A program made the translations under genes and the position numbers. A DNA stretch of 64,000 nucleotides, from positions 1 to 64,000 of the forward strand of contig NZ_VUNN01000007.1 in NCBI RefSeq assembly GCF_009695635.1, given 5' to 3'. The notes beneath the pieces were generated by a model that saw nothing but the letters and a program-made list of their open reading frames with translations, was not told where the DNA came from and did no database searches. Position 1 is the stretch's first letter; every line of letters starts with the position of its first letter. The stretch is from Bullifex porci. GTDB taxonomy: Bacteria > Spirochaetota > Spirochaetia > Sphaerochaetales > Sphaerochaetaceae. Shown here in pieces: positions 1 through 64,000 of the stretch.

Positions 1-49
1 TGCATTTAAGCTTAAACTCATCTGTGTAAGTCTTCTTGTTTCTACCCAT
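1..49 (-). CDS. IS3-like transposase OrfA, N-terminal stub (partial)
   Basis: Reading leftward from an ATG at 49 the frame gives MGRNKKTYTDEFKLKC before leaving the window. A basic start followed by YTDEFK is typical of the HTH transposase OrfA of IS3/IS150-like elements. An AAAGGAG ribosome site lies about 9 nt upstream (near 58-64). The rest of the element, including any OrfB, lies outside the window, so family assignment rests on 16 residues. The element end must fall between 50 and about 111, next to the stop codon of the following gene, but no terminal repeat could be fixed from one end alone. Confidence 0.55.
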   Translation of the reverse strand, partial: MGRNKKTYTDEFKLKC

Positions 50-111
50 ATCTTTTTTACTCCTTTGATATGGTAGCTGTTATTCGAATTATTTTCACCT
101 CCCTGTCTGAT

Positions 112-771
112 TTATGCTCTTAGTATACTTCCTTCACCCATGGAAAGTGCATAGAACCTTGTCTTATTTGCATCACTTTCTTGAATGCGTGGTGCATAAA
201 CTTCTAAACCATATACGTCTGCAGCGGCAGCAGAAGCAACAGCAGCAACACTTCCATCACTTATTGATGCGAGTCTTGCTCCCTCTGCAGTACTGGAAAC
301 AACACGTGTTTGTGCTAAAGGAAGATTTTCTTCAAGCCACAACTTTCCTTGTAGAAGTCCCTGTTCATGAGAACATATTAAGGTTATATCTGATAGCTTG
401 GTTCCCTTTTTCACAAGAAGTGCTTGGTCTATTACAAGCTCAGTTTCACAAATAACTGAAATATCATCGTGGGAAAGAAGTTCGTCAATATATGCAGTAA
501 CAGGACCTCCTACAGTGTTTTCTTGAGGAATTACAGCAAAGTTACACTTTCCATCAATCATCAATGTAACTGCATCACTTACTGTTTTTTTAGCATGATA
601 AGATGCATCATCACCGAAAAATAGCATTGCAGCCTGACCTGTATAAGTACCTTCAGGTCCAAGATATGAAACACTTTCTCCTGTTAATCTCGTCCATTCA
701 CACTTCTCCCGTGAAGTAGTACAAGATACAAGAGTTAGTCCAAGAAGAATAATTGTAATAAGTTTTTTCAT
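112..771 (-). CDS. Lipoprotein with prephenate dehydratase-like domain
   Basis: A 219-residue protein with a lipoprotein signal peptide (hydrophobic residues 4-15, lipobox LVSC, Cys17). It is followed by a periplasmic-binding-like prephenate dehydratase (PDT) fold with GPEGTYTGQAA, PQENTVGG and near the C-terminus NKTRFYAL; the Thr of TRF is the catalytic threonine of the PheA family. Cytoplasmic PDTs usually continue into an ACT regulatory domain; this one stops just after TRF, so it is a bare catalytic-type domain. Prephenate is a cytoplasmic intermediate, so membrane anchoring outside the cytoplasm is odd. It could be a surface dehydratase or a ligand-binding protein that kept the fold. 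It sits beside the IS stub; no partner gene is visible. Domain call firm, function open. Confidence 0.75.
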   Translation of the reverse strand: MKKLITIILLGLTLVSCTTSREKCEWTRLTGESVSYLGPEGTYTGQAAMLFFGDDASYHAKKTVSDAVTLMIDGKCNFAVIPQENTVGGPVTAYIDELLSHDDISVICETELVIDQALLVKKGTKLSDITLICSHEQGLLQGKLWLEENLPLAQTRVVSSTAEGARLASISDGSVAAVASAAAADVYGLEVYAPRIQESDANKTRFYALSMGEGSILRA

Positions 772-942
772 AAAATGAATCTACTTCTTTATCACATCAA
801 AATTCAATCTGTATCTTAACCTTATTTTCTTCTATTTATAGAATCATATTAACATTTGATAGGACTCTTTCTAATTTCTGTTTTCTCTTATTACTTCTAA
901 TGTGACTGAGTAGTTACTATTTTTTTTCTAATTTGTCAAAAG

Positions 943-970
943 CTCTCGGGGTCGATCCTCGTCTCTCACG
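943..970 (+). other. Possible 3' tRNA-like fragment
   Basis: The bases CGGGG-TCGAT-CCTCG (947-961) can form a five-pair T-arm with one G-T wobble, followed by a seven-base acceptor-like tail. The loop is two bases shorter than a normal T-loop and no D-arm, anticodon arm or 5' acceptor strand precedes it. It may be a decayed tRNA end such as a former attachment site, or chance. Confidence 0.2.
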
Positions 971-975
971 AACAA

Positions 976-1007
976 GACTCTAGGTATAATGCTTAGAGCC
1001 TTTTTTT
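976..1007 (+). terminator. Rho-independent terminator
   Basis: Stem CTCTA (978-982) with TAGAG (994-998), extended imperfectly outward, followed by seven T at 1001-1007. No intact rightward gene lies upstream, so it is probably a relic of a lost rightward transcript that included the tRNA-like fragment. Confidence 0.55.
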
Positions 1008-1129
1008 ATAAGCAGAGCAAAGTAAATAACAATTTATTTTATTTTAGTACTTTGTGTCTTTTTTAAAATCAATTATTTTGAGATTAACACATAGTATTAG
1101 AAAACAATATGAACAGAATTATCCTTAAC

Positions 1130-1160
1130 TGAGTATTTCATGTGAAAAGTATCAGTGCTC
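1130..1160 (+). repeat. 31-nt direct repeat, copy 1
   Basis: Matches 26 of 31 positions of the segment at 2102-2132. The core is TATTTCAYGTGAAAAGTA; in the second copy the centre TTTCACGTGAAA is a perfect 12-nt palindrome. The copies flank the holin-like toxin ORF and the wHTH remnant. Confidence 0.6.
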
Positions 1161-1410
1161 CGCGGAAGAAAAAGTGTTACTTAAATGTGCACCAGATCAT
1201 TCGTCTTTCTGATGATTTAACAGCAACAGAACAAAGAAATATAAAAGATGAAATAATCTTAGCATTATCGAAATGAATCAATGTAGATGGGCTTTATGGA
1301 ATCGGTTAAAGACAATCAAATGATTGACTCATTAAGCTTTAAGAGGTTATTGTTTAAATAGAAAGTGGCCTGTCAATAGACGGTGTTCACTCCAAGATTT
1401 TAAATGACAA

Positions 1411-1467
1411 AATCGTCACTAGTAAAATTGGTGTAGAACTAGTGGCGATTATTTTTATCTTTTTTAC
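1411..1467. terminator. Terminator hairpin overlapping the toxin stop codon
   Basis: Thirteen-base arms 1411-1423 and 1438-1450 pair with a single mismatch around a 14-nt loop. On the plus strand the stem is followed by a T-rich tail (1451-1467), so it can terminate a rightward RNA as well as the leftward toxin message whose stop codon lies in the stem. A rightward RNA ending here would be antisense to the toxin 3' end. Confidence 0.6.
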
Positions 1468-1549
1468 CAATAGTAATTCCAAGCGTAATTGCTGAAATTA
1501 CTAAACCGATTATCAATATTACGATACTAATTGTCTCATAATCTGACAT
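1439..1549 (-). CDS. Holin-like small toxin ORF (TxpA/BsrG-like)
   Basis: A 36-residue ORF. It starts MSDYETIS, has one hydrophobic helix (residues 7-28) and a basic tail GKKDKNNRH. This layout (M-S/T-x-Y-E, one membrane span, Lys-rich end) is that of the putative holin-like toxins of type I toxin-antitoxin loci, best known from Firmicutes. A strong site AAGGAGGTGGCTGAT precedes the ATG. The leader (about 1565-1660) can fold into two mutually exclusive hairpins and is visibly more GC-rich than its surroundings. Likely acquired horizontally. The antitoxin RNA is inferred, not identified. Confidence 0.6.
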   Translation of the reverse strand: MSDYETISIVILIIGLVISAITLGITIGKKDKNNRH

Positions 1550-1578
1550 ATCAGCCACCTCCTTAAACATCAAGTCTA

Positions 1579-1616
1579 TGGAGGAAAGACCTCCACGCCG
1601 TAAGAGCGACATGGAG
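1579..1616 (-). promoter_or_regulatory. Alternative hairpins in the toxin mRNA leader
   Basis: TGGAGG (1579-1584) pairs with CCTCCA (1590-1595). Alternatively CTCCA-CGC (1591-1598) pairs with GCG (1606-1608) and TGGAG (1612-1616). Both use 1591-1595, so they are mutually exclusive. Structured, slowly translated leaders are usual in type I toxin messages; the regulatory role here is inference. Confidence 0.4.
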
Positions 1617-1734
1617 TTTGGGCCGTCTACCGTTTCGAATCAGGCCAAGTATTAAGTAAAAACTATTATTCTTCCATGGTCAATAGTAATTCTATTGCAC
1701 TTGTTCTTTACAAACTTGGTTCCTTAATTTTGCA

Positions 1735-2100
1735 CTATATAAATGAGTATTCTCGATTACCAGCGGCCAAATTTTGGGATCCAATACGTTCAAGACAACT
1801 GTTTTCTTTCATCCATTCTATTTCTCAGTAGATTGTTCTTTCAGAAATTGAAAGGGAAGAACTCAATGCTTCAATGGTGGTTTCTGGATTATCCTTGATA
1901 GCATTTATGATTTTCTTTTTCCTGTTATCTACTAAATCTTCAAGACCTGTTTAAGCTGTCTCGTTTGAATTTAAACTGCCATGGTCTGTGCTTTTTTCAT
2001 TGCTTAAACTGCCAAGATTACCCTTTAAACTGCCACTTTCTTTGCTGTTTTCATCGTCTAAACTGCCAGAATTGTCCTTTAAACTGCCAAATCTATTATT
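1735..2100 (-). pseudogene. Remnant of a wHTH C-terminal protein with GSL-repeat linker
   Basis: On the minus strand one frame reads through five GSL-headed repeats (GSLKDNS, GSLDDEN, GSLKGNL, GSLSNEK, GSLNSN) and then a winged-helix-like segment, KIINAIKDNPETTIEALS followed by SISERTIY and EIEWMKENSCLERIG. Stop codons interrupt it twice, once after the repeats and once after SERTIY. The HTH segment resembles the C-terminal helix-turn-helix of AlbA_2/RecG-like ATP-binding proteins. The N-terminal domain is missing. On the plus strand the repeat shows as several copies of TTTAAACTGCCA or TCTAAACTGCCA. Confidence 0.55.
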
Positions 2101-2101
2101 T

Positions 2102-2132
2102 TGAATATTTCACGTGAAAAGTAACAGTTCTG
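2102..2132 (+). repeat. 31-nt direct repeat, copy 2
   Basis: Second copy of the repeat at 1130-1160 (five differences). It contains the perfect palindrome TTTCACGTGAAA and lies just beyond the start side of the wHTH remnant. Confidence 0.6.
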
Positions 2133-2268
2133 AGCACCAGTAATGATTAGAAGATATATTTGGCGCCTGAGCTGGTAATTGTTACTAGCTGGCCACAGAA
2201 AAGATTCTCATCATCTCCTTTGAAAAGGCCTCAACTATCATTAAAAATATGATTGTTCTGTCTTTTAT

Positions 2269-2790
2269 TCAGAAAAGGATTTTGTTGAGGACTGATAGAT
2301 ATTTCTTTCTGAACTCTCCGTAGTTCCTAAAGAAAAAGTGCTCACTATTGGAGAGTCTTCCATTTTTAAGAATTCTGTCTAGGGTAGGATTGAACTCTTT
2401 GATTTCTGGCCAGACAAAGGGGTGAAGATTCATCTTTCCAGCTCTACCGCCAAGGAGATTAACTTCCTGTTCCTTAAGTCGTCTTGCGCTTGAGCTTGTT
2501 AAAAGAAATCTGATGTTTGTCTCCTCAATTAGAAGATGAACCTCATCTAGGAGCTCTGGAATTTTTTGAATCTCATCGATGATTACTAGTCCATCACTTA
2601 TTCCTCTTGTCTCGATTTCATCACGGAGAACCCCAGGATCTGCCTGGCACCTTCTTCTTACCCTAGAATTGAGAAGAGACTAGGAAAGCTTCACATCGTC
2701 CTGTAACTGATTGGCTATCAGAGAGCTTTTCCTGTCTGAAGTAGGCCAAAAAGAAAAAGAGACTTGCTTTTGAGTTTGCTCTGGATGACT
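2269..2790 (-). pseudogene. Decayed DUF4143-type AAA ATPase
   Basis: On the minus strand a frame reads FWPTSDRKSSLI (a broken P-loop where GPRQTGKS is expected), a premature stop, then DPGVLRDEIE, a Walker B segment DGLVIIDEIQKIPELL, and a sensor-like RFLLTSSSARRL with GRAGKMNLHPFVWPEI. These follow the order of the AAA_14/DUF4143 ATPase family. The product ends around LKNGRLSNSEHFF and most of the DUF4143 half (normally some 200 residues) is gone. P-loop damage, an internal stop and truncation mark it as dead. Confidence 0.75.
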
Positions 2791-3242
2791 ATTATGCGCT
2801 TTAAATACTTTTCCATATGCCACTTCTACTGTCGTTATATTGGTATTTCCGATATTTGTAATAGCGATTTTCCCGAAAAATCGTTGATACAGTTTGCAAA
2901 ACATCGTAGTTGATATCATACAACATTTTGCAATTTATGGATTTAGTTAGATATGTGTGAAGTAGATTGAGCTATAAAGACAATCTGTCATGAAAATTTA
3001 ATGAAACAATCATCTAACTTAATACAACAGTTTACTATTATCCTCCTTATGCTAGGAAACTCATTGCAGAGGTTGTTCTATGAGTTTTTCCAGTAAGAAT
3101 GGAGTATTACCAGAGTGTTCTAAAAATAGAAGTGTAGTAGGGTAATTAATCTTAATTTAATTTGAAGATTTTTACTTATTTTAAAAATTTCTTTGTGTTG
3201 ATTTTATTTTACATACTATATGTTGGATGTAGGAGTAAAAAT
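2791..3242. other. Non-coding stretch before the nuclease-like gene
   Basis: Probably the eroded N-terminus of the preceding ATPase up to about 2920, then AT-rich DNA with no gene-like frame. The plus-strand frame can be opened upstream to a TTG at 3162, which would add a hydrophobic segment to the next protein, but no ribosome site supports that start. Confidence 0.4.
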
Positions 3243-3785
3243 ATGCAACCAGTATTTACAATGCAATATGGAGAATTTGCAGTCGCAGAGTATCTTTCAT
3301 CGAATATTAAAGATTCATCGGTTTTTATCCCTTGTTCTGCCCAAGAAAAAGGAATTGATTTATTATTATATAGGTACAAAGATAATCATAATATGACCAA
3401 TACAATTCAAGTAAAAATGTCTAGGTCTTACAAAAATAATAAGTGGCTTTATAGCCTTTGGTTTAATAGATTTGATGTGCCTAAAAATGCAGATTGGATA
3501 ATCCTTGTAGGGATTTATGCAAAAACACCAGAGAATATCAACGCAAAAACCAAAGAGACAAAATGGGATACAGTAATGCTTGCTTTTACTAATGAAGAAA
3601 TGACACAGTTTATGTCAGAGGTTAAGCAGAAGAAGGATCCATCAAAAGATGATAAAATGTTTGGATTTGGGTTTGATAATCCAAATAATATTTATCAAAC
3701 TAGAGGATATTTAGAGGAGCGTTCTATGTCTAAATATCTAATTGAGAATCGCATATCAGAAATAGAAAACTCATTTAGATATTAA
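3243..3785 (+). CDS. PD-(D/E)XK-like orphan protein
   Basis: A 180-residue protein. The ATG at 3243 was chosen because TAGGAG lies 8 nt upstream; the in-frame TTG at 3162 has no such site. The N-terminal half has the pattern of a PD-(D/E)XK nuclease-like domain: Glu11 in GEFAVAEYL, Asp39 in EKGIDLLLY, then Q56-V-K58 in TIQVKMSR. The C-terminal half has no recognised motif. Related domains occur in restriction-type enzymes and in stand-alone proteins of unknown role. No methylase or partner gene is adjacent, and the upstream DNA is a pseudogene field, so this may be the last intact member of a lost accessory island. Confidence 0.5.
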   Translation: MQPVFTMQYGEFAVAEYLSSNIKDSSVFIPCSAQEKGIDLLLYRYKDNHNMTNTIQVKMSRSYKNNKWLYSLWFNRFDVPKNADWIILVGIYAKTPENINAKTKETKWDTVMLAFTNEEMTQFMSEVKQKKDPSKDDKMFGFGFDNPNNIYQTRGYLEERSMSKYLIENRISEIENSFRY

Positions 3786-3844
3786 GCATAATTTGTCGTT
3801 GATAAAATATAACCAGAGATTTAAATTTTTTAATAATAGTCTAG

Positions 3845-3886
3845 ACTTGTTTCCCAAAATTAGTAGGAAACAAGTTTATTATTTTA
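3845..3886 (+). terminator. Terminator after the nuclease-like gene
   Basis: Perfect ten-pair stem ACTTGTTTCC (3845-3854) with GGAAACAAGT (3866-3875), then a T-rich tail to 3885. The remainder of 3786-4067 shows no gene. Confidence 0.75.
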
Positions 3887-4067
3887 GGGATTCTTTTTAT
3901 CTCAATCGATAAAATTTGGTAGTGAGTGTTGTTTTATTTCTATAATAATTTATTAGCATACATATAATTCAAATGTGTTTTCTTCTTTATATACTAAAAG
4001 ACCTGTCAAATTAGAAAGCTGAATAATTCCTAAACAGTTAAGCTATCTAAGAGAGAGCTTTTATTAT

Positions 4068-4937
4068 TCATTTATGTTCCAATGCTTTTCTTGATATTAC
4101 CAATTCATTTGTTGAAAAGGTTGAAGGAATAAATATTAATGGGTTACCTTGTTCTCCAACGCCATATTTATCTCTGTACTCTAGATATACTAGGTTCTTC
4201 ATAATATAGAGGAAATCATTATAGTAAGAGGATTGTAGCTTTTCTAGATCCTCCATACTTTCAAATGGATGAATAGGAGTGCAGAACTCCATATTAGCTC
4301 CATTCTCTCTTATTTCTATACATGATAAAGGAGTTTTATTTTCATCAATCCAATATTCATTATTAGTTATATCTAGCATAACCCATTTATCTAATTTATC
4401 ATCCCAGATTTCATTTACTACATGGCAATCTATATCATAGGGAGAGTATGGCATGATCCAAACTTTTCTTGTAGGAATACCAAGAGAAAGCAACATCTCT
4501 AGTAGTATTTGAGCTTTGTTTTTACAGTTTATTCCATGCTCCTTATTGTCTAAGCTATATTCAAGAAGAGGAAGAGCCTCGATAGTGATAGAGTTGTCAT
4601 AGTCACTTTTATGCTTTAAGCGCGGAGCAAACTCATTCATTACATTAAGAGCTTTATCTAAATTACTTCCGCTGCCAGCTATTTTCTCTAGCTTATATTT
4701 CTCCTTTAGAACTAATAAAGCTTCTGAATCATAGTCATAGCTAATACTTATATCGCTTCCATCCTTTGTAATAAGATTATTCTTTAAAATTCCAGCCTCT
4801 AAAATATAAATCTCTTTAGGATTTTGTAGGTATGAAACTATAGTTTTATCAGTGAAAGAAAAATAAAAAATTGTTGAAAGAACAATGATATTAATAAGGA
4901 TAGCAAATACTAAAAATACTTTAATTCTTTTACTCAT
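4068..4937 (-). CDS. Membrane-anchored transglutaminase-like protein
   Basis: A 289-residue protein with one N-terminal membrane segment (about residues 7-28) and a transglutaminase-like papain-fold domain. The expected triad is visible: Cys138 in GINCKNKAQILLEML, His172 in DIDCHVVNEIW and Asp189 in WVMLDITNN. Bacterial members of this group are often peptidases or cross-linking enzymes acting outside the cytoplasm; the substrate here is unknown. It is transcribed away from the MFS/amidohydrolase pair across a 160-nt AT-rich gap. The ORF is full length and undamaged. Confidence 0.75.
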   Translation of the reverse strand: MSKRIKVFLVFAILINIIVLSTIFYFSFTDKTIVSYLQNPKEIYILEAGILKNNLITKDGSDISISYDYDSEALLVLKEKYKLEKIAGSGSNLDKALNVMNEFAPRLKHKSDYDNSITIEALPLLEYSLDNKEHGINCKNKAQILLEMLLSLGIPTRKVWIMPYSPYDIDCHVVNEIWDDKLDKWVMLDITNNEYWIDENKTPLSCIEIRENGANMEFCTPIHPFESMEDLEKLQSSYYNDFLYIMKNLVYLEYRDKYGVGEQGNPLIFIPSTFSTNELVISRKALEHK

Positions 4938-5098
4938 TAGATAGTTCTTCCCTTTTATTGTTTAAAGGTTTTTATTCTATGGCTTATCAATACACATTTT
5001 TACACAATTAATTAATATTTGCAAAATTGACAGAAAAATTATTGATAGCATAAAATTACAGAAAAAAGATAAACCTATATTAAGCTAAAAAAGGAGAC

Positions 5099-6451
5099 AT
5101 GATTAACATGGATAATCCTAAAAAGCCCATAAGTAAGCTTAGCTTAAGCATATTGTATAGTTTATCTGAGAGCTATACGATATTGCCTTTTATGATTTAC
5201 TCTGCGTTAATTACCGAAGAAGCAACTGTAGTTAATTTCTTCTTACCTGTAGTAATTATTTATTCTGTACAACGTGCCTGCTTAGTAGCTTTAAGAGGCT
5301 TTGGCGAGATTACTAATCCCTATAGAATTTTAAAATCAGGAGTTTTAATTGCTCTTATAGGTGCATTAATGATGATATTATCAGCAATTTATCAACCACT
5401 ATTACTGTGGAGTGCACTATTAATTGGAGTAGGGCTTTCTCCATTTAGAGCAATGTTTATTCCACTATCAGCATCCTTGATAGAGAGTAATAGTGAGTTA
5501 AAGAAAAGTAAGGGAGTTGGAACTATTATTTATTTAGTTGTAATGCTCATTGTACTTGCTTTTGATAACAGTGCATTACCTATCGTTCAAATCTTATTTT
5601 TAATTTATATCTCTATAGCTTTATGGATTTTACTCCACTTCGATGGTGATAGCCTATTTAATTGTAGTAAAGCCTTTGATTACAAAAAGAACAACCCTGT
5701 TTACTTTGTATTTGGAATCTTAGCACTCCTTACGCTTCTTATTTTGAGACAATATAAGCAATCAAGTGTATCTGTACTTGTATGGCTTACACCTTTAATG
5801 CTAATTACATTTATAGCTTTAGAGGTTTACAGAAGACGTAATTACAAGAGCTTTAGCTATAAAACCTATTGGGTTGGATCCTTAAAATGTTACCTAATGC
5901 TTTTTAGCTTGATATACCATAGCTCAATTGGTAATACCTCTATGGCATTATTAATTTATCTTGCAATTTCAATTAGTAGCTTTTTAACAATCCTTGCTAA
6001 AAAGGTACTAAAGAAAATACCTAGTAGTAAGCTAAATAATTTATCAATGATACTATCTGCTATTTTATCGTTCTCATTAGTTTTCCCATCACGTGCAATA
6101 AATCTAATTGGATTAACGTTAGCTGAGGTATTCGGTAATATCGTATCCGCAGAATCTGGTGGCAGATATATGAGTGATGAGCGTCATGTAAAGCTAGATA
6201 GACCTCTTACTAGATTAAGAATACAAACAGCAGGAAGTATTATTTCTCAATTAGTAATGTTCTATACAATATATTTCTTAGGAGAAATAGGGGTTCATCA
6301 TAATCTACTTGAGGCATATGCAGCAGGTAATCCTAATCCTTCCATTACTCTTTTATTAAATATTACAGGCTTAATTTGTAGTTTTATTTTACTCATTTCG
6401 GCTATATTAATTATAGTTTTAGCAGATAAAAAGGAAGGAGGAGTCAAATAA
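5099..6451 (+). CDS. MFS-like polytopic membrane transporter
   Basis: A 450-residue hydrophobic protein with about twelve membrane segments and a long central basic loop (around YRRRNYKSFSYKTYW), consistent with a major-facilitator layout. I do not recognise a substrate-specific motif. An alternative ATG at 5108 is possible: GGAG (5093-5096) is only 2 nt from the first ATG but 11 nt from the second. Its stop codon directly abuts the ATG of the AbgB-type amidohydrolase with no gap, so the two are almost certainly co-translated and the likely cargo is that enzyme's amidated substrate. That functional link is inference from position. Confidence 0.7.
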   Translation: MINMDNPKKPISKLSLSILYSLSESYTILPFMIYSALITEEATVVNFFLPVVIIYSVQRACLVALRGFGEITNPYRILKSGVLIALIGALMMILSAIYQPLLLWSALLIGVGLSPFRAMFIPLSASLIESNSELKKSKGVGTIIYLVVMLIVLAFDNSALPIVQILFLIYISIALWILLHFDGDSLFNCSKAFDYKKNNPVYFVFGILALLTLLILRQYKQSSVSVLVWLTPLMLITFIALEVYRRRNYKSFSYKTYWVGSLKCYLMLFSLIYHSSIGNTSMALLIYLAISISSFLTILAKKVLKKIPSSKLNNLSMILSAILSFSLVFPSRAINLIGLTLAEVFGNIVSAESGGRYMSDERHVKLDRPLTRLRIQTAGSIISQLVMFYTIYFLGEIGVHHNLLEAYAAGNPNPSITLLLNITGLICSFILLISAILIIVLADKKEGGVK

Positions 6452-7843
6452 ATGGATAAGCAAGCAGCTATCAAATACTTAGAAAGTAGAGCTCAAGACT
6501 TCTATAAGCTTAGCGATAAGATTTGGGGTAATGCTGAGATAAGATTTAAAGAAAAGCAAAGCGTTAATGATTATGAAGCTTTCCTAAAGCAGGAGGGCTT
6601 TGAGGTTACTGTTGGTCTTGCTGGACTTAAAACAGCATTTAGTGCTACTTGGGGAAGTGGAAAGCCTGTAATTGGTTTTTTAGGTGAATATGATGCTCTT
6701 CCTGGACTTAGCCAAAAGGCTGGAGTTGCTGTAAAGGAGTCCTTAGAGAGCGAGGGAAATGGTCATGGCTGTGGACATAACCTACTAGGAGTAGGAGCTC
6801 TTATGGGTGCTATCGGTTTTAAGCACTACCTAGAAGAGAATGGAAAATCTGGAACTGTAGTATATTTTGGATGTCCTGCAGAGGAGGGTGGTAGCGGTAA
6901 GACCTTTATGGCTCGTGAAGGGTGCTTTAATAATTTAGATGCTGCCTTTAGCTGGCATCCAAGTGATTACAATATGATGCCTCCAGGACCTGTATTGGCT
7001 AATGACTCAATTCGCTATAGCTTCATAGGTAAGGCCTCACATGCAGCCGCTGCTCCTGAAGCAGGACGTAGTGCATTAGATGCGCTAGAGCTCATGAATG
7101 TAGGAGTACAGTTCTTAAGAGAGCACATTCCATCAAGTGCAAGAATTCACTATGCAATTACAGATACAGGTGGAATATCTCCTAATATTGTACAAGCTCA
7201 TGCATCTGCTCTATATCAAATTAGAGCTCCATTTGCTCCAGAGCTTGAGGATCTATATAAGAGATTAAATAATATTGCAAAGGGTGCTGCCTTGATGACA
7301 GATACTCAGGTTGAAATTAAGTTCTTAAAGGGTACTAGTAATACCTTACTAATTCCTGCTTTAGATGAGATCATGTATAAAAATATGTGTGAAATATCTA
7401 ATCCAATTGCAGAAGCAAAGGACCTTGATTTCGCTTATGAAATTGTAAAGACACAAAAGAGTCCTGATAAGCTTCCTGAAAATGCCTTTGTATTAAAGCC
7501 AATGCCTTGGAATAAAGCTGGTAATATTCCTCTTCCTGGTTCCTCTGATGTTGGTGATGTAAGCTGGGTATGTCCTACTTCTCAGTGTGGAACAAGTACT
7601 TGGCCAGTTGGAACAGCTCCTCATAGCTGGCAGGCAGTAGCTTGTGGTAAGAGTGATTTTGCTCATAGAGGAATGCTCTTTGCCGGACAAATAATTGCCT
7701 CTACAGCTATTGATGTATTAAATAACCCTGAAGTAATAGCTAAAGCTTGGGAGCAGCTAAAGGAAAAAACTGGAGGCTCACCTTATCATTGTCCAATTCC
7801 AAGTGAAATTACTCCAGATATTTTAGAAGCTGAAATAACTTAA
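6452..7843 (+). CDS. M20 amidohydrolase, AbgB-type
   Basis: A 463-residue M20-family metal amidohydrolase, close in length to p-aminobenzoyl-glutamate hydrolase subunit B. Metal-site and catalytic segments are visible in order: GFLGEYDALPG, GNGHGCGHNLLG, PAEEGGSGK, FSWHPSD, then the dimerisation/lid portion (GKASHAAAAPEAGRSALDA), and a C-terminal SSDVGDVSW plus PHSWQA. It would hydrolyse an amide such as aminobenzoyl-glutamate or another N-acyl amino acid. Escherichia coli AbgB works with AbgA and the AbgT transporter; here no AbgA is adjacent and an MFS-like protein takes the transporter position. Family certain, substrate tentative. Confidence 0.8.
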   Translation: MDKQAAIKYLESRAQDFYKLSDKIWGNAEIRFKEKQSVNDYEAFLKQEGFEVTVGLAGLKTAFSATWGSGKPVIGFLGEYDALPGLSQKAGVAVKESLESEGNGHGCGHNLLGVGALMGAIGFKHYLEENGKSGTVVYFGCPAEEGGSGKTFMAREGCFNNLDAAFSWHPSDYNMMPPGPVLANDSIRYSFIGKASHAAAAPEAGRSALDALELMNVGVQFLREHIPSSARIHYAITDTGGISPNIVQAHASALYQIRAPFAPELEDLYKRLNNIAKGAALMTDTQVEIKFLKGTSNTLLIPALDEIMYKNMCEISNPIAEAKDLDFAYEIVKTQKSPDKLPENAFVLKPMPWNKAGNIPLPGSSDVGDVSWVCPTSQCGTSTWPVGTAPHSWQAVACGKSDFAHRGMLFAGQIIASTAIDVLNNPEVIAKAWEQLKEKTGGSPYHCPIPSEITPDILEAEIT

Positions 7844-7850
7844 ACAAAAA

Positions 7851-7883
7851 AAGTGCATCTTTGATTTTTTCAAGGATGCACTT
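7851..7883. terminator. Bidirectional terminator between convergent genes
   Basis: Fourteen-base arms (AAGTGCATCTTTGA and TCAAGGATGCACTT) pair with one wobble. On the minus strand the stem is followed by a run of seven T, making it the main terminator of the leftward gene; on the plus strand the tail is weaker. Confidence 0.8.
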
Positions 7884-7895
7884 AAAATTTAACGA

Positions 7896-8741
7896 TTAAA
7901 AGTCCTCATCATAATTAACAGAGATACCACTTTTTTCAGCCCATTTATTTAATACTTCTTCTAGTGTATCGTATGTATCCTCATCTATTTTATCACTATC
8001 AAGAGCATCCTCTAAATCATCTAAGAAGTTATCATACCAGGTATCTAATAGCTTCATTGAAGCACCCTTTGTTGATAAATACATCTTACTAAGTAAATCT
8101 ATGTACTTTTTTCTAAGAGATTTAGGCATATCCTCTGGATCTACACCATTATAAATATCTTCCTCTTTAAATGGGATATACCAATATTTTTCAGCCTTAT
8201 GAGAATCAAAAATTTCAATAAGCTTTTCATAATTCTCTAGTAAATTAAATTCCTCTGTAAATTCCTTAGGAAGAATCTTCATCTTCTTATTATCTGATGA
8301 TAGAACATCTTCTCCCTCTTCAGGCTCAACTGCAACCTGAACAAATTTACTTGATAATAGAGTTTCAATAGTTACAACTGGATTATTTGAAAAATAGAAC
8401 GATTGATCATAGTTATCTTCATCATTAAAAAGAATGTTATTAGGATTAAACAAATTAATAACTAGTTTTTTTACAGCATCCTCTATACCTTCAAAATCAT
8501 TTGTATAATCATTTGCATCGTATAAGAAGAAATCTGGAAAAGCTTCTTTTAGGGCTTTATAAGCATCTTCTGGCTTTGATGCATCCTTTACTGCCTTAAC
8601 AGCCTTAAGATTTAATAGAAAGCAATCCTCTGCAGTTTTTACATTATCATTAATTACATAAGCACTATAATTTTCCCATCCTGGAGTAGAGAGTAAATCA
8701 TAATTTGGAAAACAACGAATACAGTGTTTCTTTGAGCCCAT
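7896..8741 (-). CDS. Acidic protein of unknown function
   Basis: A 281-residue soluble, strongly acidic protein with no signal peptide or membrane segment. The N-terminus carries a single CIRC pair (residues 8-11). The body is rich in Asp/Glu and Lys, with a helical C-terminal stretch (FLDDLEDALDSDKIDEDTYD). I recognise no family. AAGGAGGTCCCT gives a strong ribosome site for the ATG at 8741. It is a single-gene unit, with the hairpin at 7851-7883 as its terminator. Confidence 0.6.
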   Translation of the reverse strand: MGSKKHCIRCFPNYDLLSTPGWENYSAYVINDNVKTAEDCFLLNLKAVKAVKDASKPEDAYKALKEAFPDFFLYDANDYTNDFEGIEDAVKKLVINLFNPNNILFNDEDNYDQSFYFSNNPVVTIETLLSSKFVQVAVEPEEGEDVLSSDNKKMKILPKEFTEEFNLLENYEKLIEIFDSHKAEKYWYIPFKEEDIYNGVDPEDMPKSLRKKYIDLLSKMYLSTKGASMKLLDTWYDNFLDDLEDALDSDKIDEDTYDTLEEVLNKWAEKSGISVNYDEDF

Positions 8742-9082
8742 AGGGACCTCCTTTTTTTGTGGTAAACATTAGCTTTTTCTGAGCGATTCAATATGAATCC
8801 TTAATACTATTTTTCTTTACCTCTTTAATTAATTGTATTGTCATAATTGATCTATGAGCAAGGAAAAGTTACTCTCATAGCTTAATTAGTTGATTGATAC
8901 ATGGAAAAATTTTGACCCAAAAGTTTTCAAAAATTTTGATTAAAAAAAATAACCATCTTAACTCATTACATAACAACAAGATGGCTTATTCATAAGATAT
9001 TGATGTGGATTAAACACTAATTATTCTTGTGCTCAACCTCTAAAGACGGGATAATAAAGAGTTATATATATGCTGCGAAAAA
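8742..9082. other. Intergenic region left of the TnpB element
   Basis: Contains the upstream region of the leftward acidic-protein gene and a leftward terminator (separate entry) but no credible gene. Short frames in the region are AT-rich and hydrophobic by composition and lack ribosome sites. Confidence 0.5.
8941..8984 (-). terminator. Orphan leftward terminator
   Basis: CCATCTT (8953-8959) pairs with AAGATGG (8978-8984); on the minus strand a T-rich run follows (8941-8951). No leftward gene now lies to its right, since the TnpB element begins about 100 bases away. It may be the tail of a gene lost when or before the element arrived. Confidence 0.5.
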
Positions 9083-9102
9083 CCCTCACGCTTGCGTGTG
9101 GG
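9083..9102 (+). repeat. Left-end hairpin of the TnpB element
   Basis: CCC-T-CACG pairs with CGTG-T-GGG around a CTTG loop, leaving a T-T mismatch in the stem. A run of eight T follows at 9113-9120 after a short spacer, so the structure may also stop read-through into the element. Confidence 0.7.
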
Positions 9103-9293
9103 ATGAAAGCAGTTTTTTTTACCTTGAAAATTAACTAGGATAATTAAATATTCTATGTGTATAATAAATCTAGAAAGGAAATAAAAGGGGAATAAGTAAT
9201 ACAAGCATACACAGAAAATAGTAACCATCATAATAATCAATGAAATACTAATAATTTAGCATATCATTAAAATTGTGGAGGAAGATAATAGTA

Positions 9294-11015
9294 ATGGCTC
9301 GTCCCAAAAGCAATAACGTACAAATCAATATTTCTGTTCCCTCTGAATGGAAAACCGAACTTGAAAACCTTGCTAGAATCTATTCAGTTGAGGAAGGAAA
9401 AACCATGATTGATGAAGAGTATAATAAGATACTAAAACAATATCATAAGGTTTCAGAGAGACATATTTTAGCCGTTGAAAGTAATATGCCTTATTCTGAT
9501 ATACTTCAAGTTGTAACTCTTTCAGATAAAATACGAAAAGCAGGAAACGAGCTTGTAGCTCTTATGAGAAAGAATTATGAGCAGCTTATACGCACAAAGA
9601 GATACCGCAAGCTACTTGTTTTGTATGGTAACACCGAAGATAAAAATAAACGTAAGGATTTAGCTAATCAGCTTAGAGAAATGCAGAAAGACTATAATGT
9701 CACATGGGATTATTGTAGAAAATCCATGATTCCAATAGGTAAAAAATATGGAATATATGCTGTTTTTGCCTTAACTAAAGCTGAGGATATTTGGGGCGGT
9801 GTAGAGAAATGCTTGTATGGGAGAGGAGCAGCAATTCACTTCTCTAAATACGGAGAACTGCCTTGCATCAGATCAAAACAGATAAATCGTGGTATACCAA
9901 TATCTGTAAAGGATGAGCAGCTACAATTCAAACTTGGTAAGATTAATTTTGGAATAAAGGTAGTTGATAGATTTCAACGAGATGAGGTTAATGCAATTGT
10001 ATCCTATCTTGCAGAATCTGAAAACATAGATAGAAAAGCGGTTAATGCTTTCAAGGAAGATGGCCGTTGCATAGACACATACAGGCCATGCTATGCAACG
10101 CTTGTACCTAAATTAATAAGGCGCAAATACAGGGTATTTTTACACCTGACCATTGAAGGTAAGGCAAAACCAAAATACAACAAGTATGGTAGTCTCCGAC
10201 ATAAGTATGGTAAAGGTATTATAGGTGCTGATATTGGTACACAGACTGTTGCGTATACATCTAATACAGAGGTAGGCTTGAAAAATCTTTCAGAGCGTGG
10301 CAATAGTATTCAAACATCAGAGAGGAAAGAACGACTACTTCATCGTGCGATGGATAGGTCAAGAAGAGCTACTAATCCTCAAAACTATAACGATGATGGT
10401 ATTGTTAAAAAAGGTCGTAAGGATTGGAAATATTCAAATCATTATAAAAAGCTGAAAGCCAAATATTATGAATTATGTCGAATCAATGCAGTAAATAGAC
10501 AACTTGCAATAAACGAGGATGCAAATCATTTACGTAGTTTAGCTAATACATTTGTAACTGAAGAGAAAAATGCAAGCAAGCTCATGAAGCGTGCTAAAGA
10601 AACCACAAAAAATGAAAAAGGTAAATTCAATAAGAAAAAGCGATTTGGCAAAACAATAAAGAACAGGTGTCCTTCTAAATTTCAGACCACTGTACAAAAG
10701 AAATTCGAAGTGACAGGCGGTACATATATCGAGGTTTCTAATAATTATAGAGCATCACAATATGACCATACTGCGGATGATTATATCAAGAAGAAGCTAT
10801 CTGATAGATTGTATAAACTTCGTAGTGGTACCGAGGTGCAGAGAGATTGGTATTCATCATTCTTACTCTATTGTTACGATTATAGAACAAACAGCATAGA
10901 CAAAAATAAATGCAATATGGAATTTGGAAGATTCTACAATATGGAGAAAAAACTAATAGAAAGGATTAAGGTTAATAAGATTAAAGTATTAAACAGTGGA
11001 ATTAAAATAGGTTAA
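9294..11015 (+). CDS. TnpB-type RuvC nuclease with RHH-like N-terminus
   Basis: A 573-residue protein (ATG at 9294; GGAGG 12 nt upstream; the in-frame TTG at 9273 is less likely). Residues 9-30 (VQINISVPSEWKTELENLA) look like a ribbon-helix-helix DNA-binding start. The C-terminal half is TnpB-like: RuvC-I GADIGT with Asp313, RuvC-II FVTEEKNA with Glu423, RuvC-III VQRDWYSS with Asp518. The CxxC...CxxC zinc ribbon normally between RuvC-II and III is replaced by SQYDHTADDYIKKKLSDR, which has no Cys. The catalytic triad is intact, so RNA-guided DNA cleavage is plausible by homology. It is longer than typical TnpB (about 400 residues). Related zinc-ribbon-less TnpBs exist in gut Firmicutes, from memory. 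Confidence 0.8.
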   Translation: MARPKSNNVQINISVPSEWKTELENLARIYSVEEGKTMIDEEYNKILKQYHKVSERHILAVESNMPYSDILQVVTLSDKIRKAGNELVALMRKNYEQLIRTKRYRKLLVLYGNTEDKNKRKDLANQLREMQKDYNVTWDYCRKSMIPIGKKYGIYAVFALTKAEDIWGGVEKCLYGRGAAIHFSKYGELPCIRSKQINRGIPISVKDEQLQFKLGKINFGIKVVDRFQRDEVNAIVSYLAESENIDRKAVNAFKEDGRCIDTYRPCYATLVPKLIRRKYRVFLHLTIEGKAKPKYNKYGSLRHKYGKGIIGADIGTQTVAYTSNTEVGLKNLSERGNSIQTSERKERLLHRAMDRSRRATNPQNYNDDGIVKKGRKDWKYSNHYKKLKAKYYELCRINAVNRQLAINEDANHLRSLANTFVTEEKNASKLMKRAKETTKNEKGKFNKKKRFGKTIKNRCPSKFQTTVQKKFEVTGGTYIEVSNNYRASQYDHTADDYIKKKLSDRLYKLRSGTEVQRDWYSSFLLYCYDYRTNSIDKNKCNMEFGRFYNMEKKLIERIKVNKIKVLNSGIKIG

Positions 11016-11215
11016 AATCTTAATAATAGGGAGAATGACTGTACTTCCTTGCTGAAAAGCAGAAATTTATCGCTAATGTGGTCGTAGGACTGCTTGATAA
11101 TGAAAGTCCTGATTCAAATAGGCTTACACTTGTAACTCCAAAGTCTGAAAATGATGTACGATTACAAGCTACTCTTGGTAATCAGAACCCCATGGGCTTG
11201 CCCGTGGGAGCAGTC
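11016..11215 (+). ncRNA. Probable omega-RNA region of the TnpB element
   Basis: In characterised TnpB elements the guide (omega/reRNA) is transcribed from the 3' end of tnpB through the right end, with the guide taken from flanking DNA. Here about 170 nt separate the tnpB stop from the right-end hairpin. The segment also contains a 61-codon open frame (11039-11221) without a good start. The RNA role is inferred from position and the hairpin; 5' and 3' ends are not determined. The flank starting about 11216-11222 would supply the guide. Confidence 0.4.
11189..11208 (+). repeat. Right-end hairpin of the TnpB element
   Basis: CCCATGGG pairs with CCCGTGGG (one T-G wobble) around a CTTG loop identical to the left-end loop. 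It lies about 175 bases downstream of the tnpB stop. Confidence 0.7.
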
Positions 11216-11340
11216 AGATGATAAGAGTTATCATATATATCTTGAGCTTTATCCAAGATTAAAAGATTTATTTCAAAACAAAAACTATTTACAACCTTCT
11301 AAGCCATGATATTATTTTCTCATACAAGGAAGGTAAAATT

Positions 11341-12561
11341 ATGGAAAAGAAGAAATTGTCTCTTGCTCTCCAAATCTTTATTGCATTAGTAATTGCAATA
11401 ATTGTTGGGTTGATTCTTGGAACAAAGGGTGCTCCTTTTGCAAATAGCTACATTAAGCCATTTGGAACAATATTTTTGAACTTAATTAAGTTTATAGTTT
11501 GTCCAATAGTGTTAGTTTCAATTATTAATGGTATTATTTCAATGAAGGATATTAGAACAGTAGGATCTGTAGGCTTAAAAACTATTGTCTTCTATCTTTG
11601 TACAACAGCTATTGCAATTACAATTGGTTTAGTAGTAGCGTCCCTCGCTAAGGGGCTATTCCCAATAGTTGCAACAACTGATTTAACATATACAGCATCA
11701 GCATCTACATCCTTTATGGATACCTTGGTTAATATCTTCCCTTCAAACTTCTTAACACCAATTACAAATGCTAATATGCTTCAAATCATTGTAATGGCAA
11801 TCTTACTTGGATTTTCAATCATCCTTGTTGGTGAAGAAAAAAATAGTGGAGTAATAGAAGCCTTTGAAAAATGTAATGCAATTTGTATGAAGTGTATGGA
11901 ATTAATCCTTAAGCTTTCTCCTATTGGTGTATTCTGTCTATTATGTCCAGTAGTAGCTGCAAATGGTGCTATGATCCTAAGCTCACTTGCTATGGTACTA
12001 TTAATTGCATACATTTGTTACATCTTACATGCAGTAATTGTATATTCCTCAACAGTATCATTAGTTGGTGGTATTAGTCCTCTAAAGTTCTTTAAGGGTA
12101 TGATGCCAGCAATTATGTTTGCATTCTCAAGTGCTTCATCTGTAGGAACTCTTCCAATTAACATGAAATGTGTAGAAGACCTTGGTGGGGACAATCAAAT
12201 TTCATCATTTGTTCTTCCTCTTGGCGCAACAATTAACATGGATGGAACAGCAATTTACCAAGGTGTATGTGCAATCTTTATCGCAGCATGCTATGGTATT
12301 AATCTAACCTTTCCACAGATGTTAACAATCGTATTAACAGCAACATTAGCTTCAATTGGTACTGCTGGTGTTCCAGGAGCAGGTATGGTAATGCTTGCAA
12401 TGGTTCTTTCATCTGTAGGTCTTCCTGTTGATGGTATAGCAATAGTTGCAGGTATCGATAGAATCTTCGATATGGGTAGAACAACTGTTAATATCACAGG
12501 TGATGCAGCTTGTGCATTAATCGTATCAAATCTTGAAAAGAAAAGATTAGGACGTAAATAA
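11341..12561 (+). CDS. Dicarboxylate/amino acid:cation symporter (DAACS)
   Basis: A 406-residue member of the glutamate/dicarboxylate:cation symporter family (GltP/GltT/DctA-like). Family marks are the serine-rich hairpin SSASSVGTLP, the NMDGT cation/substrate motif (ATINMDGTAIYQ) and a C-terminal GRTTVNITGDA with the Asp that contacts substrate. The order of hydrophobic segments fits the eight-helix, two-hairpin trimeric fold. It imports glutamate, aspartate or C4-dicarboxylates with H+ or Na+; which one is not decidable here. AAGGAAGG lies before the ATG, and a terminator follows, so it is a single-gene unit just beyond the TnpB element. Confidence 0.9.
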   Translation: MEKKKLSLALQIFIALVIAIIVGLILGTKGAPFANSYIKPFGTIFLNLIKFIVCPIVLVSIINGIISMKDIRTVGSVGLKTIVFYLCTTAIAITIGLVVASLAKGLFPIVATTDLTYTASASTSFMDTLVNIFPSNFLTPITNANMLQIIVMAILLGFSIILVGEEKNSGVIEAFEKCNAICMKCMELILKLSPIGVFCLLCPVVAANGAMILSSLAMVLLIAYICYILHAVIVYSSTVSLVGGISPLKFFKGMMPAIMFAFSSASSVGTLPINMKCVEDLGGDNQISSFVLPLGATINMDGTAIYQGVCAIFIAACYGINLTFPQMLTIVLTATLASIGTAGVPGAGMVMLAMVLSSVGLPVDGIAIVAGIDRIFDMGRTTVNITGDAACALIVSNLEKKRLGRK

Positions 12562-12577
12562 TTAATTCTTTGATTTT

Positions 12578-12614
12578 GGCTCCATGTAGTAATTATGTGG
12601 AGCCTAGTTTTTTT
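12578..12614 (+). terminator. Terminator of the symporter gene
   Basis: GGCTCCAT pairs with ATGTGGAGCC (one looped-out base), ending at 12604, followed by TAG and seven T. Confidence 0.85.
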
Positions 12615-12645
12615 CTCAAATTACAGATGTTTATCATTTAAATAA

Positions 12646-12870
12646 TTATTTTGCTAGCTCGTTAAGAGTGTCACCTGTAACTCGGAATATCATCCATTCA
12701 GAGAGAGGCTTAGCTTTAAGGCTTTCATAGAAATTAATACTAGGAGTATTCCAATCTAAGCAACACCACTCTAATCGTTCACAGTCTCTTTGGACAGTAA
12801 ATTGTGCAAGCTCTTTGATAAAGCTTAATATTAATGCGCAATCCTTTCTTTCTGCTATTCGAAACTCCAT
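12646..12870 (-). pseudogene. GNAT acetyltransferase with internal deletion
   Basis: The 74-residue frame begins like a GNAT acetyltransferase (MEFRIAERKDCALILSFIKE) and after ELAQFTV jumps directly to a GNAT C-terminus (RDCERLEWCCLDWN, then INFYESLKAKPLSEW). Diamine/polyamine-type GNATs of this shape are about 160 residues; the missing middle holds the acetyl-CoA-binding R/Q-x-x-G-x-G/A motif. An in-frame deletion of roughly 80-90 codons explains it. The product cannot be an active acetyltransferase. It starts 2 nt after the stop codon of the upstream UvrA-like gene and was probably its operon partner. Confidence 0.8.
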
Positions 12871-12872
12871 TA

Positions 12873-15107
12873 TTATCTCCTAAGATATTCAGCAGTAATA
12901 GTATTAGCTTTTTCTATCATATCTTTTGGTGTACCTGTAAAGACAACCTCTCCACCCTTTGATCCTCCATCAGGCCCAATATCTATGATGTAATCTGCTC
13001 TTTTCATAACATCTATATTATGTTCAATTACAATTACACTATTACCTCTAGCAACGATAGTTTCAAAGATATTAACAAGTTTTTCAATATCAGCACTATG
13101 AAGACCGGTTGTAGGTTCATCCAAAATATAGATATTTCCCTTCTTTTTAATATTAAGAGCAAGCTTTACTCTCTGTCTTTCTCCTCCAGAGAAGGTAGAA
13201 AGTGGTTGTCCTAGTGTTATATATGGGAGGCCAACCTCTATTAATGCATCTAAGACGTTAGTTATCTTCCTATTGCCTTGGAAAAAGCTTCTAGCTTCTT
13301 CGACACTCATAGCTAATACTTGAACTATGTTTTTACCATTAATCTCATAGCTTAATGCTTCGCCACTATATCTATTTCCACCACAATGCTCACAGGTAGT
13401 TGTGACACTCTCCATAAATACAAGCTCAGTTGTAATAAAGCCTCGTCCTTTACAATGTGGACACGCACCCCTTCCATTGAAAGTGAACAGAGAGCTATCT
13501 GTGTTATTTTGCTTTGCAAAAAGCTTTCTAATTTCATCAAAGAAGCCTAAGAAGGTACAAACTGTCGATCTTCCAGTTGCTGTTATCGCACTTTGGTCAA
13601 TTAGTACCACCTGTTCTGAGTATTTTTTTGCAAATACATCTCTAATTAACGATGATTTACCACTTCCAGCTACACCAGTTACAACAGTTAAAACACCTAA
13701 AGGAATATCAACATTAATATTCTTTAGGTTGTGTATATTAGCCCCTCTTATTGGTAAAAAGCTTTTTGGCTTTCTTACATGCTCTTTAACTACTGTGCTT
13801 TTTGAAAGAGCTTTGCCTGTAATAGTATTACTAAGTAACAAATTCTCATAGCTTCCCTGAAATAGGATTTCTCCACCATACTTACCCGCTAGAGGACCAA
13901 TATCAATTACTTCATCAGCAATAGAGATAATATCCTTATCATGCTCAACTACTAATACAGTATTACCCTTATCTCTTAAGCTTTTTAGAAGGTTTGTCAT
14001 CCTATATACATCTCTTGGATGCATACCTGTACTAGGCTCGTCAAAAATATAAATCATTCCGCAAAGAGAGCTACCCATATATCTAACTAGCTTTAATCTT
14101 TGAGCCTCTCCTCCTGAAAGAGTAGAGCTTTCTCTATTCATAAATAGATAATTAAGTCCGATATCTATCATTCTATCTAGTGCTGCTATTAGCTGCTCTA
14201 AGATTCCTTGAGCTCTTGGGTCTGTTATTTTTAAAAGCTCCTTCTTTAAATCAGAAAACTCCATCATACACATATCGTAAATATTTAAGCCATTTATCTT
14301 ACAGGAAAGAGTGTTTTCATTAAGTCTTTTTCCCTTACAGGAAGGACACTCACATTCATAGAGAAATTGACTAATCCTTTTAAGAGTATTATCTGTTTGT
14401 TCTTCTGCGCCTTTCATTAAAACTAAGCGCTTAAATTGATTATATACACCCTCGATTTTTTTATCGATTCTCTCTTCACCTCTTATTCGGCTTCCATAGA
14501 GTAATATATTCTTTTCCTCTTCAGATAAATCCTTCCAAGGTATATCTGTTCTAAATAGCTCTGGCTTTCTATATACCTTCCAATAGTAGTTTCCCTTTCC
14601 AAAGGCTGGTAGCTTGAAAAACCCTTCATCGTAGGTTTTATCTTCCTCAATTATATTTTTCATATCTAAGTCAAGAAGCTTTCCAATTCCTGCACAATTT
14701 GGACACATTCCATTTGGATTATTAAAGGAGAAGTAGGAGGCAGGACCAATACTTGGAGAGCTAATTCTAGAAAAGAGTAGGCGAAGCAGTGAGTACATAT
14801 CACTAATAGTTCCAACAGTTGAACGAGCATTTCCACCAAGTCTTGATTGATCAATTATGACAGAGGGATTTAGATTATCAATTATTGAAACATTTGGCTT
14901 TTCATATTTAGGGAGTCTACCTCTAGCCCATGAGCTATATGTTTCATTCATTTGTCTTTGGCTTTCTGCTGCAATGGTATCAAAGACAATACTTGATTTT
15001 CCTGAACCAGAAACTCCAGTGAAAACAACGATTTTATTTTTAGGAATCTCTAGAGAAATATTTTTTAGATTATTTTGCTTTAAGCCTCTAATAATTATCG
15101 GTCTCAT
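12873..15107 (-). CDS. Short UvrA paralogue (excinuclease-like ABC ATPase)
   Basis: A 744-residue duplicated ABC ATPase of the UvrA family. The ATG at 15107 (MRPIIIRGL) was preferred because AAGGAG lies 7 nt upstream; the frame can be extended ten codons. Both halves have a P-loop (GVSGSGKSS, GVAGSGKSS), zinc-site pairs (CPNC, CPSC, CPHC, CEHC) and a signature (LSGGEAQRLKL, FSGGERQRVKL) followed by a DEP/TGLH or TGMH Walker B region. Full UvrA is about 940 residues; the shortfall is mainly around the UvrB-binding/insertion regions, as in UvrA2-type paralogues linked to drug tolerance rather than to UvrBC repair. That role is family knowledge, not shown here. Confidence 0.85.
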   Translation of the reverse strand: MRPIIIRGLKQNNLKNISLEIPKNKIVVFTGVSGSGKSSIVFDTIAAESQRQMNETYSSWARGRLPKYEKPNVSIIDNLNPSVIIDQSRLGGNARSTVGTISDMYSLLRLLFSRISSPSIGPASYFSFNNPNGMCPNCAGIGKLLDLDMKNIIEEDKTYDEGFFKLPAFGKGNYYWKVYRKPELFRTDIPWKDLSEEEKNILLYGSRIRGEERIDKKIEGVYNQFKRLVLMKGAEEQTDNTLKRISQFLYECECPSCKGKRLNENTLSCKINGLNIYDMCMMEFSDLKKELLKITDPRAQGILEQLIAALDRMIDIGLNYLFMNRESSTLSGGEAQRLKLVRYMGSSLCGMIYIFDEPSTGMHPRDVYRMTNLLKSLRDKGNTVLVVEHDKDIISIADEVIDIGPLAGKYGGEILFQGSYENLLLSNTITGKALSKSTVVKEHVRKPKSFLPIRGANIHNLKNINVDIPLGVLTVVTGVAGSGKSSLIRDVFAKKYSEQVVLIDQSAITATGRSTVCTFLGFFDEIRKLFAKQNNTDSSLFTFNGRGACPHCKGRGFITTELVFMESVTTTCEHCGGNRYSGEALSYEINGKNIVQVLAMSVEEARSFFQGNRKITNVLDALIEVGLPYITLGQPLSTFSGGERQRVKLALNIKKKGNIYILDEPTTGLHSADIEKLVNIFETIVARGNSVIVIEHNIDVMKRADYIIDIGPDGGSKGGEVVFTGTPKDMIEKANTITAEYLRR

Positions 15108-15378
15108 TTTCTTCTCCTTATCTTCATTAGGATACAATAAGGGAGGAAAGAAAACTCGACTTTATTTGCTCTGTTTTGACGCTATACTTCCTTTTTTATA
15201 ATTAGCTCTTATACTTTTGTACTAGTGTCTTAAAAAAGCATAGTAAGTGTATAAATTTTCATAAAAGAGCGTGATAACTGTATTTTTATAAAATGTTTCT
15301 TTGCAACTATGTGTTTTGGATGTAGAATTACAAAATGTTAGTTTTGTTACATTCACTATAAGATCATAGGAGGGTTTT

Positions 15379-16551
15379 ATGATTACTAATGGATTTACTT
15401 ATGTAGCTGTTCTATTGTTTATGGCTGCTGTACTAGTTTCACTTGAAAAGAGTGCAAAGGGTGCTCTTGCTAAGTTTTTTAAGTTTATTCCAGCTGTTGT
15501 TCTTTGTTACTTAATTTCAATGCTACTTTGTACCTTTAAGGTTTGGGATTTAGCTGCAACTAAACCAGCATATTCAAATCTAAAGAATAATCTTACATAT
15601 GCAATGGTATTTGCAATGCTTCTTCGTTGTGATATCAGAAAGATTATTAAGCTTGGACCAAGAATGTTAATCGGCTTCTTCTCTGCATCCATTACAATCA
15701 TGATCGGCTTTGTAATTGCATTCTTAATCATGAAGGGCTTTATTGGTTCTGATGCTTGGATGGGTCTTGGTGCTCTTTGTGGTAGCTGGCTTGGTGGATC
15801 TGGTAACATGGTTGCTGTACAATCTGCACTCAATATCAGTGAAGCTGACATGGGATATGCACTAGTAATTGACTCTATCGACTACTCACTTTGGGTTGTA
15901 TTCCTCCTATGGGCTATTAACCTTGCTCCAAAATTTAATAAGTGGACAAAGGCAGATACAACTGAGCTTGATGCTGTATCATCACGCTTAGCAGATGATG
16001 CAAAGGCTAATACAAAGCAAATTAGCTTCCAAAGCTTAATTTTATTAATTGGTATTTCATTCCTAGTTTCTGCAGTAGGCTCTAACATTGGTACCTGGTT
16101 AAATAAGACTTTACCATTCTTAGATAAAGCAACTTGGACAATTCTATTTATCACAGTATTAGGACTTTGTGGTGCTGTTTCTCCTCTTGGTAAGACAGCT
16201 GGTTCCTCTGAGGTTTCTAATCTTTTACTTTACAGCGTAATTTGTTTATTAGCTTCAAGAGCTTCCTTAACAGAGCTCACAGATGCTCCAGCTTGGATTA
16301 TCACAGGCTTTATCATCCTAGCTATTCACGGAGTATTAATGCTCTTAATCTGTAAGCTTTTAAAGATCGATCTTTTCACAGGAGCAGTTGCATCTCTTGC
16401 TAACATCGGAGGAACAGCTTCAGCTCCGGTATTAGCTGGTTCATACTCTGGCTCCTTAGTACCTGTAGGTATTCTAATGGCTTTAATGGGATATGTAATT
16501 GGAACTCCTTTTGGTATCTTAACTGCTAACATTATGAGGATTTTTGCTTAA
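15379..16551 (+). CDS. DUF819 family membrane protein
   Basis: A 390-residue protein with about ten membrane segments, recognised as DUF819 (YjcL-like) by its overall pattern and glycine-rich motifs such as GSWLGGSGNMVAVQ, LGKTAGSSEVSNLLL and ANIGGTASAPVLAGSY. The paired, similar half-motifs suggest an internal repeat as in secondary transporters. Biochemical function of the family is not settled to my knowledge. The stop codon overlaps the ATG of the dipeptide epimerase (TAATG), so the natural reading is a carrier for a cell-wall-derived dipeptide or its product. AGGAGG precedes the start. Transport role is inference. Confidence 0.8.
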   Translation: MITNGFTYVAVLLFMAAVLVSLEKSAKGALAKFFKFIPAVVLCYLISMLLCTFKVWDLAATKPAYSNLKNNLTYAMVFAMLLRCDIRKIIKLGPRMLIGFFSASITIMIGFVIAFLIMKGFIGSDAWMGLGALCGSWLGGSGNMVAVQSALNISEADMGYALVIDSIDYSLWVVFLLWAINLAPKFNKWTKADTTELDAVSSRLADDAKANTKQISFQSLILLIGISFLVSAVGSNIGTWLNKTLPFLDKATWTILFITVLGLCGAVSPLGKTAGSSEVSNLLLYSVICLLASRASLTELTDAPAWIITGFIILAIHGVLMLLICKLLKIDLFTGAVASLANIGGTASAPVLAGSYSGSLVPVGILMALMGYVIGTPFGILTANIMRIFA

Positions 16552-17642
16552 TGAAGATTACAGAAGTAAGAATTGGAAGAATATCGGTACCTCTTAGAGT
16601 CCCATTCAAAACAGCTCTAAGACGTGTTGATAGCGTTGAAGATGTTATAGTAGAAATCCATACCGACACAGGTGCTGTCGGTTATGGAGAGGCTCCTCCA
16701 ACAGGTGTTATAACAGGGGATACTACAGGTGCAATAATTGGGGCTCTTAAGGACCACATTATTAAGACTATCATTGGTAGAGATGTAGATGATTTCGAAG
16801 CTCTAACAGATAGTGTTCAAAAATGTATTATCCACAATTCAAGTGCTAAAGCAGCAGTTGATATGGCTCTATGGGATTTATATGGTCAGCTATATAACAT
16901 CCCTGTATATAAGCTTCTTGGTGGCTCTAAGGATAAAATTGTCACAGATATTACTATCAGTGTAAATAGTCCTGAGGAGATGGCTAGAGATGCTATTACA
17001 GCTATTAATAGAGGATATGATACTCTAAAGGTTAAGGTAGGTGTTAATCCTAAGCTAGATGTTGAAAGGCTTTCTGCAATAAGAAATGCTATTGGAGCAA
17101 GAGCTAAGCTAAGAATTGATGCAAACCAAGCGTGGAAGCCACAGGAGGCTGTTAGGATTCTCAATCAAATGCAGGAGCAGGAACTTGATATAGAGCTAGT
17201 TGAGCAGCCTGTAATTGCACATGATATTGAGGGCTTAAAGTATGTAACTGAAAGATCATATGTACCAGTCCTTGCAGATGAAAGTGTATTTTCACCACTT
17301 GATGCAATGAAGATTATTCAAAGTGGAGCCGCTGACTTAATTAATATTAAGCTAATGAAATGCGGCGGTATTACACCTGCTCTAAAGATTGCTGATGCAG
17401 CTTCTATTATGGGTGTTGAATGTATGCTTGGCTGTATGCTAGAGGCTAAGGTAAGTGTAAATGCAGCAGTTCATGTTGCATGTGCAAGAAGTATTATTAC
17501 TAAAATCGATCTTGATGGCCCTGTCCTTTGCTCAGAGGATCCAATTATCGGAGGCTCAATCTTTGATGAAAAGGATATTGCAGTATCGAAAGCTCCAGGA
17601 CTTGGAATTAAGGGAATAGAAAAGATTACTTATCTTGATTGA
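16551..17642 (+). CDS. L-Ala-D/L-Glu dipeptide epimerase
   Basis: A 363-residue enolase-superfamily enzyme of the muconate-lactonizing subgroup. Visible parts are the N-terminal capping domain, the KxK catalytic base motif in TLKVKVG, metal ligands in RIDANQAW, VEQP and LADES, the second catalytic Lys in INIKLMKCGG, and the C-terminal KIDLDGP whose DxD is the dipeptide-binding signature of L-Ala-D/L-Glu epimerases. It converts L-Ala-D-Glu from murein turnover to L-Ala-L-Glu for peptidase cleavage. Its start overlaps the stop of the DUF819 gene. Related epimerases act on other dipeptides, so exact specificity is inferred. Confidence 0.85.
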   Translation: MKITEVRIGRISVPLRVPFKTALRRVDSVEDVIVEIHTDTGAVGYGEAPPTGVITGDTTGAIIGALKDHIIKTIIGRDVDDFEALTDSVQKCIIHNSSAKAAVDMALWDLYGQLYNIPVYKLLGGSKDKIVTDITISVNSPEEMARDAITAINRGYDTLKVKVGVNPKLDVERLSAIRNAIGARAKLRIDANQAWKPQEAVRILNQMQEQELDIELVEQPVIAHDIEGLKYVTERSYVPVLADESVFSPLDAMKIIQSGAADLINIKLMKCGGITPALKIADAASIMGVECMLGCMLEAKVSVNAAVHVACARSIITKIDLDGPVLCSEDPIIGGSIFDEKDIAVSKAPGLGIKGIEKITYLD

Positions 17643-17643
17643 T

Positions 17644-17675
17644 TAAAAAGAGACTTCAGCAAAGCTGGAGTCTCT
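17644..17675 (-). terminator. Terminator of the purine-permease-like gene
   Basis: AGAGACTTCAGC (17649-17660) pairs with GCTGGAGTCTCT (17664-17675) with one wobble; on the minus strand it runs into five T (17644-17648). It may also stop the converging epimerase transcript, though the plus-strand tail is not T-rich. Confidence 0.8.
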
Positions 17676-17697
17676 ACTTGTGGTGAGAAATTATTTA

Positions 17698-18717
17698 TTA
17701 GAGGTTGCCTAAGATAATTGCGTCTACAACCTTACTTCCAACAAGGAAGTTATTCTTTCTTGCTGTTGCAAAAATATCAGCAGATTCAACTGAATCATCA
17801 GATGCAAGGCTATCATCGATAGACCAAAGGTTTTCAGGTGTTGAACCATACATAAATACATCCATGTTTACGCTATCTCTAATTACGATGTATTTATCTA
17901 ATAGGCCGAAGCGATCAAGAACAACTGCAAGAGCTACATCCTCCATCTCTGTTAATGCATATGGATCTGGAGCACCATATGTTTCTGCCATTAATAGAGC
18001 GTTTGCTTCATCATATACACCCTTCCAGTAGTTATCACCAGATACTGTTGTTCCCTTTTGTACCTTTGGATCTCTAGTTGCCCATTCTGCATCATCGAAG
18101 GTCTTAGCCATTACTCTTCTTGTTTTATCTGTTGTTGAAAGCTCTGTGTCCTTAACAAGCTCGAAAACCTTATTAGCTAAATCCTGGTTGAGGAGCTTAT
18201 ATGATGATGAATCATATCCTTCATCATGGAACCATGTGGTTGCTTCCTGGTCCTTCATCTCACGATTATCTGCATGGTGTCCAAGGTCGAAGTCGATACA
18301 AGCAGTGATAACAAATACATCACCCATTACTGTATACTCTCTAGCGGAACCAGCACAGCCTGTTGAGAAGAAGTAGCAGTCAGAGAAATCAAATCTTTCA
18401 TCAGAGAGGATAGCAGTGAGAGAAACAGCTGTATTAACCTTTCCCATACCTGTTAAATAGAGTGCTACACCATCTTTGTAATAAAGCTTATTACCTTCAA
18501 AGGCACCCTTAATCTCGTAGGCTTCTCCATCCTTAACATAGGCATCATAGTAGTACTGTGCTTCACCAGGGAAGTCACTTGAGATGTCACCAATTTCAAA
18601 CTTAGGTAAGATGAGAACCTTTACTGGAAGCTTCTCAGTTTCCATAGCACCCTGAGCAAATAAAGCACAAGAAAGAGCTAAGCAAAGCACCATAAGGATT
18701 GTGATGCGTTTTTTCAT
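17698..18717 (-). CDS. Secreted purine nucleoside permease/phosphorylase-like protein
   Basis: A 339-residue protein with an export signal ending LFAQGAMETE (no lipobox Cys). It belongs to the NUP purine nucleoside permease family (PF06516-type): FSTGCAGSAREYTVMGDV, then ACIDFDLGHHADNRE and a C-terminal GLLDKYIVIRDSVNMD. The fold is that of nucleoside phosphorylases, and fungal members mediate purine nucleoside uptake. An exported bacterial copy would act in the periplasm, either cleaving or binding nucleosides. GGAGGAAAAACA precedes the ATG. Single-gene unit with its own terminator; no transporter partner is adjacent. Confidence 0.8.
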   Translation of the reverse strand: MKKRITILMVLCLALSCALFAQGAMETEKLPVKVLILPKFEIGDISSDFPGEAQYYYDAYVKDGEAYEIKGAFEGNKLYYKDGVALYLTGMGKVNTAVSLTAILSDERFDFSDCYFFSTGCAGSAREYTVMGDVFVITACIDFDLGHHADNREMKDQEATTWFHDEGYDSSSYKLLNQDLANKVFELVKDTELSTTDKTRRVMAKTFDDAEWATRDPKVQKGTTVSGDNYWKGVYDEANALLMAETYGAPDPYALTEMEDVALAVVLDRFGLLDKYIVIRDSVNMDVFMYGSTPENLWSIDDSLASDDSVESADIFATARKNNFLVGSKVVDAIILGNL

Positions 18718-18873
18718 TGTTTTTCCTCCAAAATGTGGTAAAATATGGCTCTTAGTAACATTTTATAGTTGGAAAGGTCAATATTTGTTGTGAGATTATT
18801 TAAAAATGCAACAAATTAGTACAACTTTTTATTGAGAAACAACAAAAAATGATAAATCCTCACAGCTTCTTCT

Positions 18874-19566
18874 CTAATTTAATAGCAACTTAGCGCATCC
18901 AATATCATAGACCTTTATCTTTTGGCCAAATAATGATGCATCACTATAGCTTAGCTTATTATCAATTACTGCTTTAGTTCCTTCAATTAGCTTTTCAATA
19001 ATATTAGGCTCCAGAACTGGATTTGCATGCGAAGGGTAAATGAAATCAAAGCGATCTTTTAATGAGTTTAATCTCTCAAGTGATTGTAAATAAGTCTTTA
19101 TATTTCTCATTGGACCAAATAGGAATATATTTCCAGCTTGGATGGTATCACCTGAAAACAAAACTCTTCTTTCAATATCTAGTAAAGCAATAGAGCCAGG
19201 AGTATGTCCTGGAATAAATATTACTTCTAAGCTTCTACCACCAATATTGATAATTTCATGGTCATTTACTGGGATAACCTTCCCACTACATTTTTGATAA
19301 ATATTGTAGTTATCAAGCTCTAATGTATTCATCATAAATGATGAAAATTCACAATTTGCACCTATGTGGTCTGGGTCTGCATGTGTATTAATTAATTTAA
19401 TCGGCTTATCTGTTAGGCTTTGTGCAATAGCTTTAACATTTTTGACATTCATTCCTGTGTCAATTAATAGAGAATAATCATCTCCAGAAAGCAAAAAGAA
19501 ACGGGCACCGTTATCCTCAATTCTCCAAGTTGAATCATCAATTTTAATTATTTCGTAGCTATTCAT
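18874..19566 (-). CDS. Metallo-beta-lactamase-fold hydrolase
   Basis: A 230-residue protein with the MBL-fold zinc motif NTHADPDHIGAN (HxDxDH type), then FIPGHTPGSIALLD, the bridging Asp in LFSGDTIQAG and a final His in YPSHANPV. The N-terminal GARFFLLSGDDYSLLIDTG is the usual opening strands. Members include glyoxalase II and many thioesterases or lactonases; nothing here singles out a substrate. No ribosome site is obvious at the start. Confidence 0.85.
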   Translation of the reverse strand: MNSYEIIKIDDSTWRIEDNGARFFLLSGDDYSLLIDTGMNVKNVKAIAQSLTDKPIKLINTHADPDHIGANCEFSSFMMNTLELDNYNIYQKCSGKVIPVNDHEIINIGGRSLEVIFIPGHTPGSIALLDIERRVLFSGDTIQAGNIFLFGPMRNIKTYLQSLERLNSLKDRFDFIYPSHANPVLEPNIIEKLIEGTKAVIDNKLSYSDASLFGQKIKVYDIGCAKLLLN

Positions 19567-19607
19567 ATATAATTATATAACAAAAAATAAGCTTTTTTTC
19601 TATGCAA

Positions 19608-19641
19608 AAAAAATTAGAGGCTGAGTAAGCTCAGACCTCTA
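19608..19641 (-). terminator. Terminator of the KdgK gene
   Basis: AGAGGCTGAG pairs with CTCAGACCTCT around a TAAG loop (one looped-out base); the minus-strand tail is T-rich. Confidence 0.75.
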
Positions 19642-19648
19642 TTAGCAA

Positions 19649-20737
19649 TCATCTACGAATATCGTAATTCATATTCATAAGATTCTTAATTGTCTCTGCA
19701 TCATCTGTGATATTAGCATCACCTCTAATAGTATGCTTAATTGCGCTACTAGCAACTGCAAAATTAATCATATCGTTAGGAGCATAGTTTTTCATCATTG
19801 CATAGATAAGACCCGATGCAAAGGCATCTCCTCCTCCAACTCTATCTAGGATAGTGAATGTAAACATCTTACTTTCAATTGTCTGGCCATCATACCAAAG
19901 GTATGCCTTTAAGCTATTTTCACTACCACTGTTAGCATATCTTACATGACGAGCCATACACTTTATGTTAGGGTATTGTCTTTTAAACTCATCAAAAATA
20001 ACCTTTTGCTCATCATATGACAGATGAAGAGGAATACCATCCTTAACATCTCCCTTTGATGGATCTGTTGGATCCTTATAGAGGTGGTATGGCTCAATAC
20101 CTATTAATACATCTATATAAGGTAAGCAGAGAGTACAGAAATCTCGAGCTTCCTCCCAGGTCCAAAGAGTACTTCTGAAGTTACCATCAAAGCTAACAGT
20201 AAGTCCTAGCTTCTTTGCAACCTTTAGAGAGTCTAAAATTAATTTTCTACAGTTTTGTCCAAGAGCTGGTGTTATTCCACTAAGATGTAGCCAAGTAAAA
20301 TCCTTTAGCAATGCTTCAAGATCGTAGGAGGAAAAGTCATATTCAGTAATTGCACTGTGCTTTCTATCATATATAACCTTACTTGGTCTAATACCATATC
20401 CAGTTTCAAGGTAGTAGCTTCCAAGTCTATGGGTAGGTGTTTCTTCAGGAGTTGATAAAATTACAGGAGTACAGTGTACATCGTTACTTCTCAGCATTCT
20501 AATAGCACTTTTACCAACACTGTTATTAGGAACTACAGAGAAAAAGGTTGAGTCAATGCCAAGGTTCGCAAGTGCAAGGGCTATATTTGCTTCAGCACCG
20601 CCATAGCTTGCTTCAAATGAGTGTGACATTCTTATCTTTTCATAGTTAGGTGGTGTAAGACGAAGCATAATCTCACCAATAGTTATAAATTTATGTCCCT
20701 TTGCTTCATTAGTAGTAATCGGATTTTTATGTATCAT
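19649..20737 (-). CDS. kdgK: 2-keto-3-deoxygluconate kinase (PfkB family)
   Basis: A 362-residue PfkB/ribokinase-family sugar kinase. The ATG at 20737 (MIHKNPI) is chosen because GGAGGGG lies 4 nt upstream; the frame opens eleven codons earlier without such a site. Family marks are the N-terminal ITIGEIMLRL, YGGAEANIALALANLG and the C-terminal catalytic DRVGGGDAFASG, whose Asp deprotonates the sugar hydroxyl. The GEIM..L start and overall length are characteristic of KDG kinases, which phosphorylate 2-keto-3-deoxygluconate before aldol cleavage. The nearby GH88 releases unsaturated uronates that flow to KDG, so the context agrees. Related kinases for other ketoses are not fully excluded. Confidence 0.8.
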   Translation of the reverse strand: MIHKNPITTNEAKGHKFITIGEIMLRLTPPNYEKIRMSHSFEASYGGAEANIALALANLGIDSTFFSVVPNNSVGKSAIRMLRSNDVHCTPVILSTPEETPTHRLGSYYLETGYGIRPSKVIYDRKHSAITEYDFSSYDLEALLKDFTWLHLSGITPALGQNCRKLILDSLKVAKKLGLTVSFDGNFRSTLWTWEEARDFCTLCLPYIDVLIGIEPYHLYKDPTDPSKGDVKDGIPLHLSYDEQKVIFDEFKRQYPNIKCMARHVRYANSGSENSLKAYLWYDGQTIESKMFTFTILDRVGGGDAFASGLIYAMMKNYAPNDMINFAVASSAIKHTIRGDANITDDAETIKNLMNMNYDIRR

Positions 20738-20876
20738 ATCCCCTCCAAATCTTTGATTATTTTGCTTCATTTATTTTTTGCAATCAAGAAAAGTTTTTAC
20801 ACGCACTTTCTTTTCAGTTTATTTAGCTTTCACAAAACTATGTAAGACTATTCCTGTCTTAAATAGGAGAATAAAA

Positions 20877-21205
20877 GTGAAAAAGATTGTTTGATCAGTT
20901 TTATTAGTAGCCTTAGCAATGACACTATTTGCTCAGGGTTCAACAGAGAGCTATTTTACTCTGGTTTAAGTGTTGGAAGAGCAGGGCTTGGAACACAAGT
21001 TACAACACTATTATTAGCTTATATGTCATCATATTTAACTGTATTTATGGTATATATGGCACAGGGAACCCCTGTAATAAATATTTTTACTAGTAAGATG
21101 ATAGCTTCAGAAATTGCTCAAACCTTAGTTGGATGTATGGGACTAATATTTGTAACTCCATTAACTGCAATTTTCTGTGTAATTTGTTTTTATAAAAATA
21201 AATAA
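20877..21205 (+). pseudogene. Fusion remnant: signal peptide plus YibE/F C-terminus
   Basis: AGGAG precedes a GTG at 20877, and the frame VKKIV-stop-SVLLVALAMTLFAQGSTES is a solute-binding-protein signal peptide with a nonsense codon at position 6. At about 20936-20950 the coding character changes frame to GFNRELFYSGLSVGRAGLGTQ, which continues to the stop at 21203-21205 as the last ~95 residues of a YibE/F-type membrane protein (SGLSVGR, LLAYMSSYL, IASEIAQTLVGCMGLI). Most of both genes is missing, so a deletion fused the start of one to the end of the other. Neither part should function. Confidence 0.75.
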
Positions 21206-21211
21206 TAGATA

Positions 21212-21228
21212 GGGGCAATAAATGCCCC
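21212..21228. terminator. Small hairpin between convergent genes
   Basis: GGGGCA pairs with TGCCCC around ATAAA. It is followed by a short T-containing tail on either strand; a weak but plausible bidirectional terminator for the YibE/F remnant and the GH88 gene. Confidence 0.55.
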
Positions 21229-21236
21229 TTAATTAA

Positions 21237-22385
21237 TTACCAAAACATAACATCCTTATCTGCAAGCTTCATTAGGGCTTCAAGATAGTAGTAATCTGCA
21301 TATACAAAGTTTACTTCTCTATCGTTTAAGCCATTATATGAGCCAGTACATCTTTGTATTATTCCCTCTCTCTCTAGGCTAAAGTCTGCTCTCTTTAGAG
21401 TAAGTGTTTCAATAAGCTTCTCAGCAACCTCTCTGTAGCCTTTATTTGGTACATGCTTTTCAAGCTCGATAAGACCACAAGCAATAATTGCTGCTGCTGT
21501 AGAATCCTCAAAGGAAAGCTCTTTATCCTGATCAAAATCTACAGGGATTAAATATGAATCAGGAATTACTTTAATTGTATGGTCAGCAATTTTAACTGCA
21601 GCATCTAAGAAATCCTTTCTATTTGTGTGTACATAGCTATTTGTAAAGCCGTAAATACCCCAGCTTTGACCTCTAGTCCAGGAGGAGCCCTGCTTCATAC
21701 CCTGTCCACCATAGTCACGGACAAATCCACCCTTATCTGCATCGAACTCTACAATATGTCTTACAGAGCCATCCTCTCTGATAAATGAATTCATTACAGT
21801 TGTTGCATGGCGTTCAGCGATGTGCTTAAAGCGTGGGTCTCCAGTTACCTTAGTTGCCCAATAGAGAATTGAGATATTTAGCATGCTATCAATAATAACC
21901 CACCCCTTATTGGTAGGCTCACCAGGTACGATATCATTCCAAGCTCTGATAAACTCTCCCTCTGGATTATATCTTCCCGCTAAAAGCTGGGCAGCAAGTA
22001 AGCCCTTGCGCTTTGCATCCTCGTCACCTGTAAGGATATAATCAGCAACTGCAGTAGGAAGCCACATAAAGCCTACATCGTGGTGAAGACCTGTGTAATA
22101 TTCAGAAAGAAAGCACTTATCAATAAGGTATCTTGATCCTCTAGCCTCCTCAAGATACTCCTTTTTCCCTGTAAGCTTATATAGCTGGTTATAAATTCCT
22201 CCCCAAAAGCCATTTGTCCACCAGGCAGGACCGTTATCGATAGTCCAGCTTACCGATAAATCAGCTCTGTTATCATATACTCCATCCTTAGAAACTGCTG
22301 GAAGCTTTCCTGTATGTTTCTTTAGCGCTGCTTCAAATTTCCTCTCAACACTTGATAGCGTATTTAACACATCCTTTTTATCCAT
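21237..22385 (-). CDS. Unsaturated glucuronyl hydrolase (GH88)
   Basis: A 382-residue (alpha/alpha)6-barrel protein of glycoside hydrolase family 88. The two catalytic Asp regions are visible: HHDVGFMWLPTAVADY and GWVIIDSMLNISILYW. Aromatic and glycine-rich loops follow (SSWTRGQSWGIYGF). GH88 enzymes remove 4,5-unsaturated uronic acids left by polysaccharide lyases, by hydrating the vinyl ether. It has no signal peptide, so it acts on imported oligosaccharides in the cytoplasm. GGAGGAAATA precedes the ATG. It diverges from the GH43 gene across about 140 nt, which probably holds both promoters. The product feeds the KDG route, matching the nearby kinase. Confidence 0.85.
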   Translation of the reverse strand: MDKKDVLNTLSSVERKFEAALKKHTGKLPAVSKDGVYDNRADLSVSWTIDNGPAWWTNGFWGGIYNQLYKLTGKKEYLEEARGSRYLIDKCFLSEYYTGLHHDVGFMWLPTAVADYILTGDEDAKRKGLLAAQLLAGRYNPEGEFIRAWNDIVPGEPTNKGWVIIDSMLNISILYWATKVTGDPRFKHIAERHATTVMNSFIREDGSVRHIVEFDADKGGFVRDYGGQGMKQGSSWTRGQSWGIYGFTNSYVHTNRKDFLDAAVKIADHTIKVIPDSYLIPVDFDQDKELSFEDSTAAAIIACGLIELEKHVPNKGYREVAEKLIETLTLKRADFSLEREGIIQRCTGSYNGLNDREVNFVYADYYYLEALMKLADKDVMFW

Positions 22386-22524
22386 TATTTCCTCCGTATT
22401 ATATTTTGAGACTCCCTAAGCCTTTGGCGCAATTGTTCGTTTTTTAGTTCCAATTCGCTTTTTTTAACAAATGATTGCACTCTAATTCTCCTAATGTTTA
22501 AATAAAGCACATCAAGGAGGTAAT

Positions 22525-24201
22525 ATGGAAAAAGCATTAAACCCGATATTACGTGGCTTCAATCCAGACCCATCAATAATTAGAGTAGGAGATGATTACT
22601 ACATAGCAACTAGTACCTTTGAGTGGTGGCCAGGAGTTAAGCTATCTCACTCTCGTGACCTCGTTAATTGGAGTGATTACGGATATATTCTTACAGACCC
22701 AAATAAGCTCGATCTAAGGGGTGTTGGAACAACTCAAGGAATATGGGCTCCCTGTTTAACCTATGATAAAGGGATATTTTATCTCTGCTATACAGTTGTC
22801 AAAGCATACTATGTAAATATGTATGATACAGAGAACTATATTGTAACCTCTACTTCAATAGATGGTCCCTGGTCTGACCCTGTTTCTATCGATAGCTTTG
22901 GCTTTGATCCATCCTTATTCCATGACGACGATGGTAGAAAATATTTAATCTCAATGGTTACTGACCATAGAGTTCCAAAGAAATACCAAGGAAGACTTTT
23001 AATTGAGGAGCTAGATAGCAAAACCTTCCAAACTATAGGAGAGCCAAAAGAGATTTATGCATCCCACGAAATCTTTCTTGAGGGGCCTCATATTCTTAAA
23101 AAGGATGGGTGGTACTATCTCTTTGCAGCAGATACTGGAACTGGAGAGGGCCATGGAGAGAGTGTACTTAGAAGTAAAAATGTCTTTGGTCCATATGAGA
23201 TGCATAAGCCTTCATATATAAAGCGTAGTGAGGGTGAGGCTTGGTCTATCTTAACCTCAAGACAAAATCCTGAATATCCACTTCAAAAATCTGGGCATGG
23301 CTGTGTTGTTCAAACTCCAGCTGGAGAGTGGTATATGGTCCACATTACAGCACGCCCATCAGATAGAAGAAACCCAAATGGAGAAAAAAGAGTATTAAAC
23401 CATCCTCGCTTTCCTAATGAGCGTAGATATCCATTAGGGCGTGAGACAGCTATTGTTCATCTTATTTGGGGTGAGGATGGATGGCCAAGAGTTGATGGTG
23501 GAGTTCTTCCTCCTTTAGAGGTTCCAATTTGTGTTGAGAAGGAAAATAAGGGTGTATATAAAGCAGACTTTTCTAACCTTGATCCATCGTGGCAGAGTCT
23601 TAGAATTCCAATGACAGAGCACTATATGAAATACATGCCTGAGCTAAAGGCACTTCGTATGTATGGTCGCTCCGGCTTATCAAGCTTCTTCTCACAAACT
23701 CTTATTGCAAGAAGAATTGAGGAAATGAGCTTTAATGCAGAGCTAACACTTACCTTTGAGCCTGAATGCTTTAAAAATCTTGCAGGCCTTGCTGTGATGT
23801 ATGATACAGATAACTATTTATATTTACACATAACTCATGATGAGGATGTAGGAAAGTGTATTACTCTTTTAAAGGGTGAGAATAGAAGCTATGAGTATCT
23901 TACACCATATATTCCTATAGAGGATAATAAGCCAATTAAGCTTTTTGTTAGTAGTAAAAACTTTTATTTAAGCTTTGCATACAGCGTTGGTGATGGTGAG
24001 GTTATTAAAATAAAGGAAGATGTAGATGGTAGCTTTATGAGTGATGAAGCATGCTTTGATGGGTGGTTTACAGGCTCTATGATAGCTATTTGCTGCCAGG
24101 ATCTAACAGCAAGAGGTAGACACTGTGATGTATTCTCCTTTAGCTATGAGAATCTAAAAAATGACTACATGTATCAAAAAAAGCCGCTATTGAGAAGTTA
24201 A
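22525..24201 (+). CDS. Beta-xylosidase/arabinofuranosidase (GH43)
   Basis: A 558-residue family 43 glycoside hydrolase with a C-terminal GH43_C2-type beta-sandwich. The five-bladed propeller motifs are clear: general base Asp15 in RGFNPDPSI, the pKa-modulating Asp in SFGFDPSLF, and the acid Glu in FLEGPHILKK. WWPGVKLSHSRDLVNW is typical of intracellular xylosidases of the GH43_11 type. The C-terminal domain starts around ADFSNLDPSWQSL. No signal peptide, so it cleaves imported xylo- or arabino-oligosaccharides. AAGGAGG is at the start. The downstream ABC cluster follows within 52 nt. Confidence 0.9.
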   Translation: MEKALNPILRGFNPDPSIIRVGDDYYIATSTFEWWPGVKLSHSRDLVNWSDYGYILTDPNKLDLRGVGTTQGIWAPCLTYDKGIFYLCYTVVKAYYVNMYDTENYIVTSTSIDGPWSDPVSIDSFGFDPSLFHDDDGRKYLISMVTDHRVPKKYQGRLLIEELDSKTFQTIGEPKEIYASHEIFLEGPHILKKDGWYYLFAADTGTGEGHGESVLRSKNVFGPYEMHKPSYIKRSEGEAWSILTSRQNPEYPLQKSGHGCVVQTPAGEWYMVHITARPSDRRNPNGEKRVLNHPRFPNERRYPLGRETAIVHLIWGEDGWPRVDGGVLPPLEVPICVEKENKGVYKADFSNLDPSWQSLRIPMTEHYMKYMPELKALRMYGRSGLSSFFSQTLIARRIEEMSFNAELTLTFEPECFKNLAGLAVMYDTDNYLYLHITHDEDVGKCITLLKGENRSYEYLTPYIPIEDNKPIKLFVSSKNFYLSFAYSVGDGEVIKIKEDVDGSFMSDEACFDGWFTGSMIAICCQDLTARGRHCDVFSFSYENLKNDYMYQKKPLLRS

Positions 24202-24252
24202 ATATCCGGTGTGAGAATTTAGATATCTAATACAACAAAAGGAGAAATTGAA

Positions 24253-25566
24253 ATGAAAAAAGTATTAGCATTAATGCTTATTGCTATTCTCAGTTTTTCT
24301 CTTTTCGCACAGGGCGGAAGTGAGAACGGAAGTGCTGTAAAGGCACAGGATAAGGGTACTGAAATCACATTAGTATTTGCAGATGGTGATGAAGGTGCAA
24401 AGAAAAGCTTCAATGAAATTGTTAACAGATTTAACTCTACACACCCAGGTATGACAGTTACAATCCAGCCAGGTAATGGTGGTAACTACTCAGAATTCGT
24501 AAAGACTAAGGATAGTGTTGGTGAATTCCCAGATATCGTTGAGATGAGAGGTGAGGCAGCAATGTATGTAAGAGCAGGCAAGCTTGCTCCTCTTCCAGCA
24601 GAGCTCACAGATTTATTCCTTTCTCCAATGGTTCTTGATGATGGCAACATCTATACAGTTGCTCTCGCAGGTGAAAACACAATGGGTGTCATCTACAATA
24701 AGGCATACTTCGATAAGCTTGGTATTGCTGAGCCTAAGACATATGATGAGTTTATTGCTGCATGTGAAAAGATTAAGGCTGCAGGTGAGATGTCTCCACT
24801 CGTAGTAGGTGGTGGTGACCTTTGGCACATGGGCTTCTTATTCAACAAGGTATGGGATGACCAGGTAATTAGTAAGGATAAAGACTTTATCGCTCACTGC
24901 TATGATGGCTCTAAGAACTTCTCAGATGAGAGTGTAAAGGCTGTATTCGCAGAGCTTAGTACAATTATGAGCTATGCTCAGAAGGGTTGGGCTAGTACAC
25001 CAGATGCACAGCTTACTACCTTCCTCGTAAATAACATGGCAGCAATGATGTACTCTGGTACACATATGTTCAGCCAGGTAATCTCAGCAGATCCTTCATT
25101 CCAGATGGGTTGGTTCCCAGTTGCAAGCCCAGATGGTAAGCTTAGAATGGTTGGCGGAAGTGGTATTTCTGGCTTAGCAGTTTCAACAGAGTGTCAGAAG
25201 GACAGTGCTAAGTGGGAAGTTGCTATTGAATTCTTAAAGTTCTTCTATCAGCCAGAGAATTACCTCGTATATTGTAAGGCTCTCTCAGCAACTCCTGTAA
25301 CAAAGAATGCTCCAGATTTAAGTGACAACGTATACCTTGCAGAGGTTATCGAGGCTCTTGGTAAGGCTGATAGCTTAAGCCCAATGTGGAACAGTAAGGC
25401 AGGCGTTAATGAGCTTCCACCAGATTTCAGAAACTTCACATATAAGACAGCTGTAGAGGTACTCCTCGGACAGAGAAGTGTTGATAGTGCAGTTGCAGAG
25501 ATGAATAAGAGCTGGAAGACCGCATCAATGTCATTTAACCCAGTAACAGGTCAGGGAATTAAATAA
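24253..25566 (+). CDS. Sugar ABC transporter solute-binding protein
   Basis: A 437-residue extracellular family 1 (UgpB/MalE-like) binding protein. The signal peptide ends SLFAQGGSENGS; there is no lipobox Cys. Recognisable elements are the N-lobe ITLVFADGDEGAKKSFNEI, PDIVEMRGEAAMYVRAGKL and IYNKAYFDKLGI. It would deliver an oligosaccharide to the two permeases that follow; xylo-oligosaccharides are likely given the GH43 gene upstream. No MsmX-type ATPase is encoded here, so a shared ATPase elsewhere is needed. Codon use is enriched in C-ending codons (e.g. GACC, CTC) relative to neighbours, suggesting high expression. Followed by a hairpin before the permeases. Confidence 0.9.
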   Translation: MKKVLALMLIAILSFSLFAQGGSENGSAVKAQDKGTEITLVFADGDEGAKKSFNEIVNRFNSTHPGMTVTIQPGNGGNYSEFVKTKDSVGEFPDIVEMRGEAAMYVRAGKLAPLPAELTDLFLSPMVLDDGNIYTVALAGENTMGVIYNKAYFDKLGIAEPKTYDEFIAACEKIKAAGEMSPLVVGGGDLWHMGFLFNKVWDDQVISKDKDFIAHCYDGSKNFSDESVKAVFAELSTIMSYAQKGWASTPDAQLTTFLVNNMAAMMYSGTHMFSQVISADPSFQMGWFPVASPDGKLRMVGGSGISGLAVSTECQKDSAKWEVAIEFLKFFYQPENYLVYCKALSATPVTKNAPDLSDNVYLAEVIEALGKADSLSPMWNSKAGVNELPPDFRNFTYKTAVEVLLGQRSVDSAVAEMNKSWKTASMSFNPVTGQGIK

Positions 25567-25582
25567 TATTGTCATGATTAAA

Positions 25583-25614
25583 AAGAGCCTTCCTTCCCGG
25601 AGGGCTCTTATTTT
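25583..25614 (+). terminator. Attenuator-like hairpin after the binding-protein gene
   Basis: AAGAGCC (25583-25589) pairs with GGCTCTT (25603-25609), extended by inner G-C pairs, followed by ATTTT. It lies in the 57-nt gap between the binding protein and its permeases, so it probably lowers permease expression relative to the binding protein. Confidence 0.7.
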
Positions 25615-25623
25615 GGAGGGAAA

Positions 25624-26523
25624 ATGAAAGAAAACTTACTCCGCGTGAAAAAGCCTAGAGACTGGTACTACTGGATTTTCATGGCACCTGCCTTATTACT
25701 ATTTTCACTATTCATAGTTGCACCTACAGTTGGAAGTGTTTACTACAGCTTCACTAACTGGGATGGTATCAGCCCAAGGATGAACTTCATTGGACTACAA
25801 AACTACATTGAAATATTTACTAGTGCAAGATTTGGAAATGCATTAAAGAATACAATCATCCTTACAATGTTTGTATCTGTACTTGAGAACGTTTTTGCTC
25901 TTGCTTTAGCACTTCTTGTTGATAAGGTAATTAAAGCAAAGAACTTCTTTAGAAGTATCTTCTACATTCCAGTATTAGTTTCTGGTATTGTATCAGGCTT
26001 TATTTGGAAGGTTATGTATAATTACAACTTTGGTGTAATTAACTCAATGCTTAGAGGAATGGGACTTGAGAATCTTACACAGGATTGGCTTGGTGATACA
26101 CGCTTTACACTCATTGCAATTGGTACTGTACTCGTTTGGAAGGGTGTTGGTTACTATATGATTATCTACCTTGCATCACTACAGAGTATTTCTGCAGATG
26201 TTCTTGAGGCAGCTATGATCGATGGTGCTGGCCCATGGCAGAAGTTTACTAAAATTACAATGCCTCTAATTAGTGGAGCATTCACAGTAAACTTTACACT
26301 TTCTCTAATCAACGGACTTAAGATTTTCGACCAGATTAACGTCATGACAGATGGTGGTCCGGGCTTTACATCTGAAACCCTCGTATACCTCCTTTATAAG
26401 GTCGGCTTTAACGAAGGACGACAGGGCTTCGGTACCGCAGTTGGTATTGTGCTTCTATTCTTAATTTTAATTTTGAATGGTGCACAGCAGAAGTTCCTAA
26501 AATCAAGGGAGGTACAGCTCTAA
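25624..26523 (+). CDS. Sugar ABC transporter permease (MalF/UgpA type)
   Basis: A 299-residue inner-membrane permease with six or so membrane segments. The EAA loop, which docks the ATPase, reads DVLEAAMIDGAGPWQKFTKITMPLI. The N-terminus starts basic (KENLLRVKKPRDWYYW) before the first span, and the FTNWDGI...FIGLQNYIEIF loop is typical of the CUT1 family. GGAGGGAAA is at the start. Its stop overlaps the next permease start (TAATG). Pairs with the second permease for oligosaccharide uptake. Confidence 0.9.
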   Translation: MKENLLRVKKPRDWYYWIFMAPALLLFSLFIVAPTVGSVYYSFTNWDGISPRMNFIGLQNYIEIFTSARFGNALKNTIILTMFVSVLENVFALALALLVDKVIKAKNFFRSIFYIPVLVSGIVSGFIWKVMYNYNFGVINSMLRGMGLENLTQDWLGDTRFTLIAIGTVLVWKGVGYYMIIYLASLQSISADVLEAAMIDGAGPWQKFTKITMPLISGAFTVNFTLSLINGLKIFDQINVMTDGGPGFTSETLVYLLYKVGFNEGRQGFGTAVGIVLLFLILILNGAQQKFLKSREVQL

Positions 26524-27368
26524 TGAGTAAAGAAAAGGTTAAACATAACTATAAACCATATGAGTGGGCACTTCTCGCTCTTACAGCAGTTATCGCAATT
26601 ATTATGATCTACCCAGTACTCTTTGCAATAATGAGTGCATTTAAGAGTAATGGTGAAATTCTTAAAAATCCTGCAGCTCCTCCTACAGCACTATATTTTA
26701 AGAACTTCGTAGACCTATTCCAAATGAGTGATTTTGGTGGTGCAATCATCAATACAGTTTTCTTAACTGTATTCTCTGAGCTCTTAATTATTTGTGTAGT
26801 ACCAATGGCCGCCTTCGCAATTACTCGTGACCACAGTAAGAAGTCTGCATTCTTCTACACCTTCTTCATCTCAGGTATGATGATTCCATTCCACCTATAT
26901 ATGTTCCCTCTCTTTAGAGAGCTTAAGATGTTTGGAATGTTTGGAAACTTTGTCGGTCCTATTATGATTTATATCTCAGGCTCTATTGCCTTTGGAACTC
27001 TTCTATATTGCTCCTTCTTAAAGGGTGTTCCTCTAGAGCTTGAGGAAGCAGCAATGCTCGATGGCTACAATAGATTCCAAATCTTCTGGCGTGTTACATT
27101 CCCACTTCTTGGACCATGTAATGCATCTATGATTATCCTAAACGGACTTAATATTTGGAACGACTACCTCATGCCTTACCTTGTTCTTCCTAGTGGAAAA
27201 GCAAAGACTATTACAGTTGAAATTGCGGGCTTCGTAGGACAGTTTACAGCTAGATGGGATATTGTATTTGCTGGAACACTTATCTCAATGATTCCTGCAA
27301 TTGCTATCTTCGTTGCCTTCCAGAAGTACTTTGTTAAGGGTATTACTGCTGGTGCAACTAAGGGCTGA
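26523..27368 (+). CDS. Sugar ABC transporter permease (MalG/UgpE type)
   Basis: A 281-residue CUT1-type permease and partner of the preceding one. The EAA loop is LELEEAAMLDGYNRFQIFWRVTFPLL; the usual MSAFKSNGEIL segment follows the first span. Overlapping start/stop with the upstream permease implies translational coupling. The next gene starts 2 nt after its stop. Confidence 0.9.
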   Translation: MSKEKVKHNYKPYEWALLALTAVIAIIMIYPVLFAIMSAFKSNGEILKNPAAPPTALYFKNFVDLFQMSDFGGAIINTVFLTVFSELLIICVVPMAAFAITRDHSKKSAFFYTFFISGMMIPFHLYMFPLFRELKMFGMFGNFVGPIMIYISGSIAFGTLLYCSFLKGVPLELEEAAMLDGYNRFQIFWRVTFPLLGPCNASMIILNGLNIWNDYLMPYLVLPSGKAKTITVEIAGFVGQFTARWDIVFAGTLISMIPAIAIFVAFQKYFVKGITAGATKG

Positions 27369-27370
27369 TA

Positions 27371-28258
27371 ATGAAGGCTCAGCTTCCATATCCCGTACCA
27401 CGAGAAAAAGAAGTAAGAATCATCATTCTTAGTGACCTAGCTAACGAAGCAGATGATCATGCTGCAGTAATTCAAATGCTCCTCACGCCAATCTTTGATG
27501 TGAGGGGTATTGTAGCTGTCCACTTTGGCGAAAAGGATTCGATGAAGAAAAGTCTTTTAGAGGGAGAAAGAATTTTATCATCTCTTAAGGTGCCAAAGGA
27601 TATATTAATACCGGGTGCAGAGGACAAGGATAGTAAAGCATCTCCTGGTGCTAAGCTAATTGTTGAGGAAGCTCTTAAAGAGGATGATAGAAAGCTCTAT
27701 GTTTTAGCACTTGGTGCACTTACAGATGTAAGAATTGCTCTAGAGCTTGAAAGCTCAATTTGGGATAAATTTACTTTAATTTGGATTGGAGGTGAAGGCT
27801 ATCCTAATGGAGGGTGGGAGTATAATCTAAGTCGTGATATTTTAAGTGCAAATATAGTCTTTAACTCTTTAAAGGATATTTGGCAAATACCACGTCCTGT
27901 TTACTCCTCTATGGGGCTTACTCTATCTGAGCTTTTTCTAAGACTTAGAGGTAGGGGCAAGCTCGAGGATTTAATTTTAAATAGAATTATTGCTTGGAAT
28001 ATGCTTCCTGCAGGAGCCTATCGAAGTGGGGATGCTTGGACACTTGGTGATAGCCCTGCAGCTGGAGTATTAATTTATCCACATCAATATTGCTATGAGA
28101 TAAAGAGCAGAGTCACGATTAATGATAATTGCTCATATTCTCCACTAGCTGGTGATTTAAAGACTCGAGTTTATAACAAGATTTATCAGAGGATGATATT
28201 TGAGGATTTATTCTCAAAGCTTGAACTTTTTTCCCGAGGTCTCATTACTTTCGTATAA
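27371..28258 (+). CDS. DUF1593/nucleoside-hydrolase-like protein
   Basis: A 295-residue protein of the inosine-uridine hydrolase-like fold, nearest to the DUF1593 type. The N-terminal metal site reads SDLANEADDHAAVIQMLL, where classical nucleoside hydrolases have DTDPGxDD; the Asp-Asp pair is kept but the first Asp-Thr-Asp is changed. Further family strands are FDVRGIVAVHF, LYVLALGALTDV and IWIGGEGYPNGGWEYN. Ribosidases of this fold cleave N-glycosidic bonds; a member inside a xylan-type operon suggests a glycoside rather than nucleoside substrate, which is speculation. It lies 2 nt after the permease gene, before the sensor kinase. Confidence 0.7.
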   Translation: MKAQLPYPVPREKEVRIIILSDLANEADDHAAVIQMLLTPIFDVRGIVAVHFGEKDSMKKSLLEGERILSSLKVPKDILIPGAEDKDSKASPGAKLIVEEALKEDDRKLYVLALGALTDVRIALELESSIWDKFTLIWIGGEGYPNGGWEYNLSRDILSANIVFNSLKDIWQIPRPVYSSMGLTLSELFLRLRGRGKLEDLILNRIIAWNMLPAGAYRSGDAWTLGDSPAAGVLIYPHQYCYEIKSRVTINDNCSYSPLAGDLKTRVYNKIYQRMIFEDLFSKLELFSRGLITFV

Positions 28259-28282
28259 ACTTAATATAAAAGGAGGAGTGTG

Positions 28283-30070
28283 ATGATTAAAAAAAGAAGA
28301 AAAATATTTGTGAGGTTTACAATCATCGCAATCTTCCTTGGCTTAATGCCGCTATTACTTGTTGTTCTTGGTCTATTCTCAGCGATGGAAAACCAATTTA
28401 CTAGAGTAATGAGTGAAAACTATCTTCAGATGGTATCATCTCTTCAGGACCGCTTTGAGAATTCCTTCAATAGCTATGATTCTCTTACAAAGCTAACCTA
28501 TTACTATACAACACCAAATGATAGTGTCTTTAACATAAAGAATTTCTATTCAACAAGCTTTAGAGAGCTTATTAATAATAAAAATTCCTCTGATGTTGAA
28601 GCGTTTTTAAATAATATTTTAAATGTTGATAGCTCTGTAAAGGGAATTCATTTTATAACTACCGATGATGAATATCATATGGATAGGATAAATACATTTA
28701 TATCAGATGAAGATGCCTATTACGATATTGTAAAAACAGATACCTATGATCCTTTATCTAGATATTTAATGATATATCCTCCTCACGAAACTAACTACTT
28801 CCCAGGAAATATTGCAACAACCTTTACAGTTGCAAGAAACTATTTTAATACCTCAGCAAGTATCGATAGCCCTGAATATATAGGAACTCTTTTTATCGAT
28901 GTAGATGTACAGGACTTAAGAAGAATTGTAAGCTCCTACACTCCTGAACATGGTGAGACTATTGTTTTCATGGTAAATGGTGAGTGCTGGCTTAGTAGTG
29001 ATCCTTCCTTAGAGGGAAAGTCCTTTGACCCTGCATCGCTTATGAAAAAGGGTGATATGATGTTCTATGATACCTATGATAGATATGGCATGGGAACATA
29101 TATCATAGTAACTCATTCGGCACTCTTTGCATCTGTAAGTATCCTTTATTCACTCTCATGGCTTTTACTTGCGATTTCTACAGCTTTATTTGTTGGTGGA
29201 ATGATTGTGCTATCAAGGCGTCTCTCAAAGCCATTAGATGGAATGATGAAGGAGATGAAGAGACTTGAAAGAGGTGACTTCGATATCTCTCTTCCAGTTG
29301 AAAGAGAGGATGAAATAGGTGAGCTTTCTCAACGCTTTAATGAAATGAGCCGTGCTTTAAATGAGTATGTCGACAAGGTGTACCGCTCACAGCTAAAGCA
29401 GAGAGAAGCAGAATGTACCGCTCTAAAGAGTCAAATTTATCCTCACTTCCTTTATAATACTTTAGAGGTTATCAGAATGACTGCTATTAGCAATAAGGAT
29501 GAGAAGGTTGCTTTGATGATTGAATCACTATCAGAGCAAATTCACTACCTTATTGGACCTGTAAGTGACTTTGTGCCTCTTTCTAAAGAGATTGATATAG
29601 TAGAAAAGTATGTATTCCTGCTTAATGCAAGAATTAGTGGTCATATTGATCTTTCAGTATCGTTTGATGGACTTGATCTTGAAATACCAAAGCTTATTTT
29701 ACAGCCTATTGTAGAAAATGCATACATCCATGGCATTAAGCCAAATGGAGGAAGTGGACGTATCGCTATTGAGGTTGAAAGAAGAAATACAAAGGCCTTT
29801 ATACGAATTATGAATAATGGAGTAGGTATGACTCCTTCAGAGCTAGAGGAGCTCAAAAGAAGATTTGAAAGTGATGCTCCAGGAATAAGAGATGAGTATA
29901 ACTGGAAGAGTATTGGACTTAAGAATGTATATGATAGGCTGGAGCTAATTTATGGAAAGGGCTTTGGCCTTGATATAGAGAGCCTTGTCGATGTGGGTAC
30001 AGTAGTAACTATTACAGTACCAAATAAAGAGTATATGGGAGATAAAAATGATAAGACTCATAATGGCTGA
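28283..30070 (+). CDS. Sensor histidine kinase (YesM/LytS type)
   Basis: A 595-residue membrane histidine kinase. ATG at 28283 is preferred (AGGAGG 6 nt upstream) over the GTG directly before it. Order: membrane span at residues 10-35, extracytoplasmic sensor domain, second span near 280-305, HAMP (SRRLSKPLDGMMKEMKRLERGDF), His_kinase region with the phospho-acceptor His in QIYPHFLYNTLEVIRM, then HATPase_c (QPIVENAYIHGIKPNGGSGR and NNGVGM). This class senses sugars, sometimes through a binding protein. The gene overlaps the response regulator by 23 nt, so the two form a pair. Confidence 0.9.
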   Translation: MIKKRRKIFVRFTIIAIFLGLMPLLLVVLGLFSAMENQFTRVMSENYLQMVSSLQDRFENSFNSYDSLTKLTYYYTTPNDSVFNIKNFYSTSFRELINNKNSSDVEAFLNNILNVDSSVKGIHFITTDDEYHMDRINTFISDEDAYYDIVKTDTYDPLSRYLMIYPPHETNYFPGNIATTFTVARNYFNTSASIDSPEYIGTLFIDVDVQDLRRIVSSYTPEHGETIVFMVNGECWLSSDPSLEGKSFDPASLMKKGDMMFYDTYDRYGMGTYIIVTHSALFASVSILYSLSWLLLAISTALFVGGMIVLSRRLSKPLDGMMKEMKRLERGDFDISLPVEREDEIGELSQRFNEMSRALNEYVDKVYRSQLKQREAECTALKSQIYPHFLYNTLEVIRMTAISNKDEKVALMIESLSEQIHYLIGPVSDFVPLSKEIDIVEKYVFLLNARISGHIDLSVSFDGLDLEIPKLILQPIVENAYIHGIKPNGGSGRIAIEVERRNTKAFIRIMNNGVGMTPSELEELKRRFESDAPGIRDEYNWKSIGLKNVYDRLELIYGKGFGLDIESLVDVGTVVTITVPNKEYMGDKNDKTHNG

Positions 30071-31529
30071 TGATGAACCATTTATCCTATCTGGGCTTGA
30101 GCATTTAATGGATTGGAAGGCATTAGGAATTGAAATTATTGGTTCCTATCCCGATGGTAGAAGTGCTTTGGAGGGTATATTAACTCTTGAACCAGATATT
30201 GCACTTTTAGATATCTCAATGCCAGGCTTTAGCGGGCTTGAGCTACTTGAAAGAATAGAATCAGATGGTCTTAAGACAGAGGTTATCTTTATCAGTGGGT
30301 TCCAGGAATTTGATTATGTTCGTTCTGCGCTACTTCATGGTGCTCTCGATTACCTAGTAAAGCCAGTAGTACGCTCAGAGCTCTTAAAATCTCTATCTAG
30401 AGCTAAATGCTTTTCTGGAAAGCTAAATAGAGAGGAAAAGGAGAGTAGAACACCTGTATATACAGCCTTCTTTAGAGACCATAAGGAGCCATATGTATTA
30501 GTTCGTTCAGGCTCCTCTGAGTCCTCATCTACCTCCTTAGATAGACTTAAATCCTTTTCCTATCTTGAGCGTCTTAGATCTAAAATTGAACAAACAGGAC
30601 GTGGGTTTGTCTTTAGACATGGAGATGATGATTTTATCCTCTTTTCAGGGATGTCTAGAACCTCTGCCTTAGTTTATATGAAGGAGTGTGGCGATGAGAT
30701 ATATCGAAAAAATTCGATACGCATATGCTCTGTAATCAGTGAAGAGTTTTCATCTGTTTTAGATATGGAGGCTATGATCATAAAGTGTAGAGAAGCATAT
30801 TCCTGCTCCTACTATGCATCATTCTTCTCTGTGTATGAGTATTTAATCCCTGAAAAGGAGGTTGCAACCTCAACTGTAGAGGTAATGAAGTGGCGTGAGA
30901 TGCTAACTGCAGCTATTTTATCCTTAAATGAGGATAGAATAGAGGATTGCTGGTCCTCCTTTGTAACTGAGATAGCAACACTTCGAGAGAGTAGAAGAGA
31001 TGAGGTTTGCTTCTGCTTTTGTAACTGCTTACGTCTTATTTTAGATAAGCTTGCTGATTCAAAGCTAAAAATTGATGAACCAGATTTAAATTTACTCATG
31101 GAAAAGGGTAGAGAGACTAAGAGCTATCTTGAGCTTACAGAGCTATTTAGAAGGGAGCTTTTTAATATACATCATCAGCTTCTTGAGAGGGCTGGGCAGA
31201 AGAAGACTAAGGAGTATCTTGTTGCTTTAGAGTATATAGAGGAGCACTATCAGGAACAAATTGGTCTTAAGCAAATTGCTGATTTAGTTGGTATGAATAC
31301 ATATTATTTCTCTGCATATTTTAAGAAAAATACCGGTGAAAACTTTAAGGATTACCTCAGAAAGGTTCGCTTAGAGCATGCTGTTTCTCTAATGATAAGT
31401 ACAGATAAAAGTGTAACTGAGGTTGCTCAAGCAGTTGGATATCCAGATGTTAGAACCTTCTCTGATGTATTTCAAAGAGTATATAACGAAAAGCCTAGCT
31501 CATATATAAAAAGGGTAAGAGGAAAATGA
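30048..31529 (+). CDS. AraC-type response regulator (YesN type)
   Basis: A 493-residue response regulator. The receiver domain has the acidic pocket ADDEP, the phosphorylated Asp in IALLDISMPGFSGLEL, the Thr/Ser switch in IFISGFQEFDY and the Lys in DYLVKPV. A long middle linker (about residues 130-380) precedes two AraC helix-turn-helices (IGLKQIADLVGMNTYYFSAY and KSVTEVAQAVGYPDVRTF). Partner of the preceding kinase; it should activate the surrounding transport and hydrolase genes. It overlaps the next gene by 4 nt (ATGA). Confidence 0.9.
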   Translation: MIRLIMADDEPFILSGLEHLMDWKALGIEIIGSYPDGRSALEGILTLEPDIALLDISMPGFSGLELLERIESDGLKTEVIFISGFQEFDYVRSALLHGALDYLVKPVVRSELLKSLSRAKCFSGKLNREEKESRTPVYTAFFRDHKEPYVLVRSGSSESSSTSLDRLKSFSYLERLRSKIEQTGRGFVFRHGDDDFILFSGMSRTSALVYMKECGDEIYRKNSIRICSVISEEFSSVLDMEAMIIKCREAYSCSYYASFFSVYEYLIPEKEVATSTVEVMKWREMLTAAILSLNEDRIEDCWSSFVTEIATLRESRRDEVCFCFCNCLRLILDKLADSKLKIDEPDLNLLMEKGRETKSYLELTELFRRELFNIHHQLLERAGQKKTKEYLVALEYIEEHYQEQIGLKQIADLVGMNTYYFSAYFKKNTGENFKDYLRKVRLEHAVSLMISTDKSVTEVAQAVGYPDVRTFSDVFQRVYNEKPSSYIKRVRGK

Positions 31530-33583
31530 TAAGAACACCTAATGGCTCCTTTAAAAGTATATGGTTTGGTAACTTCTATCGCCCTGCCTTTGATGATAAG
31601 GAATTTGTAAGAAATACTCTAATAGCTCTTAAGGATATGGGCTTTACGTCTATTCTTCTTGATAGCAAGGCTTGGGAGGATTTCCAGCTAAGATATGAAG
31701 GAGGAGATCCAAGTAACTATGTCGAGATGCAGGAATATATGCAAAAGACTGCACGTGAAATAGGACTTAGCTATGAGTTTTTATCACTATATTTAAATGG
31801 TGATAACCTCTATCCAAATATTCGATTTTCACCTCCTATCTATGGAGAAAGTGTTTGCTTAAAGGATGGCTCTGATGGTAAGCACTATCTCTATTGGTCT
31901 GAAAAAGCAAAGGCCTCTATGGTAAACCATGTTAAGGGGTTAATAAGACTATATGGAGATGGCGTTACGACTATTGAGGGCGAAAATATCTCTGGAAAAC
32001 CTATGGTCTCAATGTGGGACCCTATTGTTGCACCATCTTTTGATAGCGATGGAAACGATAGATATATTTCCTATTTAAAGGGAATTTACTCTAATATTGA
32101 TGAGCTAAACTTGGCTTATGGCACATCATATAGTGACTTTGACGAGCTAGATATAAAGGAGCTATGGCTAGAGGGTACACCTAAAAACGAGGAAGAAAAG
32201 CACATTCGCTATGATAATAGAAGATGGCAGCGTGATGAGCTTATTTTGTACTTTAAGGAGATGAAAAAGCTCCTTACTGAGGTTGACTCTAATTTACTAT
32301 TGGTCCCTAATCTTACTCAGTGGGGTTACTTCCTAACGCTTGATGGTGTAAGAGTTGCAGGTGCTATGCTCTCTGACTTATGGGATACAGCAAATAGAGG
32401 AATTGATATATATCGACTCTCTGAATATGTAGATATCACACACTTTATATCTGTTCCTGTAACTCCTAGCGCCGATGCAGAGCCATATGTCACATCGTAC
32501 CACCATAGCATGATGAGAGTCATGAATAGAAATAGAGATTTTTTAGGAGGTCTTTATTTTGGAAGATATCTATACAATGATATCTACCGCACTCTCACAC
32601 CATGTGAGCTAATTGGCTCTATTGCTGCCTCTGGTGCAGGAGGGTACTACTCTTATGGTGTATGTGGCCTAGATGATGGCGGGTTAATGCATCGTATGAA
32701 TAGCTATTTTAGAGAGGACTTAAAGAGAGCTAATAGGTGGCTAGATACAGTACTTCCATTAACTGGTAAGAGATTAAATAGTGAAGCTGCAGTGCTTTTT
32801 CCTTCTGCTATGGCATTAGCAGAGGATTACTCTCAGAATAGTGAGAATCGTCGTCTCGATTCCCTTGGCTGGTATAAGCTACTACTAGACTATGGAATAT
32901 CTACAGATATAACAGATTTAAGTGATTTCTCTTTAAACTACGAAGCATACTCTATCCTTATACTTCCTGAGGATGATATGTACACCTTTGAGAGAGATAA
33001 AAGCGCTGAGGAAGTGCTTCGAAAGTTTGTTAATAAGGGTGGGGTAGTAATACACTCTCCAGGAAGCCAGGTTGCAAATTGTACCTTCAAAATAGATTGT
33101 GAGGACACAGAGCCATCTCCAGTTATATTTAGTGAGAAAGCTTTAATTACAACAACTATGTATAAAGCCTTTAGCGCTGGTGATGTAATTGCACGCTACT
33201 CTGTTAATCAGAAGGCTGCGGCAGTTAGGAGCTCATATGGTAGTGGCTTAATTATTTCTTTAGGCTTTGACTATGGACTATCATACATATCAAAGGAAAT
33301 ACCACATGTACCAATATGTGAGAAAAATAATGAGCTTTATCCAATTTCAATACTAAAAGAGTGCCCACTAAAGACATATTTTGAAGAGGCTCTAGAAAGA
33401 GAAATAAAATATGAATGCGATATTGAGAAAGCATTCTTTGAAAAAGGATTTATTTTGGTAAATCATAGATCTTACCCGTATACTATATCAGACGATGATA
33501 GAATATATGGTCCATATGACAATTTAAAAACTATACAGCCTCATTGCTGTGCGTTTATAGAAGCTAGAGGAGGAAAGAAATGA
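31526..33583 (+). CDS. GH42-like TIM-barrel protein with beta-galactosidase trimerisation-like domain
   Basis: A 685-residue cytoplasmic protein (no signal peptide). The N-terminal ~400 residues look like a GH-A TIM barrel (FGNFYRPAFDDKEFVRNTL; TSILLDSKAW; VSMWDPIVAPSFD; LLLVPNLTQWGYF), and residues ~420-560 resemble the Rossmann-like GATase/trimerisation domain of GH42 beta-galactosidases (LPLTGKRLNSEAAVLFPSA, ILILPEDDMYTFE, GGVVIHSPGS). The standard GH42 acid motif (WQ-x-x-NE) is not seen; Glu and Asp candidates lie around SMWDP and YGDGVTTIEGEN. It may be a divergent family. It is translationally coupled to the regulator and the next gene. Substrate unknown. Confidence 0.5.
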   Translation: MIRTPNGSFKSIWFGNFYRPAFDDKEFVRNTLIALKDMGFTSILLDSKAWEDFQLRYEGGDPSNYVEMQEYMQKTAREIGLSYEFLSLYLNGDNLYPNIRFSPPIYGESVCLKDGSDGKHYLYWSEKAKASMVNHVKGLIRLYGDGVTTIEGENISGKPMVSMWDPIVAPSFDSDGNDRYISYLKGIYSNIDELNLAYGTSYSDFDELDIKELWLEGTPKNEEEKHIRYDNRRWQRDELILYFKEMKKLLTEVDSNLLLVPNLTQWGYFLTLDGVRVAGAMLSDLWDTANRGIDIYRLSEYVDITHFISVPVTPSADAEPYVTSYHHSMMRVMNRNRDFLGGLYFGRYLYNDIYRTLTPCELIGSIAASGAGGYYSYGVCGLDDGGLMHRMNSYFREDLKRANRWLDTVLPLTGKRLNSEAAVLFPSAMALAEDYSQNSENRRLDSLGWYKLLLDYGISTDITDLSDFSLNYEAYSILILPEDDMYTFERDKSAEEVLRKFVNKGGVVIHSPGSQVANCTFKIDCEDTEPSPVIFSEKALITTTMYKAFSAGDVIARYSVNQKAAAVRSSYGSGLIISLGFDYGLSYISKEIPHVPICEKNNELYPISILKECPLKTYFEEALEREIKYECDIEKAFFEKGFILVNHRSYPYTISDDDRIYGPYDNLKTIQPHCCAFIEARGGKK

Positions 33584-35067
33584 AGAATATACCTGATGTA
33601 AAGCTTGGTATGATTGCAGTTAGTAGAGATTGCTTTATTGTTTCACTTTCAAGAAACAGAAGAAAGGCCTTTGCCTCTCAAATTAGAGCAAAGGGAATAG
33701 AAATTTATGAATCAGATATTGTTGTAGAGAATGAAAAGGATGCTCTTAAGGCAGTTGATGATGTTTCTAATGTGGGGTGTAATGCTTTAATTGTATTTTT
33801 AGGTAATTTCGGTCCAGAGACTCCTGAAACACTTATTGCAAAGCACTTTGATGGACCTGTAATGTATGTAGCTGCTGCAGAGGAAACAGGCGAAAACCTA
33901 ATTAATGGAAGAGGAGACGCTTATTGTGGAATGCTTAACTGCTCCTATAACCTTGGCTTAAGAAAGCTTAAGGCCTACATCCCTGAGTATCCTGTTGGAA
34001 GTGCAGAGGAGCTTGCTAATATGGCTCTCGATTTCGTTCCACTTGCAAGAGCTATTATCGGACTCAAGGGGTTAAAGATTATTACATTCGGACCTCGTCC
34101 ACAGGACTTCTTTGCTTGTAATGCTCCAATTAAGGCTCTCTATGATATTGGTGTAGAGGTTGAAGAAAATAGTGAGCTTGACCTTCTAGTTTCATTTAAG
34201 GAGCATGAAGGTGATAAGAGAATTGAGGATGTTGTTAAGGATATGGCAGCAGAGCTTGGTATAAAGGGTAATACATATCCAGAGCTTCTACCAAAGCTTG
34301 CTCAATTTGAGCTAACTCTCCTTGACTGGGCAGAAAACCATAAGGGAGAGAGAAAATATGTTGCCTTTGCAGATAAGTGCTGGCCAGCATTTCCATCACA
34401 ATTTGGCTTTGAGCCATGCTATGTAAATAGCCGATTAGCATCACGTGGTATTCCAGTTGCCTGTGAAGTTGATATCTATGGAGCACTCTCTGAATATATT
34501 GGTGCATGTATTACAGGCTCTCCAGTAACACTCTTAGACATAAATAACACTGTTCCAGCTGATATTTATGATGAGGGCATTAAGGGTAAGTTCCCATATA
34601 AGCTTACAGATACCTTCATGGGCTTCCACTGTGGAAATACTCCATTCTGCTGTCTTTGTGATGGCGCTTTAAATTATCAGATAATTCAAAACAGACTACT
34701 AGAAAATGGCGGAGAGCCTGATATCACAAGAGGAACTCTCGAGGGTGATATCAAGCCAGGTGATATAACCTTCTTTAGATTACAAACTACTCCAGATACA
34801 AAGCTTCAAGCATATATTGCTGAGGGTGAGGTTTTACCTGTTAGTACAAAGAGCTTTGGTGGAATTGGTATCTTTGCAATTAAGGAAATGGGAAGATTCT
34901 ATCGCCATGTACTTATTCGTAAGCGCTATCCACACCATGGTGCAGTTGCCTTTAAGCACTGTGGAGCAACTCTTTGGGCTCTATTTGATTACCTTGGAAT
35001 TAGTGATGTTGCTTACAATAGAAAAGAGGGCGATTTATATCCAGGTGAAAACCCATTTGTAAGGTGA
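33580..35067 (+). CDS. FucI/AraA-fold sugar isomerase
   Basis: A 495-residue protein of the L-fucose/L-arabinose isomerase superfamily. Visible elements are the N-terminal Rossmann domain (LGMIAVSRDCFIVSLSRNRR), the central VAFADKCWPAFPSQFGFEPCYVNSRL with conserved FEPC, the metal-site region CEVDIYGALSEYIG, and TFMGFHCGNTPFCCLC. Members isomerise aldoses to ketoses with Mn2+. It is followed by a xylulokinase-like kinase with overlapping stop/start region, so the product is probably a ketopentose such as xylulose or ribulose. No TIM-barrel XylA is nearby. Substrate is inference. Confidence 0.75.
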   Translation: MKNIPDVKLGMIAVSRDCFIVSLSRNRRKAFASQIRAKGIEIYESDIVVENEKDALKAVDDVSNVGCNALIVFLGNFGPETPETLIAKHFDGPVMYVAAAEETGENLINGRGDAYCGMLNCSYNLGLRKLKAYIPEYPVGSAEELANMALDFVPLARAIIGLKGLKIITFGPRPQDFFACNAPIKALYDIGVEVEENSELDLLVSFKEHEGDKRIEDVVKDMAAELGIKGNTYPELLPKLAQFELTLLDWAENHKGERKYVAFADKCWPAFPSQFGFEPCYVNSRLASRGIPVACEVDIYGALSEYIGACITGSPVTLLDINNTVPADIYDEGIKGKFPYKLTDTFMGFHCGNTPFCCLCDGALNYQIIQNRLLENGGEPDITRGTLEGDIKPGDITFFRLQTTPDTKLQAYIAEGEVLPVSTKSFGGIGIFAIKEMGRFYRHVLIRKRYPHHGAVAFKHCGATLWALFDYLGISDVAYNRKEGDLYPGENPFVR

Positions 35068-35072
35068 AAGCT

Positions 35073-36524
35073 ATGTATGTAATGGGAATAGATGCAGGGA
35101 CACAGAGTATAAAGGTTTTAGTCTATGATAGTGTAGCTCATAAGAAGGTTGCACTAGCTAAAGCTCCTCTTACTCTTATATCAAAAAGCGATGGAACTAG
35201 AGAGCAGAAAGCTGAGTCATGGCTTACTGCCTTAGAGGATGCAATACTCTCAATTCCTGAGGATATAAGAGAGAATGTTGAAGCAATAGCTATTTCAGGA
35301 CAGCAGCATGGCTTTGTCCCACTATCACAAAGTGGAGAGGTGTTATACAACGTAAAGCTATGGTGTGACACTTCAACTATAAATGAGTGTAAAGAGATAA
35401 GTGAAATAGCTGGAAAAGAGGTACTTGAAGAGTGTGGTAACCCAATTCTTCCTGGGTATACTGCTTCCAAAATACTATGGCTGAAAAAGTACTATCCTGA
35501 GCTTTATGATAAGGTGTGGAGAGTAATGCTTCCACATGATTATCTAAATTATGTCCTTACTGGAGCTGCAGTTATGGAAAGAGGCGATGCCTCTGGAACT
35601 GGCTTAATGGATATAAGAAGCGGGAAGTGGGATTTAAGAATATGCAATGCTATATCAAGTGACCTTATACAAAAGCTTCCAGAGATAAGAGAGGAAGGTG
35701 TAATTGGCTTTGTCACAAAAAACGCAGCTAAGCGCTTTGGTCTAAAGGAAGGAACTAAGGTTACTTCTGGTGGTGGTGACAATATGATGGCTGCGATCGG
35801 AACTAGAGCTGTTAGAGATGGAAGCATTACTATTAGCTTAGGAACTAGTGGTACAATGTTTTCTTCCTCATCTACTCCTGTCATCGACTCTAAAACTAAT
35901 TTAGCTTCCTTTAGATCTAGTCATGGCACTTGGCTTCCTTTACTTTGTACTATGAATTGTACAGTCGCAACTGAAGCCTTTAGAAAGGCTCGAGGATTAT
36001 CTGTTGATGAGCTTAGTACCCTTGCCTCCTCTGCGCCTATAGGCTCTGAGGGTGTAGTCTTTTTACCATTTTTAAATGGAGAGCGCTTCCCTGATTTACC
36101 AAAGGGTGAGGGTGTCTTTGGCGGCTTTAATAATGAAAACCTAAAGGATGCTAATATGGCTAGAAGTATCTTTGAAGGAGTAACCTTTGAATTCCTGCTT
36201 GGCCTTGATTCCTTTAAGGGTGCGTCAGAGATCACATTAACTGGTGGTGGCGCTAAAAGTAAGTTTTGGAGACAGCTTATTTCAGATGTTCTTAATCTTC
36301 CTGTTCGACTCTCTAGTGAGGAGGAGGCAGCAGCCTTTGGTGCTGCTCTTCAAGCACTATGGATAGTTGAAAACAAAAGAACAATTGGTGAAATAGTAGA
36401 TGAGCACTTAAGTTTAAGCTCTGAGCCGCTTACAATGCCAAATACGCTAAATCATGAGATGTATATGAAGCACTATGAAAAGTGGAAGAGCTATGTGAAT
36501 GCATTAACGCCTCTGTTTTCATAA
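35073..36524 (+). CDS. xylB: Xylulokinase-like FGGY kinase
   Basis: A 483-residue FGGY-family carbohydrate kinase. ATG at 35073 is preferred (AAGG 8 nt upstream, start inside the stop region of the isomerase); an in-frame GTG at 35064 exists. Marks: MGIDAGTQSIKVLVYD phosphate loop, AISGQQHG (typical of xylulokinases), the HDYLNYVLTG segment, the glycine-rich GGGDNMMAAIGT and TLTGGGAKSKFWRQLISDVLN. The GQQHG and GGGDN motifs favour D-xylulose over glycerol or L-ribulose. It ends the long cluster, with a terminator following. Preceded by the FucI-like isomerase, which should supply its ketose. Confidence 0.8.
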   Translation: MYVMGIDAGTQSIKVLVYDSVAHKKVALAKAPLTLISKSDGTREQKAESWLTALEDAILSIPEDIRENVEAIAISGQQHGFVPLSQSGEVLYNVKLWCDTSTINECKEISEIAGKEVLEECGNPILPGYTASKILWLKKYYPELYDKVWRVMLPHDYLNYVLTGAAVMERGDASGTGLMDIRSGKWDLRICNAISSDLIQKLPEIREEGVIGFVTKNAAKRFGLKEGTKVTSGGGDNMMAAIGTRAVRDGSITISLGTSGTMFSSSSTPVIDSKTNLASFRSSHGTWLPLLCTMNCTVATEAFRKARGLSVDELSTLASSAPIGSEGVVFLPFLNGERFPDLPKGEGVFGGFNNENLKDANMARSIFEGVTFEFLLGLDSFKGASEITLTGGGAKSKFWRQLISDVLNLPVRLSSEEEAAAFGAALQALWIVENKRTIGEIVDEHLSLSSEPLTMPNTLNHEMYMKHYEKWKSYVNALTPLFS

Positions 36525-36528
36525 ACTT

Positions 36529-36563
36529 TTAGCACGGTGAAGCTTATCATCGTGCTAAATTTT
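36529..36563. terminator. Bidirectional terminator between XylB-like and LacI genes
   Basis: TTAGCACGGTGA pairs with TATCATCGTGCTAA (one wobble and a shifted base) around AGCT, with TTTTT on the plus strand after it. It ends the carbohydrate operon and lies between converging genes. Confidence 0.8.
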
Positions 36564-37594
36564 TAAGAGAGCTTAACCTTACGATGGAAAGGAATTATTG
36601 AATCACGAGAGATTAGCTCTGTGTCGAGAAGAATTGGACTTGGCTTTGCTTCTGGGTCTCTAATACGCTCAAACATAGTCTCTCCAGCTGTAAAGCCTAT
36701 TTGGAATGCGGGCTGGTTAATTGTTGTGATACTAGGAACAGCAATAGATGCAACCTCAATGTTATCAAAGCCAACGACACCAATATCTCTTGGTACATTT
36801 AGACCATATCTGTTTGCTGCTTTGATAACTGAAAGTGCAAATACATCTGCTGCACAAAATATAGCATCAGGTCTATCATCTGTGCCTAGTAGCTGAGATG
36901 CTGCCGATAGCCCAAGACTGTATGAAACCTCTGGAAGAGATATTTTCCAGTTAGGAGGTATTGTTACTTCTCTTTCTGCTAAAGCCGCTTCAAAGCCTCT
37001 AAGCCTTTCCTGCGCATAGTTATAGGAAATAGGGCCATTAATAAATGCAATTCTTCTATAGTTTAGGTTTAAAATATGATTAGTCGCATTCTTAGCAGCT
37101 AAATAGTCATTTATACTCACATAAACAGAGGATGCATCCTTGTTATACTCACAGCATTGAACTAGAGGAATCTCCTCCTCTATTGCATTTGCAATTGGAA
37201 GCTCAAGCTTTCTTCCTAAGCAAATTATTCCACCTACACACGTCTTTTTAGATACAAATAATAAATTAGAAAGATTTTTTGAATCGATATTTCCTGTATA
37301 TATAATTACTGGAAAGCCATGTGCTGTCGCACTAGTTTTAATACCCTTTAGGATATTGTTATAAAATGGGTTTTCTATGGTTGGGAGAATAACCATTATA
37401 ACGTTATTAGAGTTATTACTATTTTGCTTTACTAGTGCTTCAAGATCATAGCCTGCATTTTTAATTGCATTCTCAATTAATATTCTTGTTTTCCCCTGTA
37501 CAAGCTCTGGGTGCTTTAATACACGTGAAACTGTAGCAGGAGATACTCCTGCTTCCTTAGCAATTTTTGTAACTGGAATACTTGCTCGTGCCAT
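36563..37594 (-). CDS. LacI-family transcriptional regulator
   Basis: A 343-residue regulator with an N-terminal LacI HTH (IPVTKIAKEAGVSPATVSRVLKHPELV) and a periplasmic-binding-like ligand domain (VIMVILPTIENPFYNNILKG, PDAIFCAADVFALSVIKAA, GVVGFDNIEVASIAVPSIT). It diverges from the epimerase/dehydrogenase/ribose-type ABC cluster and probably represses it and itself in the absence of sugar. The 210-nt gap holds AT-rich ATTTCAT-type repeats and a palindrome (next entry) that may be its operator. Confidence 0.9.
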   Translation of the reverse strand: MARASIPVTKIAKEAGVSPATVSRVLKHPELVQGKTRILIENAIKNAGYDLEALVKQNSNNSNNVIMVILPTIENPFYNNILKGIKTSATAHGFPVIIYTGNIDSKNLSNLLFVSKKTCVGGIICLGRKLELPIANAIEEEIPLVQCCEYNKDASSVYVSINDYLAAKNATNHILNLNYRRIAFINGPISYNYAQERLRGFEAALAEREVTIPPNWKISLPEVSYSLGLSAASQLLGTDDRPDAIFCAADVFALSVIKAANRYGLNVPRDIGVVGFDNIEVASIAVPSITTINQPAFQIGFTAGETMFERIRDPEAKPSPILLDTELISRDSIIPFHRKVKLS

Positions 37595-37636
37595 ATAAGA
37601 GATAATAACATGTTTCTGAAAGCTTGTAAATATTTC

Positions 37637-37648
37637 TGAAATATTTCA
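37637..37648. promoter_or_regulatory. Possible LacI-family operator
   Basis: TGAAATATTTCA is a perfect 12-nt palindrome 43 nt upstream of the LacI gene, in a gap with repeated ATTTCAT segments (around 37645, 37655, 37778-37794). Such dyads are usual LacI-family targets, but the centre lacks the common CG, so this is tentative. Confidence 0.35.
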
Positions 37649-37804
37649 TTATTTATTTCATAAGAAAGTTCTTAATTTAATTCATTAAATATTAAGAAAT
37701 TAACTACGAATAAATTTTTCCTTGTGTTTGTAACAAATCGGGTTTATCATAATAAATGAAGTAAAAAAGAAAATTATTTCATTTTATTTCATTAAAGGGA
37801 GGAT

Positions 37805-38728
37805 TTGATGAAGCTTGGCTTTCTAAGTGCTATTCTTGATGGCTGGACATATGAAGAAATGATGGATGTTGCTCATGAAATGGGCTTTAAATGTGTTGAG
37901 GTAGCTTGCTGGCCGCAGGGAAAAGCAGAAAGAAGATATGCAGGAGTTAGTCATATCGATGCTGAAAGAGTATTAAATGATGATGAATATTGCGCTCACA
38001 TTTTATCATATGCAGCAAAGAGTAATGTTGAAATCTCTTCCCTCGGCTACTATCCAAATCCTTTAGACAGCAATATTGAAAAAAGAAATGCTGCTATTAA
38101 TCATATAATGTGCCTTATAAAGGCTTCTGCAAAATTAAATGTAAATATGGTTACAACCTTTATAGGTAGAGACCAGAACCTTGATTTAGAAGATAACTTA
38201 AAGCTTGTTAGTGAGATTTGGCCTCCTATTTTAAAGCTAGCTGAGGAGCTTAATGTTAAAGTTGCTATTGAAAACTGTCCAATGCTCTTTACTAGAGACC
38301 AATGGCCAGGTGGACAAAACATTTTTACTTCTCCTGCAAACTGGAGAAGAGTTTTCGATATTCTAAAAAGTGATAGCTTAGGAATTAACTTTGATCCATC
38401 ACACTTTATTTGGCAGATGCTTGATTATAACAAGGCTGTTTATGACTTTAAGGATAAGCTATTCCACATCCACTTTAAGGATATAAAGCTCTACCCTGAG
38501 AAGCTTAAGGAAGTAGGTACTATGGCATATCCACTAGATTATATGGCTCCAAAGCTTCCTTCCTTTGGAGACGTTAAGTGGGATGAATTTGCTTGTGCCT
38601 TAACAGATATCAGATATGAAGGCTATGCAGTTATTGAAATTGAGGATAAGGCCTTTGAGGGCTCAAAAGAGAAAATCCTCGATTCTTTAAGAATTTCAAA
38701 GAAATATATGGAAAACTTTATTATTTGA
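37805..38728 (+). CDS. Sugar phosphate isomerase/epimerase-like TIM barrel
   Basis: A 307-residue AP-endonuclease-2-type TIM-barrel (xylose-isomerase-like) protein: LGFLSAILDGWTYEEMMDVA, GFKCVEVACWPQG, EISSLGYYPNPLD, KVAIENCPM (metal-binding Glu), INFDPSHFIWQ (Asp/His pair) and HIHFKDIK. Members include inosose dehydratase, ketose 3-epimerases and hydroxypyruvate isomerase. First gene of the cluster behind the LacI regulator; AAAGGGAGG is at the start. Precise substrate unresolved, but pairing with a Gfo/Idh/MocA dehydrogenase and ribose-type ABC transporter suggests a sugar or cyclitol. Confidence 0.8.
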   Translation: MMKLGFLSAILDGWTYEEMMDVAHEMGFKCVEVACWPQGKAERRYAGVSHIDAERVLNDDEYCAHILSYAAKSNVEISSLGYYPNPLDSNIEKRNAAINHIMCLIKASAKLNVNMVTTFIGRDQNLDLEDNLKLVSEIWPPILKLAEELNVKVAIENCPMLFTRDQWPGGQNIFTSPANWRRVFDILKSDSLGINFDPSHFIWQMLDYNKAVYDFKDKLFHIHFKDIKLYPEKLKEVGTMAYPLDYMAPKLPSFGDVKWDEFACALTDIRYEGYAVIEIEDKAFEGSKEKILDSLRISKKYMENFII

Positions 38729-38738
38729 GGGTTTTGAT

Positions 38739-39773
38739 ATGAAGGTTGCTTTTATTGGTTGCGGTAGTATTACTAAGCAGCGTCACGCATATGAATATAG
38801 CTTAAGAAAGGATGTTGAGATTGCAGGCTTCTTTGACTTTGTTAAAGAACGTAGTGAAGAACTTGTAAAGAAGTTTGGTGGAAAGGTTTATTCTACATTA
38901 GATGAGCTATTAGATGACAAAGAGGTTGAGCTTGTATCTGTTTGTGTTGCTAATGCTTATCATGCAGAAGTTTCTATAAAGGCATTAAAGAAGGGTAAGC
39001 ACGTTCTTTGTGAAAAGCCAATGGCTATTACATTAGAGGATTGCCAGGCAATGGTTGCTGCTGCTCATGAGAGTGGAAAACGCTTAATGATTGGACATAA
39101 CCAGAGACTTACACCTGCCCATAAGAGAGCAAGGGAGATAATTTCATCTGGTGAGATGGGAAAGGTTTTAACCTTTAATACTATGTTCTGTCATGGTGGC
39201 CCTGAGTCTTGGAGTGTAGAAAATAGTAAAAATACTTGGTTCTTTAAAAAATCCTCAGCAGCCTTTGGCTCAATGGCTGATTTAGGAATCCACAAGATAG
39301 ACCTAATTAGATATTTACTTGGTGATGATATTTTATCTGTTTATTCACAGATGAGAGTCCTTGATAAGACCTTTGAGGATGGCTCTCCAATAGAGGTTGA
39401 TGATAACTCAGTTGAGCTATTAACCTTCAAAAAGGGTGCTTTTGGAACTGTTACTACAAGCTGGACATGCTATGGAACAGAATTTAATACAACTAATATC
39501 TTCTGCCAAAAGGGAATATTAAAGCTTTATTCAGACCCTGAGTATTCATTAATTATTGTTCATTCAGATGGAAGAGAAGAAAAGCTTGCTTTAGATAGAA
39601 TGCAAACAAATTCTGATAGTCAGCAGGCTAGCTCCGGAGTTATCGATGAATTTGTAGATTCTATTCTTGAAAATAGACCTAGCATCCTTGATGCTGAGGA
39701 TATTATTAAATCAATGCAGGCCGTATTTGCTTGTCAGCTTTCAGACAAGAAGGGTACAGCTGTAAATATTTAG
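38739..39773 (+). CDS. Gfo/Idh/MocA-family dehydrogenase
   Basis: A 344-residue NAD(P)-dependent oxidoreductase. N-terminal Rossmann fold VAFIGCGSITKQRHAYEY, then the HVLCEKPMAITLEDC motif with the catalytic-region EKP, and the C-terminal fold starting GSMADLGIHKIDLIRYLLG, where GIHKIDL is the usual GxHxxD. It probably oxidises the sugar or inositol-like compound handled by its partners. Starts 10 nt after the preceding gene. Confidence 0.85.
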   Translation: MKVAFIGCGSITKQRHAYEYSLRKDVEIAGFFDFVKERSEELVKKFGGKVYSTLDELLDDKEVELVSVCVANAYHAEVSIKALKKGKHVLCEKPMAITLEDCQAMVAAAHESGKRLMIGHNQRLTPAHKRAREIISSGEMGKVLTFNTMFCHGGPESWSVENSKNTWFFKKSSAAFGSMADLGIHKIDLIRYLLGDDILSVYSQMRVLDKTFEDGSPIEVDDNSVELLTFKKGAFGTVTTSWTCYGTEFNTTNIFCQKGILKLYSDPEYSLIIVHSDGREEKLALDRMQTNSDSQQASSGVIDEFVDSILENRPSILDAEDIIKSMQAVFACQLSDKKGTAVNI

Positions 39774-39816
39774 TTAATTATGCCTAGAAGGCAAAAAATA
39801 AAAAGGAGTGAATTTT

Positions 39817-40914
39817 ATGAAGAAACTCGTTGTTTTCTTACTCGTTCTCTTAACAGCTTTCTCAGTATTTGCACAGGGTGCTTCTGAGAGCAGCGCAAAA
39901 AAGACTGTTTACGTACTTGGTCCTACACCTGACCACGGTTGGACTGCTCAGGCTGGTTCATATGCACAGGCTAAGTGTGAAGCTATCACAGCTGAAGGTA
40001 ACATCAAGGCTGTATACATGGCTGCTTCTTCTGGTGAGGAACAGGTAGACCAGTGTAATACTATCATCGCAAATGGCGATGCTTCTGGTGTTGTAATGAT
40101 GGCTCTTGAAGATTCTGCAGCAGCTGGTCAGGAAGCTTTATATGCAGAGAAGATTCCATTTATCTCATTCGATAGATTTATTGAATCAACAATGGATTAT
40201 GCAATTCTTAACTACTCTGGTAATAACTGGCAGTGTGGTGCTGGTATCGCATATTGGCTCCAGAAGAATGGTATGAAGCCAGGTGATACAGTTGTTACTC
40301 TCTATGGTGATAACGGTACAGTATGTAAGTACAGAGAAGAAGGCTTCAGACAGTTCCTTAAGGGTGAAATCGAGTATTCAGATAAGGCTACAGGTAAGAG
40401 CTATAAGACAACTCAGGTTTGGACAGATGCTCAGCTCGATCCAGTATTCAATACATACTCAGTAGTATGTAACTGGTCAGCAGATGGTGCTTATGACTAC
40501 CTCGAACAGAAGATTGATGAAATTGTTTCAAAGGCAGATACAAACCTCTACATCTACTCAATGGATGATGAAATGACATTTGGTATGCTTAACCTCCTCG
40601 AAGGTTCATCACTCTCAGCTGCTACAAAGGCTAAGTATGAGAAGCTCAATGTTTACATCTCAGCTATTGGCGGTATGCAGGAGCTCTATGATGTAATGAG
40701 TGGTAAGTCTGCTCAGGCTAAGATTGCTAACCAGTACTTCGATGATATGATGAGTGTATACTTCAGCCCATCAATGATGAAGAGTGTTATTGATAAGATG
40801 GTTGACTACCTCAATGGTAACTGGTCATACAAGAATGGTGATGTTGATACAGAGCCAGTTTGGATTGTTGATCGCCAGAACGTTAATCAGTACGAAGGCT
40901 TCTTAGGTCACTAA
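39817..40914 (+). CDS. Ribose-type ABC transporter solute-binding protein
   Basis: A 365-residue type 1 periplasmic binding protein (RbsB/ChvE-like). ATG at 39817 has AAAAGGAG 8 nt upstream; the in-frame GTG at 39808 is unlikely. The signal peptide ends FSVFAQGASES with no lipobox Cys. Ligand-domain elements are TVYVLGPTPDHGWTAQ, NTIIANGDASGVVMMALED and IYSMDDEMTFGMLNLL. It should bring a mono- or short saccharide to the RbsA/RbsC-type partners. Strong AGG-free, C-rich codon choice and the following hairpin suggest high-level expression. Confidence 0.85.
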   Translation: MKKLVVFLLVLLTAFSVFAQGASESSAKKTVYVLGPTPDHGWTAQAGSYAQAKCEAITAEGNIKAVYMAASSGEEQVDQCNTIIANGDASGVVMMALEDSAAAGQEALYAEKIPFISFDRFIESTMDYAILNYSGNNWQCGAGIAYWLQKNGMKPGDTVVTLYGDNGTVCKYREEGFRQFLKGEIEYSDKATGKSYKTTQVWTDAQLDPVFNTYSVVCNWSADGAYDYLEQKIDEIVSKADTNLYIYSMDDEMTFGMLNLLEGSSLSAATKAKYEKLNVYISAIGGMQELYDVMSGKSAQAKIANQYFDDMMSVYFSPSMMKSVIDKMVDYLNGNWSYKNGDVDTEPVWIVDRQNVNQYEGFLGH

Positions 40915-40933
40915 GATTTACTTTGTGGTTACT

Positions 40934-40968
40934 ATACGGATGTGCACCCAAGCACATCCGTATTGTCT
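40934..40968 (+). terminator. Hairpin after the ribose-type binding-protein gene
   Basis: A perfect 12-pair stem (ATACGGATGTGC with GCACATCCGTAT) around a six-base loop. The tail TGTCTT is only weakly T-rich, so it may act by stabilising the upstream mRNA end as well as by partial termination. Confidence 0.65.
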
Positions 40969-40989
40969 TAATTCAAAGGAGTGTTTTTA

Positions 40990-42471
40990 ATGGCTAAAAT
41001 TCTAGAGATGACGCATATCTCCAAGGCCTTTGGAGGTTCAAAAGCTCTCTCGGACGTCCATTTTGATATGTTAGAAGGAGAGGTCCACGCCCTTCTAGGA
41101 GAAAATGGTGCAGGTAAATCAACCTTGATGAATATCCTTACAGGTGTATTAACTGCAGATAGTGGAAAGATAGTTTTTTTAGGTAAGGAGTATAGTGCTC
41201 CAACCATTAAAGAGATGGAGAAGGCTGGAATTGCCTTTGTTCATCAGGAATTAAATGTCATTAATGACCTAACTGTCGCTGATAATATTTTCCTAACAAA
41301 GGAAATAAAGAATAAGTTTGGTCTTATTGATGATAAAGAACAGGTTAGAAAGACACGAGAGCTCTTTGAAAGTCTTGGTGTTGATATGAATCCTAATCAA
41401 ATGGTTTCAGAGCTAAAGACTAGTGAGAAGCAGCTCCTTGAAATATGTAAGGCATTATATTGCGATGCAAAGCTTTTAATTCTAGATGAGCCAACTACTG
41501 CTCTATCAACAGATGAGGTTGAGCATCTATTTTCTATTCTTAGAAGACTAAAGAGTGAGGGAAAATCCTTTATCTTTATCTCTCATAAGATGCCTGAAAT
41601 CTTTGCAATTGCCGATAGATATACTGTATTTAGAAATGGACAATATATATCCTCTGGCTTCATTAAGGATGTTGATGCTCAAAAGCTTACATCTGATATG
41701 GTTGGTGTAAACTATGTTGATGCTGACTACTATCAGGAGCGTCCTTTAGGTGAAGAAATAATTAAGCTTCATAACTTCTCAGGTCATGGCTTTTCTAAGA
41801 TTAATCTCTCAGTTAAGCGTGGTGAGATAGTAGCCTTCACAGGGCTTGCAGGCTCTGGAGCTAGTGAGCTTATGCAAACTATGTTTGGTGTATTACCAAT
41901 TGAGGGTGGATATATAGAGGTTAATAAGAAAAAGGTAACTGGTAGAATTGGTTCCTTTATGAAGCATAAGGTTTCTATGCTCCCAGCTAATAGAAAGGAA
42001 AACTCTGTAATCCCAGATCTTTCAATACTCGAAAACTTCTGTACTGCAGAGCATGTACTTTCAAAGCACAAACAATTTATCAATGAGAAGAATGAAGAGA
42101 GCAAATATCAGCTACAAAAGGAAAAACTAAAGATAAAGGCTCCAGAAAGCTCTCTTGGTATTGCATCTCTATCTGGTGGTAACCAGCAAAAGGTATTCCT
42201 AGCTCGTTGGCTCAATACTGGTGCTGAGGTATTACTCTTTGATAACCCAACTCAGGGTGTAGATGTTGGTGCAAAGAGTGAAATCTATAGATTGATACTT
42301 GAATTTGCTAAGCAGGGTCAGACAGTAATTATTAATACTCTCGAGATTCCAGAGGTTCAAAAGGTAGCTGACCGTTGTGTTGTATTCTATGAGGGACAGA
42401 TTGCAACAATCCTTGATCATAAGGATGTAAATGAACAGGATGTAATGGCATATTCAACAGGTGCTAAATAA
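40990..42471 (+). CDS. Ribose-type ABC transporter ATPase (double domain)
   Basis: A 493-residue duplicated ATPase of the RbsA/MglA/XylG type. ATG at 40990 has AAAGGAG 9 nt upstream. First half: GENGAGKSTL P-loop, LKTSEKQLLEICKAL signature region and LILDEPTTAL Walker B. Second half: a degenerate P-loop GLAGSGASELMQT lacking the Lys, but signature LSGGNQQKVFLARWL and VLLFDNPTQGVDVGA. A degenerate second site is normal for this family. Energises the neighbouring binding protein and permease. Confidence 0.9.
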   Translation: MAKILEMTHISKAFGGSKALSDVHFDMLEGEVHALLGENGAGKSTLMNILTGVLTADSGKIVFLGKEYSAPTIKEMEKAGIAFVHQELNVINDLTVADNIFLTKEIKNKFGLIDDKEQVRKTRELFESLGVDMNPNQMVSELKTSEKQLLEICKALYCDAKLLILDEPTTALSTDEVEHLFSILRRLKSEGKSFIFISHKMPEIFAIADRYTVFRNGQYISSGFIKDVDAQKLTSDMVGVNYVDADYYQERPLGEEIIKLHNFSGHGFSKINLSVKRGEIVAFTGLAGSGASELMQTMFGVLPIEGGYIEVNKKKVTGRIGSFMKHKVSMLPANRKENSVIPDLSILENFCTAEHVLSKHKQFINEKNEESKYQLQKEKLKIKAPESSLGIASLSGGNQQKVFLARWLNTGAEVLLFDNPTQGVDVGAKSEIYRLILEFAKQGQTVIINTLEIPEVQKVADRCVVFYEGQIATILDHKDVNEQDVMAYSTGAK

Positions 42472-42484
42472 AAAGGAGTAAAAA

Positions 42485-43555
42485 ATGGATGGTAAAAAGA
42501 TAAAAAATACAGTGGGAAGAATGTGGTCTCACTACTCATTTATATTTGTAATGTTCATCATCATGATCGTATATGCCATTGCGATTTCTGCTAATGGAAA
42601 TACCTTCAAATGGAGTCATATCGCTGCTATTTTAGGTTCTCAGAATACCTGTATCGTAGGCACTATGGCTTTAGGAATGGCCTTGGTTATCATAACTGGA
42701 CAAATAGATCTTTCAATTGGATCCTCGCTCGTATTAACAACTAGTGCTACTATCGTTGCATTCAATATGACAGATTCTATTTTAGTAATGATATTAGTTG
42801 CTCTCCTTGTTGGTGGTGCCTGTGGTTTAATTAATGGTCTATTAGTTGGTCTTGCCAAGATGCCACCATTTATCGTAACTCTTGGTACGATGCTTATTTA
42901 TCGCTCATTAACACTCTCAGTTGTAAGAACAATTGATAGCTCAATCTCTGGTTCTAATTCAAGCCAGTTTGCAATGCTTAGAACAAATAGTAAATATAAC
43001 TTCCTAAGAATGCAATTTGGTACTGGAAAGCTTGCTATTGGTGGCTTCTCTGTTCCATACATTACATTTGTATTCTTGCTAATGGTTATCCTCTTTATTG
43101 TAATTAGTAAGAAAACAAAGTTTGGTAAGAGCGTTTACGCTGTCGGCTCTAATGAAAAGAGTGCACACCTTTCTGGTATAAATACAACCTTTGTTAAGAT
43201 TGCTGTATTTGTAATTACTGGCCTCTTAGTAGGTGTTGCTTCAATCCTACAGGCATGTAAGATTGGTAATATTACACCAGCATCCTCTGGCCAAAGCTAT
43301 GAGATGTATGCAATTGCAGCTGTAGTACTTGGTGGTGTTAGTATGTCAGGTGGTAGAGGTAGACTATTAGGTGTTCTATTTGGTGCTCTCTCATATACAA
43401 CAATTAACTTTATTATCGTATCTATTCCATCACTCTCAGTTGATATCCAGGATACCTTCCAGGGCTTAGTTCTTATCGTAGTTATTCTAATCCAAACAGC
43501 TGGACCTGTTATCAAGGAAAGTATTAAGACAGCAAAGAGAAGACGTCTTGCATAG
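42485..43555 (+). CDS. Ribose-type ABC transporter permease
   Basis: A 356-residue BPD_transp_2 permease (RbsC-like). Marks: GMALVIITGQIDLSIGS, GLINGLLVGLAKMPPFIVTLGTMLIYR, AVGSNEKSAHLSGI and VVLGGVSMSGGRGRLLG. About nine or ten membrane segments. Starts 13 nt after the ATPase gene; a terminator follows. Confidence 0.9.
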   Translation: MDGKKIKNTVGRMWSHYSFIFVMFIIMIVYAIAISANGNTFKWSHIAAILGSQNTCIVGTMALGMALVIITGQIDLSIGSSLVLTTSATIVAFNMTDSILVMILVALLVGGACGLINGLLVGLAKMPPFIVTLGTMLIYRSLTLSVVRTIDSSISGSNSSQFAMLRTNSKYNFLRMQFGTGKLAIGGFSVPYITFVFLLMVILFIVISKKTKFGKSVYAVGSNEKSAHLSGINTTFVKIAVFVITGLLVGVASILQACKIGNITPASSGQSYEMYAIAAVVLGGVSMSGGRGRLLGVLFGALSYTTINFIIVSIPSLSVDIQDTFQGLVLIVVILIQTAGPVIKESIKTAKRRRLA

Positions 43556-43564
43556 ACAAATAGG

Positions 43565-43591
43565 AGGGACTGTAAAACTACAGTCCCTTTA
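43565..43591 (+). terminator. Terminator of the ribose-type ABC cluster
   Basis: Perfect ten-pair stem AGGGACTGTA with TACAGTCCCT around AAAC, followed by TTAAA; the tail is short, but the stem is strong. Confidence 0.75.
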
Positions 43592-43607
43592 AACACTTTA
43601 AAGCATA

Positions 43608-43980
43608 TTACTTATTAAAGTAAGCCTTCATATCCTTTTCAAATTTCTCAACAGTAATATTAAGCTTTTTAGCAGCAATTTCCTTTGTAATTACTCCATC
43701 ACGAGTTAATTCATATAGAGTTTCACTTTTACCCTCGCGTTTTCCCTCAAGCTTACCATCATTTTTTATATCTTCAATTGCCTTACACATGTTATATCCT
43801 CCATCATTTGGAATATCTACCTTCATTATCGTTTCTAATAATTCATCTGTTTTATAATCAAGGTTCTTAAAGGCCTCTCCACTATTAATATATCTTAAGA
43901 GACCAAAAAATCGTAATAAAAATGAGGTAAAATCACGAAGCTTAAAGCTTTTATATTTAATATTTTTTAGAAGTCTAAAA
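43608..43980 (-). pseudogene. C-terminal remnant of an Rpn-type nuclease/transposase
   Basis: One minus-strand frame runs from about 43980 through KLRDFTSFLLRFFGLLRYIN, DYKTDELLETIMKVDIPNDG, YNMCKAIEDIKNDGKLEGKR and ends at DMKAYFNK. The MCKAI-x-DI-K-x-(D/E)G segment followed by a charged E-G-K-x-E-G run and a small helical tail is the C-terminal signature of the Rpn recombination-promoting nuclease family (PD-(D/E)XK family transposase). The N-terminal nuclease core, normally about 150-200 residues, is missing: the frame instead runs up against the terminator of the next gene. The ATG-initiated part (72 residues) is unlikely to be a functional gene. Confidence 0.7.
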
Positions 43981-44009
43981 AAATCCTTCCTGGAAAAACC
44001 AAGAAGGAT
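43976..44009 (-). terminator. Terminator of the YhhN gene
   Basis: On the minus strand ATCCTTC pairs with GAAGGAT, extended by inner TGG/CCA pairing, and runs into seven T at 43977-43983. Confidence 0.8.
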
Positions 44010-44047
44010 AGAGAATAATATTTTTATTAGTTAACAGTTCCTTGTTT

Positions 44048-44728
44048 TTAAAGAGCTAATGTTAGTGCAATTAATATTTGAGCTAAGTAGTAGATATAAA
44101 GGTTAAGAGCCTTTTGTAAATTACTTTGCTTTGCAAAGCTATAATAAACAGTAAAGATATCACTGATTAAGAATAGAAGTGCTCCAACTAGGAAGCTTGT
44201 ATATTTGAAGCTATAACCCTTAACAAGGATTAAGGAAATAGCTGATGAGAGCATTGCAACAACAACTATAATGTAGATGTAGCTACATACTCTTATATAT
44301 TTCTTTTCGATTGGAATATGCTTCTTCATCAGTAGAACAACAATTACTGAAATAATAATTGTAAATATTAGAGAGTATAAAAGAATACCTGTTCCACCTA
44401 GATCAACAAGTGCAGCGATGTAGAAAATGTGACCTACGATGAAGGAAATTACTCCGAGACCAAAAACAGATGATCCTTTTTGCTCAGGAACAAGATATCT
44501 TAAGTTAAGAAGAATGTCTCCGAACATGCCAAATATTAGTCCCTTTAAAATTAAATCCCCATACATCGTTATTTTTGACGTAATGAGGAAAACACCCAAT
44601 AAAACAAACATAAGCGAAGCCGTACCCTTTAGGATGACCGCGGCTTTCATTTTTCCATCAATTTCCGCTTTGATGAATAATGATTGTAGTATTAGACCAA
44701 CTATGATTAATAGCAATGTTATTATCAT
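44048..44728 (-). CDS. YhhN family membrane protein
   Basis: A 226-residue membrane protein with about eight segments, recognised as YhhN/TMEM86 by KGLIFGMFGDILLNL, GVISFIVGHIFYIAAL, VGALLFLISDIFTVYY and the terminal YYLAQILIALTL. Eukaryotic TMEM86B is a lysoplasmalogenase; the conserved Asp in GDILL and SDIF fits a possible hydrolase role. In an anaerobe plasmalogen-type lipids are plausible, but the bacterial function is not proven. GGAGGT lies just before the ATG. Confidence 0.8.
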   Translation of the reverse strand: MIITLLLIIVGLILQSLFIKAEIDGKMKAAVILKGTASLMFVLLGVFLITSKITMYGDLILKGLIFGMFGDILLNLRYLVPEQKGSSVFGLGVISFIVGHIFYIAALVDLGGTGILLYSLIFTIIISVIVVLLMKKHIPIEKKYIRVCSYIYIIVVVAMLSSAISLILVKGYSFKYTSFLVGALLFLISDIFTVYYSFAKQSNLQKALNLYIYYLAQILIALTLAL

Positions 44729-44867
44729 ATTTACCTCCTAAATAAACTATACACCCTACTATATTGGTTCTAGAAGAAAAAGGTTTATTTTTTTGCAAAT
44801 TTTTTTAATGAATAATTAATCATCATTAATAGTGCAAAAAAACTTAAAGAAGGAATAAGCTTTTTAA

Positions 44868-45089
44868 AGACAAAACGTATCTATTCTGATAGACTTATTA
44901 CATTCTATTTTTACTAACAAGAAGTTAGTAGCAAGTGCTGTAGCATTAATCTATATTATTCTTTTACTTTCTGTAGAAAGAGCTGATCACAGAAGTGGTC
45001 CTTTTGGGGTACTATTTTGTGTAATTATTTGTTTCGCTACAACGCTTCTTATATTAAGGCTAAGCTTAAAAAGAGTGAAAAAATATTAA
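44868..45089 (+). other. Open frame of a membrane-protein remnant
   Basis: A 74-codon stop-free frame without an ATG encodes HSIFTNKKLVASAVALIYII and then PFGVLFCVIICFATTLLI, ending in the basic tail LRLSLKRVKKY. Two hydrophobic helices and a basic tail suggest the C-terminal end of an integral membrane protein. It overlaps, in another frame, the first 73 bases of the following ABC ATPase frame. Probably the surviving end of a gene cut by a deletion. Confidence 0.4.
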
Positions 45090-45922
45090 CTAAGGACATT
45101 TCCTTCACACTTAATGAGGGGGAAAGCCTTGCTATAGTTGGTGAAACAGGATCTGGAAAGACAATAACAGCACTTTCAATTATGGGCTTAATTCCTGAAA
45201 ACATAACTTATGATGTATCTATGAGTCTTTATCTTAAGGATAAAGGTGAATTAGTTAATGAAGAGCTTTTTCCTTTAGTTGGCTCAAGTATCGTTTATAT
45301 TCCCCAAAATGGCTTAGAGTCTCTCTCTGCCTTACGCTCAGTTAGAAAGCATCTATATGATAGCTTAAAGAGAAATGGCTACAAAGGAGTAGAGCTTGAG
45401 GAAAGAACCTTAGAGCTTTTAAAGAGAGTTGGCTTTGAAAATCCAAAAGCTATTATCGACCTATATCCATTTGAGCTCTCAGGAGGAATGGCTCAAAGAA
45501 TTACAATTGCTCTGGCTCTTGCGGGAAAGCCAAGCTTAGTAATTGCAGATGAACCAACTAATGGGCTTGATGATAAAAATAGAGAGGTTTTTCTCTCTCT
45601 ATTAAATAGTATCTCAGCTTCAAAGATAATTATAACTCATGATATTTCTCTTGCGTCTCTCATGGATAAGGTAATAGTCCTCAAGGATGGAATTATGATG
45701 GAAGCAGGAGAAAGTCGCTCTGTGCTCGCAAGCCCAAGATGTGAATATACTAAAGCACTAATAAATTCACTTTGCATCAATGGATTAGTTGAGACTCCTA
45801 AAATTCGAAAGGAAAATGAATGCTGTCCCTTTTACGATAGATGTACAAAGGTAAGTGAGAGCTGTAATAGTGTAAAGCTTGCTAGTGAAGGTAGCCATAG
45901 CTGGAGGTGCAGCAATGGTTAA
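45017..45922 (+). CDS. Nik/Opp-type ABC ATPase 1 (5' end probably altered)
   Basis: A 301-codon frame for an OppD/NikD-like ATPase: GETGSGKT P-loop, YIPQNGLESLSALRSV Q-loop region, ELSGGMAQRITIALAL signature and LVIADEPTNGLD Walker B, then the C-terminal CCPFYDRC Cys motif seen in peptide/nickel ATPases. No ATG lies before the P-loop; the frame opens at a TTG (45017) with no ribosome site, and the N-terminal strand before ILTKDISFTLNEG is foreign-looking. All ATPase motifs from the P-loop on are intact. Possibly 5' damaged, or started from a rare codon. Its partner overlaps by 8 nt. Confidence 0.75.
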   Translation: MCNYLFRYNASYIKAKLKKSEKILTKDISFTLNEGESLAIVGETGSGKTITALSIMGLIPENITYDVSMSLYLKDKGELVNEELFPLVGSSIVYIPQNGLESLSALRSVRKHLYDSLKRNGYKGVELEERTLELLKRVGFENPKAIIDLYPFELSGGMAQRITIALALAGKPSLVIADEPTNGLDDKNREVFLSLLNSISASKIIITHDISLASLMDKVIVLKDGIMMEAGESRSVLASPRCEYTKALINSLCINGLVETPKIRKENECCPFYDRCTKVSESCNSVKLASEGSHSWRCSNG

Positions 45923-46583
45923 AATAGATAGCTTAAGCTTTTCTTATAGCGATAAAGTAATATTTAAGGATGCAAGCTTAACAATTAAAGATAAAAAAAT
46001 TACAGCACTCTTAGCTCCAAGTGGAGAAGGTAAGAGTACCTTAGCAAAGCTATTAACTGGTTGCTATAAACCAAATAGTGGGGCTATTACTCTTGATGAT
46101 AAGGTAATTTCAACATGTGAAGGCTACAATAGAGCACTTGGCTTAAGTATTGCATTAGTTTATCAAAATCCTAGTAGCTCTTTAGATCCTAGTCAAAGAG
46201 TAATTAGCTCAATAACTGAGCTAATTCGATACCACAAAATATGTGATCGTAGTGAAGAAAAGCTTTTAATAAAAAAATATATAGAGGAGTTAAATCTTGA
46301 TGAGGATATATTAAATCATAGGCCAAGACAGCTTTCTGGAGGGGAAGCACAAAGAATTGCATTATTAAAGGCTCTATTATTGAAGCCAAGATTACTAATT
46401 TTAGATGAAGCAACTAGTATGCTAGATGTTTCAACTCAAGCAAATGTTATTTCTCTAGCTATCAAAGCAATAAAAGAAATAAATGGCTCAATTCTTTTAA
46501 TCACACATGATAAGGAATTAGCAGCTGCTATCTCAGATGAGATATATACAATTCAAAGCTATAAATTTATGAGGGAAAGATGA
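45915..46583 (+). CDS. Nik/Opp-type ABC ATPase 2
   Basis: A 222-residue OppF/NikE-like ATPase. ATG at 45915 has GGAGG 8 nt upstream; the frame opens twelve codons earlier without support. P-loop APSGEGKSTLAK has Glu where Gly is more usual but keeps GKST; Q-loop YQNPSSSLDPSQ, signature LSGGEAQRIALLKAL and Walker B LLILDEATSML follow. Shorter than most OppF (about 320), as the C-terminal oligopeptide extension is missing, which is common for nickel-type ATPases. Overlaps both neighbours. Confidence 0.85.
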   Translation: MVKIDSLSFSYSDKVIFKDASLTIKDKKITALLAPSGEGKSTLAKLLTGCYKPNSGAITLDDKVISTCEGYNRALGLSIALVYQNPSSSLDPSQRVISSITELIRYHKICDRSEEKLLIKKYIEELNLDEDILNHRPRQLSGGEAQRIALLKALLLKPRLLILDEATSMLDVSTQANVISLAIKAIKEINGSILLITHDKELAAAISDEIYTIQSYKFMRER

Positions 46584-48169
46584 AAAAGCTATTACTCTTT
46601 ATTTTATTTATTAATTTAATTTCGGTTTCTGCTTCTCCTGTAAAAGAGAGTGCAGAAAATGTCATCCACGTTGGAACTACAGCTCTAATAGAGAAGGCTG
46701 AATATGGTGAGTATAACTACGATATGCTTTCATCTGCAGTTAGTGAGCTTCCATTAATTTATAAAGATAGTGTTGGTGTATACCATCCACTAGTTGCTTC
46801 CTTTTCTTCAACAGATCCAGCAATTTGGAGCTTTACTATCCAGGAAGGTATGACTTGGAGTGATGGAGTTAAGGTTACTGCAAGAGACATACTATATACA
46901 CTCATATATGAAGATGAAAATGGAAGTGCAAATTTAGTAGATCAAAGAGATAGTAAGGGGAACGTTACTAAATCAAAGTATGTAGCTTATGAATTAAGTG
47001 ATGATGAAATGACTATCACTCTAACGCTAAGAAATGCAAATGTTAGAGAGCTATCTAATATGACAAGCTTCAGAATAGTTCCTGAGCATCTATATAGTGA
47101 TGGAGAAATTACTCTTTCTGATAAAAGAACTACATGTGGACCATATGTGCTTTCTAAATTCGATAAAGCAGCTCTTATTATAGAGTTTACTCCTAATATT
47201 TATTACCCAGAAAAGGGTGAACTTGATAAAGTTTGCTACCACCTTTTTAGTAATGAGGACACGATGTATATGGCACTATTAAATGGAGATATTGCTTTTA
47301 CAGCTATATACAATAGTGGTGTTAGCTCTGCTTATTTAGATATCTTAGCCCAGAGTGAAAGCTTAAGCATAATTAGTGAAGAATATGAAAATGTTCCTCT
47401 TGCTCTTAGCTTTAATGTGCAAAAAATTAGCTCTAAGGAATTAAGAAACGCTATAAGCTATGCTTTAGATTATGAAGAGCTTTCAAAATATATTGGAGGC
47501 GTAAATGCTAAGGTTGCAAATAGAGGGTTTGTACCATCCTCAACAGTTGGGTATGTAGAAACTCCTAAGCTCACAAGAGATTTAGCTAAAGCAGATGAGC
47601 TAATGAAAATGGCAGGCTATGAAAAGCTTAATGGGTATTACACTAAGGATAATAAGATTCTTGAGCTTACACTTACATATCGTCTTGATAAGAGTATCCA
47701 ATACTCTGGTGCTGAGCTAATTAAAAACCAGCTTGAGGAATTTGGAATTAAGGTTAAGTTAGATGGCCTTGATAGCGCATCCTATAATGCTAAGACTAGT
47801 AATAAATTTAGTGATAACAACATAAGCTTTGAGCTCGCACTCTTTGGTTATACTGCCAATGGCATGGGAATGGGAGCAGGTCTTGGAACAATTTATGTAG
47901 ATAAAAACCACAGTGTACAGGGTGGTTGCCAGGTTGATGATGATGTCTTTAAAGCTGCACTTGTAAAGCTTGAGAGTGCTAGAAATATAGATGAGTACTA
48001 TGAGGGTGCAAAGCTAATGCAGCAGTACTATCAGGAGTACATCCCATTTATTTCGCTTTATCACGATGGAATTTCCTATGCTGTATCAAATAAATACTCT
48101 GGCTACGTTGTTGATAGTAATTTTGGAATTAATAATGTTAATACATTTTTAGCTTTAAAAAGGAATTAA
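46580..48169 (+). CDS. Nickel/peptide-type solute-binding protein (SBP_bac_5)
   Basis: A 529-residue extracellular family 5 binding protein with a plain export signal (cleavage near SVSASPV; no lipobox Cys). The family pattern is visible in SFTIQEGMTWSDGVKVTARDILYTL, FRIVPEHLYSDG and SLSIISEEYENVPLALSFNVQK. NikA and oligopeptide-binding proteins share this fold, so the sequence alone does not fix the ligand. Its place between the ATPases and permeases, and the LarEBC genes downstream in the same operon, point to nickel (possibly chelated) as cargo. ATGA overlap with the ATPase gene. Confidence 0.75.
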   Translation: MKKLLLFILFINLISVSASPVKESAENVIHVGTTALIEKAEYGEYNYDMLSSAVSELPLIYKDSVGVYHPLVASFSSTDPAIWSFTIQEGMTWSDGVKVTARDILYTLIYEDENGSANLVDQRDSKGNVTKSKYVAYELSDDEMTITLTLRNANVRELSNMTSFRIVPEHLYSDGEITLSDKRTTCGPYVLSKFDKAALIIEFTPNIYYPEKGELDKVCYHLFSNEDTMYMALLNGDIAFTAIYNSGVSSAYLDILAQSESLSIISEEYENVPLALSFNVQKISSKELRNAISYALDYEELSKYIGGVNAKVANRGFVPSSTVGYVETPKLTRDLAKADELMKMAGYEKLNGYYTKDNKILELTLTYRLDKSIQYSGAELIKNQLEEFGIKVKLDGLDSASYNAKTSNKFSDNNISFELALFGYTANGMGMGAGLGTIYVDKNHSVQGGCQVDDDVFKAALVKLESARNIDEYYEGAKLMQQYYQEYIPFISLYHDGISYAVSNKYSGYVVDSNFGINNVNTFLALKRN

Positions 48170-48171
48170 GT

Positions 48172-49116
48172 TTGAATAGGGAAAGAAGCTTTAAAATAGC
48201 AATTTACTGCTTTTTATTTATTATAATATTAAACTTTATCCTCCCTCGTATGATGAGAGGAAATCCTATCGCATATCTTACTGGGATGGATGAGGCATCT
48301 TTAAGTGTGGCTCAATATGAGTACTATGAGAAGGCTCTACACCTCGATAAAAATATTTTTATTCAATTCCTCTACTACCTAAAAAGCTTAGTTGATGGAA
48401 CACTCGGATACTCCTTTAAGAAGCAAAGCTATGTTGCTCCATTAGTGCTATCACGATTAAGAGTTACCTTGCTTCTTGTCCTTCCATCAGCTATTTTAGC
48501 TGCAATTTTAGGATTAGTTTTAGGCTTACGTGGAGCGTATAATAAAAATAAATATTTAGAGAGGACACTTACTCCTATAATGGTAGTTTTAAATGCTATT
48601 CCACTATTTTTACTCTCTCTTTTATTGATAATGACTCTCTCTTTTTCATATAAGCTATTTCCATACTCGGGGTTAGGAACAGGCTTTTTAGATAGAGTTT
48701 ATCACCTTGTGCTCCCTGTTTTAGCTATAACTCTAGCATTACTTCCATCAAGATATTTATTAGTCAGGAATATGGGGTGTGAAAGAGCAAAGAGTAAAAG
48801 TGTATTATATGCTTCTCAACGAGGCTTGAGGGCTACAACAATTCGTTACTCATATATCCTTCCCGAGATAATAAGTGCTTATATAACTAATGTAGGTCTT
48901 AGTATCGGCTCGGGTATTGCAGGCTCTGTAATTGTTGAGAAAATATTTTCAATAAATGGTATGGGTTCTCTTCTAAATGAAGCGATCTTCACTCTCGATT
49001 ACCCACTTTTACAGGGAATTTTATTTATTACAACACTTGCAATGCTAATAGCAGTGGGCCTTACAAACATATTCTCATTCTTAATAGATCCAAGGGAGAG
49101 AAGAAGAAATGCTTAA
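48172..49116 (+). CDS. Nik/Opp-type ABC permease 1
   Basis: A 314-residue BPD_transp_1 permease (NikB/OppB-like). It begins with TTG at 48172; AAAAAGGA lies about 6 nt upstream. Elements: RMMRGNPIAYLTG, the YYLKSLVDGTLGYSFKKQ loop, FPYSGLGTGFLDRVYHLVLP and VEKIFSINGMGSLLNEAI, the usual conserved GxGxL near the C-terminus. Starts 2 nt after the binding-protein stop and overlaps the second permease by 8 nt. Confidence 0.85.
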   Translation: MNRERSFKIAIYCFLFIIILNFILPRMMRGNPIAYLTGMDEASLSVAQYEYYEKALHLDKNIFIQFLYYLKSLVDGTLGYSFKKQSYVAPLVLSRLRVTLLLVLPSAILAAILGLVLGLRGAYNKNKYLERTLTPIMVVLNAIPLFLLSLLLIMTLSFSYKLFPYSGLGTGFLDRVYHLVLPVLAITLALLPSRYLLVRNMGCERAKSKSVLYASQRGLRATTIRYSYILPEIISAYITNVGLSIGSGIAGSVIVEKIFSINGMGSLLNEAIFTLDYPLLQGILFITTLAMLIAVGLTNIFSFLIDPRERRRNA

Positions 49117-49918
49117 AAGAATTTTATTTATTATCGGCTCCCTTTTGATTTTAATATTTATACTCTTTTCTTTATTCCCTGCAGCTTTTGCTCCGTATGA
49201 ATTAAAGGAAATGGATGAGCCTTGGCTTAAATGCTCAAAGACTCATCTACTTGGCACTAACAAGCTTGGGTATGATATTTTAACTGAAATAATATATGGA
49301 ACTAGAGAAACACTCACTATAGGAGTAACAGCCTCAATATTAGCTTTAGCACTAGGACTAATATTTGGTGGAATATCCTGTGAAAATAATTTATTTGGAA
49401 GGCTTTCTACTGCTCTTATAAATATAATGGCAATGGTTCCTCGCTTAATAACACTAATAGTGCTTTCAACATTTTTTTATAGCTCACAGAGTGTAATGAT
49501 ATTATTAATAGCTATCTTTTCCTTTGCACCTATTGCAAAGGTTATAGGTGCTAGAGTAAGAATGCTGAATCATGAAAGCTTTATAGAAAGCTTAAATATT
49601 CAAGGTTTTTCTAAAATGCATATCTTATTATTCCATATAATACCTAATTTAAAGGATGTAATAGCTACAAGATTTTTATTAGGTATTAATAGCTCAATAA
49701 TGCTTGAAGCATCTCTTTCATTCTTGGGCTTTGGAGATATTTATCACCCAACCTGGGGAACGATGGTTAATCTTGCATATAAAAATGGAGCGTTCTTAAG
49801 AAGAAGCTTTAACTACCTTCTTTCTCCTGGCCTTGCAATAATGCTGCTTTCTCTTTCGTTTTATTTAATACTCTTATCTCTTGAAGATAACTTTGATGTA
49901 ATAAAGGAAAAAATATGA
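49109..49918 (+). CDS. Nik/Opp-type ABC permease 2
   Basis: A 269-residue NikC/OppC-like permease: HLLGTNKLGYDILTEIIYGTRETL (the GTDxxGRD-like opening), GITASILALALG-like first spans, FSKMHILLFHIIPNLKDVI ATPase-docking loop, and ASLSFLGFGDIYHPTWGTMV. It completes the five-gene transporter. The stop overlaps the start of the TPR gene (ATGA), binding it to the Lar genes downstream. Confidence 0.85.
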   Translation: MLKRILFIIGSLLILIFILFSLFPAAFAPYELKEMDEPWLKCSKTHLLGTNKLGYDILTEIIYGTRETLTIGVTASILALALGLIFGGISCENNLFGRLSTALINIMAMVPRLITLIVLSTFFYSSQSVMILLIAIFSFAPIAKVIGARVRMLNHESFIESLNIQGFSKMHILLFHIIPNLKDVIATRFLLGINSSIMLEASLSFLGFGDIYHPTWGTMVNLAYKNGAFLRRSFNYLLSPGLAIMLLSLSFYLILLSLEDNFDVIKEKI

Positions 49919-50703
49919 AGAAATACTTTTCAGATATCCACGCTTTACCTTCCTCCCAATTAGGAGATGAGGAAGATTTGACAATAGATGATGAAAATAC
50001 AACCTTAGCTTTAAATGCTGTAGATAGCAAAAGAAGCTATGAAAATCTATTTCAATTAGCAAATTGCTATGTCAAGCAGTTAAGGTATAAGAGAGCCTTA
50101 GAGACTATTAATGAAGTATTAGAAATTAAACCAAATGATTTAAAGGCTTTAAGAGTAAGAGCTATTAGGCACTTAACAACCTTACAAGTAGCTAAGGCTC
50201 TTGATGACTTTACATACCTTGATAATAACGGCTTTAGTGAGGATTTATCATATCAGCTTGGGCTATCATACTTTTATTTATCACGCTATGAGGAAGCTCT
50301 TGTATATTTTGAGAAGTGCTTTACTCTCTCAACAGATGAGATGAAGGTTGCATGTATATATTGGCATACAATTGCAGCTTGGAGATGTGGAAGGAGTCCT
50401 TCCTTATTAAAGGAATTTAAAATAGGAATGGATATTGGCCACCACGTTGGCTATGATGCAGCTTTGAAGCTATACACAGGAGTATTAAGTGAGGATGTGT
50501 ATCTAATGCTATTAGCAGATGAGCCCTCTGATTTAGAGTATTCAATATTTTCATATGGATACTATGCATATTTAGAAAAAGAAAAAAGAAGTACTGAAAA
50601 GGATAGTGTACTAAATGATATTCTCTCTCGAGATTCCTTTTGGATTTCATTTGCATACATCGCAGCATATAACGATAAATTTTATAGCGGAAGGGGACGA
50701 TAA
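49915..50703 (+). CDS. TPR protein in the Lar/nickel operon
   Basis: A 262-residue soluble protein with tetratricopeptide-like helices: NLFQLANCYVKQLRYKRALE, INEVLEIKPNDLKALRVRAI and YQLGLSYFYLSRYEEALVYF, then a His/Trp/Cys-rich segment IYWHTIAAWRCGRSP and MDIGHHVGYDAA. I do not recognise a named family. It has no signal peptide. It overlaps the permease gene by 4 nt and ends 1 nt before larE, so it is part of the operon. TPRs bind proteins; a role in handing nickel or bridging transporter and Lar enzymes is speculation. Confidence 0.7.
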   Translation: MKKYFSDIHALPSSQLGDEEDLTIDDENTTLALNAVDSKRSYENLFQLANCYVKQLRYKRALETINEVLEIKPNDLKALRVRAIRHLTTLQVAKALDDFTYLDNNGFSEDLSYQLGLSYFYLSRYEEALVYFEKCFTLSTDEMKVACIYWHTIAAWRCGRSPSLLKEFKIGMDIGHHVGYDAALKLYTGVLSEDVYLMLLADEPSDLEYSIFSYGYYAYLEKEKRSTEKDSVLNDILSRDSFWISFAYIAAYNDKFYSGRGR

Positions 50704-50704
50704 G

Positions 50705-51454
50705 ATGGAACGATTAAAGAGCTTTTTTGATGAGCATAGGAAAATAGCTTTAGCCTTTTCTGGTGGAACAGATTCTGCATTTTTACTATATGCAGCACTA
50801 TATTATAAAGCTAATGTAAAGGCTTATTTTATTAAATCACAATTTCAGCCAAACTTTGAAATTGAGGATGCAAAAAGCCTTGCAAGGGAGCTAAATGTAG
50901 ATTTAACTATTATTGAGGTTGATATTCTAAGCTTTGAGGATGTGAGAAGAAATCCTAAGGACAGATGCTATTACTGTAAAAAGCATTTGTTTTCAAGAAT
51001 TCTGGAGGAAGCAAAAAAGGATGGCTTTGATACAGTTATAGATGGCACAAATGCATCTGATGATATCTCAGATCGTCCTGGCTATAAAGCTCTTCAGGAG
51101 ATGAAGGTGCTATCCCCATTAAAGCTATATGGGATTACAAAATCAGAGGTTAGAAGATTATCTAAAGAAGCAGGATTATTTACTGCTGCAAAGCCTGCTT
51201 ATGCATGTCTTGCAACAAGAATTGAAAGCGGAAAAGAGATAACAAATGAAGCACTAATTAATACTCAAGAGAGTGAAGCCTATCTCTTTTCTCTAGGATT
51301 TTCAGATTTTAGAGTAAGAAACAGAGGAGATAATGCTCTTCTTGAGCTAAGAGAGCAGGACTTAGAGCTTTTAATGAAAAATCGAGTCGATATCATTAAT
51401 ACTCTTAAAAAGAAATATAAGGGTGTTATGCTTAATTTAGAGGTGAGAGGATGA
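50705..51454 (+). CDS. larE: LarE, pyridinium dithiocarboxylate synthase
   Basis: A 249-residue ATP pyrophosphatase-type sulfur transferase. ATG at 50705 (after GGGGACGATAAG) rather than the earlier opening inside the TPR gene. PP-loop FSGGTDS at residues 18-24; the PxDRCYYCKKHLFSR and GTNASDDISDRPGYKAL motifs; and Cys168 in PAYACLATRI, the position of the sacrificial sulfur-donating cysteine in characterised LarE. In the NPN pathway LarE adenylates the dicarboxylated nicotinate mononucleotide made by LarB and replaces the carboxyl oxygens with sulfur. Overlaps larB by 4 nt. Confidence 0.9.
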   Translation: MERLKSFFDEHRKIALAFSGGTDSAFLLYAALYYKANVKAYFIKSQFQPNFEIEDAKSLARELNVDLTIIEVDILSFEDVRRNPKDRCYYCKKHLFSRILEEAKKDGFDTVIDGTNASDDISDRPGYKALQEMKVLSPLKLYGITKSEVRRLSKEAGLFTAAKPAYACLATRIESGKEITNEALINTQESEAYLFSLGFSDFRVRNRGDNALLELREQDLELLMKNRVDIINTLKKKYKGVMLNLEVRG

Positions 51455-52203
51455 GTAATATTAAGGATATCTTAGAGAGTGTAAAAGGTGGCACCTTGAG
51501 TGTTGATGAAGCATTGCTATCAATTAAGGAAAAGCCCTTTGAGGACTTAGGGTATGCTGTTGTAGATTTACATAGAAGGTGCAGACAGGGTGTAACTGAG
51601 GTTGTATATGGTGCAAGTAAAACTCCTGAGCAAATAGTAGGTATTGTAAATTCGTTACTTAAAAATGGTGAAAAAACTATCCTCATTACAAGACTGTCGA
51701 AAGAAAAGGCTGAAATAGTAAAAAGATCGATTAGCTTTACATACTATGAGGGAGCTAAAATAGCTATAGTTGGCTCTCTCCCTGAGAAGGATGGTAATGG
51801 AAAGGTAGTTGTTGCAACTGGAGGCACAAGTGATATCGATGTTGCAGAGGAGGCTGCATTAACTCTAGAGGCTTTAGGCAATGAAGTCGTTAGAATATAT
51901 GATGTAGGAGTAAGCGGGCTTCATCGTTTGCTATCAAGATTAGATGATATCATGTCAGCCTCAGTAATAGTTGCAGTAGCTGGTATGGAGGGGGCTCTTG
52001 CTTCAGTAATTGGAGGCTTAGCAGATTGCCCTGTTATTGCTGTACCTACCTCTGTTGGGTATGGAACGTGCTTTAATGGGCTTTCAGCTCTTTTATCAAT
52101 GCTCAATTCCTGTGCAAGTGGAGTATCTGTTGTGAATATTGATAATGGCTTTGGGGCAGGGTACCAGGCCTCTATGATAAATCATGTAAGGATTAAAGGA
52201 TGA
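51451..52203 (+). CDS. larB: LarB, NaAD carboxylase/hydrolase
   Basis: A 250-residue PurE-like enzyme that carboxylates and hydrolyses nicotinic acid adenine dinucleotide, the first step of nickel-pincer nucleotide synthesis. LarB features: the N-terminal DLGYAVVDLHRRCRQGVTEV, ATGGTSDIDVAEEAALT, the PurE-type AVAGMEGALASVIGGL, PTSVGYGTCFNGLSALL, and LNSCASGVSVVNIDNGFGAG, whose Cys matches the adduct-forming cysteine of LarB. ATGA overlaps on both sides show translational coupling with larE and larC. Confidence 0.9.
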   Translation: MSNIKDILESVKGGTLSVDEALLSIKEKPFEDLGYAVVDLHRRCRQGVTEVVYGASKTPEQIVGIVNSLLKNGEKTILITRLSKEKAEIVKRSISFTYYEGAKIAIVGSLPEKDGNGKVVVATGGTSDIDVAEEAALTLEALGNEVVRIYDVGVSGLHRLLSRLDDIMSASVIVAVAGMEGALASVIGGLADCPVIAVPTSVGYGTCFNGLSALLSMLNSCASGVSVVNIDNGFGAGYQASMINHVRIKG

Positions 52204-53384
52204 AAACACTATATTTTGAAACACAAATGGGTGCTGCAGGTGATATGCTCACTGCAAGCTTAGTTGAGCTTTTTGATGATAGAAGTAGTATCGTTGATGA
52301 ATTAAATTGCTTAGGACTTCCAAATGTAACCTTTAGCTTAGAGGAAAGTATAAAGTGCTCAATTAAGGGAAGTCATATGAGTGTTAAGGTCGATGGAGTT
52401 GAGGAGGATGAGGCTATGGAGCATAGTCATGACCATAACCATCAACACCACCACAACACTCTTAGTGATATTAAGGCTATAGTAGATTCTTTAAGAGTAT
52501 CAGATAAAGTAAAAGAGAGTGTAATGAAGGTTTACTCAATTATTGCTCAAGCAGAGAGCTTTGTTCATGGAGCAAGTGTTGAGGAGGTACACTTTCATGA
52601 GGTAGGAGCTATGGATGCAGTTGCTGATATTACTGCCTTCTGCTACTTAATTGAAAAGCTTAACCCTAAAAGAATTATTTCATCCCCAATTAATACTGGT
52701 AATGGCTATTGCAGAACTATGCATGGAATATTACCAGTACCAGCTCCTGCAACTGCTAAAATTTTAGAGGGGATTCCTTCCTATGACGATGGAACTAGAG
52801 GCGAGCTATGTACTCCTACCGGAGCTGCTTTATTAAAAACCTTTGCTCAAAGCTTTTCTCAGCGCCCTGTAATGACTATAGAAAGAGTTGGCTTTGGAAT
52901 GGGTAAAAAGGACTTTGAGAGAGCTAATTGTGTAAGAGCCTTCTTAGGAGAAGATGATAATACCTTTGATGATAGTGTAATAGAGCTAGAAGCTAATATA
53001 GATGATATGAGTGCAGAGGATCTTGCATATGCTCAGGAGGAGATACTCTCCTCTGGTGCTTTAGATGTTTGGAGCACATCTATTTTAATGAAGAAGGGAA
53101 GGCTTGGAACAAAGCTTTCAGCCTTAGTCAGAGAGTGTGATGAAGAGAGAGTAGTTAAAGCAATCTTTAAACATACAACAACTATTGGTATTCGCCGATC
53201 ATTAAAAAATCGATACACCTTAAATCGTGAAGAGATAATAAAGGAAGTTGAAGATAACAAGATTAGAGTAAAATATTCATCTGGATATGGCGTTGAAAGA
53301 AGTAAGCTTGAGTTTGATGATTTAAAGGAAATAGCTAAAAAAAGTGGTAAAACACTTTCTGAAGTAAGAAAGTTTTTCAATTAA
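52200..53384 (+). CDS. larC: LarC, nickel insertion cyclometallase (single ORF)
   Basis: A 394-residue LarC, the CTP-dependent enzyme that inserts nickel into the pincer nucleotide. N-terminal YFETQMGAAGDMLTASL, a His-rich loop EHSHDHNHQHHHN (about residues 74-86) that should bind nickel, VEEVHFHEVGAMDAVADI, PVPAPATAKILEGIP and GELCTPTGAALLK. In Lactobacillus plantarum larC is split as larC1/larC2 and needs a programmed frameshift; here it is one uninterrupted frame. Last gene of the operon. Confidence 0.9.
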   Translation: MKTLYFETQMGAAGDMLTASLVELFDDRSSIVDELNCLGLPNVTFSLEESIKCSIKGSHMSVKVDGVEEDEAMEHSHDHNHQHHHNTLSDIKAIVDSLRVSDKVKESVMKVYSIIAQAESFVHGASVEEVHFHEVGAMDAVADITAFCYLIEKLNPKRIISSPINTGNGYCRTMHGILPVPAPATAKILEGIPSYDDGTRGELCTPTGAALLKTFAQSFSQRPVMTIERVGFGMGKKDFERANCVRAFLGEDDNTFDDSVIELEANIDDMSAEDLAYAQEEILSSGALDVWSTSILMKKGRLGTKLSALVRECDEERVVKAIFKHTTTIGIRRSLKNRYTLNREEIIKEVEDNKIRVKYSSGYGVERSKLEFDDLKEIAKKSGKTLSEVRKFFN

Positions 53385-53421
53385 TTGCTTATAAATAATA
53401 GGTCAATGCCGCATATTAAGC

Positions 53422-53471
53422 TATATTCTACCTTCATTATCCCGATAGAATAAAAATGAAGATAGAATATA
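53422..53471. repeat. Long inverted repeat after larC
   Basis: Sixteen-base arms 53422-53437 and 53456-53471 pair with one mismatch. A shorter arm (TAGAATA at 53446-53452) can compete for the left arm. No T-run follows directly, so it is not a classic terminator; it may protect mRNA ends of the converging genes. A second, smaller dyad (CCTCTA with TAGAGG-type halves) around 53478-53507 may terminate the leftward gene. Confidence 0.5.
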
Positions 53472-53492
53472 TAAAAGCCTCTAGATTAATGA

Positions 53493-54779
53493 TTAACCTC
53501 TAAGAGGTGCAATTAGCTGAGGCTTTCCGCTCTCAAGACGGGAGGTCTCAGCAGCTAATGCTACTAAGTGGCTTTCAACACTAACCTCAAGAGTAGTTAC
53601 AGTGTTGTTAACCTCTTTACCCTCAAGCAGTGAGATAAATTCATCAATAAGCATCATATCGCCACCACCGTGTCCGGCAAAGTCCTTTTTCTCTCTACCT
53701 AAATCGATAACCTCAGGAGCTTTTCCAAACTCCGTTATTTTTATTATATTATCGTGCATATCACCTGTGATATCACCAAGGGTACCCATAACCTTAATCG
53801 TTCTTCCACCAATACTTGTGAAGGCAGACATTGTTAGAGTAACTGTTGCACCGCTTTCTAGCTCCATTGCAACTATTTGGTTATCAACTACATCGTTATC
53901 ACAGTAGAAAACACATCTTCCATATGGACCCTCTTGAATAGCCTTTCTAATTGACTCCTCAGTTGGCTCATTTGAGAGTACATCAATAGGCCACTCCTTA
54001 TTACCACATAAAATTCCTGTTTCCTTATTAGTTAAGTAAATCTTTTCTGCATCATATGGGCATGAAGCCTTTGCTTTACATCCATCTAAGCAGCGCTTTG
54101 TCGCACCTTCAGGAGCACATTCAGCTTTAAAGTAGCTAAGGCTTCCATAGGACGAAACACTTTTACACTTAGAGCCACAAAGCCAAATAAGGTAATCAAG
54201 ATCATGGCAGCACTTTGCTAAAATCATTGGACTAGTATCCTCTTTTCTTCTCCAATTTCCTCTAACAAAGGAGTGTGCCTGGTGCCAATAGCGTACATTC
54301 TCTAGAGCCTGTACTGTAACAACCTTACCAATTCGACCACTATCTATTGCCTTTTTAATAGTTTGGAAGAATGGAGTGTAGCGAAGAACATGGCAAACTA
54401 ATACTCTCTTATTTACTTCATTACTCTTTTTAACAAGCTTTTTTAGCTCATCCAGATTTGGGCTTATAGGCTTTTCGAGTAAAATATCATATCCCTTATC
54501 AAGTGCCATTAAGGCATGTCTTACATGGTCCTGGTCTTGAGTACAAATTAAAACTGCGTCTGCAAGCTTATCTTGAGAAAGCATCTCCTCTACAGATGAA
54601 AAAACCATCTCAGGCTTTACATTATGTTCCTTTGCAGCAAGGCTAGTTCTTTGGTTATCAAAATCAGCAACAGCTACTACCTGTGCTCTATCCTTCATAT
54701 CTAATAAAATTGCACCATATGCTGTTCTACCACGACTTCCTAAGCCAGCAATAGCTATCGTAATTTTTTTATCTATCAT
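53493..54779 (-). CDS. Gfo/Idh/MocA-family oxidoreductase
   Basis: A 428-residue NAD(P)-dependent oxidoreductase-like protein. ATG at 54779 (MIDKKITIAIAGLGSRGR) has AAAGGA 7 nt upstream; the frame opens sixteen codons earlier without support. Elements: Rossmann GLGSRGR, ILLEKPISPNLDELKKL, CHDLDYLIWLCG and a Cys-rich insert (CAPEGATKRCLDGCKAKASCP) that could bind metal or disulfides. GGHGGGDMMLIDEFISLL near the end is usual for this long subgroup. Single-gene unit; substrate unknown. Confidence 0.8.
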   Translation of the reverse strand: MIDKKITIAIAGLGSRGRTAYGAILLDMKDRAQVVAVADFDNQRTSLAAKEHNVKPEMVFSSVEEMLSQDKLADAVLICTQDQDHVRHALMALDKGYDILLEKPISPNLDELKKLVKKSNEVNKRVLVCHVLRYTPFFQTIKKAIDSGRIGKVVTVQALENVRYWHQAHSFVRGNWRRKEDTSPMILAKCCHDLDYLIWLCGSKCKSVSSYGSLSYFKAECAPEGATKRCLDGCKAKASCPYDAEKIYLTNKETGILCGNKEWPIDVLSNEPTEESIRKAIQEGPYGRCVFYCDNDVVDNQIVAMELESGATVTLTMSAFTSIGGRTIKVMGTLGDITGDMHDNIIKITEFGKAPEVIDLGREKKDFAGHGGGDMMLIDEFISLLEGKEVNNTVTTLEVSVESHLVALAAETSRLESGKPQLIAPLRG

Positions 54780-54959
54780 ACGATTTTCCTTTATGTGGAT
54801 TATAAAACTACTATAAATGTTTAGCAAGAAAATAGAAAAATACTTAAATCTTTAAAAATTTATGTTTACGTAAAAATTTAACAAATATTTTTATTTATAA
54901 GTAAAATATATCATGATATTATAAAAATAGCTAAGTTTTCTAAAAAAAGGAGGGAACTT

Positions 54960-57068
54960 ATGAGCATGTTATACAATGTTGTGTTAGTTATTATCGTTCT
55001 TGCTCTTTGCTATGTCTTATTTTCATACAAAAAGATTAAAGGTATGAAGGAAGGAACCCAAGAGATGGCAGAAATGGCACTCATTATTAGAAGGGGTGCT
55101 AATACATTCATGAAAACAGAATATAAAACAATAGCTATTGTTGTTATTGCTGTTGCTCTTATCTTCTCTCTATTTGTTGAGAAAACCTCTGGCTTAACAC
55201 TTATTTTAGGTGCAATTATGTCTAGCTCTGCATGTATTGTAGGTATGAAGAGTGCAACCTATGCAAATGTTAGAACCTCAAATAAGGCTCGTGAAAGCTT
55301 AAGTATTGGTCAAACTGTAAAGGTTGCTTTACTAGGTGGCTCTATATCTGGCTTATCTGTCCAAGCCTTTGGTATGCTTGGTTTATTAATAATTTTAATA
55401 GGCTGGGGAATTGATCATAGCAGTAGGGGTAGTGGATTCTTACTTAGCCTAGAGTGTAATGCCTCTACAATGAGAATAACTACCTATTCATTAGGGTGCT
55501 CCCTTGTTGCTATGTTTAACCGTGTAGCAGGTGGTAACTATACTAAGGCTGCAGATATATCATCTGATATCCTTGCAAAGCTACGTCATGACCTTCCTGA
55601 GGATGATAGTAGAGTACCTAATGTTATTGCAGACTTTATTGGTGATAACGTTAATGATATAGCTGGTAACTGCTCTGACCTTCTTGAGTCATTTGTTGCA
55701 ACAACAGCTGCAGGTATTTTAATTGCATCTACAGTTTATGCAGGTGGTGGCTTTACAGATTCAGCATATAGCTCTGCAATGATGTATCCAATATTGCTAG
55801 CTGGTGGTGGCCTTCTTAGCTGTCTCATTGCATTAATTATAGTTAACATAATTAAAATGGGTGATGATCCATCAAAGGAGCTTGATAAAGCAACCTATAT
55901 CTCAGCGGGCTTAACATTAGTTTTAGGACTTCTTTCATGCTATATGCTCTTTTCTAAGGTTGAGCTTTCATCCTCATTCGTTCTAGGGTGGGCATCACCA
56001 TGGGCATGTGCTGTACTTGGAATTATCTCAGGAGTTGCAATAGGAATGATAACTGAGTACTACACTAGTACAGATTTTAAGCCAACACAGAACCTTGCCT
56101 TAATGGCTACAGAGGGTGAAGCCTTTGTTATTACAAAGGGTGATGCAATAGGAAGTAGAAGCTGTCTATACCCAGTATTACTTATTGCTCTCTCACTATT
56201 TGTATCAGGAAAGCTATGTGGAACCTACGGAATAGCACTTGCATCCTTAGGAATGCTTTCCTTCGTTGGAACTACTGTATCAATTGATGCATTCGGACCA
56301 ATTGCCGATAATGCAGGAGGCTTAGCTGAATCATGTCACCTACCTCATAAGGTAAGAGAGATCACAGATAAGCTTGATGCTGTAGGAAATACTACAGCTG
56401 CTATCGGAAAGGGCTTTGCTATTGGCTCAGCTGCATTCGCAACTGTATCCTTAATTGTTGCATATGTTGGCTCCTACTCAGTTGGAGAGCCTGTATTGAA
56501 TTTCGCATCATTTGTAGTAGTAGCAGGAGGAATCCTAGGTGGTGCTTTAGTAGAATACTTCTCAGCAGTATTAACAGATAATACTATCGATTCAGCTAAG
56601 AAGATGGCAGATGATGGTGATAAGCTACTATCTATACCAGGAGTATTAGAGGGAAGTGTAAAGCCTGATTACGATAAGATGATTAAGACTGCAACAGAAG
56701 AGGCACTAAGAAAGATGCTATTCCCATCTATTTTAGCTCTTGTTATTCCTGTCGTTGGAGGATTATTATTTGGTGTTGAATTTATTGGAGGCTTACTTGT
56801 TGGTGCAACGATTGTAGCAATTCCAAGAGCTATCTTTATGGGTAACTCTGGTGGTGCCTTTGATAACGCAAAGAAGTTTATTGAGCAGGAGCGCTTAGAG
56901 GGACACTCAAAGGGTAGTGCTGCTCATAAGGCTGCAGTAACAGGTGATACTGTAGGTGATACAAGAAAGGATGTTGTAGGGGTTGCTTTAGATATCTTCA
57001 TTAAGAGTATGTCTACAGTAGCAAATACCTTAGGTGGAGTAATAAGGACCTTTACGATAATTAAATAA
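54960..57068 (+). CDS. hppA: Membrane ion-pumping pyrophosphatase (divergent)
   Basis: A 702-residue membrane-bound inorganic pyrophosphatase with about 16 spans. It couples PPi hydrolysis to H+ or Na+ export. The substrate-site motif is diverged: YTKAADISSDILAKL where most have YTKAADVGADLVGKV, followed by LPEDDSRVPNVIADFIGDNVNDIAGNCSDLLES; the liganding Asp and Lys positions are kept. The second site (DAFGPIADNAGGLAE) and third (DNTIDSAKKMADDGD; GDTVGDTRKDV) are conventional. GNTTAA at residues 476-481 has Ala where K+-independent enzymes have Lys, so it is predicted K+-dependent. AAGGAGGG is at the start. Confidence 0.9.
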   Translation: MSMLYNVVLVIIVLALCYVLFSYKKIKGMKEGTQEMAEMALIIRRGANTFMKTEYKTIAIVVIAVALIFSLFVEKTSGLTLILGAIMSSSACIVGMKSATYANVRTSNKARESLSIGQTVKVALLGGSISGLSVQAFGMLGLLIILIGWGIDHSSRGSGFLLSLECNASTMRITTYSLGCSLVAMFNRVAGGNYTKAADISSDILAKLRHDLPEDDSRVPNVIADFIGDNVNDIAGNCSDLLESFVATTAAGILIASTVYAGGGFTDSAYSSAMMYPILLAGGGLLSCLIALIIVNIIKMGDDPSKELDKATYISAGLTLVLGLLSCYMLFSKVELSSSFVLGWASPWACAVLGIISGVAIGMITEYYTSTDFKPTQNLALMATEGEAFVITKGDAIGSRSCLYPVLLIALSLFVSGKLCGTYGIALASLGMLSFVGTTVSIDAFGPIADNAGGLAESCHLPHKVREITDKLDAVGNTTAAIGKGFAIGSAAFATVSLIVAYVGSYSVGEPVLNFASFVVVAGGILGGALVEYFSAVLTDNTIDSAKKMADDGDKLLSIPGVLEGSVKPDYDKMIKTATEEALRKMLFPSILALVIPVVGGLLFGVEFIGGLLVGATIVAIPRAIFMGNSGGAFDNAKKFIEQERLEGHSKGSAAHKAAVTGDTVGDTRKDVVGVALDIFIKSMSTVANTLGGVIRTFTIIK

Positions 57069-57088
57069 TTCTTTACTAGGAGGAGCAG

Positions 57089-58009
57089 ATGAGTAAGGGA
57101 AGAAAGGTATTATTTAAAATGCTATTTCTTCTAATGAGCATAATATTAATTTACTCACTGCTCCTTTTTCATGCTCACTATAGAAGCCCTAAGGAAGAAT
57201 TCATAAATTATGATACAAATAATCCCTTCATAACAAATAAAACATTAATTGCAGCTCATCGCTTAGGGCTTAGAGATGACTCTGAGGAGTCGATGCTAGC
57301 AATAGAGTCCTCACTAATAGCTGGTGCTGATATATTGGAGCTTGATATCCATTTAACTAAGGATAAAAGCTTAATTCTACTTCACGATAAAACCTTTGAT
57401 AGAACAACAGATAATAAAAATAGTCTTCGTCCTGAGGATTTATATCTAGAGCAAATTAAGAGCTTTAATATCATTTCGAGTAGTGCTGAAGGCTTAAAGG
57501 TATTAACGCTTGATGAGGTCTTTGATTACTGTGAAAATACGGATGTTAAATATATCATCGAAATAAAGAGTAAGGGTGAAGAGGGTAAGGAAGCTTTAGA
57601 TTTACTTTATAAAAAGCTTGTTGAGAGGAAGCTATTAGATAGAGTAATCTTTGGAACCTTCGATAAAGAAGTAACAGAGTATTGTACTAAAAGCTATCCT
57701 GATATAATTAGAAGTGCTTCTATTAAGGAGGCTTTAGAGTTTTATATAGCAGCTCTAATTGATAAAAAGGAATATGAGCCACCATGCTCTGTTTTGCAAA
57801 TCTTTTATGGAAAGCCTTACTATAAATTTGGCGTTAATCTAGCAACCTCACGTGTTATAAACTATGCCCATAAGCACAACATGGCGATTCAATATTGGAC
57901 AGTAAATGAGGATGATGAAATTAACTATCTATTAGATAGTAAAGCAGATTGCATAATCACAGATAATGTAAAAAGAGCAACTGAGTTAAGAGATAAGCTT
58001 CTTAACTAA
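57089..58009 (+). CDS. Glycerophosphodiester phosphodiesterase, membrane-anchored
   Basis: A 306-residue GDPD-family protein. One N-terminal span (about 9-28), then the TIM-barrel with HRLGLRDDSEESMLAIESSL (catalytic His-Arg and Glu), ILELDIHLTKDKSLILLHD (metal Glu/Asp and second His) and DRTTD. It hydrolyses glycerophosphodiesters to sn-glycerol-3-phosphate and alcohol, on the outer face of the membrane by topology. GAGGAG precedes the ATG. Its last 24 bases overlap the converging peptidase gene tail-to-tail. Confidence 0.85.
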   Translation: MSKGRKVLFKMLFLLMSIILIYSLLLFHAHYRSPKEEFINYDTNNPFITNKTLIAAHRLGLRDDSEESMLAIESSLIAGADILELDIHLTKDKSLILLHDKTFDRTTDNKNSLRPEDLYLEQIKSFNIISSSAEGLKVLTLDEVFDYCENTDVKYIIEIKSKGEEGKEALDLLYKKLVERKLLDRVIFGTFDKEVTEYCTKSYPDIIRSASIKEALEFYIAALIDKKEYEPPCSVLQIFYGKPYYKFGVNLATSRVINYAHKHNMAIQYWTVNEDDEINYLLDSKADCIITDNVKRATELRDKLLN

Positions 58010-59041
58010 GAAATAAAGCTTATCTAGCTCTCTTTTATAGATATATTCCTCTACTCCATGAGGGTTAAAGTAGCCACAGGTAAAAACTATAGCCTTGTAG
58101 CCAAAGCTATTTAAGCTATTTGCATCGCTTCCTCCTGTAGTTGAAGTAATTTGAGCCTTTAGCTTAATACTTTCAATTGCTTTTTTTGCTTTTAAAACTA
58201 TCTCATCCTCTTTATCAATTTTATAGTGTTTATATAGATCCTCTACCTTAACATCTAATAGAGCTAAGCTATCTTGTGCTATATCTTGGCTTTTTTTAAT
58301 TATTTTCTCTTCTAGCTTTTTTCGATTACTATCATCTAGGCTTCTAAGCTCGAAGGTAAGCTTTGCAAGGCTTGAAACTACATTAGTACTTCCCTCTGCA
58401 ATAAAGGAGCCTATATTACACGTTGATATTTCATCAGGACGCCCTTGAGGAAGCTCTAATGCAATTTGTGATAGCACTCTAATTGCATTAATACCCTTCT
58501 CAGGTGCAAAGCCTGCATGAGATGCCCTTCCATGGCATATAAATGTAATTCTACTCTTTCCTACAGCCTCATTTATGATAGTTCCAATTTCACCCTCTGC
58601 ATCTAAGACAAAAAAGAGTGAGTCTTCTAAACCCTCTAATAAAGCTTTATCCATATGAGAGGAGCCATAAAGCCCGATTTCCTCTCCAATGAAGAATAGA
58701 AAAGCAACATTATCGCAGGAGCATTCCTTCGCAAGCTCAAGCATAACAGCTATTGCACATTTATCATCGGCACCTAGTGCTGTAGTTTTATCTGTAAAGA
58801 ACCTCTCCTCATCCTCCATTAGATGAGCTACATTTGCACCCTCAACTGTATCCATGTGAGCTACTAGGCAGTATTCGACGCTCTCTAATGCTTTAAAAAA
58901 TAGTAGGTTCCCAAAGTTATCCTCTCTATATATAAAGCCTAAATTAGTTAAATAAGCCTTGATAAAAAGACTAATACTCTCTTCCTTTAAGGATGGAGAG
59001 GATATATTAACAAGCTCTCTGAAGAGTGAATATCTAAGCAT
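57986..59041 (-). CDS. M20/PepT-like metallopeptidase
   Basis: A 351-residue peptidase of the M20 clan. Metal and catalytic motifs: AHMDTVEG (His and Asp), TALGADDKCAIAVMLEL (bridging Asp region), FIGEEIGLYGS (Glu pair) and VLDAEGEIG; the lid domain carries GRASHAGFAPEKGINAIRV. PepT-like tripeptidases and carboxypeptidases share this layout. No signal peptide. It overlaps the upstream PHP gene by 8 nt, so the two are co-transcribed. Confidence 0.8.
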   Translation of the reverse strand: MLRYSLFRELVNISSPSLKEESISLFIKAYLTNLGFIYREDNFGNLLFFKALESVEYCLVAHMDTVEGANVAHLMEDEERFFTDKTTALGADDKCAIAVMLELAKECSCDNVAFLFFIGEEIGLYGSSHMDKALLEGLEDSLFFVLDAEGEIGTIINEAVGKSRITFICHGRASHAGFAPEKGINAIRVLSQIALELPQGRPDEISTCNIGSFIAEGSTNVVSSLAKLTFELRSLDDSNRKKLEEKIIKKSQDIAQDSLALLDVKVEDLYKHYKIDKEDEIVLKAKKAIESIKLKAQITSTTGGSDANSLNSFGYKAIVFTCGYFNPHGVEEYIYKRELDKLYFLVKKLIS

Positions 59042-59915
59042 CTATTTTTATCCCCTTAAAGCCGCTATCTGTTAGATAGTAAAGGTGAGTAAAGCCATAG
59101 CTTGATAACATAGAAACAGTTTCATCATATTTTATATCTATATTATTTGCGCTATGACAATCTGTTGTGACAATTATAGGAGCATTTAGCTCAGCTAAAC
59201 GCTTAAGTATAAATGGATCTGGGTATGGAGTTGTTCTATAGCCTCTCGATATAGCTCCTGTATTAACCTCTACAAGCTTTCCACATTTAACAACACTTTC
59301 GGCCGCAGAGAGTGCTGCATCACGATACCAGCTTTCATTTTCAAAGCCAAAGCTATTTAGCTCAGAAAATTTCGTAACTAGATCGATGTGACCTGTGATG
59401 GAATATGATGAGTGCTTTGCAAACTCTATAACTTCATTATAGTAGCTCTCTATCAAAGGTCTAAAGCCTCCAAATGCCTCTTTAGCTTGAAGTAATATCT
59501 CTGCCTTGTAGTCAACCTCCCAGTGTCTAGAGTCTAGATAAAACCAATGGATAGAGCCAATTGAGTAGTCAAGACGAGGGTCAGGATTTGGATATAATTC
59601 ATCCTTAATTCGACTTTCAAGCTCTATTCCTCTATATATCGAAATTTGGTTTTTATACTTTTGCTTTAAAGCCTCTACTTCACTAAGATATGATTCATAA
59701 TTAGCAGCAGTCTTTATTCCACATTCATCATAAGAGAGGTTTGAAAAGCAATGACTTGAAAAGCCAAGAGATGAAAAGCCTTTATCAATTGCAGCTAAGA
59801 CCATCTCTTCAAGTGTATTTTTTCCATCACAATAGGTGCAGTGTGTATGTAGGTTTTGTCTAATCATGGATAGATTATCATTCATACGATAATTTTCTTC
59901 AAGAAAATATCGCAT
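59034..59915 (-). CDS. PHP-family phosphatase (histidinol-phosphatase-like)
   Basis: A 293-residue PHP-domain hydrolase: NLHTHCTYCDGKNTLEEMV (His cluster), LGFSSHCFSNLS, YRGIELESRI, IGSIHWFYLD, ITGHIDLVTKF and TTDCHSANNI supply the usual trinuclear metal ligands of histidinol-phosphatase-like PHPs. Start uncertain: none of the in-frame ATGs (59915, 59885, 59867) has a clear ribosome site. No histidine-biosynthesis genes are nearby, so the substrate may be another phosphoester. Confidence 0.8.
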   Translation of the reverse strand: MRYFLEENYRMNDNLSMIRQNLHTHCTYCDGKNTLEEMVLAAIDKGFSSLGFSSHCFSNLSYDECGIKTAANYESYLSEVEALKQKYKNQISIYRGIELESRIKDELYPNPDPRLDYSIGSIHWFYLDSRHWEVDYKAEILLQAKEAFGGFRPLIESYYNEVIEFAKHSSYSITGHIDLVTKFSELNSFGFENESWYRDAALSAAESVVKCGKLVEVNTGAISRGYRTTPYPDPFILKRLAELNAPIIVTTDCHSANNIDIKYDETVSMLSSYGFTHLYYLTDSGFKGIKIDA

Positions 59916-60046
59916 CTAGGATGACTGAAAAATACTAAATGTCTGTTTTGTCCATATAGATAAGTTTTTACTGTTTTTTAAGTATTTTATTTTAATTTCT
60001 TCATTTCGCTAATTTTAACTCATATTTATGGGAAAATGGGATAAAG

Positions 60047-60060
60047 GATTAACGTTAATC
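60047..60060. promoter_or_regulatory. Palindromic LacI-type operator 1
   Basis: GATTAACGTTAATC is a perfect 14-nt palindrome with central CG, the classic form of LacI-family operators. It lies 67 nt upstream of a LacI-family gene. Confidence 0.65.
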
Positions 60061-60112
60061 TAGTTGTAATAAGGAATTATTTCAATTTTTAGTTGGTTTT
60101 TGGCCATTTTAT

Positions 60113-60124
60113 GTTAACATTAAC
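60113..60124. promoter_or_regulatory. LacI-type operator 2, adjacent to the start codon
   Basis: GTTAACATTAAC repeats the TTAAC-TTAA core of operator 1 with one change (CA for CG) and ends 2 nt before the LacI ATG. Centre-to-centre distance to operator 1 is about 65 nt. A repressor bound here would block its own gene. The ATG has no Shine-Dalgarno, so the message may be leaderless. Confidence 0.5.
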
Positions 60125-60126
60125 TT

Positions 60127-61134
60127 ATGGAAGCAACCTTAAAAGACATCGCAATTGCTACTGGATTCTCAATAAATACAGTATCACGCTCATTGAGAGA
60201 TGATAGAGCGATAAGCGCAAAAACAAGGAATTTAATTAAAGAAAAAGCAGAGGAGCTTAACTATATTCCTAATGCTTTAGCTTCCTCTATGAGGTCATTA
60301 CACTCTGGCTTAATTGGTGTTATCAGTGCAGATTCAGCTAATCCATTCTTTGGAGAGGTAATTAAGGGTATTGAGGAGTGTGCAACAAGACTTGGCTATC
60401 AGCTGATGCTTGGCTGTACAGAGGAATCAATAGAGAAGGAAGAAAAGCTTATTAAGATGTTTCTTTCTCGACGCCTAGATGGGTTAATTGTAATGCCAGT
60501 TTTTGATAATTCCAGCGAGCATGTAGAGCGCTTTAAAAGACTTGGTAAGAGTGTTCCATTTGTTTTTGCAGGTCGTTATCTTGAGGGGCTAACAGAGCAT
60601 AGTATATTGCATGAGGATTTTAAGGGCCAAAAGGCAGTTTTTGATTATTTCTTCTCTAAGGGTCATAAAAATATTCTATATATTGCAGGACCTGAAAATG
60701 TTTCAAACTCTGGCGATCGAATAAAGGGAATGCTTGCCTCCTATAAGGAAAATAATATCGATTTTAATAGTGATTACATGAAGCTCTCAACTGGTCGTAT
60801 TGAGGATGGCTATAGAGTAGTAAATGAGGCATTAAATAGGGGCCTAGAGTTTACAGCTGTAGCTTGCTTTAACGATATGATCGCTATGGGAGCTATGAAG
60901 AGCTTATTTGAAAATGACTTAAGAGTCCCAGAGGATGTAGAGGTATTTGGCTACGATAATTTATATCTATCTCAATTTTTCCAGCCAGCTTTAAGTACAG
61001 TAGATGTTCCACGCTTCAAGCTTGGACAGCGTTCAATGGAAGTTTTAGATTTGATGATTAATAAAAAGAGCTTTGATTACAGTAAGGAAACTGAACTACC
61101 GATAAGATTAGTTTTTAGAGGTAGTACTAAATAG
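60127..61134 (+). CDS. LacI-family transcriptional regulator
   Basis: A 335-residue LacI-type repressor: HTH ATLKDIAIATGFSINTVSRSL with hinge ELNYIPNALASSMRS, then the ligand domain (LIGVISADSANPFFGEVIKG; VACFNDMIAMGAMKSLFEND; DVEVFGYDNLYLSQFFQPA). It precedes a sugar ABC cluster that it very likely controls together with itself, through the palindromes just upstream. No Shine-Dalgarno sequence precedes the ATG, unlike most genes here. Confidence 0.9.
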   Translation: MEATLKDIAIATGFSINTVSRSLRDDRAISAKTRNLIKEKAEELNYIPNALASSMRSLHSGLIGVISADSANPFFGEVIKGIEECATRLGYQLMLGCTEESIEKEEKLIKMFLSRRLDGLIVMPVFDNSSEHVERFKRLGKSVPFVFAGRYLEGLTEHSILHEDFKGQKAVFDYFFSKGHKNILYIAGPENVSNSGDRIKGMLASYKENNIDFNSDYMKLSTGRIEDGYRVVNEALNRGLEFTAVACFNDMIAMGAMKSLFENDLRVPEDVEVFGYDNLYLSQFFQPALSTVDVPRFKLGQRSMEVLDLMINKKSFDYSKETELPIRLVFRGSTK

Positions 61135-61160
61135 ATTCATAGGAAAAGGAGGAATTTACT

Positions 61161-62414
61161 ATGAAAAAACTATTAACAGTATTAGCACTATTACTTATTG
61201 CGCTCTCACTTTTCGCAGCAGGTGCTAAAGAAGAGGCTAAGTCATCTGAGAAGATCGAGCTTACATTCTGGTCCCCATTTACAGGAGGAGATGGTGAATT
61301 CTTTGATGCAATGATTGAAGCTTTCAATAATAGCCAGGATGAAATAGTCATGAAGAATGATATGGTTAAGTTTGATGACTATTACACAAAGCTTACAACA
61401 GCTTTAGCCGCTAAGACAGCTCCAGATGTAATCGTAGTACACCAGGGTAATATGCCTAACTACGTAAATGGCTCATTATTAGCTCTTGATGACCTCGTTT
61501 CAAAGGATATTTTAGATGACTTCCAGAGTGCTCCACTTGATGCATGCCGCTTTAATGGTAAGCTCTACAGTCTTCCTCTCGATGTACATCCAATCGTAAT
61601 GTACTACAATACAGATATCCTTAAGGAAGCTGGAATTACAAAGCTTCCTCAGAGTGCAGAGGAGTTCTTAGCAGCAGCTAAGCAGGTTAAGGAAAAGACA
61701 GGTAAGTGGGGTCTTGGTATCGATAATACAACAGGTACATATAAGGCTTACACACTTACAAGATTATTCTTCTCTATGATCGCACAGCAGGGTGGTTCAT
61801 TCCTAAATAGCGATAACACAAAGGCTAACTTCAATAATGAAATGGGTGTTAAGGCTCTTGATTTCTTGAAAGAAGCAGTAGCAATGGGTGTTAATCCTAA
61901 TGAGCTCGACTATGATGCAGCTATGAATATGTTCAAGCTTGGTGAGGTTGCATTCTACTTCAACGGTGTATGGGCAACAGGTACTCTCGAGCAGACAGCA
62001 GGCCTTAATTTCAAGGCTTCTCCACTTCCAGCATTCTTTAATGATGGTTCATGTTGGGCAGGCTCACATACTCTAGCTATCCCAGTACAGAAGAACCAGG
62101 ATCCAGCTAAGGTAGAGGCAGCTATTAAGTTCATCGATTGGATGACAGCTAATGGTGAATTATGGGCTAAGGCAGGTCATATCCCTACTAGAAAGAGCGT
62201 TGCAGAAAAGGATTCCTTCAAGGCACTTCCTTACAGATCAGATTATGTAGCTGCAGCAGCAGTAGCTCTACCAACTCCTAGCACACCAGCATGGGATGAG
62301 GTATATGGAACATCTTCAGATATGCTTGAAGCAGCAGTAACTAAGAACCAAGATTCTAAGAGTGCTTTAGCTGCAATGGAAAAGAAGGTCAACGAAATAA
62401 TCGCATCTTATTAA
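61161..62414 (+). CDS. Sugar ABC transporter solute-binding protein
   Basis: A 417-residue extracellular family 1 binding protein (MalE/UgpB-like). Signal peptide LLLIALSLFAAGAKEEAKSS has no Cys at the cleavage region. Elements: IELTFWSPFTGGDGEFFDAM, LAAKTAPDVIVVHQGNMPNY, MYYNTDILKEAGITKLP. AAAGGAGG is at the start. First structural gene of the cluster behind the LacI regulator; ligand likely an oligosaccharide. A terminator-like hairpin separates it from its permeases. Confidence 0.9.
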   Translation: MKKLLTVLALLLIALSLFAAGAKEEAKSSEKIELTFWSPFTGGDGEFFDAMIEAFNNSQDEIVMKNDMVKFDDYYTKLTTALAAKTAPDVIVVHQGNMPNYVNGSLLALDDLVSKDILDDFQSAPLDACRFNGKLYSLPLDVHPIVMYYNTDILKEAGITKLPQSAEEFLAAAKQVKEKTGKWGLGIDNTTGTYKAYTLTRLFFSMIAQQGGSFLNSDNTKANFNNEMGVKALDFLKEAVAMGVNPNELDYDAAMNMFKLGEVAFYFNGVWATGTLEQTAGLNFKASPLPAFFNDGSCWAGSHTLAIPVQKNQDPAKVEAAIKFIDWMTANGELWAKAGHIPTRKSVAEKDSFKALPYRSDYVAAAAVALPTPSTPAWDEVYGTSSDMLEAAVTKNQDSKSALAAMEKKVNEIIASY

Positions 62415-62422
62415 TTGCTAAT

Positions 62423-62450
62423 AGCCTGACCTCAACTGGTCAGGCTTTTT
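62423..62450 (+). terminator. Terminator-like hairpin after the binding-protein gene
   Basis: AGCCTGACC (62423-62431) pairs perfectly with GGTCAGGCT (62438-62446), followed by TTTTT. It lies before the permease genes, as after the other two sugar binding-protein genes. Confidence 0.8.
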
Positions 62451-62489
62451 ACCCAAAGTAAGCAGGTCTTTGGGCAAAAAGGAGGAGCT

Positions 62490-63362
62490 ATGGGAATACC
62501 TGGTAATAAGGATTTAAGGGATGGAATTTTATTTTCGCTTCCATTCATGATAATCTTTGCACTCTTCATGATTTTCCCTCTTGTTTTCGGCTTAATAATT
62601 AGCTTTTATAAGTGGGATATCCTATCTAGTCCAAGCTTTATTGGACTTAAGAACTATTTAGATTTATTTAAGGATGAGAAGTTCTACTCATCTCTTTGGC
62701 ATACATTAGAGTTTGTATTAATTACAACACCTGTTTTGCTTTTCCTTGGCTTTGTAATGGCTTTGATGGTTACCGGTAAAAGTCCATTAAAGGGCTTAAT
62801 GGAGACTGTTTTCTTTGTCCCTTACATCTTTTCTATGACTGTAGTATCAACACTATGGGCATGGCTAATGCAAAAGGATTTTGGCTTTTTCAACCAAGTT
62901 ATAAAGCTATGTGGAGGAACGGGAGTAAGCTGGCTTACTAGTGAGAAGAATGCTATGTGGTCTGTTTCTCTTGCAACCTTTTGGTGGACAGCTGGCTTTA
63001 ACATGGTTTTATTTACTGCAGGTATAAAGCAAATTTCAAAGGAAATTTATGAAAGTGCTGTAGTAGATGGAGCATCATATTTACAGCAGGTATTTCATAT
63101 TACAATTCCACTTGTTTCCTCAACAACCGTTCTTTGTTTAATCCTACAGGTAATAGCTTCCTTCAATGTCTTTGGACAGGTTTATGTAATGACTGGTGGT
63201 GGTCCTGCGGGCTCGACTAGAGTATTAGTTCAATACATTTATGAAGCAGGCTTTAAGTATTTTAAGATGGGCTATAGTGCTGCGATGAGCTACATATTGT
63301 TCTTAATCATCATGATAATTTCAGTATTACAATATGTACTTTTAGGTAAAAAGAAGGATTAG
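62490..63362 (+). CDS. Sugar ABC transporter permease (MalF/UgpA type)
   Basis: A 290-residue CUT1 permease: FYKWDILSSPSFIGLKNYLDLF, then the ATPase-docking loop EIYESAVVDGASYLQQVFHITIPLV and the NVFGQVYVMTGGGPAGSTRVL motif typical of the first permease. AAGGAGG is at the start. The second permease begins 2 nt after its stop. Confidence 0.9.
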   Translation: MGIPGNKDLRDGILFSLPFMIIFALFMIFPLVFGLIISFYKWDILSSPSFIGLKNYLDLFKDEKFYSSLWHTLEFVLITTPVLLFLGFVMALMVTGKSPLKGLMETVFFVPYIFSMTVVSTLWAWLMQKDFGFFNQVIKLCGGTGVSWLTSEKNAMWSVSLATFWWTAGFNMVLFTAGIKQISKEIYESAVVDGASYLQQVFHITIPLVSSTTVLCLILQVIASFNVFGQVYVMTGGGPAGSTRVLVQYIYEAGFKYFKMGYSAAMSYILFLIIMIISVLQYVLLGKKKD

Positions 63363-63364
63363 CG

Positions 63365-64000
63365 ATGGAAAACAAGGATTATAAAACAATTAAACGTGTA
63401 CGTTGGACGATCACTCGTGTTCTTGAGCTTTTATTGGTATTAGCTTGGATTTTCCCTCTTGTTTGGATGGTTATTACCTCCTTAAAGCTTGAGAGCGAGG
63501 TTGTAACTAGAGAGTTTACCTTTTTACCTTCTAATCCAACACTAGCAAACTATATTAAGGCCTTTACCTCAACCTATATATTAAAGTGGCTATTAAACTC
63601 TCTATATATAAGTACCTTCACAATGGTTTTAACAATTGCAGTAGATGCTCCAATTGCATATGCTCTTGCTAAAATCCATTTTAAAGGTCGTGAGGTTCTG
63701 TTTTGGTTAGTAATGGCTGGTATGATGGTTCCGTTCCAGGTTTTAATCGTACCTCTCTATCAGCAATTTAACTCCTATGGAATGATAAATAGCTTAGCCG
63801 CTGCTGCTCTTCCTAGAGTCGCATTACCTATTGGAATATTTATTTTAAAGCAGTTCTTTGAAGGAATTCCAGATGCTCTAGAAGAGGCTGCCTTTATCGA
63901 TGGTGCAAATAGATTTACTATCTTTGCTAGAATAATCCTTCCTTTAGGAAAGGCTGCTATTACTACCGTTGTAATACTTTCCTTTATTAATGCATGGAAT
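63365..64000 (+). CDS. Sugar ABC transporter permease (MalG/UgpE type), partial
   Basis: The ATG at 63365 opens MENKDYKTIKRVRWTITRVL, and the frame stays open for 212 codons to the window end. MVITSLKLESEVV follows the first span, and the ATPase-docking loop reads ALEEAAFIDGANRFTIFARI. The C-terminal part (about 60-70 residues) lies beyond the window. Confidence 0.9.
   Translation, partial: MENKDYKTIKRVRWTITRVLELLLVLAWIFPLVWMVITSLKLESEVVTREFTFLPSNPTLANYIKAFTSTYILKWLLNSLYISTFTMVLTIAVDAPIAYALAKIHFKGREVLFWLVMAGMMVPFQVLIVPLYQQFNSYGMINSLAAAALPRVALPIGIFILKQFFEGIPDALEEAAFIDGANRFTIFARIILPLGKAAITTVVILSFINAWN

What the first reader, a model, noticed from the sequence alone, without database searches (positions are those of the whole stretch)
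9083..11221. TnpB-only element with a ribbon-helix-helix-like N-terminus and no zinc ribbon
The TnpB here keeps the RuvC triad (Asp313, Glu423, Asp518) and has two end hairpins with identical CTTG loops, but lacks the CxxC pairs between RuvC-II and III and starts with a segment shaped like a CopG/RHH DNA-binding domain (residues 9-30). A DNA-binding front end on an RNA-guided nuclease could bind the element's own ends or promoter, or direct target choice. TnpA is absent. Zinc-ribbon-less TnpBs are known; I am not aware of a described RHH fusion.
Basis: partly seen in the sequence, partly recalled or inferred. Interest (0 to 1): 0.6.

Follow-up and report, generated by a model that had tools for sequence, protein, structure and literature searches.

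The report
Deletion-fused TnpB from RHH-carrying transposon
The odd DNA-binding-like front end of this RNA-guided nuclease is a leftover: a 470-base deletion removed the transposase gene and glued the first half of a small regulator gene onto the nuclease gene, but the intact relatives show that some IS200/IS605 transposons carry their own regulator gene, which I found no description of.

Summary
A 573-aa TnpB (9294-11015) without a zinc ribbon keeps the RuvC triad D313/E423/D518, lies between CTTG-loop hairpins, lacks tnpA, and starts with a CopG-like segment. Relatives in Lachnospiraceae, Erysipelotrichales and spirochaetes carry three genes in the order RHH (55-65 aa), tnpA, tnpB. The window copy is a 470-bp deletion between 10-bp direct repeats (GAAAAACCAT). 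It removed the second RHH helix and all of tnpA, and joined RHH residues 1-37 in frame to the tnpB start. Three copies in this genome share the junction; one has a stop in the RHH part. No other genome searched has the fusion. AlphaFold gives residues 1-38 no confident fold. The larger find is the intact RHH gene. It is under strong purifying selection, precedes tnpA in elements with ribbon-less and with zinc-ribbon-type TnpB, and most elements have an inverted repeat ACATAGA-N12-TCTATGT at the promoter, suggesting an autorepressor. In eight genomes of one order an RHH gene sits with a TnpA-like gene that has lost catalytic residues, upstream of clpB in seven. I found no prior description in the papers held.

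The parts
9061..9065 (+). GTTAT, target/TAM motif 5' of the element
   Evidence: GTTAT precedes all left ends found; empty site of the C45 sister copy in relative G006 reads ...CCTGTTAT|AAGTTTT
9066..11217 (+). whole element, 2152 bp, no target duplication
   Evidence: boundary comparison of own copies and empty site of a sister copy
9083..9102 (+). left-end hairpin, loop CTTG
   Evidence: sequence; same hairpin in relatives
9134..9158 (+). decayed operator-like inverted repeat ACTAGGA-N11-TCTATGT at the promoter; intact in most relatives as ACATAGA-N12-TCTATGT
   Evidence: 11/14 here (19 of 60 shuffles as good), 12-14/14 in most relatives
9294..9404 (+). RHH gene remnant: residues 1-37 (beta-strand, helix A, start of loop); helix B deleted
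9397..9406 (+). deletion junction, single remaining copy of direct repeat GAAAAACCAT (two copies 470 bp apart in the intact copies C27 and L006)
   Evidence: alignment
9405..11015 (+). tnpB proper (536 aa, starts MIDEEYNK), zinc-ribbon-less, RuvC D313/E423/D518 in fusion numbering
11024..11217 (+). predicted omega-RNA scaffold ending at the right end; the guide would start at 11218
   Evidence: conserved across 19 elements; 13 of 50 predicted pairs show two-sided changes that keep the pair; no Rfam match
11188..11208 (+). right-end hairpin, loop CTTG

Best explanation
This is a non-autonomous internal-deletion derivative of an IS200/IS605 element of the type RHH-tnpA-tnpB. A 470-bp deletion between two GAAAAACCAT repeats removed the C-terminal half of the RHH gene and all of tnpA and joined the RHH start to tnpB in frame (shown by comparison). 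Derivatives with this junction now sit at three sites in the genome; they were probably moved by TnpA supplied in trans by an intact copy such as the one on contig C27 (inferred). TnpB most likely still works as an RNA-guided nuclease with the omega-RNA encoded by its 3' end, cutting empty sites next to GTTAT (inferred from the triad, fold and conserved RNA). The RHH stub at most supplies a ribosome-binding site and start codon in place of the lost tnpA-tnpB translational coupling, and has no RHH function (inferred). In intact elements the RHH protein is most likely an autorepressor acting on the inverted repeat at the promoter (inferred).
For: Intact RHH-tnpA-tnpB in many loci; exact junction and repeats; three copies with the same junction at different sites, one with TGA at codon 28; empty site for one of them; no such fusion among 139 family genomes or the other collections searched; residues 1-38 pLDDT 29-42; TnpB/Cas12f fold by Foldseek, best E 4e-8; triad; conserved structured 3' RNA; RHH dN/dS 0.02-0.07 in intact elements; promoter inverted repeat; independent tnpA-loss derivative L083 by another short repeat.
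Against: The tree cannot decide between one deletion followed by transposition and three separate deletions (25% of bootstrap trees put the fused copies on one side of a branch). The RHH part of the fused copies shows no amino-acid change against 1-3 silent ones, but 36 codons are too few to judge constraint. The helix that begins TnpB could in principle stand in for the lost helix. RHH assignment of the parent gene rests on secondary structure and weak fold hits (Arc E 2.5, VapB E 8.2). The operator is decayed in the window's lineage.
Confidence: 0.85

Rival explanations
1. A functional RHH-TnpB fusion: the N-terminus dimerises with itself or with intact RHH protein and directs the nuclease to the element's ends or promoter.
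For: The beta-strand and helix A are unchanged in amino acids in all three copies apart from the stop in C1; the fused ORF stays open in two of three copies.
Against: The most conserved part of helix B (FLDLMRR) is deleted; no confident fold; stop codon in the third copy; confined to one genome; operator decayed in these copies.
Confidence: 0.06
2. The fusion is kept as an expression device: RHH translation signals feed ribosomes straight into tnpB, which in the parent depends on coupling to the tnpA stop. This is compatible with, and sharper than, the best explanation.
For: The tnpA stop overlaps the tnpB ATG in the parent; in L083 the tnpA start is joined to tnpB by another deletion, and L011 reads tnpA-tnpB as one frame, so joins of an upstream start to tnpB recur.
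Against: The C1 copy needs re-initiation after a TGA; no expression data.
Confidence: 0.5
3. Assembly artefact: the deletion is not in the real genome.
For: The genome is in 67 contigs, and the intact copy on C27 is cut by a contig end.
Against: Three copies on three contigs with different flanks and about 3% divergence share the same junction.
Confidence: 0.03

Closest known systems
IS200/IS605 family elements (tnpA Y1 + tnpB), ribbon-less TnpB branch (one relative, 31% identical, in a C. difficile phage is labelled ISCbt1)
   Same: End hairpins, insertion 3' of a short motif without duplication, Y1 TnpA in relatives, TnpB with RuvC triad, 3' RNA
   Different: Relatives of the window copy carry an RHH gene before tnpA; the window copy has lost tnpA and half of RHH
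IS1341-type tnpB-only elements (from memory)
   Same: No tnpA, would need TnpA in trans
   Different: Here the loss is a mapped deletion, with an RHH stub fused on
RHH (CopG/Arc/MetJ/antitoxin) transcription factors
   Same: N-terminal segment and two helices in the intact 55-65-aa gene, next to a promoter inverted repeat
   Different: No Pfam, NCBIfam or PHROG match above cut-off; encoded inside an IS; only half remains in the window
TldR (RNA-guided transcription factors derived from TnpB; PMC13418256; RuvC-dead nature from memory)
   Same: TnpB derivative with a regulatory theme nearby
   Different: RuvC triad intact here

Membership tests
IS200/IS605 family element | Subterminal hairpins, insertion next to a fixed short motif, no target duplication | tested here: met
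   GTTAT at left ends, hairpins at both ends, empty site without duplication for a sister copy
IS200/IS605 family element | Y1 (HUH) TnpA encoded in the element | tested here: not met
   absent from the window copy (deleted), so it is a derivative and not a complete member; present in intact copies, Pfam Y1_Tnp 1e-35
TnpB RNA-guided nuclease | RuvC D, E, D and TnpB/Cas12f fold | tested here: met
TnpB RNA-guided nuclease | Zinc ribbon between RuvC-II and III | tested here: not met
   no CxxC in this family; not shared by all TnpB branches, so not decisive
TnpB RNA-guided nuclease | omega-RNA at the 3' end and guided cleavage | tested here: inconclusive
   conserved structured RNA region; cleavage not testable here
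RHH DNA-binding protein (window N-terminus) | beta-strand plus two helices forming a dimer | tested here: not met
   second helix deleted; pLDDT 29-42
RHH DNA-binding protein (intact gene of relatives) | beta-strand plus two helices, dimer, operator binding | tested here: inconclusive
   helices 17-34 and 40-52 predicted; weak Arc/VapB fold hits; inverted repeat at promoter; binding not tested
TldR | loss of RuvC catalytic residues | tested here: not met
   triad intact

The most novel reading that the evidence does not exclude
A clade of IS200/IS605 elements carries its own RHH autorepressor as a conserved third gene, across two TnpB classes. The RHH-TnpA pair has been co-opted in one bacterial order as an operon of RHH plus a catalytically dead transposase at clpB, i.e. 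a transposase-derived regulator.
Probability: 0.5. Interest if true: 0.65.

Novelty: new variant of a known kind. Interest (0 to 1): 0.4.

Why it matters
The claimed RHH-TnpB fusion would have been a new kind of RNA-guided nuclease; it is a deletion scar. What remains is the intact RHH gene in front of tnpA, with a promoter inverted repeat that makes a testable prediction about how IS200/IS605 transposition and TnpB expression are kept low. The dead-transposase/RHH operon at clpB would be a further case of transposon parts turned into host regulation.

Tried and rejected
Pfam and NCBIfam scans of the fused protein gave only sub-threshold hits. Rfam found nothing. Sequence searches of PDB with the RHH and TnpB profiles found no true relative; ORF56 (2k9i) at E 0.41 is only suggestive. 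A first alignment including RHH rows misplaced them and was not used. A tree to date the deletion was unresolved. The idea that ribbon loss is peculiar to this copy was rejected. Searches of the held literature for RHH or CopG with TnpB, IS605 or IS200 gave nothing describing such a gene among the titles listed and the papers opened; supplementary files and subscription papers were not searchable.

Full report
What is there. The ORF 9294-11015 encodes a 573-aa protein. Its TnpB identity is weak by Pfam but clear by fold: AlphaFold with 21 aligned homologues matched AsCas12f, ISFba1 TnpB and ISDra2 TnpB, although the RuvC core has low-confidence stretches. D313, E423 and D518 are invariant and align with the RuvC residues of a zinc-ribbon TnpB. 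No CxxC occurs in this protein or in its ribbon-less relatives, so ribbon loss is a trait of the branch.

Origin of the N-terminus. The genome search found three full copies plus a split one on C27. Relatives in other genomes match over 2189 bp instead of 1719, with a break after about residue 38. The extra DNA encodes the rest of a 65-aa RHH-like protein and a Y1 TnpA; tnpB then starts at MIDEEYNK. In the alignment the intact copies have GAAAAACCAT twice, 470 bp apart, and the fused copies once. This is the mark of a deletion between short direct repeats. The join happens to be in frame.

Is the fusion used? The C1 copy has a TGA at codon 28. AlphaFold gives residues 1-38 pLDDT 29-42. The second helix, which carries the run FLDLMRR invariant in 17 intact proteins, is gone. 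None of 139 genomes in the family nor the other loci collected has the same fusion. TnpB in the fused copies still shows dN/dS 0.17-0.25, but part of that divergence may precede the deletion.

Mobility. Left ends follow GTTAT and right ends finish CAGTCAG. The C45 copy sits in a site that is uninterrupted in relative G006...CCTGTTAT|AAGTTTT. So either a fused copy moved there or an intact copy moved and then lost tnpA; the tree does not decide. A single deletion followed by transposition in trans is simpler. tnpA loss recurs elsewhere: L083 joined the tnpA start to tnpB through a short repeat, and L089 lost nearly everything between RHH and the TnpB C-terminus while keeping its right end.

The 3' RNA. 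The 190-200 bases after tnpB are conserved across elements whose TnpBs are 54-97% identical to the window's. RNAalifold gives 50 pairs, 13 with compensatory changes. This fits an omega-RNA; no Rfam family matches.

The RHH gene in intact elements. It is highly conserved (85% mean column identity; dN/dS 0.02-0.07). The predicted fold is coil, helix 17-34, helix 40-52, consistent with an RHH monomer; fold hits include Arc and VapB but none is significant. An inverted repeat ACATAGA-N12-TCTATGT lies just inside the left end over a TTGACA/TATAAT-like promoter. Of the 38 IS-element upstream regions scanned (L016 and L084 are one locus), 25 score at least 12 of 14, and in each of these at most 2 of 60 shuffles do as well. 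Its distance to RHH varies from 39 to 624 bases where extra ORFs intervene; where the left-end hairpin was found by the same scan the repeat usually lies 40-90 bases from it, except in the divergent L035, L042 and L044. I noticed the motif by eye in these same promoters, so the shuffle counts are not an independent test. The window copies have a decayed form.

The same gene precedes tnpA in a second group of elements whose TnpB is 386-395 aa and resembles L081, the zinc-ribbon type (L121-L123, L125, L126), and directly precedes a zinc-ribbon TnpB in L081. In the order of G590, nine of 71 genomes have an RHH relative. In eight of them it is followed by a TnpA-like protein; all eight have lost the first His of HUH, and seven also the Tyr. 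In seven, a clpB-like gene follows. One of these dead proteins still scores above NCBI's IS200 transposase cut-off.

Known or new. Text searches of the open library found no description of an RHH gene in IS200/IS605 elements or of an RHH-TnpB fusion. That is absence from the held papers, not proof of novelty. The assigned finding itself is an internal-deletion derivative of a known kind of element; the parent architecture is a new variant as far as I can tell.

Noticed in passing
L110-L117 (genomes G590, G788, G1359, G1367, G1369-G1372): RHH gene plus TnpA-like gene with the HUH first His lost in all eight and the catalytic Tyr in seven, both under purifying selection (dN far below dS), upstream of a clpB-like gene in seven; promoters share a palindrome such as TCTATTATGATAGAAT over the -10.
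   Followed up: partly
L121, L122, L123, L125, L126 and L081: RHH gene also precedes tnpA and tnpB in elements with the 386-395-aa TnpB type, and directly precedes a zinc-ribbon tnpB in L081.
   Followed up: partly
L031, L034, L040 upstream of tnpB: RelB/DinJ-like antitoxin genes directly upstream of tnpA-less copies of this TnpB, in L031/L034 with what looks like a remnant of the tnpA end. Not tested against chance.
   Followed up: no
L014, L075, L076, L088, L089; L007, L012, L017; L011, L016, L086: Different extra ORFs (about 150 aa in L076 and L088) between the promoter repeat and the RHH gene, as if the element carries exchangeable passenger genes.
   Followed up: no
L011 2670-4691: tnpA and tnpB read as one 673-aa frame.
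   Followed up: no
L128, L129 2468-2638: RHH relative in two IMG/VR contigs, next to what looks like a replication gene and outside any recognised IS.
   Followed up: no
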